Assembly: GCF_000830005.1 (NCBI RefSeq)
Contig: NZ_CP010407.1
Span: 7,266,001-7,330,000 of the forward strand
Reading direction: 5' to 3'
Length of the DNA stretch: 64,000 bases
Origin: Streptomyces vietnamensis
GTDB taxonomy: Bacteria; Actinomycetota; Actinomycetes; Streptomycetales; Streptomycetaceae
Part shown: positions 1 through 64,000 of the stretch, one piece after another
Layout of the letters: every line of letters starts with the position of its first letter
How positions within the stretch are numbered: position 1 is the stretch's first letter
Program-made: the position numbers and the translations under genes
The notes under the pieces: model-generated
What the model saw: the letters and a program-made list of their open reading frames with translations, nothing else
Told to the model about the DNA's origin: nothing
Database searches by the model: none

Positions 1-625
1 GTTCGGTCTGGCGCAGGACGAAGGGCAGGGCGAGTGCGACGGTGAGGACGGCGAGCGTGACGTAGCCGGACCGGACGCCGGTGACCAGGAGGGTGGTGAT
101 CAGCGCGCCGAGGACCAGGCCGATGGACTGCATGAGGCCGGTCCAGCCGGAGACCACCGCGCGCTGGGTGAGCGGCACGCGGTCGGCGATCGGGGTGGTG
201 ACACCGGCCAGCATCGCGTTGAGGCCCGCCTGCGCGAGGCACCAGCCGACGGCGACCCCCGCCACGGTGTGCTGGGAGGCGGTGATCGCGAGGCCCGCCG
301 CCCCGGCGAGCGCGCCGCCGAGGATCCAGGGCCGGCGGCGGCCGAACCGGCTCGTCGTCCGGTCCGACCACGCGCCGGCGATCGGGTTGGCGAGCACCGC
401 GACGAGCGCGCCGAGGCCGGTGACGAGCGACAGCGCGGTGTTCTTGTCGTGCGGGTCGATCTGCTCCAGCTGGAGCGGCAGCAGGATCTGAATGGGCGTC
501 ATGAACGCCATGAAGACGGCGAGGGTGGAGAGCGAGAGGCTCGCCGTCCACCCGGCCTTGACCGGGACGGTGGGCTCGGCGAAGACGGCGACGTCCTCGG
601 CGGCTTCTTCCGGAGCGTGGGCCAC
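1..625 (-). CDS. MFS sugar transporter (GPH/sucrose-symporter type), C-terminus cut by window edge
   Basis: Reading the minus strand from a GTG at 625 gives about 208 residues of a polytopic membrane protein that continues past the left edge. A short acidic N-terminal tail is followed by hydrophobic helices. The loop between the second and third helices carries SDRTTSRFGRRRPW, the charged signature of GPH/SUC-type sugar symporters. The gene starts about 15 bp after the beta-glucosidase stop on the same strand, so the two are probably co-transcribed and supply substrate to that enzyme (inference). Start is uncertain: no clear Shine-Dalgarno sequence, and only CTG or GTG codons are available in this frame after the previous stop. 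Confidence 0.75.
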   Translation of the reverse strand, partial: MAHAPEEAAEDVAVFAEPTVPVKAGWTASLSLSTLAVFMAFMTPIQILLPLQLEQIDPHDKNTALSLVTGLGALVAVLANPIAGAWSDRTTSRFGRRRPWILGGALAGAAGLAITASQHTVAGVAVGWCLAQAGLNAMLAGVTTPIADRVPLTQRAVVSGWTGLMQSIGLVLGALITTLLVTGVRSGYVTLAVLTVALALPFVLRQTE

Positions 626-639
626 GGTGGCTTCGTCGC

Positions 640-2007
640 TCAGGCCCGCTGCGCGGCGATCAGGGCGCGGTACCAGTCGAAGCTCGCCCGGGGTGTGCGG
701 CGCAGGGTGGCGAAGTCGACCTCGACCAGACCGAAACGCTGGTGGTAGCCCTCGGCCCACTCGAAGTTGTCGAGCAGCGACCAGGTGAAGTAGCCGCGCA
801 CGTCCACCCCTCGGGCCACGGCGTCCGCGACCGCGGTGATGTGCCCGTCGAGGTAGTCGATGCGCTCCCGGTCGTCCGTGCCGGCCGGCTGCGAGCAGCC
901 GCTCTCGGTGATCCACACCGGCGGAAGGGCGTCGCCGTAGCGGGCCTTGAGGCCGGTGAGCAGCTCCGTGAGCCCGTCGGGGACGACCGGCCAGTCGAAC
1001 GCGGTGCGCCGGTACGTCTCCTGAGGTTCCGTCAGGTCGAAGGGCAGGCCCGCGGCGGGATCGGCCGGGGCGGTCACCCAGGTCGGGTTGTAGTAGTTGA
1101 TCCCGAGGCCGTCCAGTGGCGCGGCGATGGTGGCGAGGTCGCCGTCGCGGACCACGCCTCCCCAGCTCGGGTCGGTCATGCCGTACGCCGAGAGGTCGGG
1201 GTGGCTCCCGAGGAGGACCGGGTCGTTGAAGAGGCGGTTGTGCAGGACGTCGTACGCCGAGGCCGCCGCCGCGTCCCCGTCCGACCGGGCGTCCGGGCGC
1301 AGCCGTACGGGCGTGCAGTTGTTGGCGATCAGGACCTGGGCGTCCGGGACGGCGGCCCGCAGCGCCGCGGTCGCCAGGCCGTGGCCGAGCAGCTGGTGGT
1401 GCGCGACCGGCAGCGCGTCCAGCATCAGGGCGCGGCCCGGGGCGTGGACGCCGAAGCCGTAGCCGAAGGACATGTGCACGAAGGGCTCGTTGAGGGTGAT
1501 CCACCGCTTGACCCGGTCGCCGAGCCGCTCGGCCGTCACCGCCGCGTACTCGGCGAACCGGTGCGCGGTGTCGCGGTTCAGCCATCCGCCCTCGTCCTCC
1601 AGGGCCTGCGGCAGGTCCCAGTGGAAGAGGGTGGGCGTGGGCTCGATCCCGGCGTCGAGCAGCGCGTCGACGAGCCGGTCGTAGAAGTCGAGGCCGCGCG
1701 GCTCGACCTTGCCCGCGCCGGTCGGCAGGACGCGCGGCCAGGACACCGAGAAGCGGTACGCGTCGAGCCCGAGCCGGCGCATCAGCGCGACGTCCTCGTC
1801 GAGGCGGTGGTAGTGGTCGCAGGCGACGTCACCGGTGTGACCGTCGCGGACGGTCCCGGGGCGCCGTACGAAGGTGTCCCAGATCGACGCGCCCTTGCCG
1901 TCCTCGTCGGCCGCGCCCTCGATCTGGTACGCGGCGGTCGAGGCGCCCCAGACGAAGCCGGCCGGGAGCCGGGGGATTCGGGTGGGATCGGTGGGGCTGG
2001 TTGTCAC
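640..2007 (-). CDS. GH1 family beta-glucosidase
   Basis: Family 1 glycoside hydrolase of about 455 residues that hydrolyses beta-glucosides with retention of configuration. The N-terminal [14 protein letters not shown] block, the acid/base motif TLNEP and the nucleophile segment WITESG are present. The usual nucleophile motif is TENG, so the N-to-S change is unusual but leaves the catalytic Glu. No signal peptide, so it is cytosolic. I chose the GTG at 2007; an in-frame ATG at 2067 would add residues encoded by the palindromic operator. It lies between a TetR gene and an MFS sugar transporter, all in one direction, which suggests a substrate-induced uptake and hydrolysis unit. Confidence 0.88.
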   Translation of the reverse strand: MTTSPTDPTRIPRLPAGFVWGASTAAYQIEGAADEDGKGASIWDTFVRRPGTVRDGHTGDVACDHYHRLDEDVALMRRLGLDAYRFSVSWPRVLPTGAGKVEPRGLDFYDRLVDALLDAGIEPTPTLFHWDLPQALEDEGGWLNRDTAHRFAEYAAVTAERLGDRVKRWITLNEPFVHMSFGYGFGVHAPGRALMLDALPVAHHQLLGHGLATAALRAAVPDAQVLIANNCTPVRLRPDARSDGDAAAASAYDVLHNRLFNDPVLLGSHPDLSAYGMTDPSWGGVVRDGDLATIAAPLDGLGINYYNPTWVTAPADPAAGLPFDLTEPQETYRRTAFDWPVVPDGLTELLTGLKARYGDALPPVWITESGCSQPAGTDDRERIDYLDGHITAVADAVARGVDVRGYFTWSLLDNFEWAEGYHQRFGLVEVDFATLRRTPRASFDWYRALIAAQRA

Positions 2008-2056
2008 GGGCACCGCCTTCACTGCTGGGCTCGCCGTCCGAGGTGGGCCGCACCGT

Positions 2057-2078
2057 AACATGAACACTTGTTCACGTT
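2057..2078. promoter_or_regulatory. Inverted-repeat operator between tetR and the beta-glucosidase gene
   Basis: The arms TGAACA and TGTTCA are separated by CT at 2061-2074, with further symmetry AAC/GTT on the flanks. The element sits directly upstream of the beta-glucosidase start and just after the tetR stop. Its size and place fit the binding site of the adjacent TetR protein. Binding itself is inference. Confidence 0.6.
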
Positions 2079-2101
2079 CTATGGGTGGGACGCGATCGGA
2101 T

Positions 2102-2755
2102 TCACCCTTGTGCGGCCGTCAGTCGGTCCCGCAGGTCCTCCCAGTAGCCGTCCAGCATCCGCTTCAGCTCGTCCACGGTCTCCAGGTCCGGTTCGCCCCC
2201 GCCCTTGAAGACCTCGTGCAGCACGGCGTTGGCGGCCCACACCACCATCCGCGTCGCCCGGCGCGCCCGCTCGCCGCCGGGCCCGCCGGTCAGGTGCTCC
2301 ACGATGCGCTGCAGCCCCTCGGCGATGAGCGCGTTGCTCGCCTCGTCGGCCCGGGCGAGCTCGGAACTGAGGTGCCGTCCGGCCCACAGCGCCATGCCGC
2401 CCGGCTGGGACCGGAACAGCTCGCTGTAGACGTCGACCATCGTGCCCACCAGGTCGGTCAGTCCACCGGCGACGGCCCGCTCGACGAGCTCGTCGATGGC
2501 GGCCTTGAAGGCCTCCAGGTACCGCCGCCCGAGCGCGTCCACCACCGCGCCCTTGTCGGGATAGAACTGGTAGATGCTGCCGACCGGGACGCCCGCGCCC
2601 TCGGCGATCCGCCGCATCGTCAGCGCCTCGTACCCCTCCTGGGAGAGGATCCGGTCGGCCGCGCCGAGGATGGCCTCGACCCGGGCCCGGCTGCGCGCCT
2701 GCTGCGGCTGCCTCCGCAGTCGCGGCCGCGAGTCCGGCTCCGTCGCTTCCGTCAT
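2102..2755 (-). CDS. TetR family transcriptional regulator
   Basis: About 217 residues. An Arg-rich N-terminus leads into a TetR helix-turn-helix at roughly residues 28-75 (LTMRRIAEGAGVPVGSIYQF is the recognition region). The remainder is a helical ligand domain. Start: ATG at 2755 with GGGAGC upstream; a GTG one codon earlier is equally possible. It lies upstream of the beta-glucosidase and MFS genes in the same direction, with a dyad operator in between, so it is the probable local repressor. It is divergent from the SufR-like regulator at 2839. Confidence 0.88.
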   Translation of the reverse strand: MTEATEPDSRPRLRRQPQQARSRARVEAILGAADRILSQEGYEALTMRRIAEGAGVPVGSIYQFYPDKGAVVDALGRRYLEAFKAAIDELVERAVAGGLTDLVGTMVDVYSELFRSQPGGMALWAGRHLSSELARADEASNALIAEGLQRIVEHLTGGPGGERARRATRMVVWAANAVLHEVFKGGGEPDLETVDELKRMLDGYWEDLRDRLTAAQG

Positions 2756-2801
2756 CACGCGCTCCCGGTCGTCCGGCGGTCCTCGTGCGGGGAAGCGTAC
2801 C

Positions 2802-2831
2802 TTCTATCGCCAATCCGCATTGTTCCTAGAA
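2802..2831. promoter_or_regulatory. Dyad operator 1 overlapping the promoter of the SufR-like regulator
   Basis: A symmetrical 30-bp element built as TTCTA, 4 nt, CAAT, 4 nt, ATTG, 4 nt, TAGAA. Its right arm overlaps a -10 hexamer TAGAAT at 2827-2832, seven bases before the GTG start at 2839, so the regulator mRNA is probably leaderless. Nearly the same dyad recurs in inverted orientation at 3471-3499. Autorepression by the gene it precedes is the simplest reading. Confidence 0.7.
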
Positions 2832-2838
2832 TGGGCTC

Positions 2839-3492
2839 GTGGAGGACATCGACGCGATCGCGGTGCTGCAGGATCCTGTACGGCGCCGCCTGTACGAGTA
2901 CGTGGTGGCACAAGGCCGCGAGGTCGGCCGCAACGAGGCCGCGGAGGCGGCCGGGGTGGCGCGCACGCTCGCCGCGCACCACCTGGACAAGCTCACCGGG
3001 GCCGGACTCCTGGAGAGCGGCAGCCGCCGTCTTTCGGGGCGCTCCGGGCCGGGGGCGGGCCGTCCCGCAAAGGTGTACACGCGGGCGCGGGGCGAGCGGT
3101 CGGTGTCGCTGCCCGCCCGCGACTACCGCACCGCCGCCGAGCTGCTCGCCGAGGCGGCCGAGGAGGCCGGCCTCGACGCCGGGCTCTGCGCGGCGGCGCG
3201 CCGCCGGGGCGAGGCGCTGCGCGGTCCGGCGGGGCCTTGCGGCGGGCTCGAAGAGGCCGTGGAGGCGCTGGCGGCCCGCGGCTACGAGCCGTACCTGGAG
3301 GACGGCGCCGTCCGGATGGGCAACTGCCCCTTCCACGCCGTCGCCGAGAGCTTTCCGCCGCTCGTCTGCGGCATGAACCTCGCCCTCCTCGAAGGGCTGC
3401 TCGGGGAGGGCGGGCCGGTCCGTGCCCGCATGGACGCCCGGCCCGGGGAGTGCTGCGTGGTGGTCGAAGCTTCTAAAAACAATGCTGATTGA
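2839..3492 (+). CDS. SufR-like (COG2345 type) HTH regulator with C-terminal cysteine motif
   Basis: 217 residues. The N-terminal winged helix (about 1-75) includes NEAAEAAGVARTLAAHHLDKL, typical of ArsR/SufR regulators. The C-terminal part carries NCPFHA, VCGMN and GECC, a Cys/His pattern like that of SufR proteins, where cysteines bind an Fe-S cluster, so metal or redox sensing is likely. GTG start at 2839 lies right after a -10-like TAGAAT, suggesting a leaderless transcript. The last codons (Ser-Lys-Asn-Asn-Ala-Asp) are written inside a second copy of its own operator-like dyad. The DUF3291 gene follows 32 bp downstream. Confidence 0.82.
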   Translation: MEDIDAIAVLQDPVRRRLYEYVVAQGREVGRNEAAEAAGVARTLAAHHLDKLTGAGLLESGSRRLSGRSGPGAGRPAKVYTRARGERSVSLPARDYRTAAELLAEAAEEAGLDAGLCAAARRRGEALRGPAGPCGGLEEAVEALAARGYEPYLEDGAVRMGNCPFHAVAESFPPLVCGMNLALLEGLLGEGGPVRARMDARPGECCVVVEASKNNAD

Positions 3493-3499
3493 CATAGAA
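3471..3499. promoter_or_regulatory. Dyad operator 2 inside the 3' end of the regulator and upstream of the DUF3291 gene
   Basis: Same architecture as the 2802-2831 dyad, in reverse: TTCTA, 4 nt, CAAT, 4 nt, ATTG, 3 nt, TAGAA. It covers the last six sense codons and the stop of the regulator gene and overlaps a -35-like TTGACA at 3489-3494 that could drive the DUF3291 gene. Two matching dyads flanking one regulator argue that the regulator binds both. Confidence 0.68.
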
Positions 3500-3524
3500 A
3501 AGCGGGTCGTGCTGGGATGAGGCC

Positions 3525-4025
3525 ATGACCGCATCCCCGCACGCCCGCCACCTCGCCCAACTCAACGTCGCCAGGCTCCGCTTCCCCATCGACGACCCGC
3601 GCGTGGCGCACTTCGTCGAGATGCTCGACCCGGTCAACGCCGCCGCCGACGACGCCCCCGGCTTCGTGTGGCGGCTCGTGGAGGACGGAGAGGCCGACGC
3701 CACCGGACTGCGCCCGCTGGGCGAGGACGTCATCGTCAACCTGTCGGTGTGGGAGACCCAGGAGGCGCTGTGGGACTTCGCGTACCGCAGCGGGCACCTG
3801 GAGGTGATGCGGCGGCGCCGTGACTGGTTCCACCGGCACGTCGAGGCGCACCTGGTGCTCTGGTGGGTCCCCGCCGGTCACGTCCCGACCGTCGGCGAGG
3901 CCCTGGAACGCCTCGCGGACCTGCGGGCGCACGGGCCGTCCCCGCGCGCGTTCACCTTCGCCTCCTCCTACACCGCCGCCGAGGCCGCCGGGCACGCGCC
4001 GGACGGGGACTCGGCGACGGTCTGA
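3525..4025 (+). CDS. DUF3291 family protein
   Basis: 166 residues starting HLAQLNVARLRFPIDDPRV, the typical opening of DUF3291 proteins, followed by LDPVNAAADDAPGFVWRL and a Trp-rich segment (SVWETQEALWDF, WWVP). The family has a dimeric alpha/beta barrel-like fold related to small monooxygenases; its reaction is not established. ATG at 3525 has GATGAGG just upstream. It is the only gene behind operator 2 and is therefore the likely second target of the SufR-like regulator. Convergent with the serine hydrolase. Confidence 0.8.
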   Translation: MTASPHARHLAQLNVARLRFPIDDPRVAHFVEMLDPVNAAADDAPGFVWRLVEDGEADATGLRPLGEDVIVNLSVWETQEALWDFAYRSGHLEVMRRRRDWFHRHVEAHLVLWWVPAGHVPTVGEALERLADLRAHGPSPRAFTFASSYTAAEAAGHAPDGDSATV

Positions 4026-4049
4026 GGGGGAGTGCCCCGCGCTTCCGGA

Positions 4050-5285
4050 TCAGCCGAAGTCGGGGATCGGGTGCGCCGGGGCCAGCGCGGCGGCGATGCG
4101 CTGGGCGATCAGATGGGCCGTGTGGCCGGCCGCGGCGTCCGGGTCGTTCGTGGTCGAGACCGCGATGGACAGGCGCTCCGACGGCAGGTACGCCTGGGAC
4201 GCCGAGTAGCCGAAGAACAGCGGGTGCTGGGACACCCAGTCGCCCAGGACGAGCAGCCCCAGGCCGTAGTGGGTGGCCTTCGTCTGCGTGATGCAGACCG
4301 TCGCCGGGCACGTGTGGGTGGCGTGGCCCAGGCCGACCGTCCCCGGGTTGAGCAGCTCCCGGTACGAGGCGGGGGAGAGCAGCCGACCCGAGCCGATGCC
4401 GGCGGCCGAGCTCGCCAGGTCGCAGATGTCGGTGGTCTCCACCGCGCCGGGGGCGGTGGTCCACGAGGGGTTCCAGAAGGTGGACTCCTCGTACGTCCCC
4501 CGGTCCGAGGTGAAGGCGTGCAGGACGGGTTCGGGGATCTCGGGGGTGAAGCTGTTACTGGTCTCGCGCAGTCCGAGCGGGCCCAGGACCTGCCGCTGGA
4601 GCAGGACGTCGAGACGGGTCCCGGTGATCTTCTCCAGGGCGGCGCCGAGCAGGACGAAGTTGGCGTGCGAGTAGCTCCAGTTGGTGCCCGGCTCGTACCA
4701 GCGGTCCTGGCTCGTCGAGAGCCGCACGACCTCCTCGGCCGTCCACTGGCGGAACGGGTCCGCGACGACGGCCCGCTGGAACGCGGGCAGGCGGACGTAG
4801 TCGACGAGACCGGTGGTGGAGGCGGCCAGCATGCGCAGGGTGATCCTGTCGCCGTCCTCGAGGTCCGGCAGCCAGCGCCCGACGGGGTCGTCGAGGCGCA
4901 CCCTGCCCTGGTCGACGAGGCGCAGCAGCGCCGTCCCCATGTAGGCGATCGCGATGTTGCCGTTCCGGAAGTGCATGGCGGGCGTGGCCGGCACTCCCGT
5001 CATCGACTCGCCGAGCGCGGTGGTGACGACCTCGCGGCCGTCGACGGTGACCCGCAGGATCACGGACTTGAGGCCCAGGTCGGCCTTGGCCTGCTCGGCG
5101 ATCCGCAGGACGTCGCGCGCCGGGCCGCGGTCGGGCAGCCGCGAGGCGACACAGGGCCGGTGACGACCGGGCTCGCCCGCCGGGCCGCTGCCGGACGCGG
5201 TGGCCGGGGCGCCGAGGGCGAGGAGCGCGGCGAGGGCGGCGGCCGCGGCGCGGCGCGACCCGGGGGTGGGGCGGGGTGGTCTCAT
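4050..5285 (-). CDS. Secreted beta-lactamase-fold serine hydrolase with degenerate catalytic motif
   Basis: About 411 residues from the ATG at 5285. A Tat/Sec-like signal peptide (RR followed by an Ala/Leu-rich stretch) ends near residue 30. The class C beta-lactamase / D-Ala-D-Ala carboxypeptidase fold is clear from PGTNWSYSHANFVLLG and from the spacing of the other blocks. Where active enzymes have FRIGSxxK, this protein reads FRNGNIAIAY, so the nucleophilic Ser and the Lys are both absent; the second motif is YSH rather than YSN. It may be a non-catalytic or altered member. A longer in-frame start at 5351 is less likely because it precedes the signal sequence. Confidence 0.8.
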   Translation of the reverse strand: MRPPRPTPGSRRAAAAALAALLALGAPATASGSGPAGEPGRHRPCVASRLPDRGPARDVLRIAEQAKADLGLKSVILRVTVDGREVVTTALGESMTGVPATPAMHFRNGNIAIAYMGTALLRLVDQGRVRLDDPVGRWLPDLEDGDRITLRMLAASTTGLVDYVRLPAFQRAVVADPFRQWTAEEVVRLSTSQDRWYEPGTNWSYSHANFVLLGAALEKITGTRLDVLLQRQVLGPLGLRETSNSFTPEIPEPVLHAFTSDRGTYEESTFWNPSWTTAPGAVETTDICDLASSAAGIGSGRLLSPASYRELLNPGTVGLGHATHTCPATVCITQTKATHYGLGLLVLGDWVSQHPLFFGYSASQAYLPSERLSIAVSTTNDPDAAAGHTAHLIAQRIAAALAPAHPIPDFG

Positions 5286-5352
5286 GGCCGGAGTATTGGC
5301 CGGGAGGGCCGGTACGGCGGCCGGGACGCCGCCGACCCGCACGAACATCACC

Positions 5353-5435
5353 CGTCAGGCCGGGCCGACGAGCCGTCAGGCCGGGCCGGCGGTCCGTCAG
5401 GTCGGGCCGACGAGCCGTCGAGCGGGCCGACGCCG
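5353..5435. repeat. Tandem repeat, about four copies of a 21-bp GC-rich unit
   Basis: Units begin CGTCAGGCCGGGCCGACGAG and follow one another at 5353, 5374, 5395 and 5416, with the last copy diverged. The array lies between the alpha/beta hydrolase stop (minus strand, 5489) and the serine hydrolase start. No gene is apparent within it. Confidence 0.8.
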
Positions 5436-5488
5436 CCGACGCGGGGGAACGCGGCGGCGGCGACGTGGGTGTCCGCGAGGGGATCCGG

Positions 5489-6184
5489 TCAGCCGGTGGT
5501 CCCGTTCACGGCGTCCTCGATCAGGTCGACGACGGCCTTGGGCTGGGAGGCCAAGGAGGCGTGACTCGCGTCGAGTTCGACGGTCTTGCGGGGGTTCATG
5601 CGCTGGGCCATGCGGCGTTCGTTGTCGGGGTGGATCATGCGGTCCTGGGTGGAGACCTGGTACCAGCAGGGCTTGTTCCGCCAGGCGGGTGCGGTGACGT
5701 CGTCGCCGAAGGTGGAGGCGAGCGGGGCCTTCTGGGTGACGGCCATGACGAGGGCGTCGTCCTCGGACAGGTCCTGCGCGAAACTCTCGCGGAACTTCTC
5801 GGGCTTGATCCAGAGGTAGCCGTCTGAGTCCGGCGCGATGTTGTCGAAGGCGGCCGGCGGCTTCTCCTGGCTGATCCGGCCCGGGCTCTCGCCGGCGTCG
5901 GGCGCGAAGGCCGCGATGTAGACGAGGGCGGTGACGTTCGGCAGGTCGCCGGCCTCGGTGATGACGGCGCCGCCGTACGAGTGGCCGACGAGGACGACCG
6001 GGCCGTCGACCTGCTTGACCATCTTGCGGGTGCGCTCGGCGTCGTCGGCGAGGGACGTGAGCGGGTTCTCGACGGCGCGGATCTTGTCGTAACCGCGCCT
6101 GTTCAGCTCGACGATGACGTTGGCCCAGTGGGCGGCTCCGCCCCAGAATCCGTGGACCAGGACGATGGTGGGCTTGTCGCTCAT
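5489..6184 (-). CDS. Alpha/beta hydrolase, cytosolic paralog
   Basis: 231 residues with no signal peptide. HGFWGG forms the oxyanion-hole region, GHSYGG (about residue 67) is the nucleophile elbow, QDRMI carries the acid, and SHASL carries the catalytic His. The sequence resembles the small esterase/salicylate-esterase-like group annotated in soil bacteria; substrate unknown. It starts 20 bp after the stop of a clearly related secreted hydrolase, so the pair looks like a tandem duplication in one operon, with one copy keeping and one lacking an export signal. Confidence 0.85.
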   Translation of the reverse strand: MSDKPTIVLVHGFWGGAAHWANVIVELNRRGYDKIRAVENPLTSLADDAERTRKMVKQVDGPVVLVGHSYGGAVITEAGDLPNVTALVYIAAFAPDAGESPGRISQEKPPAAFDNIAPDSDGYLWIKPEKFRESFAQDLSEDDALVMAVTQKAPLASTFGDDVTAPAWRNKPCWYQVSTQDRMIHPDNERRMAQRMNPRKTVELDASHASLASQPKAVVDLIEDAVNGTTG

Positions 6185-6203
6185 GGCTCTTCTTCCCTCG
6201 GCT

Positions 6204-7019
6204 TCAGCAGGTGGCTTCGGCGGCCTCGTCGATGAGGCCGACGACCGTCCTGGGGTGGGACATCATGGCGACGTGCGAGGAGTCGATCTCCACGGTGCGT
6301 GAGCCCGCCCGCTCGGCCTCGAAGCGCTCCAGGTCCGGGGCGATCGCCTTGTCCTGCCGGGCCACGAGGAACCAGGACGGGATCGTCTTCCACGCCGCCG
6401 CCCGGGCCTTCTCGGCGAAGCCCGCGGCCGTGATCGGGCGCTGCTCGACCGCCATGAGCCGCGTCTGCCGCTCGGGCAGATCGGCGGCGAAGACGCTGCG
6501 GAACTTGTCGTTCTGGATGTACAGGTCGATGCCGCTGCCCGCGTTGTCGGTGTACGGGACGGGGCGCACGGCCGTCCCGAGCTCGCTGCCCGCGAACTTG
6601 GCGGACAGCTCGGCGGGCGACTCGCCCGTGTCGGGCATGAACGCGGCGACGTAGACGAGCGCCTTCACGTTCGGGGTGCCCGCCGCGGCGCTGCTGATGA
6701 CGGCCCCGCCGTACGAGTGCCCGACCAGGACGACGGGGCCCTCGATGCTCTTCAGGACGCTGGCGGTGTAGGTGGAGTCGTTGCTCAGGCCGCGCAGCGG
6801 GTTGGCGGGCGCGACGACCTCGTAGCCCTGGCGCCGGAGGTCCTCGGCGACGGCGTTCCAGCCGGAGGCGTCCGCGAACGCGCCGTGCACCAGGACGACG
6901 GTCGGCTTGGCGCCGTGGCTGCTCTCGGCGGCGGTCGCGGAGGGGGCGGTCGCGGCCGCGGCGGCGATGAGGAGGGCGAGGGCGCCGGCGGCACGCCGGG
7001 AGGAGGCGAGCGGGGACAT
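6204..7019 (-). CDS. Secreted alpha/beta hydrolase
   Basis: About 271 residues from the ATG at 7019, preceded by AAGGAG at good spacing. The N-terminus has SRR and a long Ala/Leu stretch, a Tat- or Sec-type signal peptide ending near ATAAES. HGAFAD, GHSYGG, RQDKAI and SSHVAMMSHP correspond to oxyanion hole, nucleophile, acid and His. Family: MhpC-like alpha/beta hydrolase fold; substrate not predictable. First gene of a two-gene unit with its cytosolic paralog downstream. Confidence 0.87.
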   Translation of the reverse strand: MSPLASSRRAAGALALLIAAAAATAPSATAAESSHGAKPTVVLVHGAFADASGWNAVAEDLRRQGYEVVAPANPLRGLSNDSTYTASVLKSIEGPVVLVGHSYGGAVISSAAAGTPNVKALVYVAAFMPDTGESPAELSAKFAGSELGTAVRPVPYTDNAGSGIDLYIQNDKFRSVFAADLPERQTRLMAVEQRPITAAGFAEKARAAAWKTIPSWFLVARQDKAIAPDLERFEAERAGSRTVEIDSSHVAMMSHPRTVVGLIDEAAEATC

Positions 7020-7111
7020 GCAGGCTCCTTGAGTGGGGGGTATCACCGTGAGCGAGTCTGCTGTCCCGCGCCCGGCGCGGCGCGGCACGCGGTCCAAGGG
7101 GGTGACAGTGC

Positions 7112-7633
7112 TCAGTACAGGGCGGCTCCCATGGGGGACTCGTCGCCCGTGACGTACGCGCGGATCGACGCCAGGTACTCCGCGCGGCCGACGCGTCCGT
7201 CCCCGTCGCCGTCCAGCGCGTCGAAGGCCGCGTCGGCGTTGTCGGCGCGGTTGCCCAGGGCCTGGCGCAGCATCGTGAACTGCGGCCGGTCCAGGGCGCC
7301 GTCCTGGTCGTCGTCGGCGAGGTCGAACAGGGCGCCCAGGGCGTACTGGCAGATGTTGTCGAACTTCTCCGCGTCCACCCAGGCGATGTACTCCTCGTAC
7401 GTCATCACGCCGTCGCCGTTGGCGTCCATCGCGGCCCAGGCGCGTTCGCCCGTGGCGCGCGCGGCGATGACGAGCGGGTCGTCGTCGGCGCGGCCGGTCG
7501 CCTTCTGGGCGCGCTCGATGCGGACGAAGTAGTCGTGCTTCGAGGCGACTCCGTCCCCGTCCGTGTCCAGCATCGCGTAGATGCGGGCCTTCGGGGTTGT
7601 GGGGGCCTGGGGTGCGGCCTGGGGGAGCGACAT
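7112..7633 (-). CDS. Four-EF-hand calcium-binding protein (calerythrin-like)
   Basis: 173 residues from the ATG at 7633 (GGAAG upstream). Four EF-hand loops are visible in order: DTDGDGVASKHDY, DANGDGVMTYEEY, DDDQDGALDRPQF and DGDGDGRVGRAEY. This matches the size and layout of actinomycete calerythrin-type Ca2+ sensors or buffers. No signal peptide, so it is intracellular. Neighbours do not suggest a specific partner. The loops have acidic residues at positions 1, 3, 5 and 12 (the third loop ends in Gln at 12 and may bind weakly). Confidence 0.88.
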   Translation of the reverse strand: MSLPQAAPQAPTTPKARIYAMLDTDGDGVASKHDYFVRIERAQKATGRADDDPLVIAARATGERAWAAMDANGDGVMTYEEYIAWVDAEKFDNICQYALGALFDLADDDQDGALDRPQFTMLRQALGNRADNADAAFDALDGDGDGRVGRAEYLASIRAYVTGDESPMGAALY

Positions 7634-7738
7634 GCCGGATCTTCCTTCACGCACGGGGACGTACCGCCGTTCATGATCGACGGCGGAACCCTTCGCGTGT
7701 GGACGACCCGCCAGTCGGTCCCCCGGACGAGTGGCCGC

Positions 7739-8557
7739 TCAGGCCGTTCCCACCAGTTCGTGCGTCAGCTTCATCAGACGCTCGCGCGCCCCGGTGTCGT
7801 ACGCCTGCTCGTGGGCCCGCGCCTCGGTGAACCGGTCGAAGTAGCGGCCCGTGACGGTGGCGAGCTCCGGGTCCAGGAGCAGGCGTACGGTCGGGCGGAC
7901 GCCCTCCTCCGTGGTGGTGACGGGCGTGAGGCCGTACGTGCGAACGCCGGACGTGTCCATCAGATGGGCCGGGTGGAGGGCGTTCACCGTGACTCCGGTG
8001 CCTTCGAGCTCGGCGCCCAGCTCGAAGGTCGCCATGATCATGGCCAGCTTGCTCTTGCAGTAGGCCCGCAGGCCCTCGTAGTCCCGCTCCAGCATCACGT
8101 CGTCGAAGTCGATGGCCTCCTGGCCGATCGAGGCGACGTTGACGACCCGCGCCGGAGCGGAGGCGGTGAGCAGCGGGAGCAGGGCGCGGGTGAGCGCGTA
8201 CGGTGCCAAGTGGTTGACGGCGAAGCGGAGTTCGTGGCCCTGGCTGCTGAACTCCCGGACGAGCGGCTGCGCGCCGCCCCCGGCCACCGCGTTGTGGATC
8301 AGGCCGTCGAGGTGCGGCTCCGCAGCCCGGATCCGGGCGGCCATCGCGTGCACCTGGTCGAGGTCGGAGAGGTCGGCGAGGTACGTACGGACCGTGGTGC
8401 CGGGGCCGGCGGCCCGGGCCTCGGCGGCCACGGCGTCGAGTCGTTCGGCGTTCCGGCCGTGCAGGAGGAGGGTGCCGCCGAGGGGGGCCAGGTCGAGCGC
8501 GAGCGCGCGTCCCATGCCCTGGGTGACGCCGGTGATCAGAGTGGTGCGCTGGGTCAT
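7739..8557 (-). CDS. Short-chain dehydrogenase/reductase
   Basis: 272 residues. TGVTQGMG (residues 8-15) is the Rossmann NAD(P) motif, the Asp of YLADLSD follows, NVASIG carries the active-site Ser and AYCKSK the catalytic Tyr and Lys. Extended C-terminal region with PELATVTGRYFD, as in protochlorophyllide reductase/WWOX-like SDRs. Substrate unknown. ATG at 8557 chosen; a GTG three codons upstream is possible and neither has a good ribosome-binding site. Located downstream of katG beyond a strong terminator, so it is probably expressed on its own. Confidence 0.82.
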   Translation of the reverse strand: MTQRTTLITGVTQGMGRALALDLAPLGGTLLLHGRNAERLDAVAAEARAAGPGTTVRTYLADLSDLDQVHAMAARIRAAEPHLDGLIHNAVAGGGAQPLVREFSSQGHELRFAVNHLAPYALTRALLPLLTASAPARVVNVASIGQEAIDFDDVMLERDYEGLRAYCKSKLAMIMATFELGAELEGTGVTVNALHPAHLMDTSGVRTYGLTPVTTTEEGVRPTVRLLLDPELATVTGRYFDRFTEARAHEQAYDTGARERLMKLTHELVGTA

Positions 8558-8642
8558 GGCGACCACGGTGGCAGGACGCGGCGGCCCCGGGCAGTGTGTG
8601 CCGCTCCTGGTGTCGACACCACCAGGCTCCGGACGGGTACGC

Positions 8643-8677
8643 AGAGGGGCCGGCCGGACGAGCCGGCCGGCCCCTCT
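8643..8677 (-). terminator. Stem-loop terminator after katG
   Basis: A 15-bp perfect stem (AGAGGGGCCGGCCGG and its complement) around the loop ACGAG, immediately downstream of the katG stop. No U-tract, as usual in streptomycetes. Confidence 0.75.
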
Positions 8678-8683
8678 CCGTGC

Positions 8684-10909
<2,226 letters not shown>

Positions 10910-11054
10910 TCATGGTCGCCTACGGCGACCCGCGCGGAGGCGATAACACGCAGGGCCCGGCCAACCGACAGAAATCATCGGAAGGAGGGACTTTCACATC
11001 AGAGGGCAGCCGGGCTTCTCTCGCTTCTCCCGTCTTCTCTCCCGTCTCCCGCCC

Positions 11055-12953
11055 CTATCGCACGATCAGCGCCCGGGCGGCCCGGACGATGTGCGTACGG
11101 GAGATGCCGCACGCGTCCAGGAGCTCCTCGGTGGTGCCGGAGCCGGGCAGCTCCGTGACGGCGAGATGGCCGAAGGAGAGGTGGGGGAAGGCGGGCCGCC
11201 CGGCGTCCGCCGCGAGGGCCGACAGGACGGCCTCGCCGAGCCCGCCCTCGGCGTGGTGGTCCTCGACGACGAGGACGGCGCCGGTCTCCAGGGCCGCGCG
11301 CCTGAGGGTGCCCACGTCGACGGGCTTGACCGAGTACAGGTCGACGACCCGGGCCCGTACGCCCTCGGCGGCCAGCTCCTCGGCGGCCGCCAGGCACTCG
11401 TGCAGGGTGACACCGGCACCGACGAGCGTGACCCGGTCGTCCGGGCTCTGCCGCAGGGTCTTCGACCCGCCGACGGGGAACGTCTCGTCACCGTCGTAGA
11501 GCACCGGATAGGCCCCGCGGGTGGCCCGCAGGTAGGAGATCCCGTCCAGATCGGCCATGGCCGCGGTCAGGGCGGCCGCTGAAGTGGCGTCGGAGGGGTA
11601 CAGCACGGTGGACCCGAGGACGGCCCGCATCATGGCGAGGTCCTCCAGACCCATCTGCGAAGGGCCGTCCGCCCCGATCTCGACCCCGCAGTGCGTCCCG
11701 CACAGGGCCATCGTGATCCGCGAGACGGCGGCCATCCGGATGAAGTCGTGCGCGCGGCTGAGGAAGGCGGCGAAGGTCGCGGCGTACGGACGGAAGCCGC
11801 GCACCGCCATGCCGACCGCGTCCGCGATCATCTGCTGCTCGGCGATGTACGTCTGGAAGTACCGCTCCGGGTGCGCCTTCCCGAAGTCCTCGGCATGGGT
11901 CGAGTTGCCGACCTCGGCGTCGAGGACGACGACCTCCGGCCGGGCACCGAGGGCGGCCAGCGCGGCACCGAAGGCCACCCGGGTGGCGACCTCGTCGCCG
12001 ACCTCGTACCGGGGCAGCTCGACGTGGCCGGCCTGCCGGGCGTGGGGGTGGGTGGCCTGCTCGTCGGGCGGACGCGGGCCGCGCACCCGCAGGTCGCGTA
12101 CGCCGCCGAGTTCGGCGACCGCGCGCTCGGCCTGGTCCTCGGACAGCGCCTTGCCGTGCCAGCCGTCCTTGTCGGCCACCTCCGCCACGCCACGGCCCTT
12201 GACGGTCCTGGCGACGACGACGGTGGGCTCCCGGCCGTCCGCGGCCGTCGTCAGGGCCAGGTCGATCGCTTCGAGGTCATGGCCGTCGACCTCGATGGCC
12301 CGGCACCCGAACGCCTCGACGCGGCGGGCGTACGCCTCGGTGTCCCACTCCAGCTCGGTGGGCCCGCTCTGGCCGAGACGGTTCACGTCGAGCAGGACGG
12401 TGAGGTTGCCGAGCCGGTGGTGTCCGGCCTTGTCGAAGGCCTCCCACACGGAGCCCTCGGCCGTCTCGCTGTCCCCGCACAGCACCCACACCCGGGAGGA
12501 CCGCCGCTCCAGGTCCCGGACCGCGAGGGCGATCCCGACGGCGTAGCCGATGCCCTGGCCGAGGGAACCGGTGGCCACGTCCACCCAGGGCAGCTCGGGC
12601 GTGGGATGGCCCTGGAGGCGGTGGCCGGAGCGGCGGTACGTCGTCATCAGCTCCTCGTCGCCGATCGCCCCGGCCGCCTTGAACATCGCGTACAGCAGGG
12701 GCGAGGCGTGCCCCTTGGAGAAGACCAGGTGGTCGCCGGCCGGGTTGTCGGGCGCCGCCCAGTCGTACCGGAGGTGGCGGGCCATCAGGACCGCCATCAG
12801 GTCGGCCGCCGACAGGCTGGAGGTGGGGTGCCCGGAGCCCGCGGCCGTACTGGCGCGCACCGAGTCCACCCGGAGCTGCTGGGCGAGCTCGAAGACCCGG
12901 GAGAGGTCGCTGTGCGGGCCGAGGGTGGTGGGGGTGAGGGGTGGAGCGGTCAT
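11055..12953 (-). CDS. tkt: Transketolase
   Basis: 632 residues, single-chain transketolase of the shorter, animal-like type. It transfers two-carbon units between sugar phosphates in the pentose phosphate pathway using thiamine diphosphate and Mg2+. The TPP motif runs from GDSETAEG to LLDVN; HPTSSLSAADL at the start, the catalytic Glu in YIAEQQM and the C-terminal transketolase domain are all present. ATG at 12953 has AAAGGAAT upstream; the longer frame starting at 13499 is only an extension through the antisense of the next gene. Short purine-rich repeats (GACGGGAGA) follow the stop. It may be an accessory copy. Confidence 0.88.
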   Translation of the reverse strand: MTAPPLTPTTLGPHSDLSRVFELAQQLRVDSVRASTAAGSGHPTSSLSAADLMAVLMARHLRYDWAAPDNPAGDHLVFSKGHASPLLYAMFKAAGAIGDEELMTTYRRSGHRLQGHPTPELPWVDVATGSLGQGIGYAVGIALAVRDLERRSSRVWVLCGDSETAEGSVWEAFDKAGHHRLGNLTVLLDVNRLGQSGPTELEWDTEAYARRVEAFGCRAIEVDGHDLEAIDLALTTAADGREPTVVVARTVKGRGVAEVADKDGWHGKALSEDQAERAVAELGGVRDLRVRGPRPPDEQATHPHARQAGHVELPRYEVGDEVATRVAFGAALAALGARPEVVVLDAEVGNSTHAEDFGKAHPERYFQTYIAEQQMIADAVGMAVRGFRPYAATFAAFLSRAHDFIRMAAVSRITMALCGTHCGVEIGADGPSQMGLEDLAMMRAVLGSTVLYPSDATSAAALTAAMADLDGISYLRATRGAYPVLYDGDETFPVGGSKTLRQSPDDRVTLVGAGVTLHECLAAAEELAAEGVRARVVDLYSVKPVDVGTLRRAALETGAVLVVEDHHAEGGLGEAVLSALAADAGRPAFPHLSFGHLAVTELPGSGTTEELLDACGISRTHIVRAARALIVR

Positions 12954-12985
12954 GACCGATTCCTTTCCGACCGGGCGCGCGGGCC

Positions 12986-13624
12986 TCACGCGGCGCGGAG
13001 GTCCGCCGCCGCCTCCCCCTTCGGGTCGGCGCGCACGAGGGCGGCCGCCAGGCGGGCGAGGTCCTTCGGCGGGACGTGGCGGGCGAGGCCCGCCGGGGTG
13101 TGCGGGAGGGCGAGGGCGGCGGCGGCCGCGAGGGCGCGTTCGTCGAAGTACGGGCGCAGTTCGGGCCAGACGGCCTGTACCTCGCGGCAGAAGATGCCGG
13201 CGCCCACCGGGCCGATCCTGGGCACCTCCCGGAGCAGCTCGCGGAGCTTCTCCGGCTCGCCGGAGGCCTGCTCGCGGAGCTCCCGCAGATCGCCGTGGTA
13301 GCGGTCGAGGACCAGCGCCGCGCCGTCGCCCAGGGCGGTGGCCGTGCTCTCGTCGTACCGGACGTAGTGCGCCCGCCCGAGGGCGTCCACGCGTGCCTGC
13401 CAGGAGGAGTCCGCCATGGCGCGGGGGGTCCGCAGCCCCGCGGCGAACAGCTCGCGCGCGGCGGCGGTGGCGATGTCGGCCCTGATCCGGACCGAGCACA
13501 GGACGGTGAGGACCAGGAGCCGGTACAGCGGGGCGGGCTCGTCCCGCAGGGTGATCCCGGCCTCGTCGGCGTAGGTCCGCCCGTACGCGCGCAGCAGCCG
13601 CGCGATCACCTCGGCGGTGCCCAC
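12986..13624 (-). CDS. HhH-GPD family protein (endonuclease III-like)
   Basis: 212 residues with the helix-hairpin-helix segment LREVPRIGPVGAGIFCREV and a following Asp in PYFDER at the position of the catalytic Asp of endonuclease III. The four C-terminal cysteines of the Fe-S loop and the catalytic Lys are not evident, so it is a divergent base-excision-repair-like protein rather than a canonical Nth. It lies just upstream of the transketolase gene in the same direction (33 bp), possibly co-transcribed. Confidence 0.72.
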   Translation of the reverse strand: MGTAEVIARLLRAYGRTYADEAGITLRDEPAPLYRLLVLTVLCSVRIRADIATAAARELFAAGLRTPRAMADSSWQARVDALGRAHYVRYDESTATALGDGAALVLDRYHGDLRELREQASGEPEKLRELLREVPRIGPVGAGIFCREVQAVWPELRPYFDERALAAAAALALPHTPAGLARHVPPKDLARLAAALVRADPKGEAAADLRAA

Positions 13625-13645
13625 CGCAGCCTCCTCCGCGGGCCG

Positions 13646-13852
13646 TCAGTGCCCGAAGCGGAAGCGATGGTGCGGGCGCCGCCCGGCGACGGCCGCGGCG
13701 TCGCCCTCCGTACGCGGCGCGGCGTCCTGCCCCTCGTACGCCTCGCCACCCCGCTCACGGAACCGCGGCGCCGCCGACCCGTACGCGCGGCGGCGCCGGG
13801 CCCGTGCGGCGCCCGTCGTCCCGAGAAGCAGCAGACCCAGCAGGAACAGCAT
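13646..13852 (-). CDS. Small single-span membrane protein
   Basis: 68 residues from the ATG at 13852 (AAGGAC upstream). It opens with a Leu/Gly-rich membrane segment (MLFLLGLLLLGTTGAA), followed directly by a basic RARRRR stop-transfer sequence and a hydrophilic, Arg/Gly-rich tail ending in HHRFRFGH. I do not recognise the family. It ends 22 bp before the HhH-GPD start, so it may be the first gene of that unit. Confidence 0.6.
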   Translation of the reverse strand: MLFLLGLLLLGTTGAARARRRRAYGSAAPRFRERGGEAYEGQDAAPRTEGDAAAVAGRRPHHRFRFGH

Positions 13853-13949
13853 GGCCGTACGTCCTTCCGCTGACCTCCCCCGCCTCCGGCGCGTTCCTCG
13901 GCCGACCCACCCTCCTTGGGCCGCGTCTACCCGCGCGTCCGGCACTCAC

Positions 13950-13974
13950 GCGTACGGGACGGGGCACCGGGTAG
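13950..13974 (+). promoter_or_regulatory. Candidate SigB-type promoter of the universal stress protein gene
   Basis: GCGT at 13950-13953, a 15-nt spacer and GGGTAG at 13969-13974 match the Streptomyces SigB consensus GNNT, 14-16 nt, GGGTAY except for the last base. It would start transcription about 30 nt before the gene at 14016. Confidence 0.5.
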
Positions 13975-14015
13975 TCGATCGGGAGGGGGGAGAAGGGGGG
14001 AGAAGGGGCGCGATC

Positions 14016-14492
14016 ATGAACTTTAATGACGGCAGATCCCATGTGGTCGTGGGTGTCGACGGCTCCCCGGCGTCGTACGCGGCGCTGCGGTGGGCGGTCC
14101 GGCAGGCACGGCAGACAGGCGCGACCCTGGACGTCGTGGGCGTCTACGACGTGCCCGGCGCGACGGGATGGTCCGCGCCACCCGTGGACGCCGCGTTCGA
14201 CGCGGAACAGGCCACGAAGGCCCTGTCCGAGGAACTCGGCTCCGTGCTCTCCCGGAGCGGCGAGGTACCGCCCCTCGAACAGCACGTCGTCCGGGGCAAC
14301 CCCGCCGAGGTGCTGATCGAGGCGTCGGAGGGCGCCGACCTGCTCGTCGTCGGCAGCCGGGGCCGGGGCGGCTTCGCGAGCCTCCTCCTGGGCTCGGTCA
14401 GCCAGCAGTGCGCCGTGCACGCGCACTGCCCCGTCGTCATCGTCCGCGAGGACACCATGGAAGAGGCGGGCTCCGCGGAGACGACTCCCTGA
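14016..14492 (+). CDS. Universal stress protein (UspA family)
   Basis: 158 residues, one Usp domain. VVVGVDGSPAS opens the fold, and GSRGRGGFASLLLGSVS is the ATP-binding G-2X-G-9X-G-(S/T) signature, so this is an ATP-binding type. ATG at 14016 has a GGAGAAGGGG ribosome-binding site. A SigB-like promoter is present upstream, and the gene borders a sigma-factor and partner-switching cluster, consistent with a role in general stress adaptation. Confidence 0.9.
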   Translation: MNFNDGRSHVVVGVDGSPASYAALRWAVRQARQTGATLDVVGVYDVPGATGWSAPPVDAAFDAEQATKALSEELGSVLSRSGEVPPLEQHVVRGNPAEVLIEASEGADLLVVGSRGRGGFASLLLGSVSQQCAVHAHCPVVIVREDTMEEAGSAETTP

Positions 14493-14523
14493 CGCCCGTC
14501 CCGTACCGCGGAGGTCGGTTCCC

Positions 14524-14778
14524 ATGAACGCGTCGATGTCCCTCGTCCACGTCCCCGGTGGTCCCCTCCTGCTCCCCGCCGACGAGGTGACCCTCCTCCT
14601 GCGGCAACTCGCTTCCCGCTGGCTGGAATCGGCCGACGACTACGACTCGGGCCTCGAACCGGAGACGGTCGAGGCGCTGGTCTGCTCGCTGACGGAGGTC
14701 GCCGACCGGATCGACGCCGAGTGCATCGCGCTCCTGCCGCTCAGCGGCGGGGGAGAGGACGGGTTCGACGGAAGGTGA
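14524..14778 (+). CDS. Small DUF6213-like protein
   Basis: 84 residues. It starts with VHVPGGPLLLPADEVTLLLRQLASRWLE and ends with VADRIDAECIALL, the layout I recall for DUF6213 proteins of streptomycetes; function unknown. It follows the universal stress protein by 31 bp with GCGGAGG in front of the start and is followed 5 bp later by another small gene, so the three look like an operon. Confidence 0.7.
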   Translation: MNASMSLVHVPGGPLLLPADEVTLLLRQLASRWLESADDYDSGLEPETVEALVCSLTEVADRIDAECIALLPLSGGGEDGFDGR

Positions 14779-14783
14779 TCAGG

Positions 14784-15005
14784 ATGAGCGAGCGGAAGAA
14801 CCCACGACGCCCGGACGAGCCGCTGCCCCGGGATCCCGAGGACCAGCAGGCCACGGGCGAGGACCCGCTGGCCGTTCCCCTCCCCGAGGAGGCCGGGAAG
14901 GGCGGCCCGCCGGACACCGACGTGGCCGGCACGGGCCCCCGGGGCCGGGTGCGCGAGGGCACGGTCCATCCCGAGCACCCCGCTCCGGAGGAGCCGGCCG
15001 ACTGA
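14784..15005 (+). CDS. Small acidic disordered protein
   Basis: 73 residues, rich in Pro, Glu, Asp and Gly, with no predicted fold or membrane segment. ATG at 14784 has GAAGG upstream. Its last codons and stop are the first unit of the tandem repeat that follows. No recognisable family; expressed with the universal stress protein if the three-gene unit is real. Confidence 0.6.
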   Translation: MSERKNPRRPDEPLPRDPEDQQATGEDPLAVPLPEEAGKGGPPDTDVAGTGPRGRVREGTVHPEHPAPEEPAD

Positions 15006-15008
15006 CGG

Positions 15009-15121
15009 CCGGCCGGCCGACGGGTGAGCGGGCCGGCCGACTGACGGGCGGGCCGGCCGGCCGACGGGTGAGCGGGCCGGCCGACCGTCGGGCGAGCGGG
15101 CCGGCCGACCGTCGGGCCGGT
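15009..15121. repeat. Tandem GC repeat downstream of the small acidic gene
   Basis: About five imperfect copies of a 20-24 bp unit whose core is GGCCGGCCGAC followed by GGGYGAGCG. The stop-codon region of the preceding gene (GGCCGACTGACGG) is itself repeated inside the array. The whole gap 15006-15335 contains this array, then GC-rich sequence and a possible -10 box TAAAAT at 15273-15278 that could serve the phosphatase gene. Confidence 0.8.
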
Positions 15122-15335
15122 GGGACCGTGGAGAAGGCCGGGGCGTACGGCGAGGCCGCAAGGCCGCGAGTGCCGGGGCACGGGCCGTCCCTCCCTGCCG
15201 CGCGGCCGGCTCGGCGAGGCCCTCGCCGCCCGGGCCACCGGCCGCGAGCGGTCGCGGGCGGGCGCGGGCGAGTAAAATCCGGATCGGGTCCCACACGGGC
15301 TCCGGACGTCCGCTCGAGGCGGGACGGAGGTCGAC

Positions 15336-17684
15336 TTGACAGGTTCTGCAGACTCCGCCGGGCCCCCGTCCGTCGCCCGCGCGGAACGTGGCTTCGCCGA
15401 GCTCGCCGCCGAGAACCGCTGGCTGCGCGACAGGCTCGCCCGACGCCATCTGCTGGACCTCGCCGCCGGTGTGCTCGCCGCACAGCTGCGGCTGCCCCCC
15501 TCCGAAGCCGCCGAGTACCTCTCCGCCCTCGCGCACGCGACCGGCCTGTCCCCGGAGGACCTCGCCGCGGACATCGTGAACGCCGCCGCCGGCGACGGCG
15601 GGCCCGCCGTCACCGTCCCCCCGGAGAGCGGCGGCGCGGAGAACGACGGCCCCGAGCCCGGACACGCGCCCTCCGGGCACCCCGGCGAGGCCCGCAGGGC
15701 CCGCCGCACGGCAGCGGCGGCGGAGGCCGCCGACACGGTCGGCGAGGCGGCCCGGACCCTCCTGGGCGAGGGACTCGCCCCGCTCGGGGCGGAGAGCCTC
15801 TGGCTGTGGCACCGCGTCGACCGCGACTGTCTGCGGCTCGCCGGCTGCGCGGGGGTGGGAGCCGCCGAGGCCGCCGCCTGGCAGTGGATCCCGCCCGCCG
15901 CCCCCGAGCCGTTCCGCACCGTCCTCGCCGAGAACGCACCGGTCTGGCTGGAGGGCGGGCCGCCCCCCGGCGATCCCCTCCCGGGACCCGCCGCCCGCGC
16001 CGCCCGCGCCCTGCTCCCGCTGCGCCGGCGCGACACGACCGTCGGAGTCGCGCTCGTCGGCTGGCCGGGCCCGACGGCGCTCGACGGCACGGCACGCCGG
16101 GTCGTCACCGGTCTCATGGAGGTGGCGGGCACGGTGCTCGACGCCGCGGGCTCGGCGCCGGCCGCCGTCCCCGTCCTCGTCGACGTACTCGACTCCCTCG
16201 CGCAGCCGGCGATGCTGCTCGCCGTGCCCAGCACGTCGGGGGAGCCGGCCGTGGAGCACCTCAACGACGAGGCGGCCGCCGCGCTCGGAGGCGTCTCCCC
16301 CGGGGGAGGCGCCTCCCTGGCCCGCGCCTTCCCCCTCGTCCACGCCGACCTCGCGCGGATGGCACGGCGCGCCGCCGGCACCGGGCGCACCCAGCGGGCC
16401 GCCCGGCTGCCGGCGTCCGCGGGCCCCGGGGATCCGCCGCCGCTCCTCGACGTGCGCGTGCTGCCGGCCGGCGGAGGCCACGCCGTGGTGATGTGGCACA
16501 CCGTGGGCGCCACCGGCCTCGCCGCGGCCCGGGCGGTCTCCCGGCTGCAGAACGTGGCCCCCTTCCAGGACAGCCTGACCGGCGGCGGGACGGTGTGGTC
16601 ACCGGAGGCGTACGGCATCTTCGGCATGGCGCCGGACGAGCCGCCGGTCCCGCTCGCCGAGCTGCGCGAGCGGGTGCGCCCGGACGACCGGGACGCCCTC
16701 GCCGACCTGGTGACGACCGTGACCGAACGGCAGACGGGCGGGCAGACGGTCCTGCGGATCGTGCTCCCCGACGGGACCGTGCGCCATGTGCGCGTGGCGG
16801 CCGAGCCGCTGATCGCGGAGGGGACCGTCACCGGCCTCGCCGGGGTGTACCAGGACGTGTCGGACAGCCGCAGGACCGAGGCCGCGCTGACCGCGACCTT
16901 CAACCACCTCACCGCGCTGCACGACCAGGCGGAGCTGCGCCACCAGCTGGCGCTCCAGCTCCAGCAGGCGATCGTGCCCGAGGTGCCCGGACTCCAGGAG
17001 ATGCCCGGGGACCTGGTGGTGGCCGCCCGGTACCGGCCGGCGGCGGCGGAGTACCGGGTCGGCGGCGACTGGTACGACGTGCTCGCGCTGCCGAGCGGCA
17101 GGATCCTCGTCGCCGTCGGCGACATCGCGGGACACGGCATCGACGCCGTCACCGGCATGGTGGCGCTCCGCAACGCCCAGCGGGCGCTCGCCTTCACCGG
17201 CCACTCGCCCCGACGGCTGATGGAGTGGCTCAACGAGGTGACCCTGCGCACGGGCGGCGGCATCACGGCGACCTCCGTCTGCGCCCTGTACGACCCCGAG
17301 GACCGCGGTCTGCTCTGGACGAGCGCCGGACACCTGCCGATGGTGCTGCTCAGGGACGGCAGGGCGCGGCTGCTCGAACCGCCCCAGGACCTCCTGCTCG
17401 GCGCGGTGCCCGGCTACTCCTACCGCGAGCAGCGGATCGGGCTGCGTCCCGGGGACACCCTGCTGCTGTACACCGACGGGCTGATCGAGCGCCGCCACGA
17501 CGGCCTCGACGAGGGCGTGGCACGGCTCGCCGCCGACGCGGAGCGGCTCGCGGGCCACGCGCCGGACACGCTCGTCGACTCCCTGCTCGGCGCGGCGGCC
17601 GGGGACACCGACGACGACACCAGCATCGTCGCCGTACGGGTCCGGGGCCGGCCGCCGGTGGACCGAAACCGCTCAACCGACTGA
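15336..17684 (+). CDS. ANTAR-GAF-PAS-PP2C (SpoIIE-type) serine phosphatase
   Basis: 782 residues. Residues about 10-90 form a coiled coil and an ANTAR-like RNA-binding segment (LLDLAAGVLAAQLRLPPSEAA then TGLSPEDLA). A GAF-like region and a PAS region (FGMAPDEPPVP) follow. The C-terminal PP2C domain has GGDWYDV, GDIAGHG, SAGHLP, YTDGLIERR and DDTSIVAVRV. Such enzymes dephosphorylate STAS anti-sigma antagonists and release sigma factors. The start is a TTG with a strong GGAGG, which may limit expression. It is convergent with the hybrid kinase, with a repeat array between their ends. The STAS protein at 21286 is the obvious candidate substrate. Confidence 0.85.
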   Translation: MTGSADSAGPPSVARAERGFAELAAENRWLRDRLARRHLLDLAAGVLAAQLRLPPSEAAEYLSALAHATGLSPEDLAADIVNAAAGDGGPAVTVPPESGGAENDGPEPGHAPSGHPGEARRARRTAAAAEAADTVGEAARTLLGEGLAPLGAESLWLWHRVDRDCLRLAGCAGVGAAEAAAWQWIPPAAPEPFRTVLAENAPVWLEGGPPPGDPLPGPAARAARALLPLRRRDTTVGVALVGWPGPTALDGTARRVVTGLMEVAGTVLDAAGSAPAAVPVLVDVLDSLAQPAMLLAVPSTSGEPAVEHLNDEAAAALGGVSPGGGASLARAFPLVHADLARMARRAAGTGRTQRAARLPASAGPGDPPPLLDVRVLPAGGGHAVVMWHTVGATGLAAARAVSRLQNVAPFQDSLTGGGTVWSPEAYGIFGMAPDEPPVPLAELRERVRPDDRDALADLVTTVTERQTGGQTVLRIVLPDGTVRHVRVAAEPLIAEGTVTGLAGVYQDVSDSRRTEAALTATFNHLTALHDQAELRHQLALQLQQAIVPEVPGLQEMPGDLVVAARYRPAAAEYRVGGDWYDVLALPSGRILVAVGDIAGHGIDAVTGMVALRNAQRALAFTGHSPRRLMEWLNEVTLRTGGGITATSVCALYDPEDRGLLWTSAGHLPMVLLRDGRARLLEPPQDLLLGAVPGYSYREQRIGLRPGDTLLLYTDGLIERRHDGLDEGVARLAADAERLAGHAPDTLVDSLLGAAAGDTDDDTSIVAVRVRGRPPVDRNRSTD

Positions 17685-17745
17685 ACCGCTCAGCCGGCCG
17701 AACCGCTCGGTCGGCTGAACCGCTCAACCGACTGAACCGCTCAGT
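17663..17745. repeat. 17-bp tandem repeat forming overlapping hairpins at convergent gene ends
   Basis: Four to five copies of a unit like CGACTGAACCGCTCAGC. Each unit can fold as a 7-bp stem around ACCGC; the last copy, CGACTGA-ACCGC-TCAGTCG, is perfect, and the others differ by one pair. The stop codons of both the phosphatase (plus) and the kinase (minus) fall inside it, so it probably works as a bidirectional terminator. Confidence 0.75.
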
Positions 17746-20704
17746 CGGCGAGCCAGGAACGGATCTTGTCGGTCAGTTCCGCCTCGTCGACCGGCTTCGC
17801 CACGTAGTCGTCGGCACCCGCCGCCAGGGCCCGGGCGCGGTCGCCGGGCATCGCCTTCGCGGTGACCACGATGACGGGGAGATCCGCACGGTCCGGCAGC
17901 CGTCTGATGGCCTTGATGGCCGAGTAGCCGTCCATCCCGGCCATCATGATGTCCATCAGCACGAGCGCGATCTCGTCGTGCGCGGCGAGCGCGTCGAGAC
18001 CGGCACGGCCGCCGTCGGCCGTGAGGACGCGCAGCCCGTTCCCCTCGAGGACCTCGGTGAGGGCGAACACGTTGCGGGGGTCGTCGTCCACCACGAGGAC
18101 CGTCCGGCCCGCGAGCCCGTCCGGTGGTCCGGCCCCGTTCGGCCGGCCTGCGGAGGAGGGGCCGACGGCGGTCCGGGGCCGGGCGGTGGAGGCCGTACCG
18201 GGCGCGGCGAGCTCCGCGGGCAGCGGCACCGGCAGGTAGAACGTGAAGGTGCTGCCGTGGCCCGCGATGCTCCGCGCCTGGATGGTCCCGCCGAGGAGGC
18301 CCGCCACCTCCCGGCTGATCGACAGTCCGAGACCGGTGCCCCCGTAGCGCCGGGCGGCCGTGCCGTCGCCCTGCTGGAAGGCCTGGAAGACGTGCCGGAG
18401 CTGTTCGGCGGGGATGCCGATGCCGGTGTCGGTGACCCGGAAGGCCAGGACGGGCCCGGTCCCGGCCAGGCTCGGCGGCGTCTCGGCGGAGGACGCGAGC
18501 TCGACGGTGAGCGACACCCCGCCCTCGTCGGTGAACTTCAGCGCGTTGGACAGGAGGTTGCGCAGGATCTGGCGGATGCGTGCCTCGTCGCCGGTCAGCG
18601 TCTCGGGCAGGTCGTCCGCCAGGGTGACGGTGAACTGCAGGTGCCGCTCGTCGGCGACCGGGCCGAAGGTCACCTCCAGGTACTCCGTCAGCTGACGCAG
18701 GCGGAACGGCTCCTGTCGGACTTCCATCTTGCCGGCCTCGACCTTCGACAGGTCGAGGATGTCGTTGATCAGCTGGAGGAGGTCGGAGCCGGCGGAGTGG
18801 ATGACCTCGGCGTAGTCGACCTGCTTCTCCGTCAGGTTCCCCTCGGCGTTCTGGCTGAGCAACCGCGCGAGGATGAGCAGGCTGTTGAGCGGGGTGCGCA
18901 GTTCGTGGCTCATGTTCGCGAGGAACTCGGACTTGTACATGGAGGTACGGGACAGCTGCTGGGCCCGGGCCTCCAGCTCCTGGCGCGCCTGCTCGATGAC
19001 CAGGTTCTTCGACTCGATGTCCCTGTTGCGCTCGGCCAGAAGCGCCGCCTTCTCCTTCAGCTCGGCGTTGGAACGCTGGAGTTCCTGCTGCCGGTTCTGC
19101 AACTCCTGTGTGCGTGACCTGAGTTCGTCGGCCAGCTGACGCGACTGGTCGAGCAGCGCGTCGGTGCGGAGGTTGGCGACGAGCGAACTGAGCACGGCCC
19201 CCGCGCTGACCACGAACCGGTCGAGGAACTCCCGCCGCAGGGGCGTGAAGGGGCGAAGCGAGGCCAACTCGACCGCGCCGAGCACCTGTTCCTCGACCAC
19301 GACGGGCAGGACGATCAGCACGCCCGGGTCGGCGGAGCCCACCCCGGAGGCGATGGTGGAGTATCCGGCGGGCACGTGCTCGACCACGAGGGCGCACCGG
19401 TCCTGGGCGGCCTGCCCGACGAGGGACTGGCCGAGCCGGAAGCGGCGCGGCGGGTCGTCCGGGTCGTCGGGGGAGCCGTAGGCCGCGGTCATGACGAGCT
19501 CGGTGCCCTTCTCGCCGTCCGTGGCGAGGAAGAAGGCCCCGTACTGGGCGCCGACCAGCGGCGGCACCTCGGCCATGATCAGCTCGGCGAGCTCGGGCAG
19601 GCTCCGGGTGCCCTGCAGAAGGCCCGTGATCCGGGCGAGGGTGGTCTGGAGCCAGTCCTGCTCCTCGTTGGCCCGGGTCGTGGCGCGCAGCGACTCGACC
19701 ATCGAGTTGATGTTGTCGCGCAGGTCCCTGACCTCGCCGGGGGCGTCGACGGTGATCGAGCGGGTGAGGTCGCCCTCGGCGACGGCGCTGGTGACCTCGG
19801 CGATGGCGCGGACCTGGCGGGTCAGGTTCCCGGCGAGTTCGTTGACGTTCTCGGTGAGCCGTTTCCAGGTGCCGGAGACGCCCTCCACCTCGGCCTGGCC
19901 GCCGAGTTTGCCCTCGGTGCCGACCTCGCGGGCGACGCGGGTGACCTCGGCGGCGAACGAGGACAGCTGGTCGACCATCGTGTTGATGGTGGTCTTGAGT
20001 TCGAGGATCTCGCCGCGCGCCGAGACGTCGATCCGGCTGGTCAGATCGCCCTGGGCGACGGAGGTGGTGACCTGGGCGATGTTCCGCACCTGGTTGGTGA
20101 GGTTGTCGGCCATGGAGTTGACGTTGTCGGTGAGGTCCTTCCAGGTGCCGGAGACGCCGTGGACGGTGGCCTGGCCGCCGAGTTTGCCCTCGGTGCCGAC
20201 CTCGCGGGCGACGCGGGTGACCTCCTCGGCGAACGAGGACAGTCGGTCGACCATCGTGTTGATGGTCTCCTTCAGCTCCAGGATCTCGCCGCTCGCGTCC
20301 ACCCGGATCTTCCGCGTGAGGTCTCCACCGGCGACGGCCGTGGCGACCTGGGCGATGGACCGGACCTGGGAGGTGAGGTTGTCGGCCATCGTGTTGACGC
20401 CGGAGGTCAGCTCGCGCCACACCCCGCGCGACCGGGGTTCGCGGATCCGGCCGCCGAGCAGCCCCTGGGCGCCGACCTCGTCGGCGACCCGGGTGACCTC
20501 GGAGGTGACCAGCGAGAGGTGGCCGACCATGTCGTTGTAGACGCCGGCGATCTCGCCGAGGATGCCGTCCGCGGCGACGGGGAGCCGGACGGACAGGTCT
20601 CCCTCCCGTACGGCGGTGAGCCCGGCGAGCAGCTGTCCGAGGCCGTCCTCGCCGAGTTCCGTCTGCGGTACCGCCGCGTCCGGGGTGGAACCGTGCTCTG
20701 TCAT
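17741..20704 (-). CDS. Soluble hybrid histidine kinase with HAMP array, GAF and receiver domain
   Basis: 987 residues, no membrane segment. Residues about 25-400 hold a tandem array of HAMP units (repeated [19 protein letters not shown] and [13 protein letters not shown] blocks), as in group III fungal/Nik1-like kinases. A GAF domain follows (about 410-550), then a long coiled coil and HisKA with SHELRTPLN. HATPase_c has [16 protein letters not shown] and [10 protein letters not shown]-terminal REC domain carries VDDD, the phospho-acceptor Asp in LMDIMM, and the Lys of AKPVD. ATG at 20704 with GAGGT upstream. Neighbouring anti-sigma and phosphatase genes suggest stress or osmotic signalling. 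Confidence 0.9.
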
Positions 20705-20776
20705 GAACGACCTCGCACAGGGTGAGTGCCACGGGCCCGGGCGCGGGGTGCACGGGGTCCCGCATACCACTCCACT

Positions 20777-21226
20777 CTAGGTCGCATCGGGCACGTCGGG
20801 GCGGCCCGTCACCTCCACCTCGAACCAGACGGCCTTGCCGCGGGCCCGGGGGACGCAGCCCCAGGCCGCCGCGAGCCGTTCGAGCAGGTAGAGCCCGTGT
20901 CCGGAGGGGGCGCCGGCGTGGTGCCGCCCGTGGGGCCGGGGCCGTACCGGGTTCGTGTCGCTGACCTGGACCCACAGCCGGCCGTCGGTGCGGTCGAGCC
21001 CCAGTTCGTACGGGACGCCTCCGTGGACGAAGGCGTTGGTGACGACCTCGGAGACCAGCAGCAGGGCGTCCTCGACGGCGATCAGGCCGGGCTGTCCGGC
21101 GGACCCGAACCATTCGCTCAGTGCCCGCTGGGCGAGGTCACGGCACTCGCGCACCACTCCGGCACCCTCTGCCAGCTCATAGCGGCGGAGACGGGCGGAC
21201 GCACGCCGTACGCGTGGGCCGGTCAT
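20777..21226 (-). CDS. Anti-sigma factor / ATP-binding serine kinase (RsbW-like)
   Basis: 149 residues, HATPase_c_2 domain: EVVTNAFVHG is the N box, VSDTNPVRP the G1 region, and GHGLYLLERLA the G2 region. Proteins of this group bind a sigma factor and phosphorylate the STAS antagonist. It lies between the hybrid kinase and the STAS gene, with the SigB-type sigma gene slightly further upstream, so a local partner switch is likely. Also seen in streptomycetes as stand-alone regulators, so its actual partner is not proven. Confidence 0.83.
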   Translation of the reverse strand: MTGPRVRRASARLRRYELAEGAGVVRECRDLAQRALSEWFGSAGQPGLIAVEDALLLVSEVVTNAFVHGGVPYELGLDRTDGRLWVQVSDTNPVRPRPHGRHHAGAPSGHGLYLLERLAAAWGCVPRARGKAVWFEVEVTGRPDVPDAT

Positions 21227-21285
21227 ACGCTGCTGCTACCCCCCCGCGGTCCGGGGAACCGCGCGGTGCGGCGGCTCCCCGGTGG

Positions 21286-21681
21286 TCAGTCCCCGGCGCC
21301 GGTGTCCGCGAGCGCGGCGTCGACGTCGGCGTACGCCCGGAAGACCTTCAGGGCTCCGGTGATCTCGAAGATCCGGCGTACCGGCGGCCGCAGCCCGGCC
21401 AGATCCAGGTGCCCCCCTTCGGGGAGCAGCCGCAGCCGTGTCCGCAGGAGCACGTTCAGACCGGTCGAGTCGCAGAACCGCAGTCCCGCGCAGTCGACGA
21501 CGACGCGCATGGCCCCCGCGTACTCCCGCAGCGCGTTCCGCAGGGGTTCCACCGTGTCGTGGTCGAGCTCGCCGTCGAGCGCGAGGACGACGGTCCCGGG
21601 ACGTCCGCCGTGGCGGCTCACCACCAGGAGACGGTCCGCCCGTGAAGTCCTCGCCTCTCCCGTCCGGCTCGGAGTCTCCAT
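21286..21681 (-). CDS. Anti-sigma factor antagonist (STAS domain)
   Basis: 131 residues. A STAS domain with the phosphorylation motif DCAGLRFCDSTGLNVLL, where the Ser in DST is the predicted target of the anti-sigma kinase and of the PP2C phosphatase. ATG at 21681; a GTG at 21690 is possible because AGGAGG lies just ahead of it. Located 60 bp upstream of the anti-sigma gene on the same strand. Confidence 0.85.
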   Translation of the reverse strand: METPSRTGEARTSRADRLLVVSRHGGRPGTVVLALDGELDHDTVEPLRNALREYAGAMRVVVDCAGLRFCDSTGLNVLLRTRLRLLPEGGHLDLAGLRPPVRRIFEITGALKVFRAYADVDAALADTGAGD

Positions 21682-21823
21682 GGGGCTCACCCGCCTCCTC
21701 GCGTACGGTTCCGCGTATCTCGGGCTCCGGACGCCTCCGGGCCCTCCCGCCGGATCCCTCCGTGGCCGGAAGCTCCTACCTCGTTCCTGCCTTTTCGCCC
21801 GCTCCCGTCCCCGGGCGACGTCC

Positions 21824-22066
21824 CTAGGTGTGGTCGGCCCCGGCCTCGTTCCCCCCGTCGGGCGGCGGCTCCCGGTCGGTCGGTGCATCCTTCCCGAACC
21901 GCGCCGCGCCGCTGCGCAGGCGCCGGCCCGCCTCTCCGACCTCGTCCGGGATCCTGGTCGCCACCTCGTCCATCGACTCCTCGGGCGATTCCTGGGAGCC
22001 GTCGGCTTCGTCGTTGCCGTGCTGCTTCACCACGTGGTGGCGGCTGCCCCGGATCCCCTCGGCCAC
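21824..22066 (-). CDS. Small acidic hypothetical protein
   Basis: Up to 80 residues from a GTG at 22066; charged and disordered at both ends with a short amphipathic middle (MDEVATRIPDEVGEAGRRL). It lies between the sigma and STAS genes in the same direction. No recognisable family and the ribosome-binding site is poor, so start and even coding status are uncertain. Its place in the sigma operon is the main support. Confidence 0.4.
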   Translation of the reverse strand: MAEGIRGSRHHVVKQHGNDEADGSQESPEESMDEVATRIPDEVGEAGRRLRSGAARFGKDAPTDREPPPDGGNEAGADHT

Positions 22067-22093
22067 TCCTCGGACGGCCCGACGATTCGGTGG

Positions 22094-23014
22094 TCAGTCG
22101 CCCGCCGCGGTGCCCTCCCCGAGGAGGTCGTCCTTGAGTTCGCCGAGGATGCGGGTGAGGAGGCGCGAGACGTGCATCTGGGAGAGGCCGATCCGGTGGC
22201 CTATCTCCGCCTGGGTGAGCTCTTCGCCGAAGCGGAGCTCCAGGATGCGCCGGTCGCGGTCGTCGAGCCGGGCGAGCAGCGGCCGCAGCGCCGTCAGCGA
22301 CTCGATCAGCTCGTACGAGGGCTCCGAGCTGGACAGGTGACGGGCGCCCGCGCCGGGGGTGGACTCCTCGTCACCGGCGGGGACGTCCAGGGACCGGGCC
22401 GCGTAACCGTGGGCCGCGAGCTGGCCCTCGGAGACCTCCTCCTCCGTGAGGTGCAGCTCCGCGGCCAGTTCCGCCCGGGTGGGGCGGCGGCCGAGGCGCT
22501 GTTCCAGGACGTCGGCCGCCTTCGCGAGGTCGATCCGCAGCTCCTGGAGCCGGCGGGGAACCCGTACCGCCCAGCTGGTGTCCCGGAAGAACCGCTTCAT
22601 CTCGCCCACGATGGTGGGGAGGGCGAAGGCGGAGAAGTCGACGGTGCGGTCGGGGTCGAAGCGGTCGATGGCCTTGATCAGGCCGATCGTGCCGACCTGG
22701 ATGATGTCCTCGGTGGGCTCGGCGCGGTTCCGGAACCTCCGGGCGGCGAACTTGACGAGGCTGAGGTTGAGTTCGATCAGCGTGTTGCGGACGTACGCGT
22801 ACTCGGGGGTCCCCTCCTCCAGGGCCCGGAGTCGTGCGAACAGTGCGACGGACAGGGTTCGGGCGTCGTCCGTGGAGACGGCGGTCGGGCAGGCCGGCTC
22901 GGGGATACCGTCCAGTGCCGCCCGCCGGGTCGTGGCGCCCGTGGTGTCGGGCCCCGGGCCGGGGACGGCGGCGGTGGTGAGCGTGGTGTCGGAGCGTTCT
23001 CCGGCGGTGGACAT
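22094..23014 (-). CDS. RNA polymerase sigma factor of the SigB/SigF/SigG group
   Basis: 306 residues from ATG 23014 (GAAGGAG upstream). Region 2 is clear (NLSLVKFAARRF, DIIQVGTIGLIKAIDRFDPDR, FSAFALPTIVGEMKRFFRDTSW), then region 3 and region 4 with ELTQAEIGHRIGLSQMHVSRLL for -35 recognition. Region 1.1 is absent, as in the group controlled by anti-sigma partner switching. Followed on the same strand by a small protein, a STAS antagonist and an RsbW-like kinase, and surrounded by typical SigB-regulon genes (CsbD, PfpI, universal stress protein). Confidence 0.9.
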   Translation of the reverse strand: MSTAGERSDTTLTTAAVPGPGPDTTGATTRRAALDGIPEPACPTAVSTDDARTLSVALFARLRALEEGTPEYAYVRNTLIELNLSLVKFAARRFRNRAEPTEDIIQVGTIGLIKAIDRFDPDRTVDFSAFALPTIVGEMKRFFRDTSWAVRVPRRLQELRIDLAKAADVLEQRLGRRPTRAELAAELHLTEEEVSEGQLAAHGYAARSLDVPAGDEESTPGAGARHLSSSEPSYELIESLTALRPLLARLDDRDRRILELRFGEELTQAEIGHRIGLSQMHVSRLLTRILGELKDDLLGEGTAAGD

Positions 23015-23202
23015 GCGTGCTCCTTCGACGGGGGGCGATGGGCCCTGCGTCGCGGTATTCGGAGCGGCGGCGGGGGTCCGTCGGTCGAGCATCCTGAGGA
23101 AAGGATGCCCGTCTTGTGGCGGTTTGACACGAATCCCCGGGGAAACCGTAGAGACACGACGCGCCCCTGTCGGCGCGCAGGGATCGGGAGGAGGTGTCCG
23201 CG

Positions 23203-23547
23203 ATGGACGAGGCCCGGCTCTCGGCGCACGAGCGGCGCGTTCTGGCGGAGATCGAGGAGCAGCTGAACCAGCAGGAGGCGTCGCTCGCGCGCAGCCTGCG
23301 CACGATGCGACGGGCCCCGCGCCTGCCCGTGCCCTCGATCGCCCGGGCCCGCCGGCACCTTCCCTTCCTCGGCGTCGCGGCGCTCGGCGCCACGACCCTC
23401 GCCCTGCTCGTTCTCGCGGTCGCCACCGAGGCGCGGGCGCTCATCTGGGCGTTCGCCGCCGTGTGGGTGCTGACCCTGGTCACCCTGCTGACCCTCGTCG
23501 TGCGCTGGGCGCGGCGCCGGGCGGCGCGATCACGGACGGACGGGTGA
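23203..23547 (+). CDS. DUF3040 domain membrane protein
   Basis: 114 residues. It begins LSAHERRVLAEIEEQL, the DUF3040 signature, followed by two hydrophobic segments (about 52-72 and 78-98). An excellent GGAGGAGGT precedes the ATG. Function unknown; the family is common in actinomycetes and is often near stress genes. It is divergent from the sigma-factor gene. Confidence 0.83.
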   Translation: MDEARLSAHERRVLAEIEEQLNQQEASLARSLRTMRRAPRLPVPSIARARRHLPFLGVAALGATTLALLVLAVATEARALIWAFAAVWVLTLVTLLTLVVRWARRRAARSRTDG

Positions 23548-23574
23548 GGAGCCGGGCCCCGGCCCGGACACGCG

Positions 23575-23607
23575 CACCGCCGCCCCGGAACATCCGGGGC
23601 GGCGGTG
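23575..23607. terminator. Bidirectional stem-loop terminator
   Basis: A 14-bp perfect stem (CACCGCCGCCCCGG and its complement) with loop AACAT, between the convergent DUF3040 and hydrophobic-protein genes. Confidence 0.75.
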
Positions 23608-23630
23608 GCGTCTCTGGGCTGCGGCTCCGC

Positions 23631-23786
23631 TCACCAGCGGTACCAGCGGCCGCTGCCGCTCCTCATCAGGAAGCCGAGCAGCCACAGGACCAGCACGGCA
23701 ATGGCGACCCACCAGAGCACATGGACGGCGAATCCCGTGCCGAACAGCAACAGGATCACGAGCAGAACGAGAAGTAGGGGAATCAC
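23631..23786 (-). CDS. Short hydrophobic membrane protein
   Basis: 51 residues from a GTG at 23786 with GGAGGTG upstream. Two adjacent membrane segments (IPLLLVLLVILLLFGTGF and VLWWVAIAVLVLWLLGF) and an RWYRW end. This matches the short proteins annotated as hydrophobic protein throughout Streptomyces; function unknown. It is encoded opposite the PfpI gene, upstream of it. Confidence 0.75.
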   Translation of the reverse strand: MIPLLLVLLVILLLFGTGFAVHVLWWVAIAVLVLWLLGFLMRSGSGRWYRW

Positions 23787-23899
23787 GGCTGCACCTCCGC
23801 TGCCTGCGGGGCCCGGCCGGCCGACTGGTTCCGGCTCGGGAAATTCGGTACCAGCGCGCGTGCCCCCTTTCCCGGAGAACATGCGAGGGCACCTGTGAC

Positions 23900-23923
23900 G
23901 TTTGAGGCGGCGCAGGCGGGTGA
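23900..23923 (+). promoter_or_regulatory. Candidate SigB-type promoter of the pfpI-csbD unit
   Basis: GTTT, a 14-nt spacer and GGGTGA match the Streptomyces SigB consensus GNNT, 14-16 nt, GGGTAY at most positions, about 45 nt before the GTG start at 23968. Confidence 0.45.
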
Positions 23924-23967
23924 GCCGCAGAAGTGACGGGGGAGCGACGTCTGAGAGGAAACGCATC

Positions 23968-24546
23968 GTGTCGTCCGACGGAAAGCTCGACGGAAAGAAC
24001 GTGCTCGTCCTCACGACGAACTACGGGACGGAACAGGACGAGCTGCGCAAGCCGGTGGACGCCCTGAGGGAGAACGGCGCCCGGGTCACCGTCGCCGCGC
24101 AGGAGGACGCGCCCGTCCGGACCCTCGTCGGCGACCGGCACCCCGGCGCCGTCGTCCAGCCCGACACGACCCTGGAACGGGCGACGGCGGACGGCTTCGA
24201 CGCCGTGATCGTGCCGGGCGGCACGCTCAACGCCGACCGGCTGCGGACCGACGACGAGGCACGACGCCTCGTCTCCGCCTTCGCCGAGGCCGGAAAACCG
24301 GTGGCCGCGATCTGCCACGGACCGTGGCTCCTCGTGGACAGCGGCCTGGCCCGGGACCGCGAACTGACCTCGTACCCCTCCCTCCGACCCGATCTGGAGA
24401 ACGCGGGCGGAACCTGGCTGGACCGGGAGGTCGTGGTCGACAGCTCGGCGGGTCACCCCCTCATCACCTCCCGCCGACCGGCCGACCTCGACGCCTTCGC
24501 CGCGGCGATCGTCGACGTCCTCGACGGCGGCGGGAAGCCGGCATGA
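23968..24546 (+). CDS. DJ-1/PfpI family protein (type 1 glutamine amidotransferase-like)
   Basis: 192 residues. The nucleophile elbow AICHGPWLL holds the reactive Cys and its His neighbour; VLVLTTNYGTEQDE carries the conserved Glu, and IVPGG the Gly motif. Members act as general stress proteins, deglycases or peptidases; the exact activity cannot be read from sequence. GTG start preceded by GAGAGGAAA. Followed closely by csbD; together they resemble SigB-dependent stress genes of other Gram-positive bacteria. Confidence 0.88.
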   Translation: MSSDGKLDGKNVLVLTTNYGTEQDELRKPVDALRENGARVTVAAQEDAPVRTLVGDRHPGAVVQPDTTLERATADGFDAVIVPGGTLNADRLRTDDEARRLVSAFAEAGKPVAAICHGPWLLVDSGLARDRELTSYPSLRPDLENAGGTWLDREVVVDSSAGHPLITSRRPADLDAFAAAIVDVLDGGGKPA

Positions 24547-24569
24547 CGAGAGAGGAAGGAGCTCGACCC

Positions 24570-24758
24570 ATGCGCAAGAGTGGGATGGAGAAGGGCAAGG
24601 GGAAGGCGAAGGAGGCCGTGGGGAAGGCGGCGGGCGACCGGCGGATGGAGGCGGAGGGCAAGACCGACCAGGCGAAGGGCAAGGCCCGCGAGGCCATGGA
24701 GAAGGTCCACGAGGCGACCGAGAAGACCCGCGACGCGACGAAGCGGCGCGCTTCCTAG
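24570..24758 (+). CDS. CsbD family stress protein
   Basis: 62 residues, highly charged and helical, with KGKGKAKEAVGKAAGDRRMEAEG, the CsbD signature (broken here only by wording), and a Lys/Glu-rich C-terminal tail. AGGAAGGAGC lies upstream of the ATG. In Bacillus csbD belongs to the SigB regulon; the position next to a SigB-type sigma gene fits that. Confidence 0.85.
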   Translation: MRKSGMEKGKGKAKEAVGKAAGDRRMEAEGKTDQAKGKAREAMEKVHEATEKTRDATKRRAS

Positions 24759-24860
24759 GCCGGACGGAGGGACCGTACGACAACGAGCGGTTCGTGCGCA
24801 CGCGGGCTGTACGAGGTCCGTACGAGAATCCGCGGGCCACGCGCACACGCGGCCGTACAG

Positions 24861-24893
24861 GGCCCCCGGCGGATCCCCTTCCCGCCGGGGGCC
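24861..24893 (+). terminator. Stem-loop terminator after csbD
   Basis: A 12-bp perfect stem (GGCCCCCGGCGG) with a 9-nt loop, in the gap 24759-24999 that otherwise shows nothing clear. Confidence 0.7.
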
Positions 24894-24999
24894 CGCCCCG
24901 CTCGCACCGCCCCCGCCCGTCCGCGATTGACGGCGTCGGAACCGGGCAGCCGCGCCGTGAGACAGCACCACGACCCGAGTGACACGACAGGTGATGGCC

Positions 25000-25419
25000 A
25001 TGACCACCGCACGAGACATCATGACCCCGGAAGCGACCTGCGTCCGCTGGTCCGAGACCCTCGTCGACGCCGCACGGAAGATGGCCGACCTCGGCGTCGG
25101 GGCGCTCCCGATCTGCGGCCCCGACGAGAAGCTGATGGGCATGCTCACCGACCGCGACATCGTCGTGAAGTGCATCGCCCAGGGCAAGGACCCGGCGCGG
25201 TGCACGGCCGGCGAGCTCGCCCAGGACGAGATCGTCACCGTCGGCGCGGACGACAGCGCGGAGCAGGTGATGAGCGTCATGAGCGAGCACCGGATCCGGC
25301 GGGTCCCCGTCATCGACCACCACGTCCTCGTCGGCATCATCGCCCAGGCGGACGTCGCCCGCGCGATGCCCGACCCGCAGGTGGGCGACCTCGTCGGAAC
25401 GGTCTCCGCGGACTCCTGA
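25000..25419 (+). CDS. Tandem CBS domain protein
   Basis: 139 residues made of two CBS domains: ARDIMTPEATCVRWSETLVDAA to LTDRDIVVK, and DEIVTVGADDSAEQVM to IIAQADVARAM. Such stand-alone modules bind adenine nucleotides and sense energy state. ATG at 25000 has AGGTG upstream; a GTG at 24979 is an alternative. Sits in the stress block; a 17-bp tandem repeat begins right after its stop. Confidence 0.87.
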   Translation: MTTARDIMTPEATCVRWSETLVDAARKMADLGVGALPICGPDEKLMGMLTDRDIVVKCIAQGKDPARCTAGELAQDEIVTVGADDSAEQVMSVMSEHRIRRVPVIDHHVLVGIIAQADVARAMPDPQVGDLVGTVSADS

Positions 25420-25420
25420 G

Positions 25421-25488
25421 TCCCGCACACCGATGATCCCCGCACACCGATGGTCCCCGCACGCCGATGACACCCGCACGCCGATGAC
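25421..25488. repeat. 17-bp tandem repeat, four copies
   Basis: Units like TCCCGCACACCGATGAT start at 25421, 25438, 25455 and 25472, one base after the stop of the CBS gene, and run toward the next SDR gene. Confidence 0.85.
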
Positions 25489-25600
25489 GCCCGCGCGACG
25501 TGCCCGGCACGCCCCCCGCCGCCGGCACGAGGGCCCCGCCCTCGGGACCTTCGTGGAGGGCCTGTTCGTCCTCCACGCGCACCGGCGCGCGCGGCCGCCG

Positions 25601-26611
25601 ATGGCCGGCCGGACCGTCGTCGTCACCGGCGCGAGCGCCGGGGTGGGCCGCGCCGTCGCCCGCGCCTTCGGCGAGCAGGGCGCGAGCGTCGCGCTGCTCG
25701 CCCGCGGCCGCCGCGGTCTGGACGCCGCGGCGGCCGAGGTCGAGGAGGCCGGCGGACGGGCCCTCGTGATACCGGTGGACATGGCCCTGGCCACTCGGGT
25801 GGAGGAGGCCGCCGAACGCGTCGAGAAGGTCCTCGGCCCCATCGACGTCTGGGTGAACTCCGCCTTCACCTCGGTCTTCGCCCGCTTCCCGGACGTCACG
25901 GCCGACGAGTACGCGCGGGTCACCACGGTGACCTACCTCGGCTGCGTCAACGGCACGCGGACCGCCCTCCGGCGCATGCGCCCGCGCGGCTCCGGAGTCG
26001 TCGTCCAGGTCGGCTCCGCGCTCGGCGAGGCGTCCGTACCCCTCCAGGCGGCCTACTGCGGGGCCAAGCACGCGATCAACGGCTTCACCGCCGCCGTCCG
26101 GATGGAGCTCCGGCACGAGCGCAGCGACGTGGCCGTCACCGTCGTCCAGCTCCCCGCCCTCAACACCCCGCAGTTCTCCTGGGCCCTCTCGCGGCTGCCC
26201 CGCCGCCCGCGCCCCGTGGCGCCGGTCTACCAGCCGGAGGTGGCGGCCCGCGCCGTGGTGTACGCCGCCCGCCATCCGCGCCGCGCGGAGTACCGGGTGG
26301 GGGCCTCCACGGCCGGCACCGTGCTCGCGCACCGGCTCGCCCCCGCCCTCCTGGACCGCTACCTCGCCCGTACCGGATACGACGCCCAGCAGACCGACGA
26401 GCGCGCACGGGCCGTGGCCCCGCACAACCTGTGGGAGCCCCTCGACGGCCCCCGGGGCCGGGACTACGGCACCCACGGCTCCTTCGACCAGGAGGCCGCC
26501 GACCGGTCGCCGTACACCGTGGCGGCACGGCACCGCCTCCTGCTGTCGGCGGCGGCCGGTGCGGCACTGGTCACGGCCCGTGCGCTGCGCACCCGGGCGG
26601 CACGGACCTGA
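25601..26611 (+). CDS. Short-chain dehydrogenase/reductase with C-terminal extension
   Basis: 336 residues from the ATG at 25601. TGASAGVG (Rossmann motif), NSA in place of NAG, VGSALGE (Ser) and YCGAK (Tyr and Lys) define an SDR. A C-terminal extension of about 100 residues ends with a hydrophobic segment (LLLSAAAGAALVTARAL), a possible membrane anchor. The open frame continues upstream to 25433 through the repeat array, and no start has a good ribosome-binding site, so the N-terminus is uncertain. Substrate unknown; similar SDRs are common in actinomycete stress regions. Confidence 0.78.
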   Translation: MAGRTVVVTGASAGVGRAVARAFGEQGASVALLARGRRGLDAAAAEVEEAGGRALVIPVDMALATRVEEAAERVEKVLGPIDVWVNSAFTSVFARFPDVTADEYARVTTVTYLGCVNGTRTALRRMRPRGSGVVVQVGSALGEASVPLQAAYCGAKHAINGFTAAVRMELRHERSDVAVTVVQLPALNTPQFSWALSRLPRRPRPVAPVYQPEVAARAVVYAARHPRRAEYRVGASTAGTVLAHRLAPALLDRYLARTGYDAQQTDERARAVAPHNLWEPLDGPRGRDYGTHGSFDQEAADRSPYTVAARHRLLLSAAAGAALVTARALRTRAART

Positions 26612-26699
26612 CACCGACGGACTTGGCACCGAGGGATCTGGCACCGGGGGATCTGGCACCGGCGGACCTGTCACGGGCGGATCCGACCACCGGCGGACC
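26610..26699. repeat. 15-bp tandem repeat spanning the SDR stop codon
   Basis: About six copies of a unit like GGCACCGAGGGATCT at 15-bp spacing. The last coding bases and stop of the SDR gene (GGCACGGACCTGA) already resemble the unit, so the array looks like repeated copying of the gene end. Confidence 0.82.
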
Positions 26700-26717
26700 G
26701 GAAGGCCGGGCCGGTCC

Positions 26718-27734
26718 TCACGGCCGCGGCAGGGGCGCGCGCAGGGCGCTCTCGCCCCGCGACCAGGCGTCCATCACCCGGTCACCGAGCCGCTCCTCCA
26801 GGAGGCAGGTCGCGGCGATGCCGAAGGAGACGTCCGGAGCGAGGTCCGGTTCGTCGTCGAGGAGGCCGCCGACGACCTCGCGGCGCACGAGCTGCTCGTG
26901 GACGGCGTCGGCCTCCACGTGCTCCTCGTAGTACCGCTCCGCGGCCGGTCCCGCGCCGGTCCTGCGCATCGCCGCGGCGATGCGGGAGGCGGCGGGCGGC
27001 GAGGCCGTCTCCAGGGCGGCGAAGTGCCCCACGAGCGCCCCGCGCAGCCTCCGGTGCAGGCCGAACAGCGACATGAGGTTCGAGGCCGCGAGGACCTCGG
27101 CGCCGGCCATGTCCACATGGCGGCCGTAGGCGGGGTCGAGCCCCAGGTCGGCCATCAGCTCCGCGTAGAGCCGGGAGTGCATCCGTTCCGCCCGCCCGCA
27201 CCCGTACTCGTCGTACTCGACGGCCACCATCGCCGCCTTGGCGCGGCCCCGCAGCCGGGGGACCACCCACAGGTGCGGATCGGCCTCCCGCAACTGGTGC
27301 ACGGAGCGCAGCGCGACGTACTCGCGCAGGTGCCACGACTCGCCCGAGGACATCAGGAAATGGGAGACGCCCGTGCCGTCGACCGGCTCCATGAGCAGGA
27401 CGGCCAGCGCCTCGTCGACGTTCGGGCGGTGGCGGCAGTCGTGGCGCAGCGCGCTCTCGAAGCGGTGCTCGAGCAGGGCCCGGACCCTGAGCAGGTCGGG
27501 ATCCCACTCCAGGGTGTCGGGGACGCCCGCGAAGCCCCGGTAACAGAGCTCGTAGCAGAGGTGGAGGGCGAGCTGGAGATCCTCCCCGTACGGTGAACAG
27601 CGCGCGATGTCGGCGGCCCGGGGCAGATCGCCGGGGCCGCCGCCGAGCAGCCGGTTCCGGACCCCCCGGGAGACCTCGCCGCGGGCCTCGGGGGCCTCCG
27701 GCTGGGCCGCGACGTCCGGAGTGAGCAGGGTCAT
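26718..27734 (-). CDS. Heme-oxygenase-like iron-containing redox enzyme (HDO family)
   Basis: 338 residues, all-helical. VEYDEYGCGRAERMH and YYEEHVEADAVHEQL supply the Glu, Asp and His pattern of heme-oxygenase-like diiron oxidases/oxygenases (HDO; pfam Haem_oxygenas_2 or iron-containing redox enzyme). Related enzymes oxidise amines, fatty acids or amino-acid side chains; the substrate here is unknown. ATG at 27734 overlaps the stop of the upstream CDGSH gene by four bases (ATGA), implying translational coupling with a small Fe-S protein that could deliver electrons. Confidence 0.82.
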   Translation of the reverse strand: MTLLTPDVAAQPEAPEARGEVSRGVRNRLLGGGPGDLPRAADIARCSPYGEDLQLALHLCYELCYRGFAGVPDTLEWDPDLLRVRALLEHRFESALRHDCRHRPNVDEALAVLLMEPVDGTGVSHFLMSSGESWHLREYVALRSVHQLREADPHLWVVPRLRGRAKAAMVAVEYDEYGCGRAERMHSRLYAELMADLGLDPAYGRHVDMAGAEVLAASNLMSLFGLHRRLRGALVGHFAALETASPPAASRIAAAMRRTGAGPAAERYYEEHVEADAVHEQLVRREVVGGLLDDEPDLAPDVSFGIAATCLLEERLGDRVMDAWSRGESALRAPLPRP

Positions 27735-28063
27735 GACGTCTCCGCCTCCTCGGCCGGGTCCCGCGGTGCGCGCCGAGCACCTCGCGGGCGGGGGTCCCGG
27801 AGGCGCGGACGGTGGCTCGTGTCGCAGAACGGCGCCCGCAGGCTCCGCCGGCACGTGCAGAGCGCCATCACGGGCCGCTCGCAGAGGATCACCGACCCGT
27901 CCGGCATGACGATCTCCGCGGGTCCCTCCACGAGCAGCGGACCCTCGGGGAGCGGACGGAACCGTGGCGGGGACGTCCGGGGCCGGACGCTCCCGAGGCC
28001 GGCGGCGCCGCCGGCCTCCGGGACCCTCACTCGCGGGGCGCTCTCGTTCGGGGAAGCAGACAT
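27731..28063 (-). CDS. CDGSH-type iron-sulfur protein
   Basis: 110 residues. The C-terminal part has CTCRRSLRAPFCDTSH, the CXCX8-9CDXXH ligand set of CDGSH/mitoNEET 2Fe-2S proteins, which use three Cys and one His. The N-terminal half is Pro/Arg-rich with a GPLLVEGP core typical of the family. ATG at 28063. It overlaps the HDO gene start by four bases, so the two products are probably made in fixed proportion. Confidence 0.87.
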   Translation of the reverse strand: MSASPNESAPRVRVPEAGGAAGLGSVRPRTSPPRFRPLPEGPLLVEGPAEIVMPDGSVILCERPVMALCTCRRSLRAPFCDTSHRPRLRDPRPRGARRAPRDPAEEAETS

Positions 28064-28130
28064 CACCCACACCACCCATCGGCTCGGACCGCGTCGGTAC
28101 GTCGCGACTGCCCCGGCTCCCGGTTCCGAA

Positions 28131-28838
28131 TCACGCCCGGCAGGCGCGGATCACCACGAGCTCCTCGGCACCCGCGCCCGGAGGGATCAGCCCCCGGGCC
28201 GCGAACCAGTCCGCCCGGGCCGCCATCACGGGCCCGAACGGCTCGGTGCGCCGCTCGACGACACGGGCCCGCAGCCCGCCGCGCGCGAGCGCGTCGAGGG
28301 TGGCGGCGACCCCGGAGAGCGAGGACTGGACGAGGAGCAGGACCCCGGACGGCGCCAGGAGGCCCGGGGCCCGTGCGCAGACGCGGTCCAGGAGCAGCCG
28401 GCCGTCGGTGCCGGCGTCCCAGCTCCGCCGCGCGCCGCGCACGGGAGCCCCCGGGTCCTCGCTGGGTACGTAGGGCGGGTTCACGGTGACGAGGTCGAAG
28501 CGTTCGCGCGCCACCGGCGCGTCCAGGTCGCCGCGCAGCGTCCGGATCCGGCAGCCGTGCAACAGCGCGTTGAGCCGGGAGGCGGCGATCGCGGCGCGCG
28601 AGATGTCGACGGCGGTGGCCCGCGCGCCCCGCAGGGCGGCGAGGACCGCGAGGACGCCGGTGCCCGTGCACAGGTCGAGCGAGCGCATCCCGGGCCGCAG
28701 CTCCTCGCGCCGCAGCCGGGCCGCCAGGAGCGCGGTGTCCGCCTGGGGCGCGTACACGCCGGGAAGACGGCACATCCGCAGGGTGCCCGCGGAGTCCCCG
28801 CGGCCGGGCGCCGGGGCGAGCGGGACGGCGTGACCCAC
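28131..28838 (-). CDS. HemK2/PrmC-like class I methyltransferase
   Basis: 235 residues. LDLCTGTGVLAV is the SAM-binding motif I and TVNPPYVPS the NPPY motif of N5-glutamine or adenine-N6 methyltransferases. Resembles the HemK2/MTQ2 branch, which methylates Gln in release factors or Lys in histones in other organisms; the bacterial substrate is not known. GTG at 28838, six bases after the stop of the ligase gene upstream, with GGGGAG overlapping that stop; long upstream extension of the frame is antisense artefact. Confidence 0.82.
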   Translation of the reverse strand: MGHAVPLAPAPGRGDSAGTLRMCRLPGVYAPQADTALLAARLRREELRPGMRSLDLCTGTGVLAVLAALRGARATAVDISRAAIAASRLNALLHGCRIRTLRGDLDAPVARERFDLVTVNPPYVPSEDPGAPVRGARRSWDAGTDGRLLLDRVCARAPGLLAPSGVLLLVQSSLSGVAATLDALARGGLRARVVERRTEPFGPVMAARADWFAARGLIPPGAGAEELVVIRACRA

Positions 28839-28843
28839 GCCGG

Positions 28844-29962
28844 TCAGCTCCCCGTCGTGGCGGCGGCCAGCGCGTCGACCACCGCGCCGAACCGGCGGTG
28901 CCGGAGGAAGACCGCGCGCTGACGCGCGGCGCCGCCGCCGTCCGCGCGGATCCGCTCCCACTGCTCCCAGGCCCAGTCGGTGTCGCCGGCGGAGTCGAGG
29001 CCGGGCTGGGCGAGGACGAGGAGGGCTTCGAGGAGTTCCGCGGCGGGCCGCTCCCGGCCGTCGACCGGATCGAGACCGTTCCCCGTGATGCCCTGGACGG
29101 CGGCGAGCCGATGGGCCCGGAGCAGGATCGGGTCGGGTACCGGCGGCGGGGGGACGCGGGCGTCGACGCGGTCCAGCAGCGTGGCGGCGAGACCGCGGAC
29201 CAGGATCGCGAGCAGCACCACCGTGTCCAGGTCGGCGTTGGTGTCGGCGACCCGGATCTCCAGGGTCGGCACGTGCTCCGAGGGCCGGGCGTGCCAGTAC
29301 ACCATGCGGTCGTCCAGGAGCGTCCCGTCCTCGACCAGGCGCGCCACATGGGCGAGGTACCGGGGCTCGTCGAGCATCGGCGTCGGGCCGACGGTCGGCC
29401 ACCTCGCGTGCTCGACGGCGCGCCGGCTCTGGTAGCCGGTGTCGTACCCGCGGGCGTAGGGCGAGTTCGCGGCCAGCGCCTGGAGCACGGGCAGCCAGGG
29501 CCGCATGTGCTGGGCGAGCGCGAGGGCGCGTCCGCGGTCGAGGGTGCCGACGTGGATGTGGCATCCGCAGACGAGCCCGTCGTCGCGGGCGATTCCGTCC
29601 GGGCGGGTGACGAGGGAGGCGAAGCGGCGGGCCATCAGCCGGTACCGCTCGGTGTCGGTCACCGTCAGGGGCTCCTCGGGCGGCAGTACGGGAGTGCCGG
29701 AGGCGATCGGCACGCAGTGCACGTCCCGGGCCGCCGCGCCCACCGTCGCGCGCAGCCGGGAGAGCTCGTCGCGCAGGTCCCGGCGGCTCGCCGTGGCCCG
29801 CGTGCAGATCTCGACCTGTGCGTTGAAGAACTCGGTCTGGAGCTGTGGGCCGAGCTCGCGGCCCGCCCGCCGGATGACCTCCGGCGCCCGGTTGACCGGG
29901 GCCCTCGTCGCCCGGTCGACCAGGACGAACTCCTCCTCGACACCCATCGTGAGGATCTTCAT
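28844..29962 (-). CDS. GCS2-type glutamate-cysteine ligase-like enzyme (YbdK family)
   Basis: 372 residues. MGVEEEFVLVD at the N-terminus and CGCHIHVG, EIRVADTNADLDT are signatures of carboxylate-amine ligases of the GCS2/YbdK family, which join gamma-carboxyl groups to amines with ATP. In actinomycetes these are weak or uncharacterised gamma-glutamyl-cysteine ligase homologs. AGGAGGAG precedes the ATG. Probably an operon with the HemK2-like gene. A SigB-like promoter is found upstream. Confidence 0.87.
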   Translation of the reverse strand: MKILTMGVEEEFVLVDRATRAPVNRAPEVIRRAGRELGPQLQTEFFNAQVEICTRATASRRDLRDELSRLRATVGAAARDVHCVPIASGTPVLPPEEPLTVTDTERYRLMARRFASLVTRPDGIARDDGLVCGCHIHVGTLDRGRALALAQHMRPWLPVLQALAANSPYARGYDTGYQSRRAVEHARWPTVGPTPMLDEPRYLAHVARLVEDGTLLDDRMVYWHARPSEHVPTLEIRVADTNADLDTVVLLAILVRGLAATLLDRVDARVPPPPVPDPILLRAHRLAAVQGITGNGLDPVDGRERPAAELLEALLVLAQPGLDSAGDTDWAWEQWERIRADGGGAARQRAVFLRHRRFGAVVDALAAATTGS

Positions 29963-29991
29963 CTCGGGCTCCTCCTCGCCTCGGCGCGCGA

Positions 29992-30016
29992 CTACCCGCC
30001 CCCGGGCCCGCCATGC
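29992..30016 (-). promoter_or_regulatory. Candidate SigB-type promoter of the ligase-methyltransferase operon
   Basis: On the minus strand GCAT (30016-30013), a 15-nt spacer and GGGTAG (29997-29992). Same spacing and -10 as the candidate in front of the universal stress protein gene. Start would lie about 20 nt before the ATG at 29962. Confidence 0.5.
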
Positions 30017-30143
30017 CGCCGCCCGCCCGACCGCCGCGGGCCGTCATCCCGTCCATCCGGCGGCCGCGCGGCCGTTTCGGGGCGGCGCCCGGCGGGCACA
30101 CGCCCGCGCGTCAGCGGCACGCACCGGACACGCTACGCCCCCG

Positions 30144-30199
30144 GGCACGCGTCGGCACCGGCACGCGTCGGCACCGGCACCGGCACGCGTCGGCACGGG
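30144..30199. repeat. 16-bp tandem repeat between divergent genes
   Basis: Three copies of GGCACGCGTCGGCACC with an extra GGCACC inserted before the third. Located in the 267-bp gap between the ligase and udgX starts. Confidence 0.82.
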
Positions 30200-30229
30200 C
30201 CGGGCGGGGCCGCTGTCGGGAGGTGCGTG

Positions 30230-30886
30230 ATGACCGGTACCGGCGACCGGGGGGCTTCCCCCGAGGCGTACGACGCCACCCCCTACCTGCCGAGCCGCGG
30301 CGGACTCCCGGCCCACCGCAGGGCGGCGGCGGAGTGCCGGGGCTGCCCCCTCCACCGCGACGCGACCGGGACCGTCTTCGGCCGCGGCGACCCGGACGCG
30401 CGGCTGATGCTGGTCGGCGAGCAACCGGGCGACCAGGAGGACCGCGAGGGCGTCCCCTTCGTGGGGCCCGCCGGACGGCTGCTCCACCGCGCCCTGGCGG
30501 AGGCGGGGATCGACGAGAAGGACCTGTACGTCACCAACGCGGTCAAGCACTTCAAGTTCACCCGCGAGGAGACCCGCGGGCGCCGCATCCACAAGACGCC
30601 CACCCTCCGCGAGACCCGCGCCTGCCGGCCCTGGCTCATGGCCGAACTCCACCTGGTCTCACCCGAGTTGATCGTCGCCCTCGGGGCCACCGCCGGTCGG
30701 GCCCTGCTCGGCCCGGACTTCCGCGTCGGCACGGACCGGGGCGTGCCGAGACCGCTGCCCGGCGCCGGGGACGGCACCCGGGTCCTCGCGACCGTCCACC
30801 CCTCGGCCGTCCTGCGCGCCCCGGACCGCCAGGAGATGTACGCGGGACTCGTCGCCGACCTCCGTACCGCGGCGGACGCCCTGTGA
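30230..30886 (+). CDS. udgX: UdgX-type uracil-DNA glycosylase
   Basis: 218 residues. GEQPGDQEDREGVPFVGPAG is motif A; the family-defining loop reads RGRRIHKTP, matching the KRRIH loop of mycobacterial UdgX, whose His forms a covalent bond with the abasic site after uracil removal. HPSAVLR is motif B. Four Cys (CRGC near the N-terminus, others in VKHF... and TRACRPW regions) fit the Fe-S cluster of family 4-like enzymes only in part, so cluster ligation should be checked by model. Strong GGGAGGTG before the ATG. Stands alone between a repeat array and small genes. Confidence 0.87.
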   Translation: MTGTGDRGASPEAYDATPYLPSRGGLPAHRRAAAECRGCPLHRDATGTVFGRGDPDARLMLVGEQPGDQEDREGVPFVGPAGRLLHRALAEAGIDEKDLYVTNAVKHFKFTREETRGRRIHKTPTLRETRACRPWLMAELHLVSPELIVALGATAGRALLGPDFRVGTDRGVPRPLPGAGDGTRVLATVHPSAVLRAPDRQEMYAGLVADLRTAADAL

Positions 30887-30964
30887 ACGCACGCACGCGG
30901 TTCGGCCCGGCGGCAGCGGGCAGTCGCGACGGGAGGGGGCACGACCGGAAGGGAGGCGGATCCC

Positions 30965-31150
30965 ATGCGTGGGCACGCCGACGACAGGAGGAAGGTACGG
31001 GGCCGAGGACTCGACGACGAGGAGTTCCGGTCGCTGATGAGGGAGGCACACGCCGAGGCGCGGCGTCGCTTCATCGGCCGGCCACCCCGGACCGAACCCG
31101 AACTCGCCCTGCGCACCCAGCACGCCGAGTTCGGTGCCGCCGCCCACTGA
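30965..31150 (+). CDS. Small charged hypothetical protein
   Basis: 61 residues, rich in Arg, Asp and Glu, with a predicted helix around DDEEFRSLMREAHAEARRRF. GGGAGGCGG precedes the ATG. No family recognised. It lies between udgX and another small gene, all plus strand. Confidence 0.55.
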   Translation: MRGHADDRRKVRGRGLDDEEFRSLMREAHAEARRRFIGRPPRTEPELALRTQHAEFGAAAH

Positions 31151-31233
31151 AGGCGCTTCGGGTGCCCGGGATCCCGCAGGACCGTGCCGACCGCGCACCC
31201 TCCCATGCCGCACCTCTCGGGAGGAGCGAACCG

Positions 31234-31407
31234 ATGGACGCACGCAGGAACGAGCCCGTGGCCGAGCGCGCGAGCGTGCTCGCGAGCAGGGAGGAGCTGA
31301 GGGACCACCCCTCCGACGACCCGGTGCACCCGCCGGCGGAGCGGCCGGGCACGAGCGGTTCCCGCCGTTCGCCCGAACAGGGCGAGGAACGGAGCAGCGA
31401 CCGCTGA
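31234..31407 (+). CDS. Small hydrophilic hypothetical protein
   Basis: 57 residues, polar and probably disordered (PERPGTSGSRRSPEQGEERSSDR-type C-terminal half, here paraphrased). GAGGAGCG precedes the ATG. No family recognised; it ends 41 bp before the Vms1-like gene. Confidence 0.55.
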   Translation: MDARRNEPVAERASVLASREELRDHPSDDPVHPPAERPGTSGSRRSPEQGEERSSDR

Positions 31408-31448
31408 CCGCCTCCCATGATCCGCTTCCCACTCCCTTGGTGGACACC

Positions 31449-32597
31449 ATGGACCTCGACTTCCTCAAACCCCTCCTGGAACGCCCCGGCCCCTGGGCCT
31501 CCGTCTTCGTCGAGACCCGCCGGGACACCGAGGACGGGGCACAGATGCAGAAGCTCCGTGACCGCGCCGTCGCCCGGCAGCTCGTCGAGGAGGGCGCGGA
31601 TCCGGCCACCGTCGGCGCGGTCGCCGAACGGCTCCGCGCCGAGCCGACCTCCGGAGCACCGCCCGGACGCGCCCTCTTCGCCGCGGCCGGGGAGATCGTG
31701 CTCGACCTTCCCCTGACGGCGGCCCCGCCCGGCGTCGAGGCGACGTGGTCGAGCCTCCCGCACATCGCGCCGCTCCTGTACCTGCGGAGCGACGAACCGG
31801 CCTGCCATGTGGCCCTCATCGACCGCACCGGCGCCGACCTCGAACTGCGCGGTCCCCTGGGCACGGAGGACACGGGCCGGGCCGAGGGGAAGCAGTGGCA
31901 GGGCCGGGGCCACCGCAGCCTCCCCGCCGACCGGTACGAATGGCACTACAACAACAAGGTCGAGAACGCCTGGGAGGAGACGGCCGACATCATCGCCGCC
32001 GAGCTCGTGCGGCGCTGCCCGCCGGACGCCGGCACCCTCCTCGTCCTGGCCGGCGACGCCCGCGAGCGCAAGGCGGTACGGGACCGGCTCCCGCAGCAGC
32101 TGCGGAGCAACGCCGTCGAGGTCGAGCACGGCAGCCGGGCCCCCGGAGCGTCCGCCGAACTCCTCGACCGCGAGATCGAGGAAGCGCGTTCACGGTACGC
32201 ACGGGAACGCGTGCGCAGCGCCCTCGACGAGTTCCGCAGAGGACGCGGACGGCCCGGTGAGCACCGTCCGGGCCCCATGGACGGCGCCCCCGGTCCGGCC
32301 GCCGAAGGCGTTCCGGCGGTGGTGGAGGCCGTCCGCGAGCACCGGATCGCCACCCTGCTGCTCGGGCACGACGCCGTGGAGGCGGGCCGCCCGGTCTGGG
32401 TCGGCCCCGGCGCGTACGACATCGCCGTGGGCCGTACCGAGGCGAAGAACTGGGGGATCCGCCGCCCGGAGGAGGCACGCGCCGACGACGCCCTGCTGCG
32501 CGCCTGCGTCGCCGCCGACTCCGAAGCCCTCCTGGTACCCGAGGAGACGACGGGCCCGGCCGGCGGTCTCGGCGCGGTCCTGCGCTGGAACGCCTGA
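31449..32597 (+). CDS. Vms1/Rv2629-like eRF1-fold protein
   Basis: 382 residues. The layout is that of actinobacterial Rv2629 homologs and the baeRF2-type eRF1 domain: N-terminal PWASVFVETRRDTED, central Q-rich/WHYNNKVENAWEETA, and C-terminal RIATLLLGHDAVEAGRPVW. Eukaryotic relatives (Vms1/ANKZF1) release nascent chains from stalled ribosomes; mycobacterial Rv2629 is linked to hypoxia and dormancy. ATG at 31449 has no clear ribosome-binding site; an in-frame GTG at 31440 is possible. Followed by a strong terminator. Confidence 0.78.
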   Translation: MDLDFLKPLLERPGPWASVFVETRRDTEDGAQMQKLRDRAVARQLVEEGADPATVGAVAERLRAEPTSGAPPGRALFAAAGEIVLDLPLTAAPPGVEATWSSLPHIAPLLYLRSDEPACHVALIDRTGADLELRGPLGTEDTGRAEGKQWQGRGHRSLPADRYEWHYNNKVENAWEETADIIAAELVRRCPPDAGTLLVLAGDARERKAVRDRLPQQLRSNAVEVEHGSRAPGASAELLDREIEEARSRYARERVRSALDEFRRGRGRPGEHRPGPMDGAPGPAAEGVPAVVEAVREHRIATLLLGHDAVEAGRPVWVGPGAYDIAVGRTEAKNWGIRRPEEARADDALLRACVAADSEALLVPEETTGPAGGLGAVLRWNA

Positions 32598-32608
32598 CCC
32601 GCCGCCGA

Positions 32609-32641
32609 GGAGTTCCGGCGCGCCTCCCGCGCCGGAACTCC
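32609..32641 (+). terminator. Stem-loop terminator
   Basis: A 14-bp perfect stem (GGAGTTCCGGCGCG) with loop CCTCC directly after the Vms1-like gene. Confidence 0.78.
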
Positions 32642-32702
32642 GCGTGGTACGCCCGGCGGCCCCGGACGGTCGCCCCACGGGCGGCCGCCGAGAGGAGCGA
32701 TC

Positions 32703-34100
32703 ATGCACGTTCGTTCGTACTGGATGGAGTCCGCGCCGCCCGGCGTCGTCCGGCCGCCCCTGGAGGGCGACCTCACCGCCGACGTGGTCGTGGTCGGAGC
32801 CGGCATCGCCGGACTCTGCACCGCCCGCGAGCTCGCCCGCGCCGGGCGCGACGTCGTGGTCCTCGAAGCGGACAGGATCGCGGCCGGGGTCTCCGGACAC
32901 ACCACCGGCAAACTGACCTCCCTGCACGGCCTGTGTTACGAGCGCCTGCGCGAGGGCCGGGGAGAGGCGGAGGCCGCGGCGTACGCCGCAGCCCAGGAGG
33001 ACGCCCTGCGCGAGGTGTCGCGCTTCTGCGGGGAGCGGGGCATCGACGCGGAGATCGAGCGCCGGCCCGCGTACACGTACACCCTCGACGAGGCGCGCGC
33101 CGGGACGATCCGGGCGGAGGCGGCGGCCGCCGCCGCGGCGGGCCTGCGGGCCACGGCGGTGACCCGGACGGACCTGCCGTACCCGGTCGCCGCCGCCGTC
33201 CGGGTCGAGGACCAGGCGCAGTTCCATCCCCGCCGCTTCCTGCTCGCCCTGGCGGACGACCTGGTCGCGCTCGGCGGCCGCGTCCACGAGTTCACCCGGG
33301 TCACCGGCCTGCAGGAGGGCGCCGACTGCCGCCTCGCCCTGGAGGGCGGCGGCACGGTCCACGCCCGGGACGTCGTCCTCGCCACCCACTTCCCGATCCA
33401 CTGTCACACCACCCTCCTCATGCGGCTCTCCGTACGCCGCGAGCTGGTCGTCGCCGCCCCCGTGGAGGAGCACCAGGCCCCGTACGGGATGTACCTGACG
33501 GTCGACCAGGGCGTCCGGTCGGTGCGGACCGCCCCGCTCGGCGAGGGCCGGCGGCTGCTGATCGTCGCGGGAGAGGGGTTCACACCCGGCAGCGGAGGCG
33601 TCCCCGAGCGGTACGCCCGCCTGGAGGGCTGGGCGCGCGACCGGCTGCCGGGCTTCGCCGACGCGCCGACGGTCCACCGGTGGGCCGCCCAGGACGTCCA
33701 CACGACCGACGGACTGCCCTGCGTCGGCCATGAACACCCCGACACCCAGCACGTGTACGTCGCCACCGGATTCGGCGGCTGGGGCCTCAGCAACGGCGTC
33801 GCCGCGGGTCGCCTGCTCACCGCCCACCTGACGGGCGCCCCGCGCCCGGCCTGGACGGAACTCTTCGACCCGCGCCGCGTCCTGCCCGTCCGCGAACTCC
33901 CCGAGGTCGTCCGCCGGCAGGCCGGTGTGGCCCGCCACTACGCGGCCGGCCTGCGGCACGGCCGACGCTGCACGCACATGGGCTGCGAACTGGGCTTCGA
34001 CGAGACCGAGCAGACCTGGCAGTGCCCCTGCCACGGCTCGCGCTTCGCCTCCGACGGCACGGTCCTCCAGGGCCCGGCCACCCGCCCCCTGGAGGACTGA
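32703..34100 (+). CDS. FAD-dependent oxidoreductase with shortened Rieske domain
   Basis: 465 residues. VVVGAGIAGLCTARELARAG (residues about 29-48) is the FAD-binding Rossmann motif of the DAO/glycine-oxidase fold, followed by SGHTTGKLTSLHG typical of this oxidoreductase-Rieske fusion family. The C-terminal end has CTHMGC and CPCHGSRF, the two Cys and two His that bind a Rieske 2Fe-2S cluster. The stretch that normally forms the first strands of the Rieske domain is missing: only about 30 residues separate the oxidoreductase end from CTHMGC, so the domain is truncated at its N-side. Substrate unknown. Confidence 0.85.
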   Translation: MHVRSYWMESAPPGVVRPPLEGDLTADVVVVGAGIAGLCTARELARAGRDVVVLEADRIAAGVSGHTTGKLTSLHGLCYERLREGRGEAEAAAYAAAQEDALREVSRFCGERGIDAEIERRPAYTYTLDEARAGTIRAEAAAAAAAGLRATAVTRTDLPYPVAAAVRVEDQAQFHPRRFLLALADDLVALGGRVHEFTRVTGLQEGADCRLALEGGGTVHARDVVLATHFPIHCHTTLLMRLSVRRELVVAAPVEEHQAPYGMYLTVDQGVRSVRTAPLGEGRRLLIVAGEGFTPGSGGVPERYARLEGWARDRLPGFADAPTVHRWAAQDVHTTDGLPCVGHEHPDTQHVYVATGFGGWGLSNGVAAGRLLTAHLTGAPRPAWTELFDPRRVLPVRELPEVVRRQAGVARHYAAGLRHGRRCTHMGCELGFDETEQTWQCPCHGSRFASDGTVLQGPATRPLED

Positions 34101-34286
34101 CCGCCCGGCCCGCCACCGGCAGGGCACCCGCCCCGCGCCGCCTCCCGCCCGTCGAAAGCCGATCGCCCGTCAGGAAGCCGTGTTCCGCCCGTTCCGCCAG
34201 TTGGTCGGGATTCGGTGAAACCTTGCAGCTCCTCGTACCGTCCTCTCACCAGGGAGATGGACAGCAGACGGGGAGTGGGGGATTCC

Positions 34287-35081
34287 ATGGGGCAGGGCAA
34301 GTACACCGCGCACATAGCCGTGGTGGCTTCGGCGGTCGGGCTGAGCCTGGCGGTATGGGGTGCCGCGGCGCTGATGGACAATGAGGCCGCCGCGGGGATG
34401 GGGGGCGCACCGACCTCGCAGTCGCCCGACGCGAAGCCCGGGGCACCGGCCCGGGTGACACCGCGGAAGGTGCCCGAGAGCATCGCGCACGCCGCCGAGG
34501 CGGGGGGTTCGGCCGTGAACATCACGATAGACGACGGCCCCGACCCGCGGTGGACGCCGCAGATGCTCGACATCCTCAAGCAGAACGACGTCAAGGCCGT
34601 GTTCTGCATGGTCGGCCCGATGGCCAAGGCGCACCCCGACATCGTCAAGAGGGTCGTCGCGGAGGGCCACAAGCTCTGCGACCACACGGTGTCCCACGAC
34701 ACCACGATGGACAAGAAGCCCTTCGCGTACCAGAAGCAGGAGATCCTCGACGCGAAGAAGATGATCGACGACGCGTCCGGGGGAGCGAGGATCGACTACT
34801 ACCGGGCGCCCGGCGGCGCGTTCACCCCGGCCAGCCGGCACCTCGCCGCCGGCCTGGGGATGCGGCCGCTCGGCTGGAACGTGGACACGAAGGACTTCGA
34901 GCAGCCGGGCACGGCCTCGATCGTCAACACCGTCAAGAACGAGCTGTCCAACGGGCCCACGATCCTCTTCCACGACGGCGGCGGCGACCGCAGCCAGAGC
35001 GTCGCGGCCCTGCGGCAGGTGCTGCCGTGGCTCAAGGAGAACGGACACGCCTTCAGCTTCCCGGTCGTGACGACCCCCTGA
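34287..35081 (+). CDS. Secreted polysaccharide deacetylase
   Basis: 264 residues. A signal anchor (IAVVASAVGLSLAVWGAAAL) is followed by a Pro/Ala linker and a NodB-homology carbohydrate esterase 4 domain: TIDDGPD (catalytic base and metal Asp), HTVSHD (metal His pair), RAPGGA and FHDGGG. Such enzymes remove N-acetyl groups from peptidoglycan or chitin-like polymers. ATG at 34287 preceded by GGGGGAT. A hairpin follows the stop. Confidence 0.87.
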   Translation: MGQGKYTAHIAVVASAVGLSLAVWGAAALMDNEAAAGMGGAPTSQSPDAKPGAPARVTPRKVPESIAHAAEAGGSAVNITIDDGPDPRWTPQMLDILKQNDVKAVFCMVGPMAKAHPDIVKRVVAEGHKLCDHTVSHDTTMDKKPFAYQKQEILDAKKMIDDASGGARIDYYRAPGGAFTPASRHLAAGLGMRPLGWNVDTKDFEQPGTASIVNTVKNELSNGPTILFHDGGGDRSQSVAALRQVLPWLKENGHAFSFPVVTTP

Positions 35082-35098
35082 GACCCGTACGCCTGCCC

Positions 35099-35130
35099 CA
35101 CGGCCCGAAATCCGCATGCACCGGGCCGTG
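35099..35130 (+). terminator. Stem-loop after the deacetylase gene
   Basis: CACGGCCCG and CGGGCCGTG form a 9-bp perfect stem around a 14-nt loop. It argues against the upstream ATG at 35116, inside the hairpin, as the start of the next gene. Confidence 0.65.
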
Positions 35131-35151
35131 CGGGGCTGGCAGCATGCCCGA

Positions 35152-37329
35152 ATGGTCCACGCTCTCGAACATCTGGTCGTCCGGCACACCCATCGCCTTC
35201 CCCTCCCCACGGCAACGGCCGGGGGCGGCCGCGGCGATGTCGCGGCGCGGCGGTTCGACGCCGCCCTGATGTCGGTCGGGTTCAAGCTGTCGGCCGGGCT
35301 GCTCGAAAAGCTGTCCCGGCTGCCGGAGGAGACGGTCCTCGCCGTCGCCGCCCGCACCCTCGACACCGTCCGCGAGATCGTCGGCGACCACGTCCGGCAC
35401 AACGTGTACTTCGTCGACTTCCCGGCCAACGTGCCCGACACCTTCGACTTTTGGAGGTGCTGCGTCGCCGAGGCCCTCGGCGACGACACCGTGCGCCCCG
35501 GGGTGATCGAGCGGCTGCGCGCCGGCGTGCTCGACCTCCTCACCCTCCCCTCGTACGGCACCTACCGCCACACGTACGAGCAGATGCTCGCCGCGCACGA
35601 CGAACTGATCGCCGCGGCGGGCGACCGCATGACGGTCCTGCACCCCGGCGGCACCCCCGACGAGGAGACCACCGCCCTCTATCTGTCCCTGGCCGGAAGC
35701 ACCACCCCGCTCGGCGACGAGCACCTGCGCGACCTCGCGCTCCTCGCCGCCCACCGGGCAGACGGACCCCAGCCCGAGGCGATCCCGGTCCGGGAGCACC
35801 GCGCCGTCGTCAACCGGGCCCGCCTCGACGCCGGCGCGGACCTCCTCCTGGACACGGTCACCGACGTCCTGCGCCTGGCCTGCGCCCTCTCCGGCGGCGA
35901 CGTCGGTCTGCGCGAGCCGACCCGGTTCCGCGCGCTGTCCCGGCCCGTCCGCCGCGCCCTGCTCGGCAGCCTCGACGCCGTCGTCGCCGAAGCCCCCGCC
36001 AAGCTCGCCGACGTCGCCGCGCACCGCGAGGCGTGGAAGCGCCTCGGCGAGCGGCTGCACCCGCACGAGTACCCGCGGTGGCCGCACGCGGCCGAGGTCT
36101 TCGCCGTCGCCCGCGGCGAGAAGAAGGCACCCTCCTTCGACAGCCGCGTCGAGGAACTCCTCGGCCGCGGCGACGTCATCGGGGCGGCCGAACTCCTGAC
36201 CTCCGCCCCCGGCAGGCTGCTGCGCGCCCTGGACCGGCTCCTGCGCGCGGCGGACGGGCGGAAGGAACTCGACGCCGTCCTCACCGCGTTCGAGAGCGCC
36301 GTCCCCCATGCCTCCGGCCGCGTCGTGCTCTCCCTCCGCGAGCACGTCCAGAACCGCACGGGGACGGCGGGGGAGCGGCGGGTCTTCGTCAACCGGGTCG
36401 GCGCCGCCTGGGTCACCGCCGACACCCGGCCGCCGCTGCCGCCCGCCGTACGGGAGCGGCTGTGCGCCGTCCTCGACGCCGAGACCCGGCGCCGCCTCCC
36501 CGCCCCGGGACACCTGCTCGTCGACCCCGCCGTCCTGGACGTGGCGCTCCCGCTCAGCGGCCGGGCGACCGCGGCGGGGCTCGGCGTCCTGCCGCGCGGC
36601 TCCGTCTCGCCCGTCGAGGGCGAGCTGCTGCGCTTCTTCACGTACTGGAAGCAGACCGCGCGCAGGACCGACTACGACCTGTCGGCGCTGGTCCTGGACG
36701 AGGACTACGCGACCGTCACCTGGCTCTCGTACACGGCCCTCACCGCCGTCGAGGGCGCGCACTCCGGCGACATCACCGACGCGCCCGAGGGCGCCTCGGA
36801 GTTCATCGACCTGCGGCTCGGCGCCGTCCGCGGCAGCTACATCGTCCCGCAGGTGAACCTCTACTCCGGGGAGGACTTCGAGGAGGTCGAGGAGTCGTTC
36901 TTCGGCTTCATGCTGCGCGAGACCGAGCAGAAGGGCCGCCCGTTCGAGCCGCGCACGGTCCGGATGAAGTCCGACCTGCGCGGTCCCGGCCGGGTCGCGC
37001 TGCCGCTCGCCTTCGAACGCGGCGAGGACGGCGGCTGGCGCGCACGCTGGCTGCACCTGTACCTGCGGGGCGCCCCGTCCGCGAACCGGGTCGAGGAGAA
37101 CCGGGTGTCGGTGGCGGTACTGCTCCGGGGGCTGCTCGCCCGCACCCCGCTGACGGTCCGCCACCTCGTCGACCTGATGGGCCCCGAGGCCACCGCCACG
37201 ACCTGGTGGGACGGCTCGACGCCGCCGGACGGACCCGTCACGTACATCGGTCTGGAGCGGCCCGCCGGCCTGCCGCCGGGCTCGCGCGTCCTCACGCCCG
37301 AAAATCTGCGCGACCTGATCCCCGCCTGA
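35152..37329 (+). CDS. Large protein with TerD-like C-terminal region
   Basis: 725 residues from the ATG at 35152. The N-terminal two thirds is alpha-helical without recognised motifs. The C-terminal third (from RFFTYWKQTARRTDYDLSAL) has DLSALVLDEDY, HSGDITDAPEGASEFIDLRL and YIVPQVNLYSG, resembling the calcium-binding TerD domain of tellurite-resistance proteins and the SCO0854/MXAN_6230 family, but I see no RING motif. Possibly part of a Ter-type stress or phage-response system (inference). No clear ribosome-binding site, so the mRNA may be leaderless. Surroundings give no further clue. Confidence 0.65.
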   Translation: MVHALEHLVVRHTHRLPLPTATAGGGRGDVAARRFDAALMSVGFKLSAGLLEKLSRLPEETVLAVAARTLDTVREIVGDHVRHNVYFVDFPANVPDTFDFWRCCVAEALGDDTVRPGVIERLRAGVLDLLTLPSYGTYRHTYEQMLAAHDELIAAAGDRMTVLHPGGTPDEETTALYLSLAGSTTPLGDEHLRDLALLAAHRADGPQPEAIPVREHRAVVNRARLDAGADLLLDTVTDVLRLACALSGGDVGLREPTRFRALSRPVRRALLGSLDAVVAEAPAKLADVAAHREAWKRLGERLHPHEYPRWPHAAEVFAVARGEKKAPSFDSRVEELLGRGDVIGAAELLTSAPGRLLRALDRLLRAADGRKELDAVLTAFESAVPHASGRVVLSLREHVQNRTGTAGERRVFVNRVGAAWVTADTRPPLPPAVRERLCAVLDAETRRRLPAPGHLLVDPAVLDVALPLSGRATAAGLGVLPRGSVSPVEGELLRFFTYWKQTARRTDYDLSALVLDEDYATVTWLSYTALTAVEGAHSGDITDAPEGASEFIDLRLGAVRGSYIVPQVNLYSGEDFEEVEESFFGFMLRETEQKGRPFEPRTVRMKSDLRGPGRVALPLAFERGEDGGWRARWLHLYLRGAPSANRVEENRVSVAVLLRGLLARTPLTVRHLVDLMGPEATATTWWDGSTPPDGPVTYIGLERPAGLPPGSRVLTPENLRDLIPA

Positions 37330-37346
37330 CTGCTACGGTCGTCCCG

Positions 37347-37410
37347 GGCGAGGCCATGAAGAGGCTTCCTTCTCAAAACCCCTTGAAATAGCCTCTTCGC
37401 TTTCCTCGCC
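37347..37410 (+). other. Large two-tier stem-loop containing an 11-codon ORF
   Basis: Outer arms GGCGAGG (37347-37353) and CCTCGCC (37404-37410); inner arms GAAGAGGCT (37358-37366) and AGCCTCTTC (37390-37398) with a 23-nt, A/C-rich loop. The 5' side holds ATG AAG AGG ... AAA TAG (37356-37391), an 11-residue peptide MKRLPSQNPLK with GGGCGAGG in front. It could be the terminator of the TerD-like gene or a leader/attenuator for the secreted protein downstream. A second weaker hairpin (CCCCCG/CGGGGG) lies near 37430-37457. Confidence 0.6.
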
Positions 37411-37496
37411 CCTCTGCTTGTACGGAGGGACCCCCGTTCGGACGGTGAGAGCGGGGGCCGACCGTGTCCCACGGCAGGTCGGCCCGTTGTGAGGGT

Positions 37497-37802
37497 GTGA
37501 CCTCAACACGACGCATCTCCTCGATCCTCGCCGTCGCCGCCGCGTTCTCGTGTCTCGGCGCCGCCGGGGCCTCCGCCGCGAACGCCGCCGAAGCCACCGG
37601 ACCGCTCGGCCCCAAGATCAACCCGGTCAGCGAGCTCGACGCCCTCACCATGACCGGCATCCCCGAGGAGTCCCGCGGGCGCTTCCCCGGCGTGGCCAGT
37701 CAGCTGAGCGGCCTCAGCCGGGTGAACGAGCTGGGGCAGCTGCGCCAGCTGACCGACCTCGCGGCCCCGGCCACCGGGCTGCTCCCCGAGATCTCCACCT
37801 GA
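37497..37802 (+). CDS. Small secreted protein
   Basis: 101 residues from a GTG at 37497. A clear signal peptide (RRISSILAVAAAFSCLGAAGASA) gives a mature region of about 75 residues rich in Leu, Pro and Gly, with a repeated LSGLSRVNEL / LGQLRQLTDL pattern. It resembles the small secreted proteins annotated as hypothetical near Streptomyces cell-surface genes; not a chaplin or rodlin by motif. Start codon is uncertain because the ribosome-binding site is poorly spaced. Confidence 0.65.
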   Translation: MTSTRRISSILAVAAAFSCLGAAGASAANAAEATGPLGPKINPVSELDALTMTGIPEESRGRFPGVASQLSGLSRVNELGQLRQLTDLAAPATGLLPEIST

Positions 37803-37824
37803 CCGACCCGATACGACCCGCTCC

Positions 37825-37859
37825 GAAGGTCCGGTGCCCCGAGGGCGCCGGACCTTCGC
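37825..37859. terminator. Bidirectional stem-loop terminator
   Basis: CGAAGGTCCGG pairs with CCGGACCTTCG and continues inward as TGCCC/GGGCG around a CGA triloop, giving a 16-bp stem. Lies between the secreted-protein gene and the convergent AhpD-like gene. Confidence 0.85.
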
Positions 37860-37863
37860 CGTG

Positions 37864-38355
37864 TCAGGGCCTGGCGGCCGTCTCCCGCACGGGGTGCCTG
37901 CTCAGGATCGAGACCCGGTTGAAGGCGTTGATGGTGATCGCCACCCAGATGACCGCCGAGATCTCGTCGTCGTTCAGGGACCCGCGGGCGGTGTCGTACG
38001 CACGCTCCTGCGCGAGGACGTCGGCGGGGGCGGTGGTGGCCTCCGCGAGGGCCAGGGCCGCGCGCTCCCGTGCCGTGAAGAGCTCGGTGTCGCGCCAGGC
38101 GGCGAGCACGCCCAGGCGGCGGGTCGTCTCGCCGGCGCGCAGGGCGGCCCTGGTGTGCACGTCGAGGCAGTACGCGCAGCCGTTGATCTGGGACACACGG
38201 AGGTTGACGAGCTCCACCAGGATGCGGTCGAGCCCCGCGGCGGCGGCCGTCGTGCGCACGGCCTCGGCCGTCTGGACCAGCGCGTGGTAGGCCATGGGAC
38301 TCTGCTTGTCGACGTAGACCCGCCCGTCCGCCGGGGCTCCTGCCGTGTCGCTCAC
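37864..38355 (-). CDS. Carboxymuconolactone decarboxylase / AhpD-like protein
   Basis: 163 residues from GTG 38355 (AAGGAGC upstream). The CMD motif GCAYCLDVHTRAA has the CxxC and His of AhpD-type peroxidase partners. Small all-helical proteins of this type reduce peroxides or act in antioxidant defence. Divergent from the pirin gene with a shared, AT-richer control region carrying inverted repeats, suggesting joint control. Confidence 0.87.
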   Translation of the reverse strand: MSDTAGAPADGRVYVDKQSPMAYHALVQTAEAVRTTAAAAGLDRILVELVNLRVSQINGCAYCLDVHTRAALRAGETTRRLGVLAAWRDTELFTARERAALALAEATTAPADVLAQERAYDTARGSLNDDEISAVIWVAITINAFNRVSILSRHPVRETAARP

Positions 38356-38428
38356 CGTGCGCTCCTTCCCGAGGCCCGATGACCTCGTCCGTCGACCGTG
38401 CGTGTCACCGTCGTAGGAGCTATCATCG

Positions 38429-38460
38429 TCCATGATTGTTGAAAATGGAACTACTTCCAT
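38429..38460. promoter_or_regulatory. Inverted-repeat cluster between the AhpD-like and pirin genes
   Basis: ATGGAA (38445-38450), CTAC, TTCCAT (38455-38460) is a perfect 6-bp dyad; a further half site TCCAT lies at 38429-38433, giving three half sites about 11-16 bp apart. It sits just upstream of the pirin ribosome-binding site. Unknown regulator. Confidence 0.5.
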
Positions 38461-38473
38461 GGAGGGGTCGGCA

Positions 38474-39397
38474 ATGAGCACCATAGAGATCGAGGTCCTG
38501 ACCTCGCGGGACGTCCCGCTGGGCGGGCCGCGGGCGATGACCGTACGGCGTACGCTCCCGCAGCGGGCCAGGACGCTGATCGGGGCCTGGTGCTTCGCCG
38601 ACCACTACGGCCCCGACGACGTCGCCGAGTCCGGCGGCATGGACGTCGCCCCCCACCCGCACATCGGACTGCAGACCGTGAGCTGGCTGTTCAGCGGCGA
38701 GATCGAGCACCGCGACAGCCTGGGCAGCCACGCGTACGTACGCCCCGGAGAGCTCAACCTCATGACGGGCGGCCACGGCATCAGCCACACCGAGGTCTCC
38801 ACCGCCCGCACCACCGTCCTGCACGGCGTGCAGCTGTGGGTGGCCCTCCCCGAGGAGCACCGGAACACCGCCCGGGACTTCCAGCACCACGCCCCGGAGA
38901 CCGTCCGCGTCGACGGCGCGGACCTCCGGGTCTTCCTCGGGACGCTCGCCGGCTCGACCTCCCCGGTCCGCACCTTCACGCCGCTCCTCGGCGCCGAACT
39001 CCTCATCGAGCCGGGCGCGACCGTCACCCTCCCCGTGGACCCCGCCTTCGAACACGGCCTGCTCGTCGACACGGGGGAGGTCCGCCTGGCCGGAACGCTT
39101 CTGCGCCCGGCCGAACTGGGGTACGCCCCCACCGGGGCCGACTCGCTGACCCTCGTGAACGAGTCGGACGCCCCCGCCCGCGCGGTCCTCCTCGGCGGGA
39201 CCCCGTTCGAGGAGGAGATCGTGATGTGGTGGAACTTCATCGGCCGCAGCCACGAGGACATCGTCGAGGCCCGCGAGGAGTGGGAGAAGGCCTCCGACCG
39301 CTTCGGCGAGGTCGAGGGCTACCCCGGCGACCGCCTCCCGGCCCCCGCCCTGCCCAACGCCCGGATCGCGCCCCGCAAGAACCCCGCACGCACCTGA
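38474..39397 (+). CDS. Pirin family protein
   Basis: 307 residues with a bicupin fold. APHPHIGLQTVSWLFSGEIEHRDS and NLMTGGHGISHTE supply the metal-binding His residues and Glu of pirin; some pirins are quercetin 2,3-dioxygenases, others redox cofactors. GGAGGGG precedes the ATG. Divergent from the AhpD-like gene; followed by a GNAT gene 62 bp downstream. Confidence 0.88.
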   Translation: MSTIEIEVLTSRDVPLGGPRAMTVRRTLPQRARTLIGAWCFADHYGPDDVAESGGMDVAPHPHIGLQTVSWLFSGEIEHRDSLGSHAYVRPGELNLMTGGHGISHTEVSTARTTVLHGVQLWVALPEEHRNTARDFQHHAPETVRVDGADLRVFLGTLAGSTSPVRTFTPLLGAELLIEPGATVTLPVDPAFEHGLLVDTGEVRLAGTLLRPAELGYAPTGADSLTLVNESDAPARAVLLGGTPFEEEIVMWWNFIGRSHEDIVEAREEWEKASDRFGEVEGYPGDRLPAPALPNARIAPRKNPART

Positions 39398-39420
39398 CCC
39401 ACCCCTCTCCCTCCTCTTCA

Positions 39421-39444
39421 CGCATTCACGCATTCACGCATTCA
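39421..39444. repeat. 8-bp direct repeat, three copies
   Basis: CGCATTCA three times in a row, followed by CGAAAGG, which serves as the ribosome-binding region of the GNAT gene. The copies differ from the gene ends and may be slippage. Confidence 0.8.
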
Positions 39445-39459
39445 CGAAAGGCACTCCCC

Positions 39460-39804
39460 ATGACCGAGCAGACCGCCACCGCCCCCGTCGTCCGGCGCGT
39501 GGACCCCCGGCACCGGTACGAGATCCTGGTCGACGGCGAGCGCGCCGGCCTGACCGCCTACCGCGACCGCGACGACCGACGGGTCTTCTTCCACACCGAG
39601 GTCGACGAGGCCTACGCGGGCCAGGGCCTGGCCGCGATCCTCGTCGAGCAGGCCCTCACCGACGTCCGCGCCTCCGGGATGCGGATCGTCCCCGTCTGCC
39701 CCTACGTCGCGAAGTTCCTGAAGAAGCACGAGGAGTTCGCCGACATCACCGACCCGGTGACCCCCGAGGTCCTCCAGTGGCTGGACGCACAGCTGGGACG
39801 TTGA
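39460..39804 (+). CDS. GNAT-fold N-acetyltransferase (YjdJ-like)
   Basis: 114 residues. A short GCN5-related domain with YEILVDGERAGLTAYRD, EVDEAYAGQGLAAILVEQAL (the acetyl-CoA-binding QGLA site) and VPVCPYVAKFLKKH. Belongs to the small COG2388 group, whose acceptor is unknown. Starts with ATG 39460 and AAAGG; probably co-transcribed with pirin. Confidence 0.85.
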   Translation: MTEQTATAPVVRRVDPRHRYEILVDGERAGLTAYRDRDDRRVFFHTEVDEAYAGQGLAAILVEQALTDVRASGMRIVPVCPYVAKFLKKHEEFADITDPVTPEVLQWLDAQLGR

Positions 39805-40176
39805 CCCCCGGTCAACACGACGCACGCGGAGGCGAACGCTTCATCCGAACGGACGAGTCGCGCGCGATCGGGCCCGCAGGCCCCCTGAGCCGGGGGCCGA
39901 ACGGGCGACCGAACGGGCGGGTCCTCCGCGCGTCGTTGGCCGACTCTCGATCGGTTGGCCGGAAACCTGCTGGTCACCGACTTAAACATTGTTTCGAGCA
40001 AGATCACCACAAGGAGGTAATGCTCTCGGACTCATCGAGCGAGGCGGGCTCGGCGGCCGTTACTGTTCCCCGAGATCTGGACGGATTCCCGGATCTTCGC
40101 CCCCCTTTATCTTCTTTCACCGGTTTTCGGCGCGCCCGTGCGCCGAGAGTCGCCCTTGCGAAGGAGAGCTCGCCCG
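39805..40176. other. Intergenic control region upstream of eshA
   Basis: No confident gene. It holds a symmetric AAACA-T-TGTTT element at 39984-39994, an AAGGAGGT at 40010-40019 directly in front of an ATG (40020) that opens a 55-codon frame ending at 40187 and overlapping eshA out of frame, and a 7-bp hairpin (TCGGCGC/GCGCCGA, 40127-40146) shortly before the eshA ribosome-binding site. The spacing from AAGGAGG to ATG is only about 2 nt, so translation of the small frame is doubtful. Confidence 0.5.
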
Positions 40177-41589
40177 ATGACCGTTGACGACCGCCCGGAC
40201 GTACAGACGGGACCGCCCCAGCAGTCCAGTCTGAGCACCGCGGCCGCCCGCAACCTCGCCACCACGACCAAGTCCGCTCCGCAGATGCAGGAGATCAGCT
40301 CCCGCTGGCTGCTGCGGATGCTCCCCTGGGTGGAGACGAAGGGCGGCGCCTACCGGGTGAACCGCCGACTGAGCTACACCGTCGGCGACGGACGCATCGA
40401 GTTCGTCCAGGACGGCTCCCGCGTCCGCGTCATCCCCCGCGAGCTCGGCGAACTCGCCCTGCTGCGCGGCTTCGAGGACGTCGACGTGCTCAACGCGCTC
40501 GCCGACCGCTGCGTCCAGCGCGACTTCAGCGCCGGTGAGGTGCTCGTCCAGCGCGGGGCGCCCGCCGACCAGATCCACCTGATCGCCCACGGCCGCGTCA
40601 GCCAGACCTCCGTCGGCAAGTACGGCGACGAGGTCGCGGTCGCCACGCTCGCCGACGGCGACCGCTTCGGCGAGAACGCCCTCCTCGACGGCGACGCCGG
40701 CTGGGACTACACCGCGACCGCCGAGACCTCCGGCACTCTGCTCTCCCTCTCCCGCGCCGACTTCGCGAACATCCTCAACTCGGCGCCGAGCCTCCAGTCC
40801 CACATCCGGGAGTTCAGCTCGCTGCCCGACCAGCGGCAGAACAAGTACGGCGAGGCCGAGATCGCGATGTCGGCCGGCCACAAGGGCGAGGCCGAGATCC
40901 CCGGCGCCTTCGTCGACTACGAGCTCAAGCCGCGCGAGTACGAACTCTCCGTCGCCCAGACCGTCCTGAAGGTCCACACCCGGGTCGCCGACCTCTACAA
41001 CGGGCCGATGAACCAGACGGAGGAGCAGCTCAGGCTCACCATCGAGGCGCTGCGCGAGCGCCAGGAGTACGAGCTGATCAACAACCCGGAGTTCGGCCTG
41101 CTCCACAACGCCGACTTCAAGCAGCGGATCCAGCCGCACTCCGGCCCACCCACCCCGGACGACCTCGACGAGCTGCTCTGCCGCCGCCGCAGCACCAAGC
41201 TCTTCCTCGCCCACCCCAAGACGATCGCGGCGATCGGGCGCGAGTGGAACCGCGCGGGGCTCTACCCGAACACCATCGAGCTCCAGGGGCACCAGGTCCC
41301 GGCCTGGCGCGGGGTCCCGATCCTGCCCTGCAACAAGATCCCCATCAGCAAGGAGAACACCAGCTCCATCCTCGCCATGCGTCTCGGCGAGGACAACCAG
41401 GGCGTCATCGGTCTGCGCCAGACCGGTCTGCCCGAGGAGTACGAGCCGGGCCTGTCCGTGCGGTTCATGGGCATCAGCGAGCAGGCGATCATGTCGTACC
41501 TCGTCACGACGTACTACTCCGCCGCCGTCCTGGTCCCGAACGCGCTCGGCGTCCTGGAGAACGTGCAGATCGCGCGCCGGCGCGACTAG
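40177..41589 (+). CDS. eshA: EshA: Family 2B encapsulin shell protein with cyclic-nucleotide-binding domain
   Basis: 470 residues. An HK97-fold encapsulin core (N-terminal [17 protein letters not shown]-terminal [39 protein letters not shown]) is interrupted at about residues 90-205 by a cNMP-binding domain ([25 protein letters not shown] to [13 protein letters not shown], quoted in part). In typical CAP-like sites FGE is followed by a phosphate-binding Arg; here the loop reads [11 protein letters not shown], so that Arg is absent. EshA is known in Streptomyces as a multimeric protein linked to differentiation, and Family 2B shells are proposed to enclose terpene cyclases. Directly upstream of 2-MIB synthase. 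AAGGAGAG upstream of the ATG. Confidence 0.9.
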
Positions 41590-41686
41590 GGCCCCTCCCC
41601 GCAGGCCACCTCCACCCGGACCATCCGGGCCGGGCCCGCGTGCCCGGAATCCGGGACGGCCCGCCCACCTCTCCAAGGAGTCACGG

Positions 41687-43081
41687 ATGCCCGATCCCGG
41701 GCTTTCCCCTCTGCAGTCCAGCCTGCCCGGCGCCGCGGCCTCGTTCACCGCCAGGGTCCTCGCCGACGCCGCGGCCCACGGCTTCGCCGTACCGCACATC
41801 GCCGCCGAAACGCAGCCCCTCCCCACGGAAGCCCCTGCCGGAGCCCCCACCGAGGCCCCTGCCGGGATCCCCACTGGGCTCCCCGCCGGGGCCCCTGCCG
41901 GGATGGCCGTCGGGGCCGCCGCGGCCCCCGTCGTCGAACCCGCCCCCGCGACCACGCGGTCCCAGCCCGATCCGGGGTGGGTCCTGCGCGGTCCCAGTGG
42001 TCTCGGTACGGCGGGGCTGTCCCTGGTCCCGCGTGCGGAACCCCCGGCGCTCCCGGCAGAACACCCGGCGCTCCCGGCGGAGCCCCTCGCGGCGCCGGCG
42101 GACGCGCTGATCATCCCGGGCCTCTACTGGCACCCGGTGCCGGAGCCCGATCCGGTGCGGATGGAGGAGGTCAGCCGCCGGATCAAGTCCTGGGCGCTCG
42201 ACGAGATCCAGCTCTACCCGGAGGACTGGGAGGGCGACTTCGACGGGTTCCGCGTCGGGCCCTACATGGTGGCCTGCCACCCGGACGCCCCGAGCATCGA
42301 GCACCTCATGGTCGCCGCCCGGCTGATGGTCGCCGAGAACGCCGTCGACGACTGCTACTGCGAGGACCTCGGCGGTTCGCCCATCGGGCTGGGCGGACGG
42401 CTCCTCCTCGCGCACACCGCCCTGGACCCGCTGCACTCGACGGCGGAGTACCAGCCGCAGTGGGCGGAATCGCTCCACGCGGACGCGCCCCGGCGCGCCT
42501 ATCGCTCCGCCATGGAGTACTTCGTCCGCCTGGCGACCCCGTCCCAGGCCGACCGGTTCCGGCACGACATGGCCCGGCTGCACATGGGCTATCTCGCCGA
42601 GGCCGCGTGGGACGAGACGAACCACGTGCCGGAGGTGTGGGAGTACCTCACGATGCGGCAGTTCAACAACTTCCGCCCCTGTCCCACCATCACCGACACC
42701 GTCGGCGGCTACGAACTCCCCACCGATCTGCACGCCCAGCCGGCGATGCAGCGGGTCCTGGCACTGGCCGGCAACGCCAGCACCATCGTCAACGACCTGT
42801 ACTCGTACACCAAGGAACTCGCCAGCCCCGGCCGGCACATGAACCTGCCCGTGGTGCTCGCCGACCGGGAGTCCCTCTCGGAGAAGGACGCGTACCTGAA
42901 GGCGGTCGAGGTCCACAACGACCTCATGCGCGACTTCGAGGCCGCGTCCGCCGAACTGGCCGCCGCCTGCCCCGTCCCGAGCGTGCTCCGCTTCCTGAAG
43001 GGAGTGGCCGTGTGGGTCGACGGCAACCACTACTGGCACCAGACCAACACCTACCGCTACAGCCTGCCCGATTTCTGGTAA
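41687..43081 (+). CDS. tpc: 2-methylisoborneol synthase
   Basis: 464 residues. Class I terpene cyclase that ionises 2-methyl-GPP to 2-methylisoborneol. The Mg-binding motifs are DDCYCED and NDLYSYTKE (NSE triad); WVDGNHYWHQTNTYRY is the C-terminal signature. The first 140 residues are low-complexity, Pro/Ala-rich and disordered, with imperfect PAG repeats (PTEAPAGAPTEAPAG region) and PALPAE repeats; such N-terminal extensions are the proposed encapsulation signal of Family 2B cargo. AAGGAG precedes the ATG; 97 bp after eshA and 15 bp before the methyltransferase, so one operon. Confidence 0.93.
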   Translation: MPDPGLSPLQSSLPGAAASFTARVLADAAAHGFAVPHIAAETQPLPTEAPAGAPTEAPAGIPTGLPAGAPAGMAVGAAAAPVVEPAPATTRSQPDPGWVLRGPSGLGTAGLSLVPRAEPPALPAEHPALPAEPLAAPADALIIPGLYWHPVPEPDPVRMEEVSRRIKSWALDEIQLYPEDWEGDFDGFRVGPYMVACHPDAPSIEHLMVAARLMVAENAVDDCYCEDLGGSPIGLGGRLLLAHTALDPLHSTAEYQPQWAESLHADAPRRAYRSAMEYFVRLATPSQADRFRHDMARLHMGYLAEAAWDETNHVPEVWEYLTMRQFNNFRPCPTITDTVGGYELPTDLHAQPAMQRVLALAGNASTIVNDLYSYTKELASPGRHMNLPVVLADRESLSEKDAYLKAVEVHNDLMRDFEAASAELAAACPVPSVLRFLKGVAVWVDGNHYWHQTNTYRYSLPDFW

Positions 43082-43096
43082 GAACGGATTTCATCT

Positions 43097-43981
43097 GTGA
43101 CCAACACCGAGCTCCCCACCGTCAACGGCACCTCCGCGTTCGTCCCCGCCCCGGCGACGCCGTACCAGGGAGACATCGCCCGTTACTGGAACGCCGAGGC
43201 CAGGCCCGTGAACCTGCGCCTGGGTGACGTGGACGGGCTGTACCACCACCACTACGGCATCGGTGCCGTGGACCACGCCGCCCTCGGGGACGTCGAGGAC
43301 AGCGAGTACGAGAAGAAGCTGATCTCCGAGCTGCACCGCCTGGAGTCGGCGCAGGCCGAGGTGCTCCTCGACCACCTCGGCCCGATCAGCCCCGAGGACA
43401 CCCTCGTCGACGCCGGCTGCGGCCGCGGCGGTTCGAGCGTCATGGCCCACCAGCGCTTCGGCTGCAAGGTCGAGGGCGTCACCCTCTCCTCCACGCAGGC
43501 CGAGTTCGGCAACAGGCGCGCGAAGGAGCTGGAGATCGACAGCCACGTCCGCGCGCAGGTCTGCAACATGCTGGACACTCCCTTCGAGAAGGGCAGCATC
43601 GCCGGCTCGTGGAACAACGAGTCGAGCATGTACGTCGACCTGGACGACCTGTTCGCCGAGCACTCCCGGTTCCTCAAGGTCGGTGGCCGCTACGTGACCA
43701 TCACCGGCTGCTGGAACCCGAAGTACGGCCAGCCCTCGAAGTGGGTCTCCCAGATCAACGCGCACTTCGAGTGCAACATCCACTCGCGCCGTGAGTACCT
43801 GAAGGCGATGGCCGACAACCGCCTCGTCCCGCAGGCCGTCATCGACCTGACGCCGGACACCCTCCCCTACTGGGAGCTGCGGGCCACGTCCTCGCTGGTC
43901 ACCGGCATCGAGGAGGCGTTCATCGAGTCGTACAAGGACGGCTCCTTCCAGTACGTCCTGATCGCGGCCGACCGCGTCTGA
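43097..43981 (+). CDS. mtf: Geranyl diphosphate 2-C-methyltransferase
   Basis: 294 residues. SAM-dependent methyltransferase: VDAGCGRGGSS is motif I, and SWNNESSMYVDL with the YHHHYGIG N-terminal segment matches GPP C2-methyltransferases, which make 2-methyl-GPP, the substrate of the upstream cyclase. GTG start; ribosome-binding site weak, consistent with coupling to the preceding gene (15 bp gap). Followed by a very strong bidirectional terminator. Completes the eshA-cyclase-methyltransferase locus known for 2-MIB odour production. Confidence 0.93.
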   Translation: MTNTELPTVNGTSAFVPAPATPYQGDIARYWNAEARPVNLRLGDVDGLYHHHYGIGAVDHAALGDVEDSEYEKKLISELHRLESAQAEVLLDHLGPISPEDTLVDAGCGRGGSSVMAHQRFGCKVEGVTLSSTQAEFGNRRAKELEIDSHVRAQVCNMLDTPFEKGSIAGSWNNESSMYVDLDDLFAEHSRFLKVGGRYVTITGCWNPKYGQPSKWVSQINAHFECNIHSRREYLKAMADNRLVPQAVIDLTPDTLPYWELRATSSLVTGIEEAFIESYKDGSFQYVLIAADRV

Positions 43982-44002
43982 CGTACCGCCCACCCCCACG
44001 GC

Positions 44003-44040
44003 CGAGGGGCGGGTCCGTCTTCCGACGGACCCGCCCCTCG
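44003..44040. terminator. Bidirectional stem-loop terminator
   Basis: A 17-bp perfect stem (CGAGGGGCGGGTCCGTC) capped by a TTCC tetraloop, between the methyltransferase and the convergent MFS gene. Confidence 0.9.
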
Positions 44041-44042
44041 CG

Positions 44043-45545
44043 TCATGCCGCGGCCGTCTCCTTCTCGGAGGCCTCGGCGGTCTCGGCGGCCGGTGCGCTC
44101 ACCCGCTCGGTACGGGGCGCCTGGCCGGTCCGCAGGCCGAGGCGGGCGATGACCGCGACGAGCGCGAAGGCGGCGGCGCCGATCCAGAAGGTGAGGGTGA
44201 AGCCGGACTCGGCGGGCAGGGCCGGGACGCCGGCGGGCAGGTGCTCGATCGTCTGCGAGGCCAGGATCGTGGTGACCACGGCGCTGCCGACCGCGCTGCC
44301 GGTGGAGCGGGAGATCGAGTTGATGCCGTTGGCGATGCCGCTCTGGTGGTGCGGGACGCTCGCCATGATGACGGCGGGCATGGCCGCGTACCCGAAGCTG
44401 ACGGCCGCGCCGACGATCACGCCGGCGCCGATCACCGACGCGGTGTGGCCGTGGTCGAGGGCGAGCCAGCCGAAGCCCACGGCGCCGAACGCGGCGGCCA
44501 GGGTCAGCGCGGTGCGCGGGCCGCGGTGGCGGACCAGGCGGCCGCCGATCGGCGAGGCGAGCAGGGAGACGATCGCGCCGGGCAGCAGGAACTCCACGGA
44601 GGCGCGGAGGATGGAGGCGCCGAAGCCGTAGCCGGTGAGGGCCTCGGGCATCTGGACGAGGTACGAGACGCCCAGGAAGTTCGCGAACATGCCGAAGCCG
44701 ACGAGGATGCCGGCCAGGTTGGCCATGAGCACCGGCCGGTGCACGAACATCCGCATGTCGACGAGGGGCTCGCGGACCTTGAGCTCGGTGAAGACCCAGA
44801 CGACGGTCATGACGGCCGCGGCCGCGAAGCTGCCCAGGGTGCGGCCGGAGGTCCAGCCCCATTCGTGGCCCTGCGAGATCGGCAGCAGGAGGAGCAGCAG
44901 GGTGGCGCCGAGGGTGAGCGCGCCGAGGAAGTCGGTGCGGCCGCCGGTCTTGTGGCGGGTCGCGGGGACCAGGAACACGACGGCGAGGAGGGCGATCGCG
45001 GCGAAGCCGGTGGCCATCCAGAAGGCGCTGCGGTAGTCGGCGTCGGAGCCGGAGGTGAGCAGGCCGGTGGCGACGAGCGCGAGACCGCTGCCGAAGGCGA
45101 GGGTGCCGCTGACCAGGGACATCGCGCCGGGCAGCTTCTGCGGGCGGACCTCCTCGCGCAGCACGGACAGGGCGAGCGGGAAGATCGCGGTGGCGGCGCC
45201 CTGGAGGACGCGGCCGAGGATCAGCAGGGGGAGCGAGGTCGCCAGGGCGGCGACGACGGAGCCGGCGACCATGACGCCGAGGACGGCGACCAGGGTGGGC
45301 TTCTTGCCGTGCTGGTCGCCGAAGCGGCCGAGCAGCGGGGTGAAGACGGCGGCGGAGAGCAGGGTGGCGGTGGTGACCCAGCTGACGTTGGCGGCCGAGG
45401 TGCCCAGGTCGGCGCGGATGAGGCCGAGGATCGGGACCGGCAGGGTCTGCATCATCGACACGACCATGGCGGCGAGGCTCAGCGCGAAGACGACGAGCGT
45501 CTCGCGCCGGGGATCGGCGGCGGGCGGGGTGGTCTCGTGACTCAT
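44043..45545 (-). CDS. DHA2-type MFS drug exporter
   Basis: 500 residues with about 14 hydrophobic segments. GRFGDQHGKKPTLV is the loop 2-3 signature and the size and VSMMQTLPVPIL start match EmrB/QacA-type exporters that pump out toxic compounds with protons. GAAGGTCC upstream of the ATG. Divergent from marR, with four shared dyad sites; the exporter is the likely MarR target. Confidence 0.88.
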   Translation of the reverse strand: MSHETTPPAADPRRETLVVFALSLAAMVVSMMQTLPVPILGLIRADLGTSAANVSWVTTATLLSAAVFTPLLGRFGDQHGKKPTLVAVLGVMVAGSVVAALATSLPLLILGRVLQGAATAIFPLALSVLREEVRPQKLPGAMSLVSGTLAFGSGLALVATGLLTSGSDADYRSAFWMATGFAAIALLAVVFLVPATRHKTGGRTDFLGALTLGATLLLLLLPISQGHEWGWTSGRTLGSFAAAAVMTVVWVFTELKVREPLVDMRMFVHRPVLMANLAGILVGFGMFANFLGVSYLVQMPEALTGYGFGASILRASVEFLLPGAIVSLLASPIGGRLVRHRGPRTALTLAAAFGAVGFGWLALDHGHTASVIGAGVIVGAAVSFGYAAMPAVIMASVPHHQSGIANGINSISRSTGSAVGSAVVTTILASQTIEHLPAGVPALPAESGFTLTFWIGAAAFALVAVIARLGLRTGQAPRTERVSAPAAETAEASEKETAAA

Positions 45546-45581
45546 GTGTGGGGACCTTCTCGGTGCTTCACGTCGTAGATG

Positions 45582-45678
45582 TTTGATGTCATCAAGTAAT
45601 ACGACGACGGTAGGCCCCGATGCTTGAGGAGGTCAAGTAAATGCTTGAGGTCCTTAAGTAAACAATTGATAATGTCAA
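45582..45678. promoter_or_regulatory. Four phased CTTGA-N5-TCAAG operators in the exporter/marR divergent promoter
   Basis: Dyads centred near 45589 (TTTGA/TCAAG), 45629 (CTTGA/TCAAG), 45650 (CTTGA/TTAAG) and 45672 (TTGA/TCAA), that is 40, 21 and 22 bp apart, close to whole helical turns. The last overlaps the marR -35 box and the second overlaps a possible exporter -35 (TTGACC, 45636-45631, 18 nt, TACCGT at 45612-45607). They are the expected MarR sites. Confidence 0.75.
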
Positions 45679-45694
45679 GGATCGTGAGTATGCT
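45666..45694 (+). promoter_or_regulatory. Promoter of marR (leaderless transcript)
   Basis: TTGATA at 45666-45671, a 17-nt spacer and TATGCT at 45689-45694. The expected transcription start coincides with the ATG at 45701, and no ribosome-binding site is present, so the mRNA is likely leaderless. The -35 box lies inside an operator dyad, predicting autorepression. Confidence 0.7.
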
Positions 45695-45700
45695 CGAACC

Positions 45701-46141
45701 ATGAGCGCGACGACCCCCGAGACGCCCACCAAGCTCCAGCTGCTCGAGCTCCTCGCCGCCATCGGCACGGCGCAGTGGCGCGACTTCGCCGCCGCTGCCG
45801 CCCACCACGGGCTGACGTCCACGCAGGCCAAGGTCCTCGCCCAGCTGAACGGTCCGCTGCCGATGCGCGCCCTCGCGACCCTGCTCGTCTGCGACGCGTC
45901 GAACGTCACCGGGATCATCGACCGCCTGGAGGGGCGCGGCCTGGTGCGCCGCGAGCCCGACGCCTCCGACCGGCGCGTGAAGAACGTCGTGGCGACCGAC
46001 GAGGGCCGGGAGGTCATCCGGCGGGTCCGCGAGGAGATGCAGGCGACCCACGGCGCCCTCGACACCCTCGGCGCGGAGGACAGCGCCACCCTGTACGGCC
46101 TGCTCGCGCGGCTGCGACCGGGCATGGAGAACAACGCCTGA
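45701..46141 (+). CDS. MarR family transcriptional regulator
   Basis: 146 residues. Winged helix with PMRALATLLVCDASNVTGIIDRL (recognition region), the wing DASDRRVKNVVATDEG and flanking dimerisation helices. Divergent from the DHA2 exporter and sharing phased operators with it, so it probably represses both until a ligand, perhaps an exported compound, binds. The last coding bases are duplicated directly and in inverted form downstream. Confidence 0.9.
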   Translation: MSATTPETPTKLQLLELLAAIGTAQWRDFAAAAAHHGLTSTQAKVLAQLNGPLPMRALATLLVCDASNVTGIIDRLEGRGLVRREPDASDRRVKNVVATDEGREVIRRVREEMQATHGALDTLGAEDSATLYGLLARLRPGMENNA

Positions 46142-46161
46142 GTGTGGCTGCGCCCGGGCAC

Positions 46162-46206
46162 GGAGAAGGGCGCCTGACGGGAAACCCCGTTCAGGCGCCC
46201 TTCTCC
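46162..46206. terminator. Bidirectional terminator built from a copy of the marR gene end
   Basis: GGAGAAGGGCGCCTGA (46162-46177) pairs fully with 46191-46206, with an inner CGGG/CCCG extension around AAA. The sequence repeats the end of marR (CGGGCATGGAGAA...CGCCTGA) once directly and once inverted, so the terminator appears to derive from that gene end. It lies between marR and meaB. Confidence 0.85.
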
Positions 46207-46215
46207 ATGCCCGGC

Positions 46216-47199
46216 TCAGTCCCTGCGCTCCCCGAAGGCCCTCAGGATCTCCTCGGCGGCCAGGGTCGCCGTCAGCTCGCCGTCCCTGACCCGCCGCTCC
46301 AGGGAGGGCGTCACGTCCTGGACCGCCGGGTCGGCGCTCAGCCGTCGCAGCAGCTCGTCCCGGACCATCGACCACGTCCAGTCGACCTGCTGGTCCTGGC
46401 GCTTGGCCGCGAGGCGGCCGGTCGAGTCGAGGAGCGCCCGGTGCTGCTTCAGACGGTCCCAGACCTCGTCGAGGCCTGCCGACTCCCGGGCGCTGCAGCT
46501 CAGCACCGGCGGGGTCCAGGCCGCGTCGGCGCCGTGCATCAGCCGCAGCGCGCCCGCCAGCTCACGCGCGGCGGCGCGGGCGTCGCGCTCGTGCGGGCCG
46601 TCCGCCTTGTTGACGGCGACCACGTCGGCCAGCTCCAGGACGCCCTTCTTGATGCCCTGGAGCTGATCGCCGGTCCGGGCCAAGGTGAGCAGCAGGAACG
46701 AGTCGACCATGTTGGCGACGGCGGTCTCGGACTGGCCGACACCCACCGTCTCCACGAGCACCACGTCGTAGCCCGCGGCCTCCATCACGACCATCGACTC
46801 CCGCGTCGCCTTCGCGACGCCGCCGAGCGTGCCGGCGCTGGGGGAGGGGCGGACGAAGGCCGCCGGGTCGACGGCCAGCCGCTCCATCCGGGTCTTGTCG
46901 CCGAGGATCGAGCCGCCCGTACGGGTCGACGACGGGTCGACGGCGAGCACCGCCACCCGGTGGCCGAGCCCGGTCAGCATCGTCCCGAACGCGTCGATGA
47001 AGGTGGACTTCCCGACCCCGGGCACCCCGCTGATCCCGATCCGCACGGCCTTCCCGCTGTGCGGCAGGAGCTCCGTGAGGAGCTCCTGCGCGAGCGCACG
47101 GTGCTGGGGGCGCGTCGACTCGACGAGGGTGATCGCACGCGCGATCACCGCCCGCTTCCCGTCGAGCACGCCCTTCACATACGTGTCGAGACCGATCAC
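46216..47199 (-). CDS. meaB: Methylmalonyl-CoA mutase-associated GTPase MeaB
   Basis: 327 residues. GVPGVGKST is the Walker A motif, [18 protein letters not shown] a MeaB signature, ETVGVGQSE the switch region and NKAD the guanine motif. MeaB guards B12 loading and repair of methylmalonyl-CoA mutase. Its GTG overlaps the mutB stop (GTGA), implying coupled translation in the order mutA-mutB-meaB. Confidence 0.93.
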
Positions 47200-49370
47200 A
47201 GGTCGTGCCCGAGGTCGGCCGCCAGCCGCGTCACCAGGTCGTGGGCCGCGTCGGGGATCACCGTCCCCGGCGGGAACACGGCCGCCGCGCCCATCTCCAG
47301 GAGCGTCGGCACGTCCTGCGGGGGGATGACGCCGCCGACCACGATCATGATGTCCTCGCGGCCCTCCGCCGCGAGCTCCTCCCGCAGCGCCGGCACGAGG
47401 GTGAGGTGCCCCGCGGCCAGCGACGAGACCCCGACGATGTGCACGTCCGCCTCGACGGCCTGACGCGCCACCTCGGCCGGGGTCTGGAACAGCGGGCCGA
47501 CGTCCACGTCGAAGCCCAGGTCGGCGAAGGCGGTGGCGATCACCTTCTGGCCCCGGTCGTGGCCGTCCTGGCCCATCTTGGCGACCAGGATGCGCGGCCG
47601 GCGCCCCTCGGCCTCGCCGAAGGCGTCGACCAGGGTCCGGGTGCGCTCCACGGAGGGGGACTCGCCTGTCTCGGTGCGGTACACACCGGAGATCGTACGG
47701 ATCTGCGCCGCGTGACGGCCGTACACCTTCTCCAGGGCCTCCGAGATCTCGCCGACGGTGGCCTTCGCGCGGGCCGCGCGCACGGCGAGCTCCAGGAGGT
47801 TGCCGTCGCCGCCCGCGGCGCGGGTGAGCGCGTCGAGCGCGTCCCGGCAGGCGGTCTCGTCGCGCTCCTCGCGCAGCCGCCGCAGCTTCTCGATCTGCTG
47901 GGCGCGGACGGAGGAGTTGTCGACCTTGAGGACCTCGATCTGCTCGTCGGACGCCACCCGGTACTTGTTGACGCCGATCACCGGCTGCCGTCCGGAGTCG
48001 ATGCGGGCCTGGGTGCGGGCCGCGGCCTCCTCCACGCGCAGCTTGGGGATGCCCGCGTCGATGGCCTTGGCCATGCCGCCGGCCTGCTCGACCTCCTGGA
48101 TGTGCTTCCACGCGCGGCGGGCCAGGTCGTAGGTGAGCTTCTCGACGTACGCGCTGCCGCCCCAGGGGTCGATCGTCCGGCAGGTGCCGGACTCCTGCTG
48201 GAGGAGCAGCTGCGTGTTGCGGGCGATGCGCGCCGAGAAGTCGGTGGGCAGCGCGAGGGCCTCGTCGAGGGCGTTGGTGTGCAGCGACTGGGTGTGGCCC
48301 TGGGTCGCGGCCATCGCCTCCACGCAGGTCCGCGTGACGTTGTTGAACACGTCCTGCGCGGTCAGCGACCAGCCGGAGGTCTGCGAATGGGTCCGCAGGG
48401 AAAGCGACTTGGCGTTCTGCGGGTCGAACTGCTTGACCAGCTTCGCCCAGAGCAGCCGGGCCGCGCGCAGCTTCGCGATCTCCATGAAGAAGTTCATGCC
48501 GATCGCCCAGAAGAACGACAGGCGCGGCGCGAACGCGTCCACGTCCAGGCCCGCTTCACGCCCGGCCCGGATGTACTCCACACCGTCCGCGAGCGTGTAC
48601 GCCAGCTCCAGGTCGGCCGTCGCACCCGCCTCCTGGATGTGGTACCCGGAGATGGAGATGGAGTTGTAGCGCGGCATCCGCTGCGAGGTGTACGCGAAGA
48701 TGTCGGAGATGATCCGCATCGACGGCCCGGGCGGATAGATGTACGTGTTGCGGACCATGAACTCCTTGAGGATGTCGTTCTGGATGGTCCCGGCCAGCTT
48801 CTCGGGCGGTACGCCCTGCTCCTCGGCGGCCACGATGTACAGCGCGAGCACGGGCAGCACCGCGCCGTTCATCGTCATCGACACGGACATCTTGTCCAGC
48901 GGGATGCCGTCGAACAGCTGCCGCATGTCGTAGATGGAGTCGATGGCCACGCCGGCCATGCCGACGTCACCGGTGACGCGCGGGTGGTCGCTGTCGTAGC
49001 CGCGGTGGGTCGGCAGGTCGAAGGCGACCGACAGGCCCTTCTGGCCGGCGGCGAGGTTGCGCCGGTAGAAGGCGTTCGACTCCTCGGCCGTGGAGAAGCC
49101 CGCGTACTGACGGATCGTCCAGGGCTGGTTGACGTACATGGTCGGGTACGGGCCGCGCAGGTACGGGGTCATGCCCGGACGGGTGTCCAGGAAGTCCAGG
49201 CCCTCCAGGTCCTGCCCGGTGTACAGCGGCTTGACGGCGATGCCCTCCGGGGTCTCCCACAGCAGGTCGTCACCGCCCGCCGCCTTCTCGACGGCCGTGC
49301 GCCACTCGTCGGACCCGCCCCCGGCGGCCTGTGCCCCGAGCTCGATCCCGGAGAAATCGGGGATGGACAT
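47196..49370 (-). CDS. mutB: Methylmalonyl-CoA mutase large (catalytic) subunit
   Basis: 724 residues. The N-terminal TIM barrel ([24 protein letters not shown], partly quoted; [11 protein letters not shown]) and the C-terminal B12 domain with DGHDRG (the DxHxxG ligand His) are complete. Interconverts succinyl-CoA and methylmalonyl-CoA with adenosylcobalamin, supplying extender units for polyketides and propionate metabolism. ATG at 49370 shares one base with the mutA stop (TGATG). No cobalamin riboswitch seen upstream. Confidence 0.95.
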
Positions 49371-51181
49371 CAGGACACTCCCATGCGGTCGAGGGCGGTG
49401 GAGAGCAGGGCGACGGCGTCGCAGCCGGCGAAGACGTACGAGTCGACACCGGCGTACGACGCGGGGCGCCCGGCCAGGAGGACGTGCTCGGCCCCGGCCG
49501 CGCGCAGCTCCCCGGCGGTGGCCTCGGCCTGCTCCTCGTACAGCGCGTCGTTGGAGCAGAGGCAGGCCTCGCGGGCGCCGCTCTCCTCGAACGTGCCCTC
49601 GGTGACGGCCTCGATGCCGCCCGCCTGGAAGAGGTTGGCGGCGAAGGTGAGCCGGGCCGAGTGCGCGGCCGCCGGGCCGAGCGCGGCCAGGTAGACGCGG
49701 GGCCGGGCACCGGTCGCCGCGAGGTGGGCGTCGGAGCGGGCGCGCAGCTCCTCGTACGCCTCGTCGCGCCGGACGCGGGGGAGGCCACCGGAGAGCGGCT
49801 GGGGCGCGGGCGCGCGGTCGACGGGCTTCTCCGCGAGGTGCGGGAACTCGCTGACGCCGGTGATGGGTTCGCGGCGGGTGGCGAGCTTCCTGCTGCGCGC
49901 GGCCCAGGTCTCGGCGAGCCGCTCGCCGATCAGGCCGGAGCGCAGCGCGGCCTCCTGGCCGCCCGCCCGCTCGATCGTCCGGAAGAACTCCCAGGCGGCG
50001 TGCGCGAGTTCGTCGGTGAGCTTCTCCACGTACCAGGAGCCGCCCGCCGGGTCGATGACCCGGGACAGGTGGGACTCCTCGATGAGGACGGTGGAGGTGT
50101 TGCGGGCGATCCGGCGGGCGAACGCGTCCGGCAGGCCGAGCGCGTCGTCGAAGGGCAGCACGGTGACGCTGTCGGCGCCGCCCACACCGGCCGCGAGGGT
50201 CGCGATGGTGGTGCGCAGCATGTTCACCCAGGGGTCGCGGCGCGTCATCATCACCGGCGAGGTCACCGCGTGCTGGCGCTGCGCGCCCGCCTCCGGGGCG
50301 CCGCAGGCCTCGGCGACACGGGCCCACAGGCGGCGCGCGGCGCGCAGCTTGGCGATCGTCAGGAACTGGTCGGCGGTGGCGGCGTAACGGAACTCCAGCT
50401 GCCCGCAGGCCTCGGTGACGCTCAGTCCGGCCTCGGTCAGGCCCCGCAGGTAGGCGACACCGGTCGCGAGGGAGCAGCCGAGCTCCTGCGCGGCCGAGCC
50501 GCCGGCCTCGTGGTACGGCAGGGCGTCCACGGTGAGGGCCCGAAGGCCCGGGTACGTGTCGGCGCAGCGGCGTGCGAGGCCGGCGACGGACGCCAGGTCG
50601 TAGGCCGCGCGGCCGGTGCGGGCCTCGTGGCCCAGCGGGTCGGCGCCCAGGCTGCCGCGGGCCGCCTCCGGGGCGACGCCCCGCTCCTCGTACAGCCGCA
50701 GCAGCCGCTCGGCGGCCGCCTCCGTCTCGTCGCCCGCGTCGAGGACGACGGGCGCGAGGTCGAGGTAGACGCCGTCGAGGACGCCGTCGAGCGAGGACAC
50801 CGGGATGCCCGTGCCGCCGACGCCGAGCCACAGGGAGGTGACGCCGTTCTCCAGGTCGGCGAGGACGGCCTCGTTGTCGGCCGTCAGGTGCCGCTGGCGC
50901 ACGTCCCAGCCGCCGACGGTGTTGCCCTCGGCCCGCCCGCCGCGCACGAAGGGCGCGAAGCCGGGGAGGCCGGGGTCGGGCGCGGTGTCGCGCGCGGTGT
51001 ACAGGGGGCGGGTGCCGAGGCCGTCCTCAAGGAGGGTGGACAGGGCGTCCTCGGCGGCGGCGCCGGAGACCTCCTTGCCCGACTTGCGCAGGACACCCGC
51101 CACGAGGTGTTGCCACTGATCGTGTGGCGCGTCTGGGAATTCGGACGCCAGGGAGAGCCCGTCGTCAGGCAGGACCGTCAT
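49370..51181 (-). CDS. mutA: Methylmalonyl-CoA mutase small subunit
   Basis: 603 residues, homologous to the large subunit but lacking the DxHxxG B12-binding His (the corresponding region reads [10 protein letters not shown]), as expected for the non-catalytic partner of the heterodimer. No ribosome-binding site is evident, and TAGCAT at 51194-51189 sits seven bases before the ATG, so the transcript is probably leaderless. First gene of mutA-mutB-meaB. Confidence 0.92.
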
Positions 51182-51258
51182 GGCTCGGATGCTAGGGGAG
51201 ATCGCTAAAGGAACAGCAGGGCGTACAGCTGTGACCTTCTTCTCTTCGAGAGGGTGAG

Positions 51259-51277
51259 TTAGGTTAGGCTTGCCTAA
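51259..51277. promoter_or_regulatory. IdeR/DmdR-type iron box
   Basis: TTAGGTTAGGCTTGCCTAA is a near-perfect match to the 19-bp iron box (TTAGGTTAGGCTMACCTAA). It lies 41 bp before the DUF2470 start and about 80 bp from the mutA start on the other strand. Iron-repressed expression of the plus-strand gene is the simplest prediction. Confidence 0.85.
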
Positions 51278-51318
51278 GTATTCAGGTCTCCGTCGTCCTT
51301 CTCCCCGGGAGTACGTGC

Positions 51319-52026
51319 ATGCGTCCCTTCAGCGCCCACACCGCGCGACCCACGCCCGCCGAACGCGTCCGGTCGATCCTGACCGCCGCCCACTCGATGA
51401 CCGTCGTCACCGACGGAGTCCACCAGGAGGTCCACCGCCTCGACGGCACCGGGCCCCTGGGACACCTCCACCTCCACGACCCCTCCGAGGACTGCCCCAC
51501 CGGACGGACCGCCCGCATCCCCGTCCGCCTCGAACTCACCGACATCGCCCCCACCCCCGTACGCCGACGCCTGCGCGCCCGCGTCACCCTGACCGGCCTC
51601 CTTGCCGCCCCGTACACCTCGGAGGCGACCACGAGCACCTGCCTGGAGTTCGGCCAGGCCCTCATCGAGGACGACGAAGGACGCACGTACGTCACCCTCG
51701 ACGAGATCCGGGCCACCGCACCCGACCCCATGGCCACGCGCGAGGCGACCATGCTCACCCACCTCGTCGACCGCCACGCCGAACTCGTCCCCCTGCTCCT
51801 CCGCCTCGTCCGGCCGCGCCCCGAACGGGACTTGACCCGCGCCCTGCCCGTCGCCCTGGACCGGTACGGCATCACCCTGCGCCTCGAACACCGCACCGGC
51901 CACCACCAGGACGCCCGGCTGCCGTTCCCCACCCCCCTCACGGAGACGGACCAGGCCGGCCCCCGCATCCACGCCCTCCTCGCCGCCGCACGCCGCTCCT
52001 CCCACACGCACCACCTGCTCACCTGA
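51319..52026 (+). CDS. DUF2470 domain protein under iron control
   Basis: 235 residues. N-terminal split-barrel-like part (RIPVRLELTDIAPTPVRRRLRARVTLTGLL) followed by a C-terminal DUF2470 domain (AELVPLLLR to DRYGITLRLEHR and RLPFPTPLTETDQAGPRIHALLAAAR, quoted in parts). The pair resembles HugZ-like heme-degrading or heme-binding proteins. The upstream iron box supports a role in heme or iron acquisition (inference). GGGAG precedes the ATG. Confidence 0.82.
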   Translation: MRPFSAHTARPTPAERVRSILTAAHSMTVVTDGVHQEVHRLDGTGPLGHLHLHDPSEDCPTGRTARIPVRLELTDIAPTPVRRRLRARVTLTGLLAAPYTSEATTSTCLEFGQALIEDDEGRTYVTLDEIRATAPDPMATREATMLTHLVDRHAELVPLLLRLVRPRPERDLTRALPVALDRYGITLRLEHRTGHHQDARLPFPTPLTETDQAGPRIHALLAAARRSSHTHHLLT

Positions 52027-52158
52027 ACCCGTTGTTCCGGGGGGTCCTCCCGCCGAGATGCCGGAGCGCCGCCGCAGGCGCACCATGGACGGCGTAGGCC
52101 CGCGTGCAGCGGGTGCCGGAACCGCTCGGGGATCTCCCTATCCGGACACGGCCACGCC

Positions 52159-54441
52159 ATGAACGCAGGAAGCCCGGCCACAGGCCGGCCAGCACCGTCC
52201 AGAGGCGTCCTCTACCGCACAGGTCACTGGTGCGCCCGCCACTTCATCGTCGTCATCGCCCTCTGGCTGGCGGCCGTCGCAGGACTCCAGGTCCTCGACC
52301 GGGCCGTCGGCGGCGAGTACGAGGACAACTTCTCGCTTCCCGGGGTGCAGTCCGCCGACGGACTCGACGTCCTCAAGGCCCACGACCCCGCGGCCGGCGG
52401 ATACAGCGCCCAGGTCGTCCTGAACGACCCTTCCAAACCCCTTGCGCAGGAGGCCTCCGCGGTCAACTCCGCGGTCGCCGCCCTGGCGAAGCTCCCCGAC
52501 GTCATCGGCGCGCAGAACCCGCTCCCGCCACCCGGGACCACACCGCCGCCGCTCCCGGCGGGGACGCCCAACGTGGGACCGCTGTCCACGGACGGCAAGA
52601 CCGCCTACATCACCGTCCGCTTCAGCGTGGCCCCCTCCACACTGGGCACCGACTACCTGAACGGCGTCGACGCCGCCGTACAGCCCCTGCGGGACGCCGG
52701 CGTCACCGTCGAGTACGGCGGTTCGCTCGGTGAACTCGCCCGCCCGACGGCCGACGACCGCAGCAGCGAGGCCATCGGCTTCGCCGTCGCGATCGTCGTC
52801 CTCCTCATCGGCTTCGGCAGTGTGATCGGCGCCGTCATGCCCCTGGTCACCGCACTGCTCGGAGCGGTCTGCGGTCTCGCCCTGCTCGGCCTGATGGCGG
52901 CCGCCTTCACCTTCGGGACCGTCTCGCCCACCCTGGCCACCATGATCGGCCTCGGCGTCGGCATCGACTACGCGCTGTTCCTCATCACCCGCCACCGCCA
53001 GAACCTCATGAACGGCCACGATCCCGCCGACGCGGCCGCCCTCGCGACCACCACCAGCGGCCGCGCGGTCCTCGTCTCCGGCTGCACCGTCATCATCGCC
53101 CTGTCCGGCCTCTGGGTCTCCGGCGTCACCTTCATCGGCAAACTCGGCCTCGCGGCCGCCTTCACGGTCGTCACCGCCGTCATCGCCGCACTCACCCTCG
53201 TCCCGGCCATGCTCGGACTCGTCGGCAGACGCATCGACCGGTACCACGTGCGCAAACCCGTCGCGGAGACCGACGCCGAACCCGGAGCGCCCGCGCACGG
53301 CACCTGGCACCGGTACGCACAGCGGGTCGAGAGGCGCCCCTGGTGGTTCCTGACCGGCGGGGTCCTCGTCCTCCTGGTGCTGGCGTTCCCCCTGTTGTTC
53401 ATCCAGCTCGGCCACATCGGCGACGGCGCCGACCCCGAGTCCTTCACCGACCGGCGGGCCTACGATCTGATCTCCACGGCCTTCGGCCCCGGCGCGAACG
53501 GGCCGCTCACGGTGGTCGTCGACCAGTCGGCCGTCCCGGCCGCCGACCGCGCCGACCTCGGCACCAAACTCAAGGACGCGCTGACGGGCGTCCCGGACGC
53601 CGCCTACATCACCCCGCTCCAGACCACCCCCGACGGGGACGTCCTCGTCGGCACCGCCTACTCCGTGGCCTCCCCGCAGGACGAGAAGACGACCGAACTG
53701 ACCAACCACCTCGTCGACGACGTCCTCCCGCAGGCCGTCACCGGCACCGACGCACAGACCTACGTCACCGGGAACACGGCCGCCCAGGTCGACTTCCTCG
53801 ACATCGTCTCCAGCCGCCTGCCGCTGATCATCGCCGTCGTCGTGGGGCTCGCCTTCCTCGTCATCCTCATCGTCTTCCGCGGAGTCCTGGTCGCGGTCAA
53901 GGCCGCCGTGCTCAACGTGCTCTCCATCGCCGCCTCGTACGGCGTCGTCGTCGCCGTGTTCCAGTGGGGCTGGGGCGGACCCGCCCTCGGGGTCAACGGC
54001 AAGGTGCCCATCGAGAGCTACGTACCGATGATGATGTTCGCCATCGTCTTCGGCCTGAGCATGGACTACGAGATCTTCCTGCTCTCCCGCGTCCGCGAGG
54101 CCTGGCTGCGCACCGGGGACTCCAAGGCCAGCGTCGCCCACGCCCTGGAGATCACCGCACGGGTCATCACCTGCGCCGCACTCATCATGGTCAGCGTCTT
54201 CGCGGCCTTCATCGTCTCCGACAACATCGTCGTCAAGATGCTCGGCCTCGGCCTCGCCGCCAGCGTCCTCATCGACGCCACCGTGGTCCGCCTGCTGCTC
54301 GTGCCCGCCGTGATGACCCTCCTCGGCCGGCACGCCTGGTGGACCCCGGGCTGGCTGGACCGCCTCCTGCCCCACCTGGACACGGAGGGCGAGGAGGCGC
54401 TCCAGGAGGAGGCGGTGACCCAGGGCGCGGGACGCACCTAG
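52159..54441 (+). CDS. MMPL/RND family membrane transporter
   Basis: 760 residues with two repeats of one plus five membrane segments and large extracytoplasmic loops. [13 protein letters not shown] and [13 protein letters not shown] are the paired Asp-Tyr proton-relay motifs of MmpL proteins, which export lipids or peptides. No ribosome-binding site seen, so leaderless translation is possible. A 15-bp sequence spanning the stop codon (54431-54445) is repeated directly after it (54446-54460). Convergent with the LLM gene. Confidence 0.9.
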
Positions 54442-54460
54442 GAGCGACGCACCCAGGAGC

Positions 54461-55387
54461 TCAGCCCCGCGCCAGCTCCCCGAGCAGCTTCCACGTCCGG
54501 CGGCGGTCGTCCTCGCCGCCCAGGTCCGTCGCCGTGAACACCACCTCCGTCGCCCCCGCCTCGCGGTAGCGCCGCACCCCTTCGGCGACGGCCTCCTCGT
54601 CGCCGATCAGGGCCAGTTCGGCGGCCCGCTCGGCGCCCGAGAGCTCGATCACCCGCTGGTAGGAGGGAATCCGCTCGTACAGCGCGTGCGCCTCCGCCGC
54701 CTTCTCCCGTACGCCCTCGACGTCCGCCGTCACCACGCCCGGCACGAGCGCCACGATCCGGGGCGCGGGCCGGCCCGCAGCCTCCGCCGCCGCGGTCACG
54801 GCCGGGACGACGTGCTCGGCGAGCGCACGCGGACCCGCGAGGAACGGCAGGATGCCGTCGGCGAGTTCACCGCTGACCCGCAGCGCCTGCGGGCCCATCG
54901 CGGCCACCAGGACCGGCACCGGAGGCCGAGCCCCCGGCACGGCCGCCGAGTACGGCGTCGTCGCGGTCAGCAGCTCCCCGTGGAAATCGGCCTCGCCCGT
55001 CTCCAGAAGTGGCCGCAGGGCGGTGAGGAACTCCCTGAGCAGCTTGATGGGCCGCTCGTACGGGAGGCCGAAGCCGGTCTCGGTCAGATGCCGGGTGCCG
55101 AGGGCGAGCCCGAGGTGATAGCGGCCGCCGGTGGCGGCCTGGGCGGTCTGCGCCTGGCTGGAGACGAGCAGCGGATGGCGGCCGAAGACCGGGATCGCGG
55201 ACGTCCCCACCTGCAGCCCGGGCACCTCGCGCCCGACGATCGCGGCGAGCGAGGGCGAGTCGTACGCGAAGGACTGGCCGAACCACGCCGAGTGCAGACC
55301 GGCATCGGCCGCCTCCCTCGCGAGCCGCACCGTCTCGTCGATCGGAAGCTGCCGGGAGGTCGAGCTGAGCGTCACTCCAAGAGTCAT
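54461..55387 (-). CDS. LLM class (F420-dependent) oxidoreductase
   Basis: 308 residues. Luciferase-like TIM barrel: LAREAADAGLHSAWFGQSF, GRHPLLVSSQAQTAQAATGGRYHLGLALG (in parts) and LVAAMGPQALRV are typical of F420-dependent LLM enzymes of actinobacteria. Substrate unknown. ATG at 55387; a longer frame from 55492 is unlikely. Divergent from the HD-domain gene. Confidence 0.85.
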   Translation of the reverse strand: MTLGVTLSSTSRQLPIDETVRLAREAADAGLHSAWFGQSFAYDSPSLAAIVGREVPGLQVGTSAIPVFGRHPLLVSSQAQTAQAATGGRYHLGLALGTRHLTETGFGLPYERPIKLLREFLTALRPLLETGEADFHGELLTATTPYSAAVPGARPPVPVLVAAMGPQALRVSGELADGILPFLAGPRALAEHVVPAVTAAAEAAGRPAPRIVALVPGVVTADVEGVREKAAEAHALYERIPSYQRVIELSGAERAAELALIGDEEAVAEGVRRYREAGATEVVFTATDLGGEDDRRRTWKLLGELARG

Positions 55388-55464
55388 GCCATGGCCAACC
55401 AGCCGCTCCACGAACGGCATTCCGCCGTTCGTGTGAACACCCTGTGACAGGGATGATGAGACGC

Positions 55465-55971
55465 ATGACAACTCTCGCCGAAGTGGATGCACTGGCCGAC
55501 CACGCGCACGCCGGACAGGTCGACAAGACCGGCGTCCCCTACATCGCCCACGTCCGCGCCGTCGCCGCCGGCCTGGAACCGCTCGGCCCGCACCTGGCCA
55601 TGGCCGGTCTGCTGCACGACGTCATCGAGGACACGGAGTGGACGGCGGAGCGGCTGCGCGCCGCCGGGATCCCCGCGCGGGTCGTCGCCCTCGTCGAAGC
55701 CGTCACCAACCACCCCGACACGCCCTACGAGGAGAAGCTCCGCCTGATCACGCGGGACCCCGACGCCACCCTCCTGAAGATCGCCGACAACGCGCACAAC
55801 AGCCGCGCGGACCGGGCCGCCGCCCTGCCGCCCGCCCAGCGGGAACGGCTCGCCGCCAAGTACCGCGCGGCCAGGGCCGTCCTGTGGCCGGCGGCCGACC
55901 CCGGCGACATCGCGACGATCCTCCGGGTGGTCAACCCCGGACTGCTCGCCGAACTGACCGGGACGGCCTGA
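55465..55971 (+). CDS. HD-domain hydrolase (MESH1/SpoT hydrolase-like)
   Basis: 168 residues. HAHAGQVDKTGVPYIAHVRAV, LLHDVIEDTEW and LLKIADNAHN give the H, HD and D residues that bind Mn in the ppGpp hydrolase domain of RelA/SpoT. As a short, stand-alone version it resembles MESH1-type hydrolases, which may act on ppGpp or NADPH; no synthetase domain is attached. ATG at 55465; a start at 55456 is possible. Confidence 0.83.
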   Translation: MTTLAEVDALADHAHAGQVDKTGVPYIAHVRAVAAGLEPLGPHLAMAGLLHDVIEDTEWTAERLRAAGIPARVVALVEAVTNHPDTPYEEKLRLITRDPDATLLKIADNAHNSRADRAAALPPAQRERLAAKYRAARAVLWPAADPGDIATILRVVNPGLLAELTGTA

Positions 55972-55985
55972 CCGGCCTTGCGTGC

Positions 55986-56050
55986 CTCAGGCCCGGCGGC
56001 CCGCGATGCCGGCCGGACAGCCCTGGGGCTCAGGCCCGGCGGCCCGCGAT
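55986..56050. repeat. 22-bp direct repeat spanning the GDPD stop codon
   Basis: An identical 22-base sequence (starting CTCAGGCCCGGCGGCCCGCG) occurs at 55986-56007 and 56029-56050. The second copy contains the last codons and stop of the GDPD gene (minus strand), so the gene end has been copied 43 bp downstream. Confidence 0.85.
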
Positions 56051-56965
56051 CCAGCCCGTGAGTTCCGTCGGGCGGTCGGTGATGACGCCGTCCACGCCGA
56101 GTTCGTCGAGGACCTTCCAGCGGGCCGCGCCGTTGACCGTCCACACGTTCACGGCGATGCCCGCCGCGTGCAGCTCGTCGACGGCGGACGGACGCACGGA
56201 GAGCCCCTTGTCCGAGACGTTGTACGCGGCCAGGTGAAGGTCCTCGGCGACGGCGACCGGATCGGCGTCCAGGTTGTCGCGCAGCAGACCCAACGGCAGC
56301 TCCGGCGCCAGCTCGTGGGCGAGCCGCAGGGACGTGACGTCGAAGCTCTGGACGAAGACCCGGTCGGTCATGCCCTGGTCGCGGACCTCCTGCACGATCC
56401 GGGCCACCTCGGCCTCGGTCTGTCGGCCCTTGATCTCCAGGAGCAGATTGCCGCCGCGCGTCCGCAGGTCCGCCAACTGGGCGGCCAGGGTCGGGATGCG
56501 GGTGCCGGCGAAGACGGGGGCGAACCAGGAACCGGCGTCGAGGGCGTCCAGCTGGGCGGAGGTCAGGGAGCGGAGCGTGCCCGTCCCGTCGGTCGTCCGG
56601 TCGACGGTCGCGTCGTGGAGGATGTACGGCACGCCGTCCTTGCTGGGCTGGACGTCGTTCTCGATCCACTTGGCCCCGCCCCGCCGGGCCACCTCGTCGG
56701 AGACCAGGGTGTTCTCAGGCGCGGTGGACGAGGCGCCCCGGTGGGCGAACACGGTCAGCGGGGCCCCGGCCGCGCGGATCCAGCGACCCGCCGGCTTGCC
56801 CGAAGGGGCGTGATGCGGAGCCGTGGGACCCGGCGTGTACGAGGCCGGCTCGGCGGACAGGGTGGGGGGAGCGGCGAGGACCAGGGCCGCGGCGAGCACC
56901 GCCGGGCCGTAACCGAAGCGCCTGCGGATCCGGGACCGGGGCGCGCGGGGCGGGAGGTGGTTCAT
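56030..56965 (-). CDS. Secreted glycerophosphodiester phosphodiesterase
   Basis: 311 residues. Signal peptide (RRRFGYGPAVLAAALVLAAPPTLSAE region), then a GDPD TIM barrel with HRGASSTAPENT, WIENDVQPSKDG, HDATVDRTT, and EIKGR, covering the two catalytic His and metal Glu/Asp residues. Cleaves glycerophosphodiesters to glycerol 3-phosphate and alcohols. ATG at 56965 sits shortly after TAAGCT, possibly a leaderless mRNA. Divergent from the IclR gene. Confidence 0.87.
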   Translation of the reverse strand: MNHLPPRAPRSRIRRRFGYGPAVLAAALVLAAPPTLSAEPASYTPGPTAPHHAPSGKPAGRWIRAAGAPLTVFAHRGASSTAPENTLVSDEVARRGGAKWIENDVQPSKDGVPYILHDATVDRTTDGTGTLRSLTSAQLDALDAGSWFAPVFAGTRIPTLAAQLADLRTRGGNLLLEIKGRQTEAEVARIVQEVRDQGMTDRVFVQSFDVTSLRLAHELAPELPLGLLRDNLDADPVAVAEDLHLAAYNVSDKGLSVRPSAVDELHAAGIAVNVWTVNGAARWKVLDELGVDGVITDRPTELTGWIAGRRA

Positions 56966-57072
56966 GGACGCAGAGCTTAGGTACGGACGGTGGCCTCGCC
57001 GGGGCCCCACACCGGACGGGACGTGACGTGTCGACAAAACCTGGGCACCGGCGGGCACCGCGACATGCCATG

Positions 57073-57100
57073 ACACGACACGACACGACACGACACGACG
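57073..57100. repeat. Pentanucleotide microsatellite
   Basis: GACAC units in tandem, about five and a half copies (GACACGACACGACAC...), between the divergent GDPD and IclR genes. Phase variation of promoter spacing is conceivable but unproven. Confidence 0.8.
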
Positions 57101-57213
57101 TGCCGGGCAAGCCCCTTCGCCGAATCGTCCGGTCTGCGGCATCGTGGGGCGTGTGCCCGCAGCCGCGCCATCGGGGGACCGCGGCCGGGCGTACGGAGTC
57201 AGGGGGACTCATC

Positions 57214-57948
57214 ATGGACACCGGGACCGCACGGAGAACGAACGGCGTCGCGGAGACGGCCGCACCGGCGCGCCAGGAGCGCGGCAGGGGAGTGCTGGAA
57301 GGAGCGTTCGCGCTGCTCGACGCCCTGCGCCGGAACGGCGACGAGGCCGGCGTGACCGAACTCGCGCTCGCCTGCGGGGTGCCCAAGGGCAGCGTCCACC
57401 GGCTGCTCGACCAGCTGGTCGGCGTCGGCGCCGTCGAACGCAGGGGCAACCGCTACCGGGTCGGCCCGCAGCTCTACCGCCTCGGCCAGGCCTGGGAACC
57501 GCACCCCGGCCTGCGCCCCGCCGCCCGGCTGCCGCTCCAGCGCCTGCGGGCCACCACCGGCGCCAGCGTCGTCCTCGCCGTGCTGCGCGAGGACATGGCG
57601 ATCACGGTGAGCTCGGTGCCCGGCGACCTGGAGCCGCTGCTCCCGATACGGGACGGCATCGCGTTCCACCTCGACACCGCCGCAGGGAAGGCGCTGCGCG
57701 GGCCCCGTCGGGGCGGGGCGGTGTTCGACCGCGAGGACGTGATGGAGGGGGTGTGCTGCGCCTCGCTGCCGGTCCGTGCCCCGGACGGCCGTACGGTCGC
57801 GGCGCTCGCCGGCATGGTCCCGGCGGGCCGCGGTCTCGACGCGCTCGCCCAGGCCGTCGCCGAGGCGGGGGCCGCCATCACCCGCACGCTGGCCCGGGGC
57901 GGCGGCCGGCGAAGTCCGGTTCCGTCGGCCGCCGCCCTCGTCCTGTAG
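57214..57948 (+). CDS. IclR family transcriptional regulator
   Basis: 244 residues from ATG 57214 (AGGGGGA upstream). Winged helix: VLEGAFALLDALRR, TELALACGVPKGSVHRLLDQLV. The C-terminal ligand domain has LDTAAGKALRG and a CCASLPVRAPDG stretch typical of IclR. Target unknown; divergent GDPD is a candidate. The TAG stop is part of a 13-bp tandem repeat. Confidence 0.87.
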   Translation: MDTGTARRTNGVAETAAPARQERGRGVLEGAFALLDALRRNGDEAGVTELALACGVPKGSVHRLLDQLVGVGAVERRGNRYRVGPQLYRLGQAWEPHPGLRPAARLPLQRLRATTGASVVLAVLREDMAITVSSVPGDLEPLLPIRDGIAFHLDTAAGKALRGPRRGGAVFDREDVMEGVCCASLPVRAPDGRTVAALAGMVPAGRGLDALAQAVAEAGAAITRTLARGGGRRSPVPSAAALVL

Positions 57949-57993
57949 TCCCGCTCTGCAGTCCTGCTCTCTGGTCCCGCTCTGTGGTCCCGC
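57945..57993. repeat. 13-bp tandem repeat spanning the IclR stop codon
   Basis: Four copies of GTAGTCCCGCTCT-like units (GTAG, GCAG, CTGG, GTGG starts). The first copy contains the TAG stop. Confidence 0.85.
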
Positions 57994-58162
57994 CTATTTC
58001 CGGGGCGTGTTCCGCCCAGTGGAACGCGCGTAGAGCAGGGGCGGGCCCGCCGGGCACAGTGGGTGTCGTGCCGGGGGGAAAACGGCACACCGGGCCGCCG
58101 GAGACGAGCGGACCGGAACCAACTGTCACGCGAGTGACCCGATGTGTCGGGGGACACACACC

Positions 58163-58633
58163 ATGCGCAAGAACCGAGCCGCACGAATCGCCGCCACCGC
58201 CCTGCTCGGACTCGGCAGCCTCGGCGCCTTCGCCGGCACCGCGCACGCCGAGCCGATCGACTACGTGAAGATCGAGCTGTTCGAGCTGCACTGCCAGCAG
58301 AACAGCGAGGGCGACCACGACGAGGCCTACCTCAAGATCACCGACGCCAACGGCAACGCCGTCAAGGTCTGGCCCGGCAACGGCATCAAGTACCAGACCA
58401 TGGGCACCGGTTACGTCCGCTCCATGGAGGACGGCAACGGCAACGCCGCGCTCATCCTCGGCAAGGAGCAGGCCCGCACCCTGACCCTGTGGGACTACGA
58501 CTCCACCAGCAGCGACGACAAGCTGGGCGCCACGCTCGTCACCGGCAGCGAGGTCGGCGCCGAGACCCAGTGGCGCACGGTCGAGGGCTCCGGCGGCATC
58601 TACGTCATCGGCTACCGGGTCGTCGACATCTGA
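58163..58633 (+). CDS. Small secreted protein, probably C2-like beta-sandwich
   Basis: 156 residues. Signal peptide (KNRAARIAATALLGLGSLGAFAGTAHAEP), then YVKIELFELHCQQNSEGDHDEAYLKITD, with acidic loops and VWPGN, TLWDYDSTSSDD, pattern of extracellular C2-like or calcium-dependent domains. Function unknown. GGGGGAC upstream of the ATG. Followed by a strong terminator. Confidence 0.75.
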   Translation: MRKNRAARIAATALLGLGSLGAFAGTAHAEPIDYVKIELFELHCQQNSEGDHDEAYLKITDANGNAVKVWPGNGIKYQTMGTGYVRSMEDGNGNAALILGKEQARTLTLWDYDSTSSDDKLGATLVTGSEVGAETQWRTVEGSGGIYVIGYRVVDI

Positions 58634-58651
58634 CAGGCGGTCACCACGTGA

Positions 58652-58687
58652 GGAAGGGCCGTGCCGGGCGACCGGCACGGCCCTTCC
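58652..58687. terminator. Bidirectional stem-loop terminator
   Basis: A 16-bp perfect stem (GGAAGGGCCGTGCCGG) with a GCGA tetraloop, between the secreted-protein gene and bglC, which end toward each other. Confidence 0.9.
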
Positions 58688-58699
58688 CCGCGTCCCGGC

Positions 58700-60142
58700 T
58701 CAGTCCCCGTCGGGCGCGTGCAGCTCGCCCGAGCGCGCCACCCGCGCGTACCAGCGGGCGCTGGACTTCGGCGTGCGCTCCAGGGTGTCGTAGTCCACCC
58801 GGACCGCGCCGAACCGCTTCGCGTAGCCGTACGCCCACTCGAAGTTGTCGAGCAGCGACCAGAGGAAGTAACCGCGCACGTCCACCCCGTCCGACAGCGC
58901 CCGGTGCACCGCCTCCAGATGCGCGTGCACATAGGCGGCGCGTTCCGGGTCGTGCACCGAACCGTCCGGGCCGACCACGTCCTCGTACGCCGCCCCGTTC
59001 TCGCTGATCACCAGCGGGAGTTCGGGGTATGCGGCGGAGACCCGGGTCAGCAGGTCGTACAGCGCGCTCGGGTCGACCGCCCAGCCCATCGCCGTCGACT
59101 CGCCCGGCGCCCGGTGGAAGGCGACCCGGTCCGCACCCGGCCACGGCGAGTGCTCGCTGTGCCCGTGGCCGTCGTCCTGCGGCTTCTCCGCACCCTCCGG
59201 GACGTGCGAAACGACCGTCGGCGTGTAGTAGTTGATCGCCAGCAGGTCCAGCGGCTGGTTCGCCGTCGCCGTGTCGCCGTCCCGGACGAAGGACCAGTCG
59301 GTCAGGTGCGCGGTGTCGGCGAGCAGGTCCTCCGGGTAGGCGCCCTCCAGCATCGGGCCCAGCCAGACCCGGTTGCCGACGGCGTCGATGCGGCGGGCCG
59401 CGTCCAGGTCCTCGGCCGAAGCGGTCAGCGGCCGGATCTCGTGCAGGTTGAGCGAGACCGCGAGCTGCCGGTCCGCCGGCAGCGCGGCACGCAGCGCCTG
59501 GACCGCGAGGCCGTGCCCGAGGTTGAGGTGGTGGGCGGCGCGCAGTGCGGCCACCGGGTCGGTGCGGCCCGGGGCGTGCACCCCGGAGCCGTACCCCAGA
59601 AAAGCGCTGCACCAGGGCTCGTTGAGCGTCGTCCACCGCTTCACCCGGTCACCGACGGCGTCGGCGACGATCCCCGCGTACTCGGCGAACCGCTCGGCGG
59701 TCGACCGCTCGGGCCAGCCGCCCGCGTCCTCCAACTCCTGCGGCAGGTCCCAGTGGTAGAGGGTCAGGGCCGGCTCGATCCCGGCGGCGAGCAGCTCGTC
59801 GACGAGCCGCCGGTAGAAGTCGAGACCCCGCTGGACGGCCGGGCCCCGGCCGGTGGGCTGGACGCGGGACCAGGAGACGGAGAACCGGTAGGCGTTCAGG
59901 CCGAGTTCGGCCATGATCCCGACGTCCTCGCGGAACCGGTGGTAGTGGTCGACGGCCACGTCACCGGTGTGGCCGCCGAAGACCTTGCCGGGGGTGTGCG
60001 AGAAGGTGTCCCAGATGGAGGGCGTACGGCCGTCCTCCGCCGCCGCTCCCTCGATCTGGTACGCGGCGGTGGCGGTGCCCCACAGGAAGTCGGCGGGGAA
60101 CGAGCGGACGGCGGTGAGCGGCCGGGTTTCGGGCGCGGTCAT
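58700..60142 (-). CDS. bglC: GH1 beta-glucosidase of the cellobiose operon
   Basis: 480 residues. [14 protein letters not shown], acid/base TTLNEPW and nucleophile VISENGAA complete a canonical GH1 active site. No signal peptide: it splits imported cellobiose or cellooligosaccharides inside the cell. Last gene of cebE-cebF-cebG-bglC, as in other streptomycetes. Only about 50% like the other GH1 gene at 640 by eye, and with a normal nucleophile motif, so they are separate paralogs. Confidence 0.92.
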
Positions 60143-60205
60143 AGGAGAGGTCTCCCAACACGGGTACGGAGAAACAGAACAGAGGGCTCGTCGGCTGTTG
60201 CAGGA

Positions 60206-61087
60206 TCAGCTCTTGACGGCGCCGGCCGTGATGCCGCCGACGATGTGCTTGCCGAGGAAGGCGAAGACGAGCAGCAGCGGCACCGTGGAGATCAGGGCGC
60301 CGGTCAGCACCACGGCCTGGTTCACGCTGTGGTTGCCCGCGCCGAGGCCGGCGAGCGCCACCTGGAGGGTGGGGTTGCCGTCCGGGGTGAGCGCGATGAA
60401 CGGCCAGAAGAAGTCGTTCCAGGCCTGGACGAAGACCAGCATGCCGAGCACGGCCATCGCGGGCCTGGCCACCGGGAAGACGACGTGCCAGATGATCCGG
60501 AGGCTGTGCGCCCCGTCCATCCGGGCCGCCTCCACGAGCTCCACCGGCAGCGCCTCCACCAGGAACTGCCGCATGAAGAACACGCCGAAGGCGGCGACGA
60601 GGGAGGGCAGCACGACCGACTGGAGCTGGTCGAACCAGCCGAGGTCCGTGATGATCTGGTACAGCGGGATCACGCTGAGCTGCGGCGGGATCGTCATCGT
60701 GGCGACCACGAGCGAGAGCAGCACGCCCCGGCCCCGGAAGGGCAGTTTGGCGAAGGCGAAGCCGGCCAGCGTGGAGAACAGCACGGTGGACAGCGCCACC
60801 AGGCCCGCCACGACCGTGGTGTTGACCAGGGCCTCGCCCATGTCGACCTGGTTCCAGGCGAAGGTCAGGTTGTCCAGGAGCCGCTTGCCGGGCAGCAGCG
60901 GCGCCGGGGCCTCCACGACCCGCTCGCCGGTGTGGGAGGCGGCGACCAGGTTCCAGTACAGCGGGAAGAGCGAGACGAACGCGGCGACGGCGAGCAGGAC
61001 GTAGGTCAGCGGTCCCGCGTGGTGCTGGCGGCCGGCCGACTGCCCGAAGCGGCGTACGGGAGCGGGTGTCTCGAGGGTGCGGGCCAT
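60206..61087 (-). CDS. cebG: Sugar ABC transporter permease CebG
   Basis: 293 residues, six hydrophobic segments. The EAA loop LVEAARMDGAHSLRIIWHVVFPVARPA (in parts) marks a MalG-type permease that contacts the ATPase. Starts 4 bp after the cebF stop with GGGGGATG upstream. No ATPase gene is present; streptomycetes use the shared ATPase MsiK encoded elsewhere. Confidence 0.92.
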   Translation of the reverse strand: MARTLETPAPVRRFGQSAGRQHHAGPLTYVLLAVAAFVSLFPLYWNLVAASHTGERVVEAPAPLLPGKRLLDNLTFAWNQVDMGEALVNTTVVAGLVALSTVLFSTLAGFAFAKLPFRGRGVLLSLVVATMTIPPQLSVIPLYQIITDLGWFDQLQSVVLPSLVAAFGVFFMRQFLVEALPVELVEAARMDGAHSLRIIWHVVFPVARPAMAVLGMLVFVQAWNDFFWPFIALTPDGNPTLQVALAGLGAGNHSVNQAVVLTGALISTVPLLLVFAFLGKHIVGGITAGAVKS

Positions 61088-61091
61088 GAGG

Positions 61092-62096
61092 TCATCCCCC
61101 CAGCTTCTTGCGGTTGTGGCGGGAGACGAGTGCCTGGACGCCGCCGATCAGGAGGAGGAGCAGGAGCATGACCCAGGCGATCGCGGAGGCCTGCCCCAGG
61201 GCGCCGGTCACCCAGCCCTTCTCGTACATCAGCAGGCTCAGCGTCTGGAACTGGTTGCCGCTGCCGCCGCTGATGCCGACGCTGCCGCCGTAGAGCATCG
61301 GCTCGCCGAACAGCTGGGTGGCGCCGATGGTGGAGACGATGATCGTGAAGAGGATCGTCGGCCGGATCGACGGAATGGTGACGCTGATGAACTGCCGCCA
61401 CCGCGAGGCCCCGTCGAGCGAGGCCGCCTCGTACAGGTCCTGCGGCACGGCCTGCATCGCGGCCAGGTAGATCAGCGCGTTGTAGCCGGTCCAGCGCCAG
61501 GTGACGATCACCGAGATCGCGATCTGCGCCGGCCACTTGGACGACTCCCAGTCCACCGGGCCGATGCCGATCCAGTCGAGCAGGCCGTTGATCATCCCGT
61601 AGTCGGTGTTGAACAGCTGGGCGAAGACCAGGGTCGCCGCCGCGATCGAGGTGGCGTACGGGGCGAGGATCGCGACCCGGAAGAAGCCGCGGCCGCGGAG
61701 CCTGTAGTTGAGCAGGTGTGCCAGGCCCAGGGCCATGAGCAGCTGCGGGACGGTCGAGATCACCCCGATGGTGAAGGTGTTGAGGAGGGCGTTCCAGAAG
61801 AACTCGCTGGTCGCGAGGTCGGTGTAGTTCTCCAGGCCCTTCCACGTCGGATCGCCGCCGAGCTCGACCCGGTTCAGCGACAGCCAGCCCGTGTAGAGCA
61901 GCGGGAAGAGGCCGAAGGCCGCGAAGGTGAGGAAGAAGGGGGCGATGAAGACGTACGGGATCGCCTTGATGTCCCAGCGGTAGAGCCTGCTGCGCAGGCC
62001 GCCCGGGGAGGAGCGGCGGCGCCGGGAGCCGGGGGAGGAGGGCGGTGCGGCGGGCGGCAGGGAGTCGTCCCGCTCCGCCCGGACGGAGGTGGCCAC
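61092..62096 (-). CDS. cebF: Sugar ABC transporter permease CebF
   Basis: 334 residues, MalF-type permease with a long cytosolic N-terminus and six membrane segments; EAA loop LYEAASLDGASRWRQFISVTIPSIRP (in parts). GTG start with AAGGAC upstream. Middle gene of the cellobiose import operon. Confidence 0.92.
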   Translation of the reverse strand: MATSVRAERDDSLPPAAPPSSPGSRRRRSSPGGLRSRLYRWDIKAIPYVFIAPFFLTFAAFGLFPLLYTGWLSLNRVELGGDPTWKGLENYTDLATSEFFWNALLNTFTIGVISTVPQLLMALGLAHLLNYRLRGRGFFRVAILAPYATSIAAATLVFAQLFNTDYGMINGLLDWIGIGPVDWESSKWPAQIAISVIVTWRWTGYNALIYLAAMQAVPQDLYEAASLDGASRWRQFISVTIPSIRPTILFTIIVSTIGATQLFGEPMLYGGSVGISGGSGNQFQTLSLLMYEKGWVTGALGQASAIAWVMLLLLLLIGGVQALVSRHNRKKLGG

Positions 62097-62186
62097 GGGG
62101 GCGTCCTTCCAGGTCGATGCGTGCGGTGGTGCGGACGGTGCCGGTCCGCCGCCCGGCAGGCGGCGGCGGACCGGCGGGCGCCCCCG

Positions 62187-63533
62187 CTACTGGTCGATCT
62201 TGTCGTCGACCAGCTTCTTGACGTTCTCCCAGGCCTTGGCCGGGTCGGTGCCGCGCTGCTCGATGTCGAGGATGCCGTTGTCGGTGAGGAAGGTCTTCAC
62301 CTGGCCGTCGTAGCGGCTGATGGTGGCGGGGGTGATGCCGACCGCCGCGCTGGAGAAGATCTTGCCGACGGGGGTGTCGCCGAAGTAGGGCAGCTTCGCC
62401 TCCTGGACCGCCGAGGAGAGGAGCGTGTCCTTGGACGAGGGGATGTTGCCGTTCACCGCGAACACCTTGGCGTGCTGCGCCGGGGCGGTCAGCCAGGCGG
62501 CGAGCTCGGCGGCCTCCTTGGTGTGCTTGCCGGCCTTCGGCACGGCGAGGAAGGAACCGCCCCAGTTGCCGGCGACCGGCGGCGCGGCGATGTCCCACTT
62601 GCCCTGGTTGGCGGGGCCCGCCTGGTCCTTGATGATGCCGGTCATCCAGCTCGGGCAGGCGACGGTGGCGAACTTCGAGTTCTTGAAGGCCGCGTTCCAG
62701 GTGCCCTTCTCGTCGAACTGCCGCAGTTTGGCGGTGAGTCCGCCCTGGGCCGCCTTCACGGCGGTCTCCCAGGCCTTCTTCACGCCGGGGCTGTTCTCCC
62801 AGTCGAGCTCGCCGCTCGCGTTGGCGTACTGCACGGGGTCGCTGGAGACGACGGCGTTGAAGAGGCCGCTCGCGGAGTCGTGGAAGGCGGTGCCGGCGGG
62901 CGCCGCCTTCTTGTACTTCTCGCCGGTCTCGATGAACTTGGACCAGTCGCCGGCCCACAGCTTGCCGACCGCGTCGCGGTCGGTGGGCAGCTTGGCCTTG
63001 GCGAAGAGGTCCTTGTTGTAGCAGATGGCCATGGGGCCGATGTCGGTGCCGAGCCCGATGACCTTGCCGTCGGCCGTCGTCGCCTGCTTGACCTTCCAGT
63101 CGAGGAAGGCGCCGAGGTTCGCGCCGCCCTCCTTGCCCAGGTCGACCCACTTGTTCGCCATGGCCGTGCCGGTCGCCTCGGCGATGTAGCCCACCTCGAC
63201 GGCCTGGATGTCGGCGACGCCGCTGTTCTGGGCGAGGCGCAGCTTCAGCGTGTCCCAGTACTTCTGGCCGTCGGAGACGTTCGACTCCTCGATCTTGATG
63301 TTCGGGTGGAGCCGCTCGTACTCGGCGTAGAGCTTGGCGCCGGTCTTGTTGTCGTAGCCGAAGGAACCGAAGGTCCCGATCCGCAGCGTGATCTTCCCGG
63401 AGCCCTGGCCGCTCGCGCCGCCCTTGCCGTCGTCGTCGCTGCCGCAACCGGTGAGCAGGGTCGTGCCGGTCACGACGACGGCGACCGCCGCGATCGCCGT
63501 ACGGCGCCCGCGTCTGCTGCTGGAAGTGCGCAT
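62187..63533 (-). CDS. cebE: Sugar-binding lipoprotein CebE
   Basis: 448 residues. Lipobox LLTGC after an RRGRR-type signal, so it is an anchored extracellular solute-binding protein. Family 1 (MalE-like) fold with GTFGSFGYDNKTGAKLYAEYE and YFGDTPVGKIFSS. Binds cellobiose/cellotriose in the related CebE proteins. AGGAGAG upstream of the ATG. Its promoter region holds CebR boxes. Confidence 0.92.
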   Translation of the reverse strand: MRTSSSRRGRRTAIAAVAVVVTGTTLLTGCGSDDDGKGGASGQGSGKITLRIGTFGSFGYDNKTGAKLYAEYERLHPNIKIEESNVSDGQKYWDTLKLRLAQNSGVADIQAVEVGYIAEATGTAMANKWVDLGKEGGANLGAFLDWKVKQATTADGKVIGLGTDIGPMAICYNKDLFAKAKLPTDRDAVGKLWAGDWSKFIETGEKYKKAAPAGTAFHDSASGLFNAVVSSDPVQYANASGELDWENSPGVKKAWETAVKAAQGGLTAKLRQFDEKGTWNAAFKNSKFATVACPSWMTGIIKDQAGPANQGKWDIAAPPVAGNWGGSFLAVPKAGKHTKEAAELAAWLTAPAQHAKVFAVNGNIPSSKDTLLSSAVQEAKLPYFGDTPVGKIFSSAAVGITPATISRYDGQVKTFLTDNGILDIEQRGTDPAKAWENVKKLVDDKIDQ

Positions 63534-63655
63534 TCCACTCTCCTCGTCCAAAGGTGGTGCTCTTGGTGCGTCTTCTGTGTGCCAGGGGCCCGGTCGGCCG
63601 ATCGCGGCTCGGCGGTGTCCGCCAGGACCTGATGCAAGGCTGTGCGCATCCCTGA

Positions 63656-63669
63656 TGGGAGCGCTCCCA
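63656..63669. promoter_or_regulatory. CebR box (cebE side)
   Basis: TGGGAGCGCTCCCA, the exact 14-bp palindrome known as the CebR binding site, about 120 bp upstream of the cebE start. Confidence 0.93.
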
Positions 63670-63682
63670 CGTCGTTGCCGGA

Positions 63683-63712
63683 AGGTTGCTGCCTGGCGGG
63701 TGCGAGTGTCAA
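63683..63712 (-). promoter_or_regulatory. Probable cebE promoter
   Basis: On the minus strand TTGACA at 63712-63707, an 18-nt spacer and CAACCT at 63688-63683, placing the start just upstream of the CebR box. A 14-base direct repeat (GTTRCCGGAAGGTT) at 63674-63687 and 63730-63743 brackets the promoter; its role is unknown. Confidence 0.5.
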
Positions 63713-63833
63713 GACATGAACGCGGATTCGTTACCGGAAGGTTTTCCGGGGGTTTCGCGCGGCTCGGCGGCGTTCCGGGCCGTCACCTTCTGAACGCGGG
63801 TGCGTGGCGCGGCGGGGTGGCCGTGGACTATTT

Positions 63834-63847
63834 TGGGAGCGCTCCCA
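63834..63847. promoter_or_regulatory. CebR box (cebR side)
   Basis: A second exact TGGGAGCGCTCCCA, next to the palindrome GATCCCGGGATC (63851-63862), about 65 bp before cebR. Implies autoregulation or looping between the two boxes. Confidence 0.92.
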
Positions 63848-63912
63848 TGAGATCCCGGGATCCGTCCGGGCAGGTGGGCGGCGTGTTGTCCTACGAGGGG
63901 AGTTCGGGAGTC

Positions 63913-64000
63913 GTGAACGGACGGCAGAGCGGCAGACCCACCCTGGAGCAGGTCGCGGCCAGGGCCGGGGTCGGCCGGGGCACGGTCTCCCGGGTGATCA
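63913..64000 (+). CDS. cebR: LacI family regulator CebR, cut by window edge
   Basis: 29 N-terminal residues visible: GRPTLEQVAARAGVGRGTVS, the LacI helix-turn-helix. GTG at 63913 with GGGAG upstream. Divergent from cebEFG-bglC with two exact CebR boxes in between; it represses the operon until cellobiose binds (known for CebR). Confidence 0.88.
   Translation, partial: MNGRQSGRPTLEQVAARAGVGRGTVSRVI

Follow-up and report, generated by a model that had tools for sequence, protein, structure and literature searches.

Organisation of the locus

The window, i.e. the whole stretch of 64,000 nucleotides from Streptomyces vietnamensis that was analysed, contains three genes on the + strand (outer coordinates 40177-43981), with open frames of 470, 464 and 294 codons:

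40177..41589, + strand: eshA, family 2B encapsulin shell protein, 470 aa (NF041163; 9bhu)
41687..43081, + strand: 2-methylisoborneol synthase, 464 aa, putative cargo (NF041167; 3v1v)
43097..43981, + strand: geranyl diphosphate 2-C-methyltransferase, 294 aa (NF041943; 4f84)

In the list of frames eshA begins at an upstream GTG (40138), but the sequence GAAGGAG (40160-40166) stands before the ATG at 40177. All three products exceed the curated NCBIfam cut-off, which is 400 for each of the models: EshA scores 768.9 bits against NF041163 (family 2B shell), the cyclase 484.7 bits against NF041167 (family 2 cargo terpene cyclase) and the methyltransferase 481.1 bits against NF041943, an equivalog model of the geranyl diphosphate 2-C-methyltransferase (GPPMT). 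The nearest solved relatives of the two enzymes are 3v1v, a 2-methylisoborneol (2-MIB) synthase (634.2 bits), and 4f84, a GPP methyltransferase (580 bits). The three-gene trio of the initial annotation is exact to the base, and the roles of shell, cargo and methyltransferase that it assigned are backed by the family models, the solved relatives and the conserved gene order (see below).

The scan for promoters returned no site, and that for terminators one site, on the - strand within eshA, against 1.3 expected. PADLOC, applied to seven proteins of the window, gave a single match, to a desaturase-type oxidoreductase model. Directly downstream of the operon an MFS-type transporter gene (44043-45545, - strand) diverges from a MarR-type regulator gene (45701-46141, + strand). 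A methylmalonyl-CoA mutase family protein is encoded further on (49370-51181, - strand; PF01642, 426.4 bits).

The shell protein and the cyclase

The following features were delimited within eshA:

40222..40275, + strand: shell N-terminal arm, residues 16-33, conserved among family 2B shells and still discernible in 2A chains
40519..40779, + strand: cNMP-binding-fold domain, residues 115-201, with Trp176 in place of the phosphate-binding arginine (PF00027)
40828..41577, + strand: SrpI-like HK97-type capsid domain, residues 218-467 (PF19307, 462.7 bits)

The closest solved relative of EshA is the chain 9bhu (823.9 bits), with which residues 1-467 align gap-free. From its sequence EshA possesses an HK97-type, SrpI-like capsid domain (PF19307, NF041163), and the Pfam matches place the cNMP-fold domain between the N-arm region and the capsid domain, as defines family 2B. 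The HK97-like shell core with an inserted cyclic-nucleotide-binding fold, as initially described, is thus present. A relative 96% identical to EshA is already annotated as a “family 2B encapsulin nanocompartment shell protein”. By analogy with 9BHU, EshA subunits would form icosahedral particles.

The reverse strand of eshA (40222-40718, - strand) matches the Rfam family RF02735, Sernc350, with 131.8 bits for a gathering threshold of 50. Sernc350 is an antisense RNA family of Saccharopolyspora; the match may point to transcription antisense to shell genes, or simply reflect conserved coding sequence. The genome from which the window is taken carries two more family 2B shell genes (L039, ~9865-12641, and L040, 16445-17962). 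Behind one of them comes a polyprenyl synthetase gene (PF00348) with an uncertain true start; close to the other is an alcohol dehydrogenase gene, with a geosmin-synthase-like gene ~14.6 kb away.

For the cyclase the features are:

41687..42109, + strand: low-complexity N-terminal domain, residues 1-141, putative cargo-loading domain (from composition and by analogy with excerpts of PMC8346489)
41714..41743, + strand: QSSLPGAAAS, peptide resembling the shell N-arm, residues 10-19 (profile score 11.3)
41990..42010, + strand: GPSGLGT motif, residues 102-108, a variant of the published GPTGLGT
42347..42367, + strand: metal-binding motif DDCYCED, residues 221-227
42791..42817, + strand: NSE-type metal-binding motif NDLYSYTKE, residues 369-377

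The ~140 residues that precede the core are rich in Pro, Ala and Gly; their disorder, proposed from the start, is judged from this composition. Conserved cyclase homology begins at about residue 142, near which most of the other alignment rows had been cut. Both DDCYCED and NDLYSYTKE, the metal-binding motifs of class I terpene cyclases, are intact in the core recognised by NF041167. The GPSGLGT sequence lies within the N-terminal domain, and excerpts of PMC8346489 describe, for such loci, the GPTGLGT motif and the terpene cyclase as a putative cargo.

The locus is an ordinary, well-annotated member of an already described kind. It differs from the S. griseus family 2B encapsulin (9BHU) by sequence divergence only; the cNMP-fold insertion is common to both and no difference of kind was seen. 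It resembles the family 2B operons with 2-MIBS-like cyclases in its three gene types, its N-terminal domain and its GPTGLGT-type motif (PMC8346489, excerpts). It has a single shell gene, in contrast to the 21% of family 2B systems with two shells (PMC12407261, excerpts). The family 2A SrpI encapsulin has a related capsid domain and N-arm, and its cargo is loaded through a disordered N-terminal domain (PMC8049743, excerpts), but it lacks the inserted cNMP-fold domain and its cargo is a cysteine desulfurase.

Gene order across Streptomyces

We searched the genus with the GPPMT profile, whose cut-off was exceeded in 81 of 150 genomes, at 92 places (91 fetched regions and the window). The methyltransferase is found at all 92, the cyclase at 90, the shell at 78 and all three at 76; in 74 of the 92 loci the order is shell-cyclase-methyltransferase on one strand. 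Among the 76 full trios two depart from this order: L081, whose cyclase is encoded on the opposite strand, and L122, whose partial shell shares its frame with the cyclase. A contig edge cuts 4 of the 14 shell-less places (L093, L111, L125 and L159).

Starting from the cyclase, 67 of 80 named loci have both shell and methyltransferase, 66 of them in the same order; these are the best 80 of 540, a set biased toward close relatives and overlapping with the GPPMT-found set. The remaining 13 show no shell in the fetched flank, L217 among them being cut by the contig end. Judging by these 13 loci, a linked shell does not seem to be required for making 2-MIB. Family 2B shells by themselves are nearly universal in the genus (over cut-off in 289 of 295 genomes). 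Excerpts of PMC8346489 report 904 family 2B operons with terpene cyclases, many of which encode C-methyltransferases, usually beside 2-MIBS-like cyclases.

In L122 (~1867-3930, on a 7.6 kb contig) shell residues 1-315 and the cyclase share one open frame; L227 is identical in length and match position. In L122 the two genes may be naturally fused, the shell may have decayed, or the contig may be misassembled.

Twenty-four loci (L124, L129, L131-L151 and L162) form a group apart, with cyclases 51-55% identical to that of the window, with a short N-terminus and an LPGPPNLAR-like sequence. Their metal motif reads DSCYCEE (14), DNCYCEE (4), DTCYCEE (2) or DDCYCEE (1), and was not found in 3; a shell 51-58% identical to that of the window is present in 23 of the 24. 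The product of this group may differ from 2-methylisoborneol.

Probable encapsulation of the cyclase

We hold with high confidence that the locus is a 2-methylisoborneol operon of the family 2B encapsulin type, with a single shell that takes up the cyclase. In the established enzymology of the families, 2-methylgeranyl diphosphate is made first and 2-methylisoborneol next. By close homology, the methyltransferase of the window would transfer the methyl group of S-adenosylmethionine onto C2 of geranyl diphosphate, and the cyclase would convert the resulting 2-methylgeranyl diphosphate to 2-methylisoborneol. EshA subunits would form the icosahedral shell, loaded with the cyclase via its low-complexity N-terminal domain. 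A preprint on the S. griseus shell is said to have found the 2-MIB synthase inside. With the S. griseus system, the gene order, the long low-complexity N-terminus and the published proposal, the cyclase is very probably packed in the shell in S. vietnamensis as well. Terpene cyclases count among the studied encapsulin cargo (PMC12407261, excerpts).

A real shell with a cyclase working outside it, the gene order reflecting co-inheritance only, appears improbable to us. The existence of shell-less 2-MIB loci agrees with such an arrangement, as do the group B cyclases, which are devoid of a GPTGLGT-type motif and yet have a shell in 23 of 24 such loci. Against it stand the long low-complexity N-terminus and conserved peptides of this group of cyclases, and the presence of GPxGxGT in 81 of 83 shell-linked cyclases.

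The inserted cNMP-fold domain

The initial annotation had suggested possible gating by a nucleotide ligand. The inserted domain does match PF00027 (64.3 bits), but opening of the shell by cAMP or cGMP is very unlikely. In the alignment to cGMP-dependent kinase, Trp176 occupies the column of the phosphate-binding arginine of the binding motif, and EshA lacks the residue expected of Crp-type cAMP binding. Over 140 aligned rows (139 shell segments, that of the window included, and the window protein as reference) this column contains W in 131, H in 6, A, Y and a gap in 1 each, and Arg in none. The column of the motif glutamate (residue 166) contains E in 89 rows, D in 31, G in 14 and other residues in 6. 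According to excerpts of PMC12407261, cyclic nucleotides are not bound by the cNMP domain of family 2B shells, and a different ligand has been suggested. Cyclic-nucleotide gating is thus not supported: the inserted domain is probably not a cyclic-nucleotide gate and may bind some other ligand.

The older view of EshA as a regulator, which finds an echo in the PDB relatives 9bix and 9bje, named Crp/Fnr family transcriptional regulators, is very unlikely for a free protein that is not a shell: the Pfam matches of EshA comprise the complete capsid domain but none for DNA binding, and 9BHU is described as an encapsulin.

Resemblance between the shell arm and cyclase peptides

The shell N-arm reads QSSL[GS]TAAAR, or nearly so, in most of the shells listed, and is recognisable in family 2A. 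Its likeness to peptides of terpene cyclases was noticed first and tested afterwards. We ran a 10-column arm profile (residues 16-25) against all distinct open frames in the regions fetched. These give 5466 segments, of which 139 were set aside as shells; terpene synthases make up 3.5% of the segments. In the non-shell frames 28 of the top 30 hits are terpene synthases, all with sites outside the catalytic core, and one of the two others is a shell fragment missed by the filter. When non-core terpene sites are counted for each of 91 shell windows, the arm gives 28 and the next ones 13, 10 and 8; the window with 8 overlaps the arm.

The top-30 terpene count regardless of site was discarded as insufficient: two other shell windows reach 24 and 21, almost wholly with single catalytic-core sites (all 24 in the first window; 20 in the second, with 1 site outside the core).

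Two kinds of peptide stand out. PTGLGTSAAR, present mainly in geosmin synthase tails and also at the N-termini of some more distant cyclases, has an arm score of 17.3, reached by none of 5139 background segments. QSSLPxAAA[RH] is found at the N-terminus of many 2-MIB synthases, and its commonest form scores 16.2, reached by 1 of the 5139. Cyclases of two deep relatives in the phylum (L343 and L344) carry PVGLGTGAAR and PVGLGTAASR, which are weak, their scores being reached by 54 and 129 of the 5139. The window's own copies are weak too and at best suggestive: the score of QSSLPGAAAS (11.3) is reached by 35 of the 5139 background segments, and that of PSGLGTAGLS (2.3) by 2912.

In the reverse test, a profile of geosmin synthase tails scores highest at the N-arm in 66 of 68 shells, a result that 3 of 1000 column permutations equal. 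Over nine variants of the profile (three motif sets by three spans) the arm is best in 42 to 66 of the 68 shells, while 0 to 10 of 200 column permutations, run on every fourth shell, did as well. The 68 shells are related, so that their agreement is close to one event. Within one operon, arm and cyclase also vary together: with an arm starting QSSL, QTSL or QSTL, 56 of 73 paired cyclases have a QSSLP-like peptide, against 0 of 10 with any other arm. This pairing may be a single historical change, since 6 of the 10 other arms are QQSL and maybe belong to one clade.

Several results do not go in the same direction. The QSSLP-like peptide occurs in 56 of 83 shell-linked and 6 of 13 shell-less loci, which is no clear difference (p = 0.21); one of the 13 (L112) has a shell by another listing, and 11 of 107 cyclases were left out of these counts for a short flank or N-terminus. 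All 13 loci counted as shell-less nevertheless retain GPxGxGT. This motif is absent from 18 of the 18 listed group B cyclases, whose best arm-like scores are at most 5.0, and the arms of the adjoining shells are conserved. Within the window's genome, LGT[AS]AAR (first residue also F) occurs at 4 places and the reversed pattern at 3; in frame, the four are a geosmin-synthase-like tail, a shell arm, a protein that by eye resembles gyrase, and a protein without a name, the last two indicating that chance matches occur. GPxGLGT occurs there at 8 places, as does its reversed pattern; two terpene-cyclase places are in coding frame, and most of the others appear to be non-coding from their third-position G+C (L174 was not read).

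For geosmin synthases a loose motif is found in 50 of 58 segments, whereas only 5 of 59 loci have a shell within the stretch fetched. This pattern fits loading in trans, but also a function unrelated to shells. Shell linkage was rejected as an explanation of the motif: a shell accompanies 2 of 24 geosmin synthases with a C-terminal motif and 3 of 35 without (Fisher p = 1.0), and 3 of 23 with a linker motif and 2 of 36 without (p = 0.37). For this comparison the motifs were assigned by an automatic and rough call, in which 4 of 59 proteins (L317, L332, L333 and L335) were read from the wrong point.

A luminal docking site for such peptides is putative, because the N-terminus reaches the shell exterior in the structure of family 2A (PMC8346489, excerpts), and the arm is resolved only in some contacts of one of two shell proteins (PMC12407261, excerpts). 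The excerpts of PMC8346489, PMC8049743 and PMC12407261 do not mention a likeness between arm and cargo peptides, and the string GPTGLGT appeared, in the literature searched, in PMC8346489 only; we claim no priority.

Significance

2-Methylisoborneol has a musty smell, spoils water and marks soil, and the locus is one more example of the compartments already described for such an odour terpene. Its one lead worth pursuing is the set of arm-like cargo peptides. Geosmin synthases are rarely encoded beside a shell gene and mostly have an arm-like peptide in the tail or linker. We tentatively propose, as a possibility with the odds against it, that cargo peptides imitate the shell arm QSSL[GS]TAAAR and compete for, or share, the groove of the neighbouring subunit, geosmin synthases being an unrecognised cargo loaded in trans by the shells present in almost all Streptomyces. 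Should the peptide truly signal loading, a sequence rule would follow for the choice of cargo by family 2B shells, and enzymes packed without a neighbouring shell gene could be predicted.
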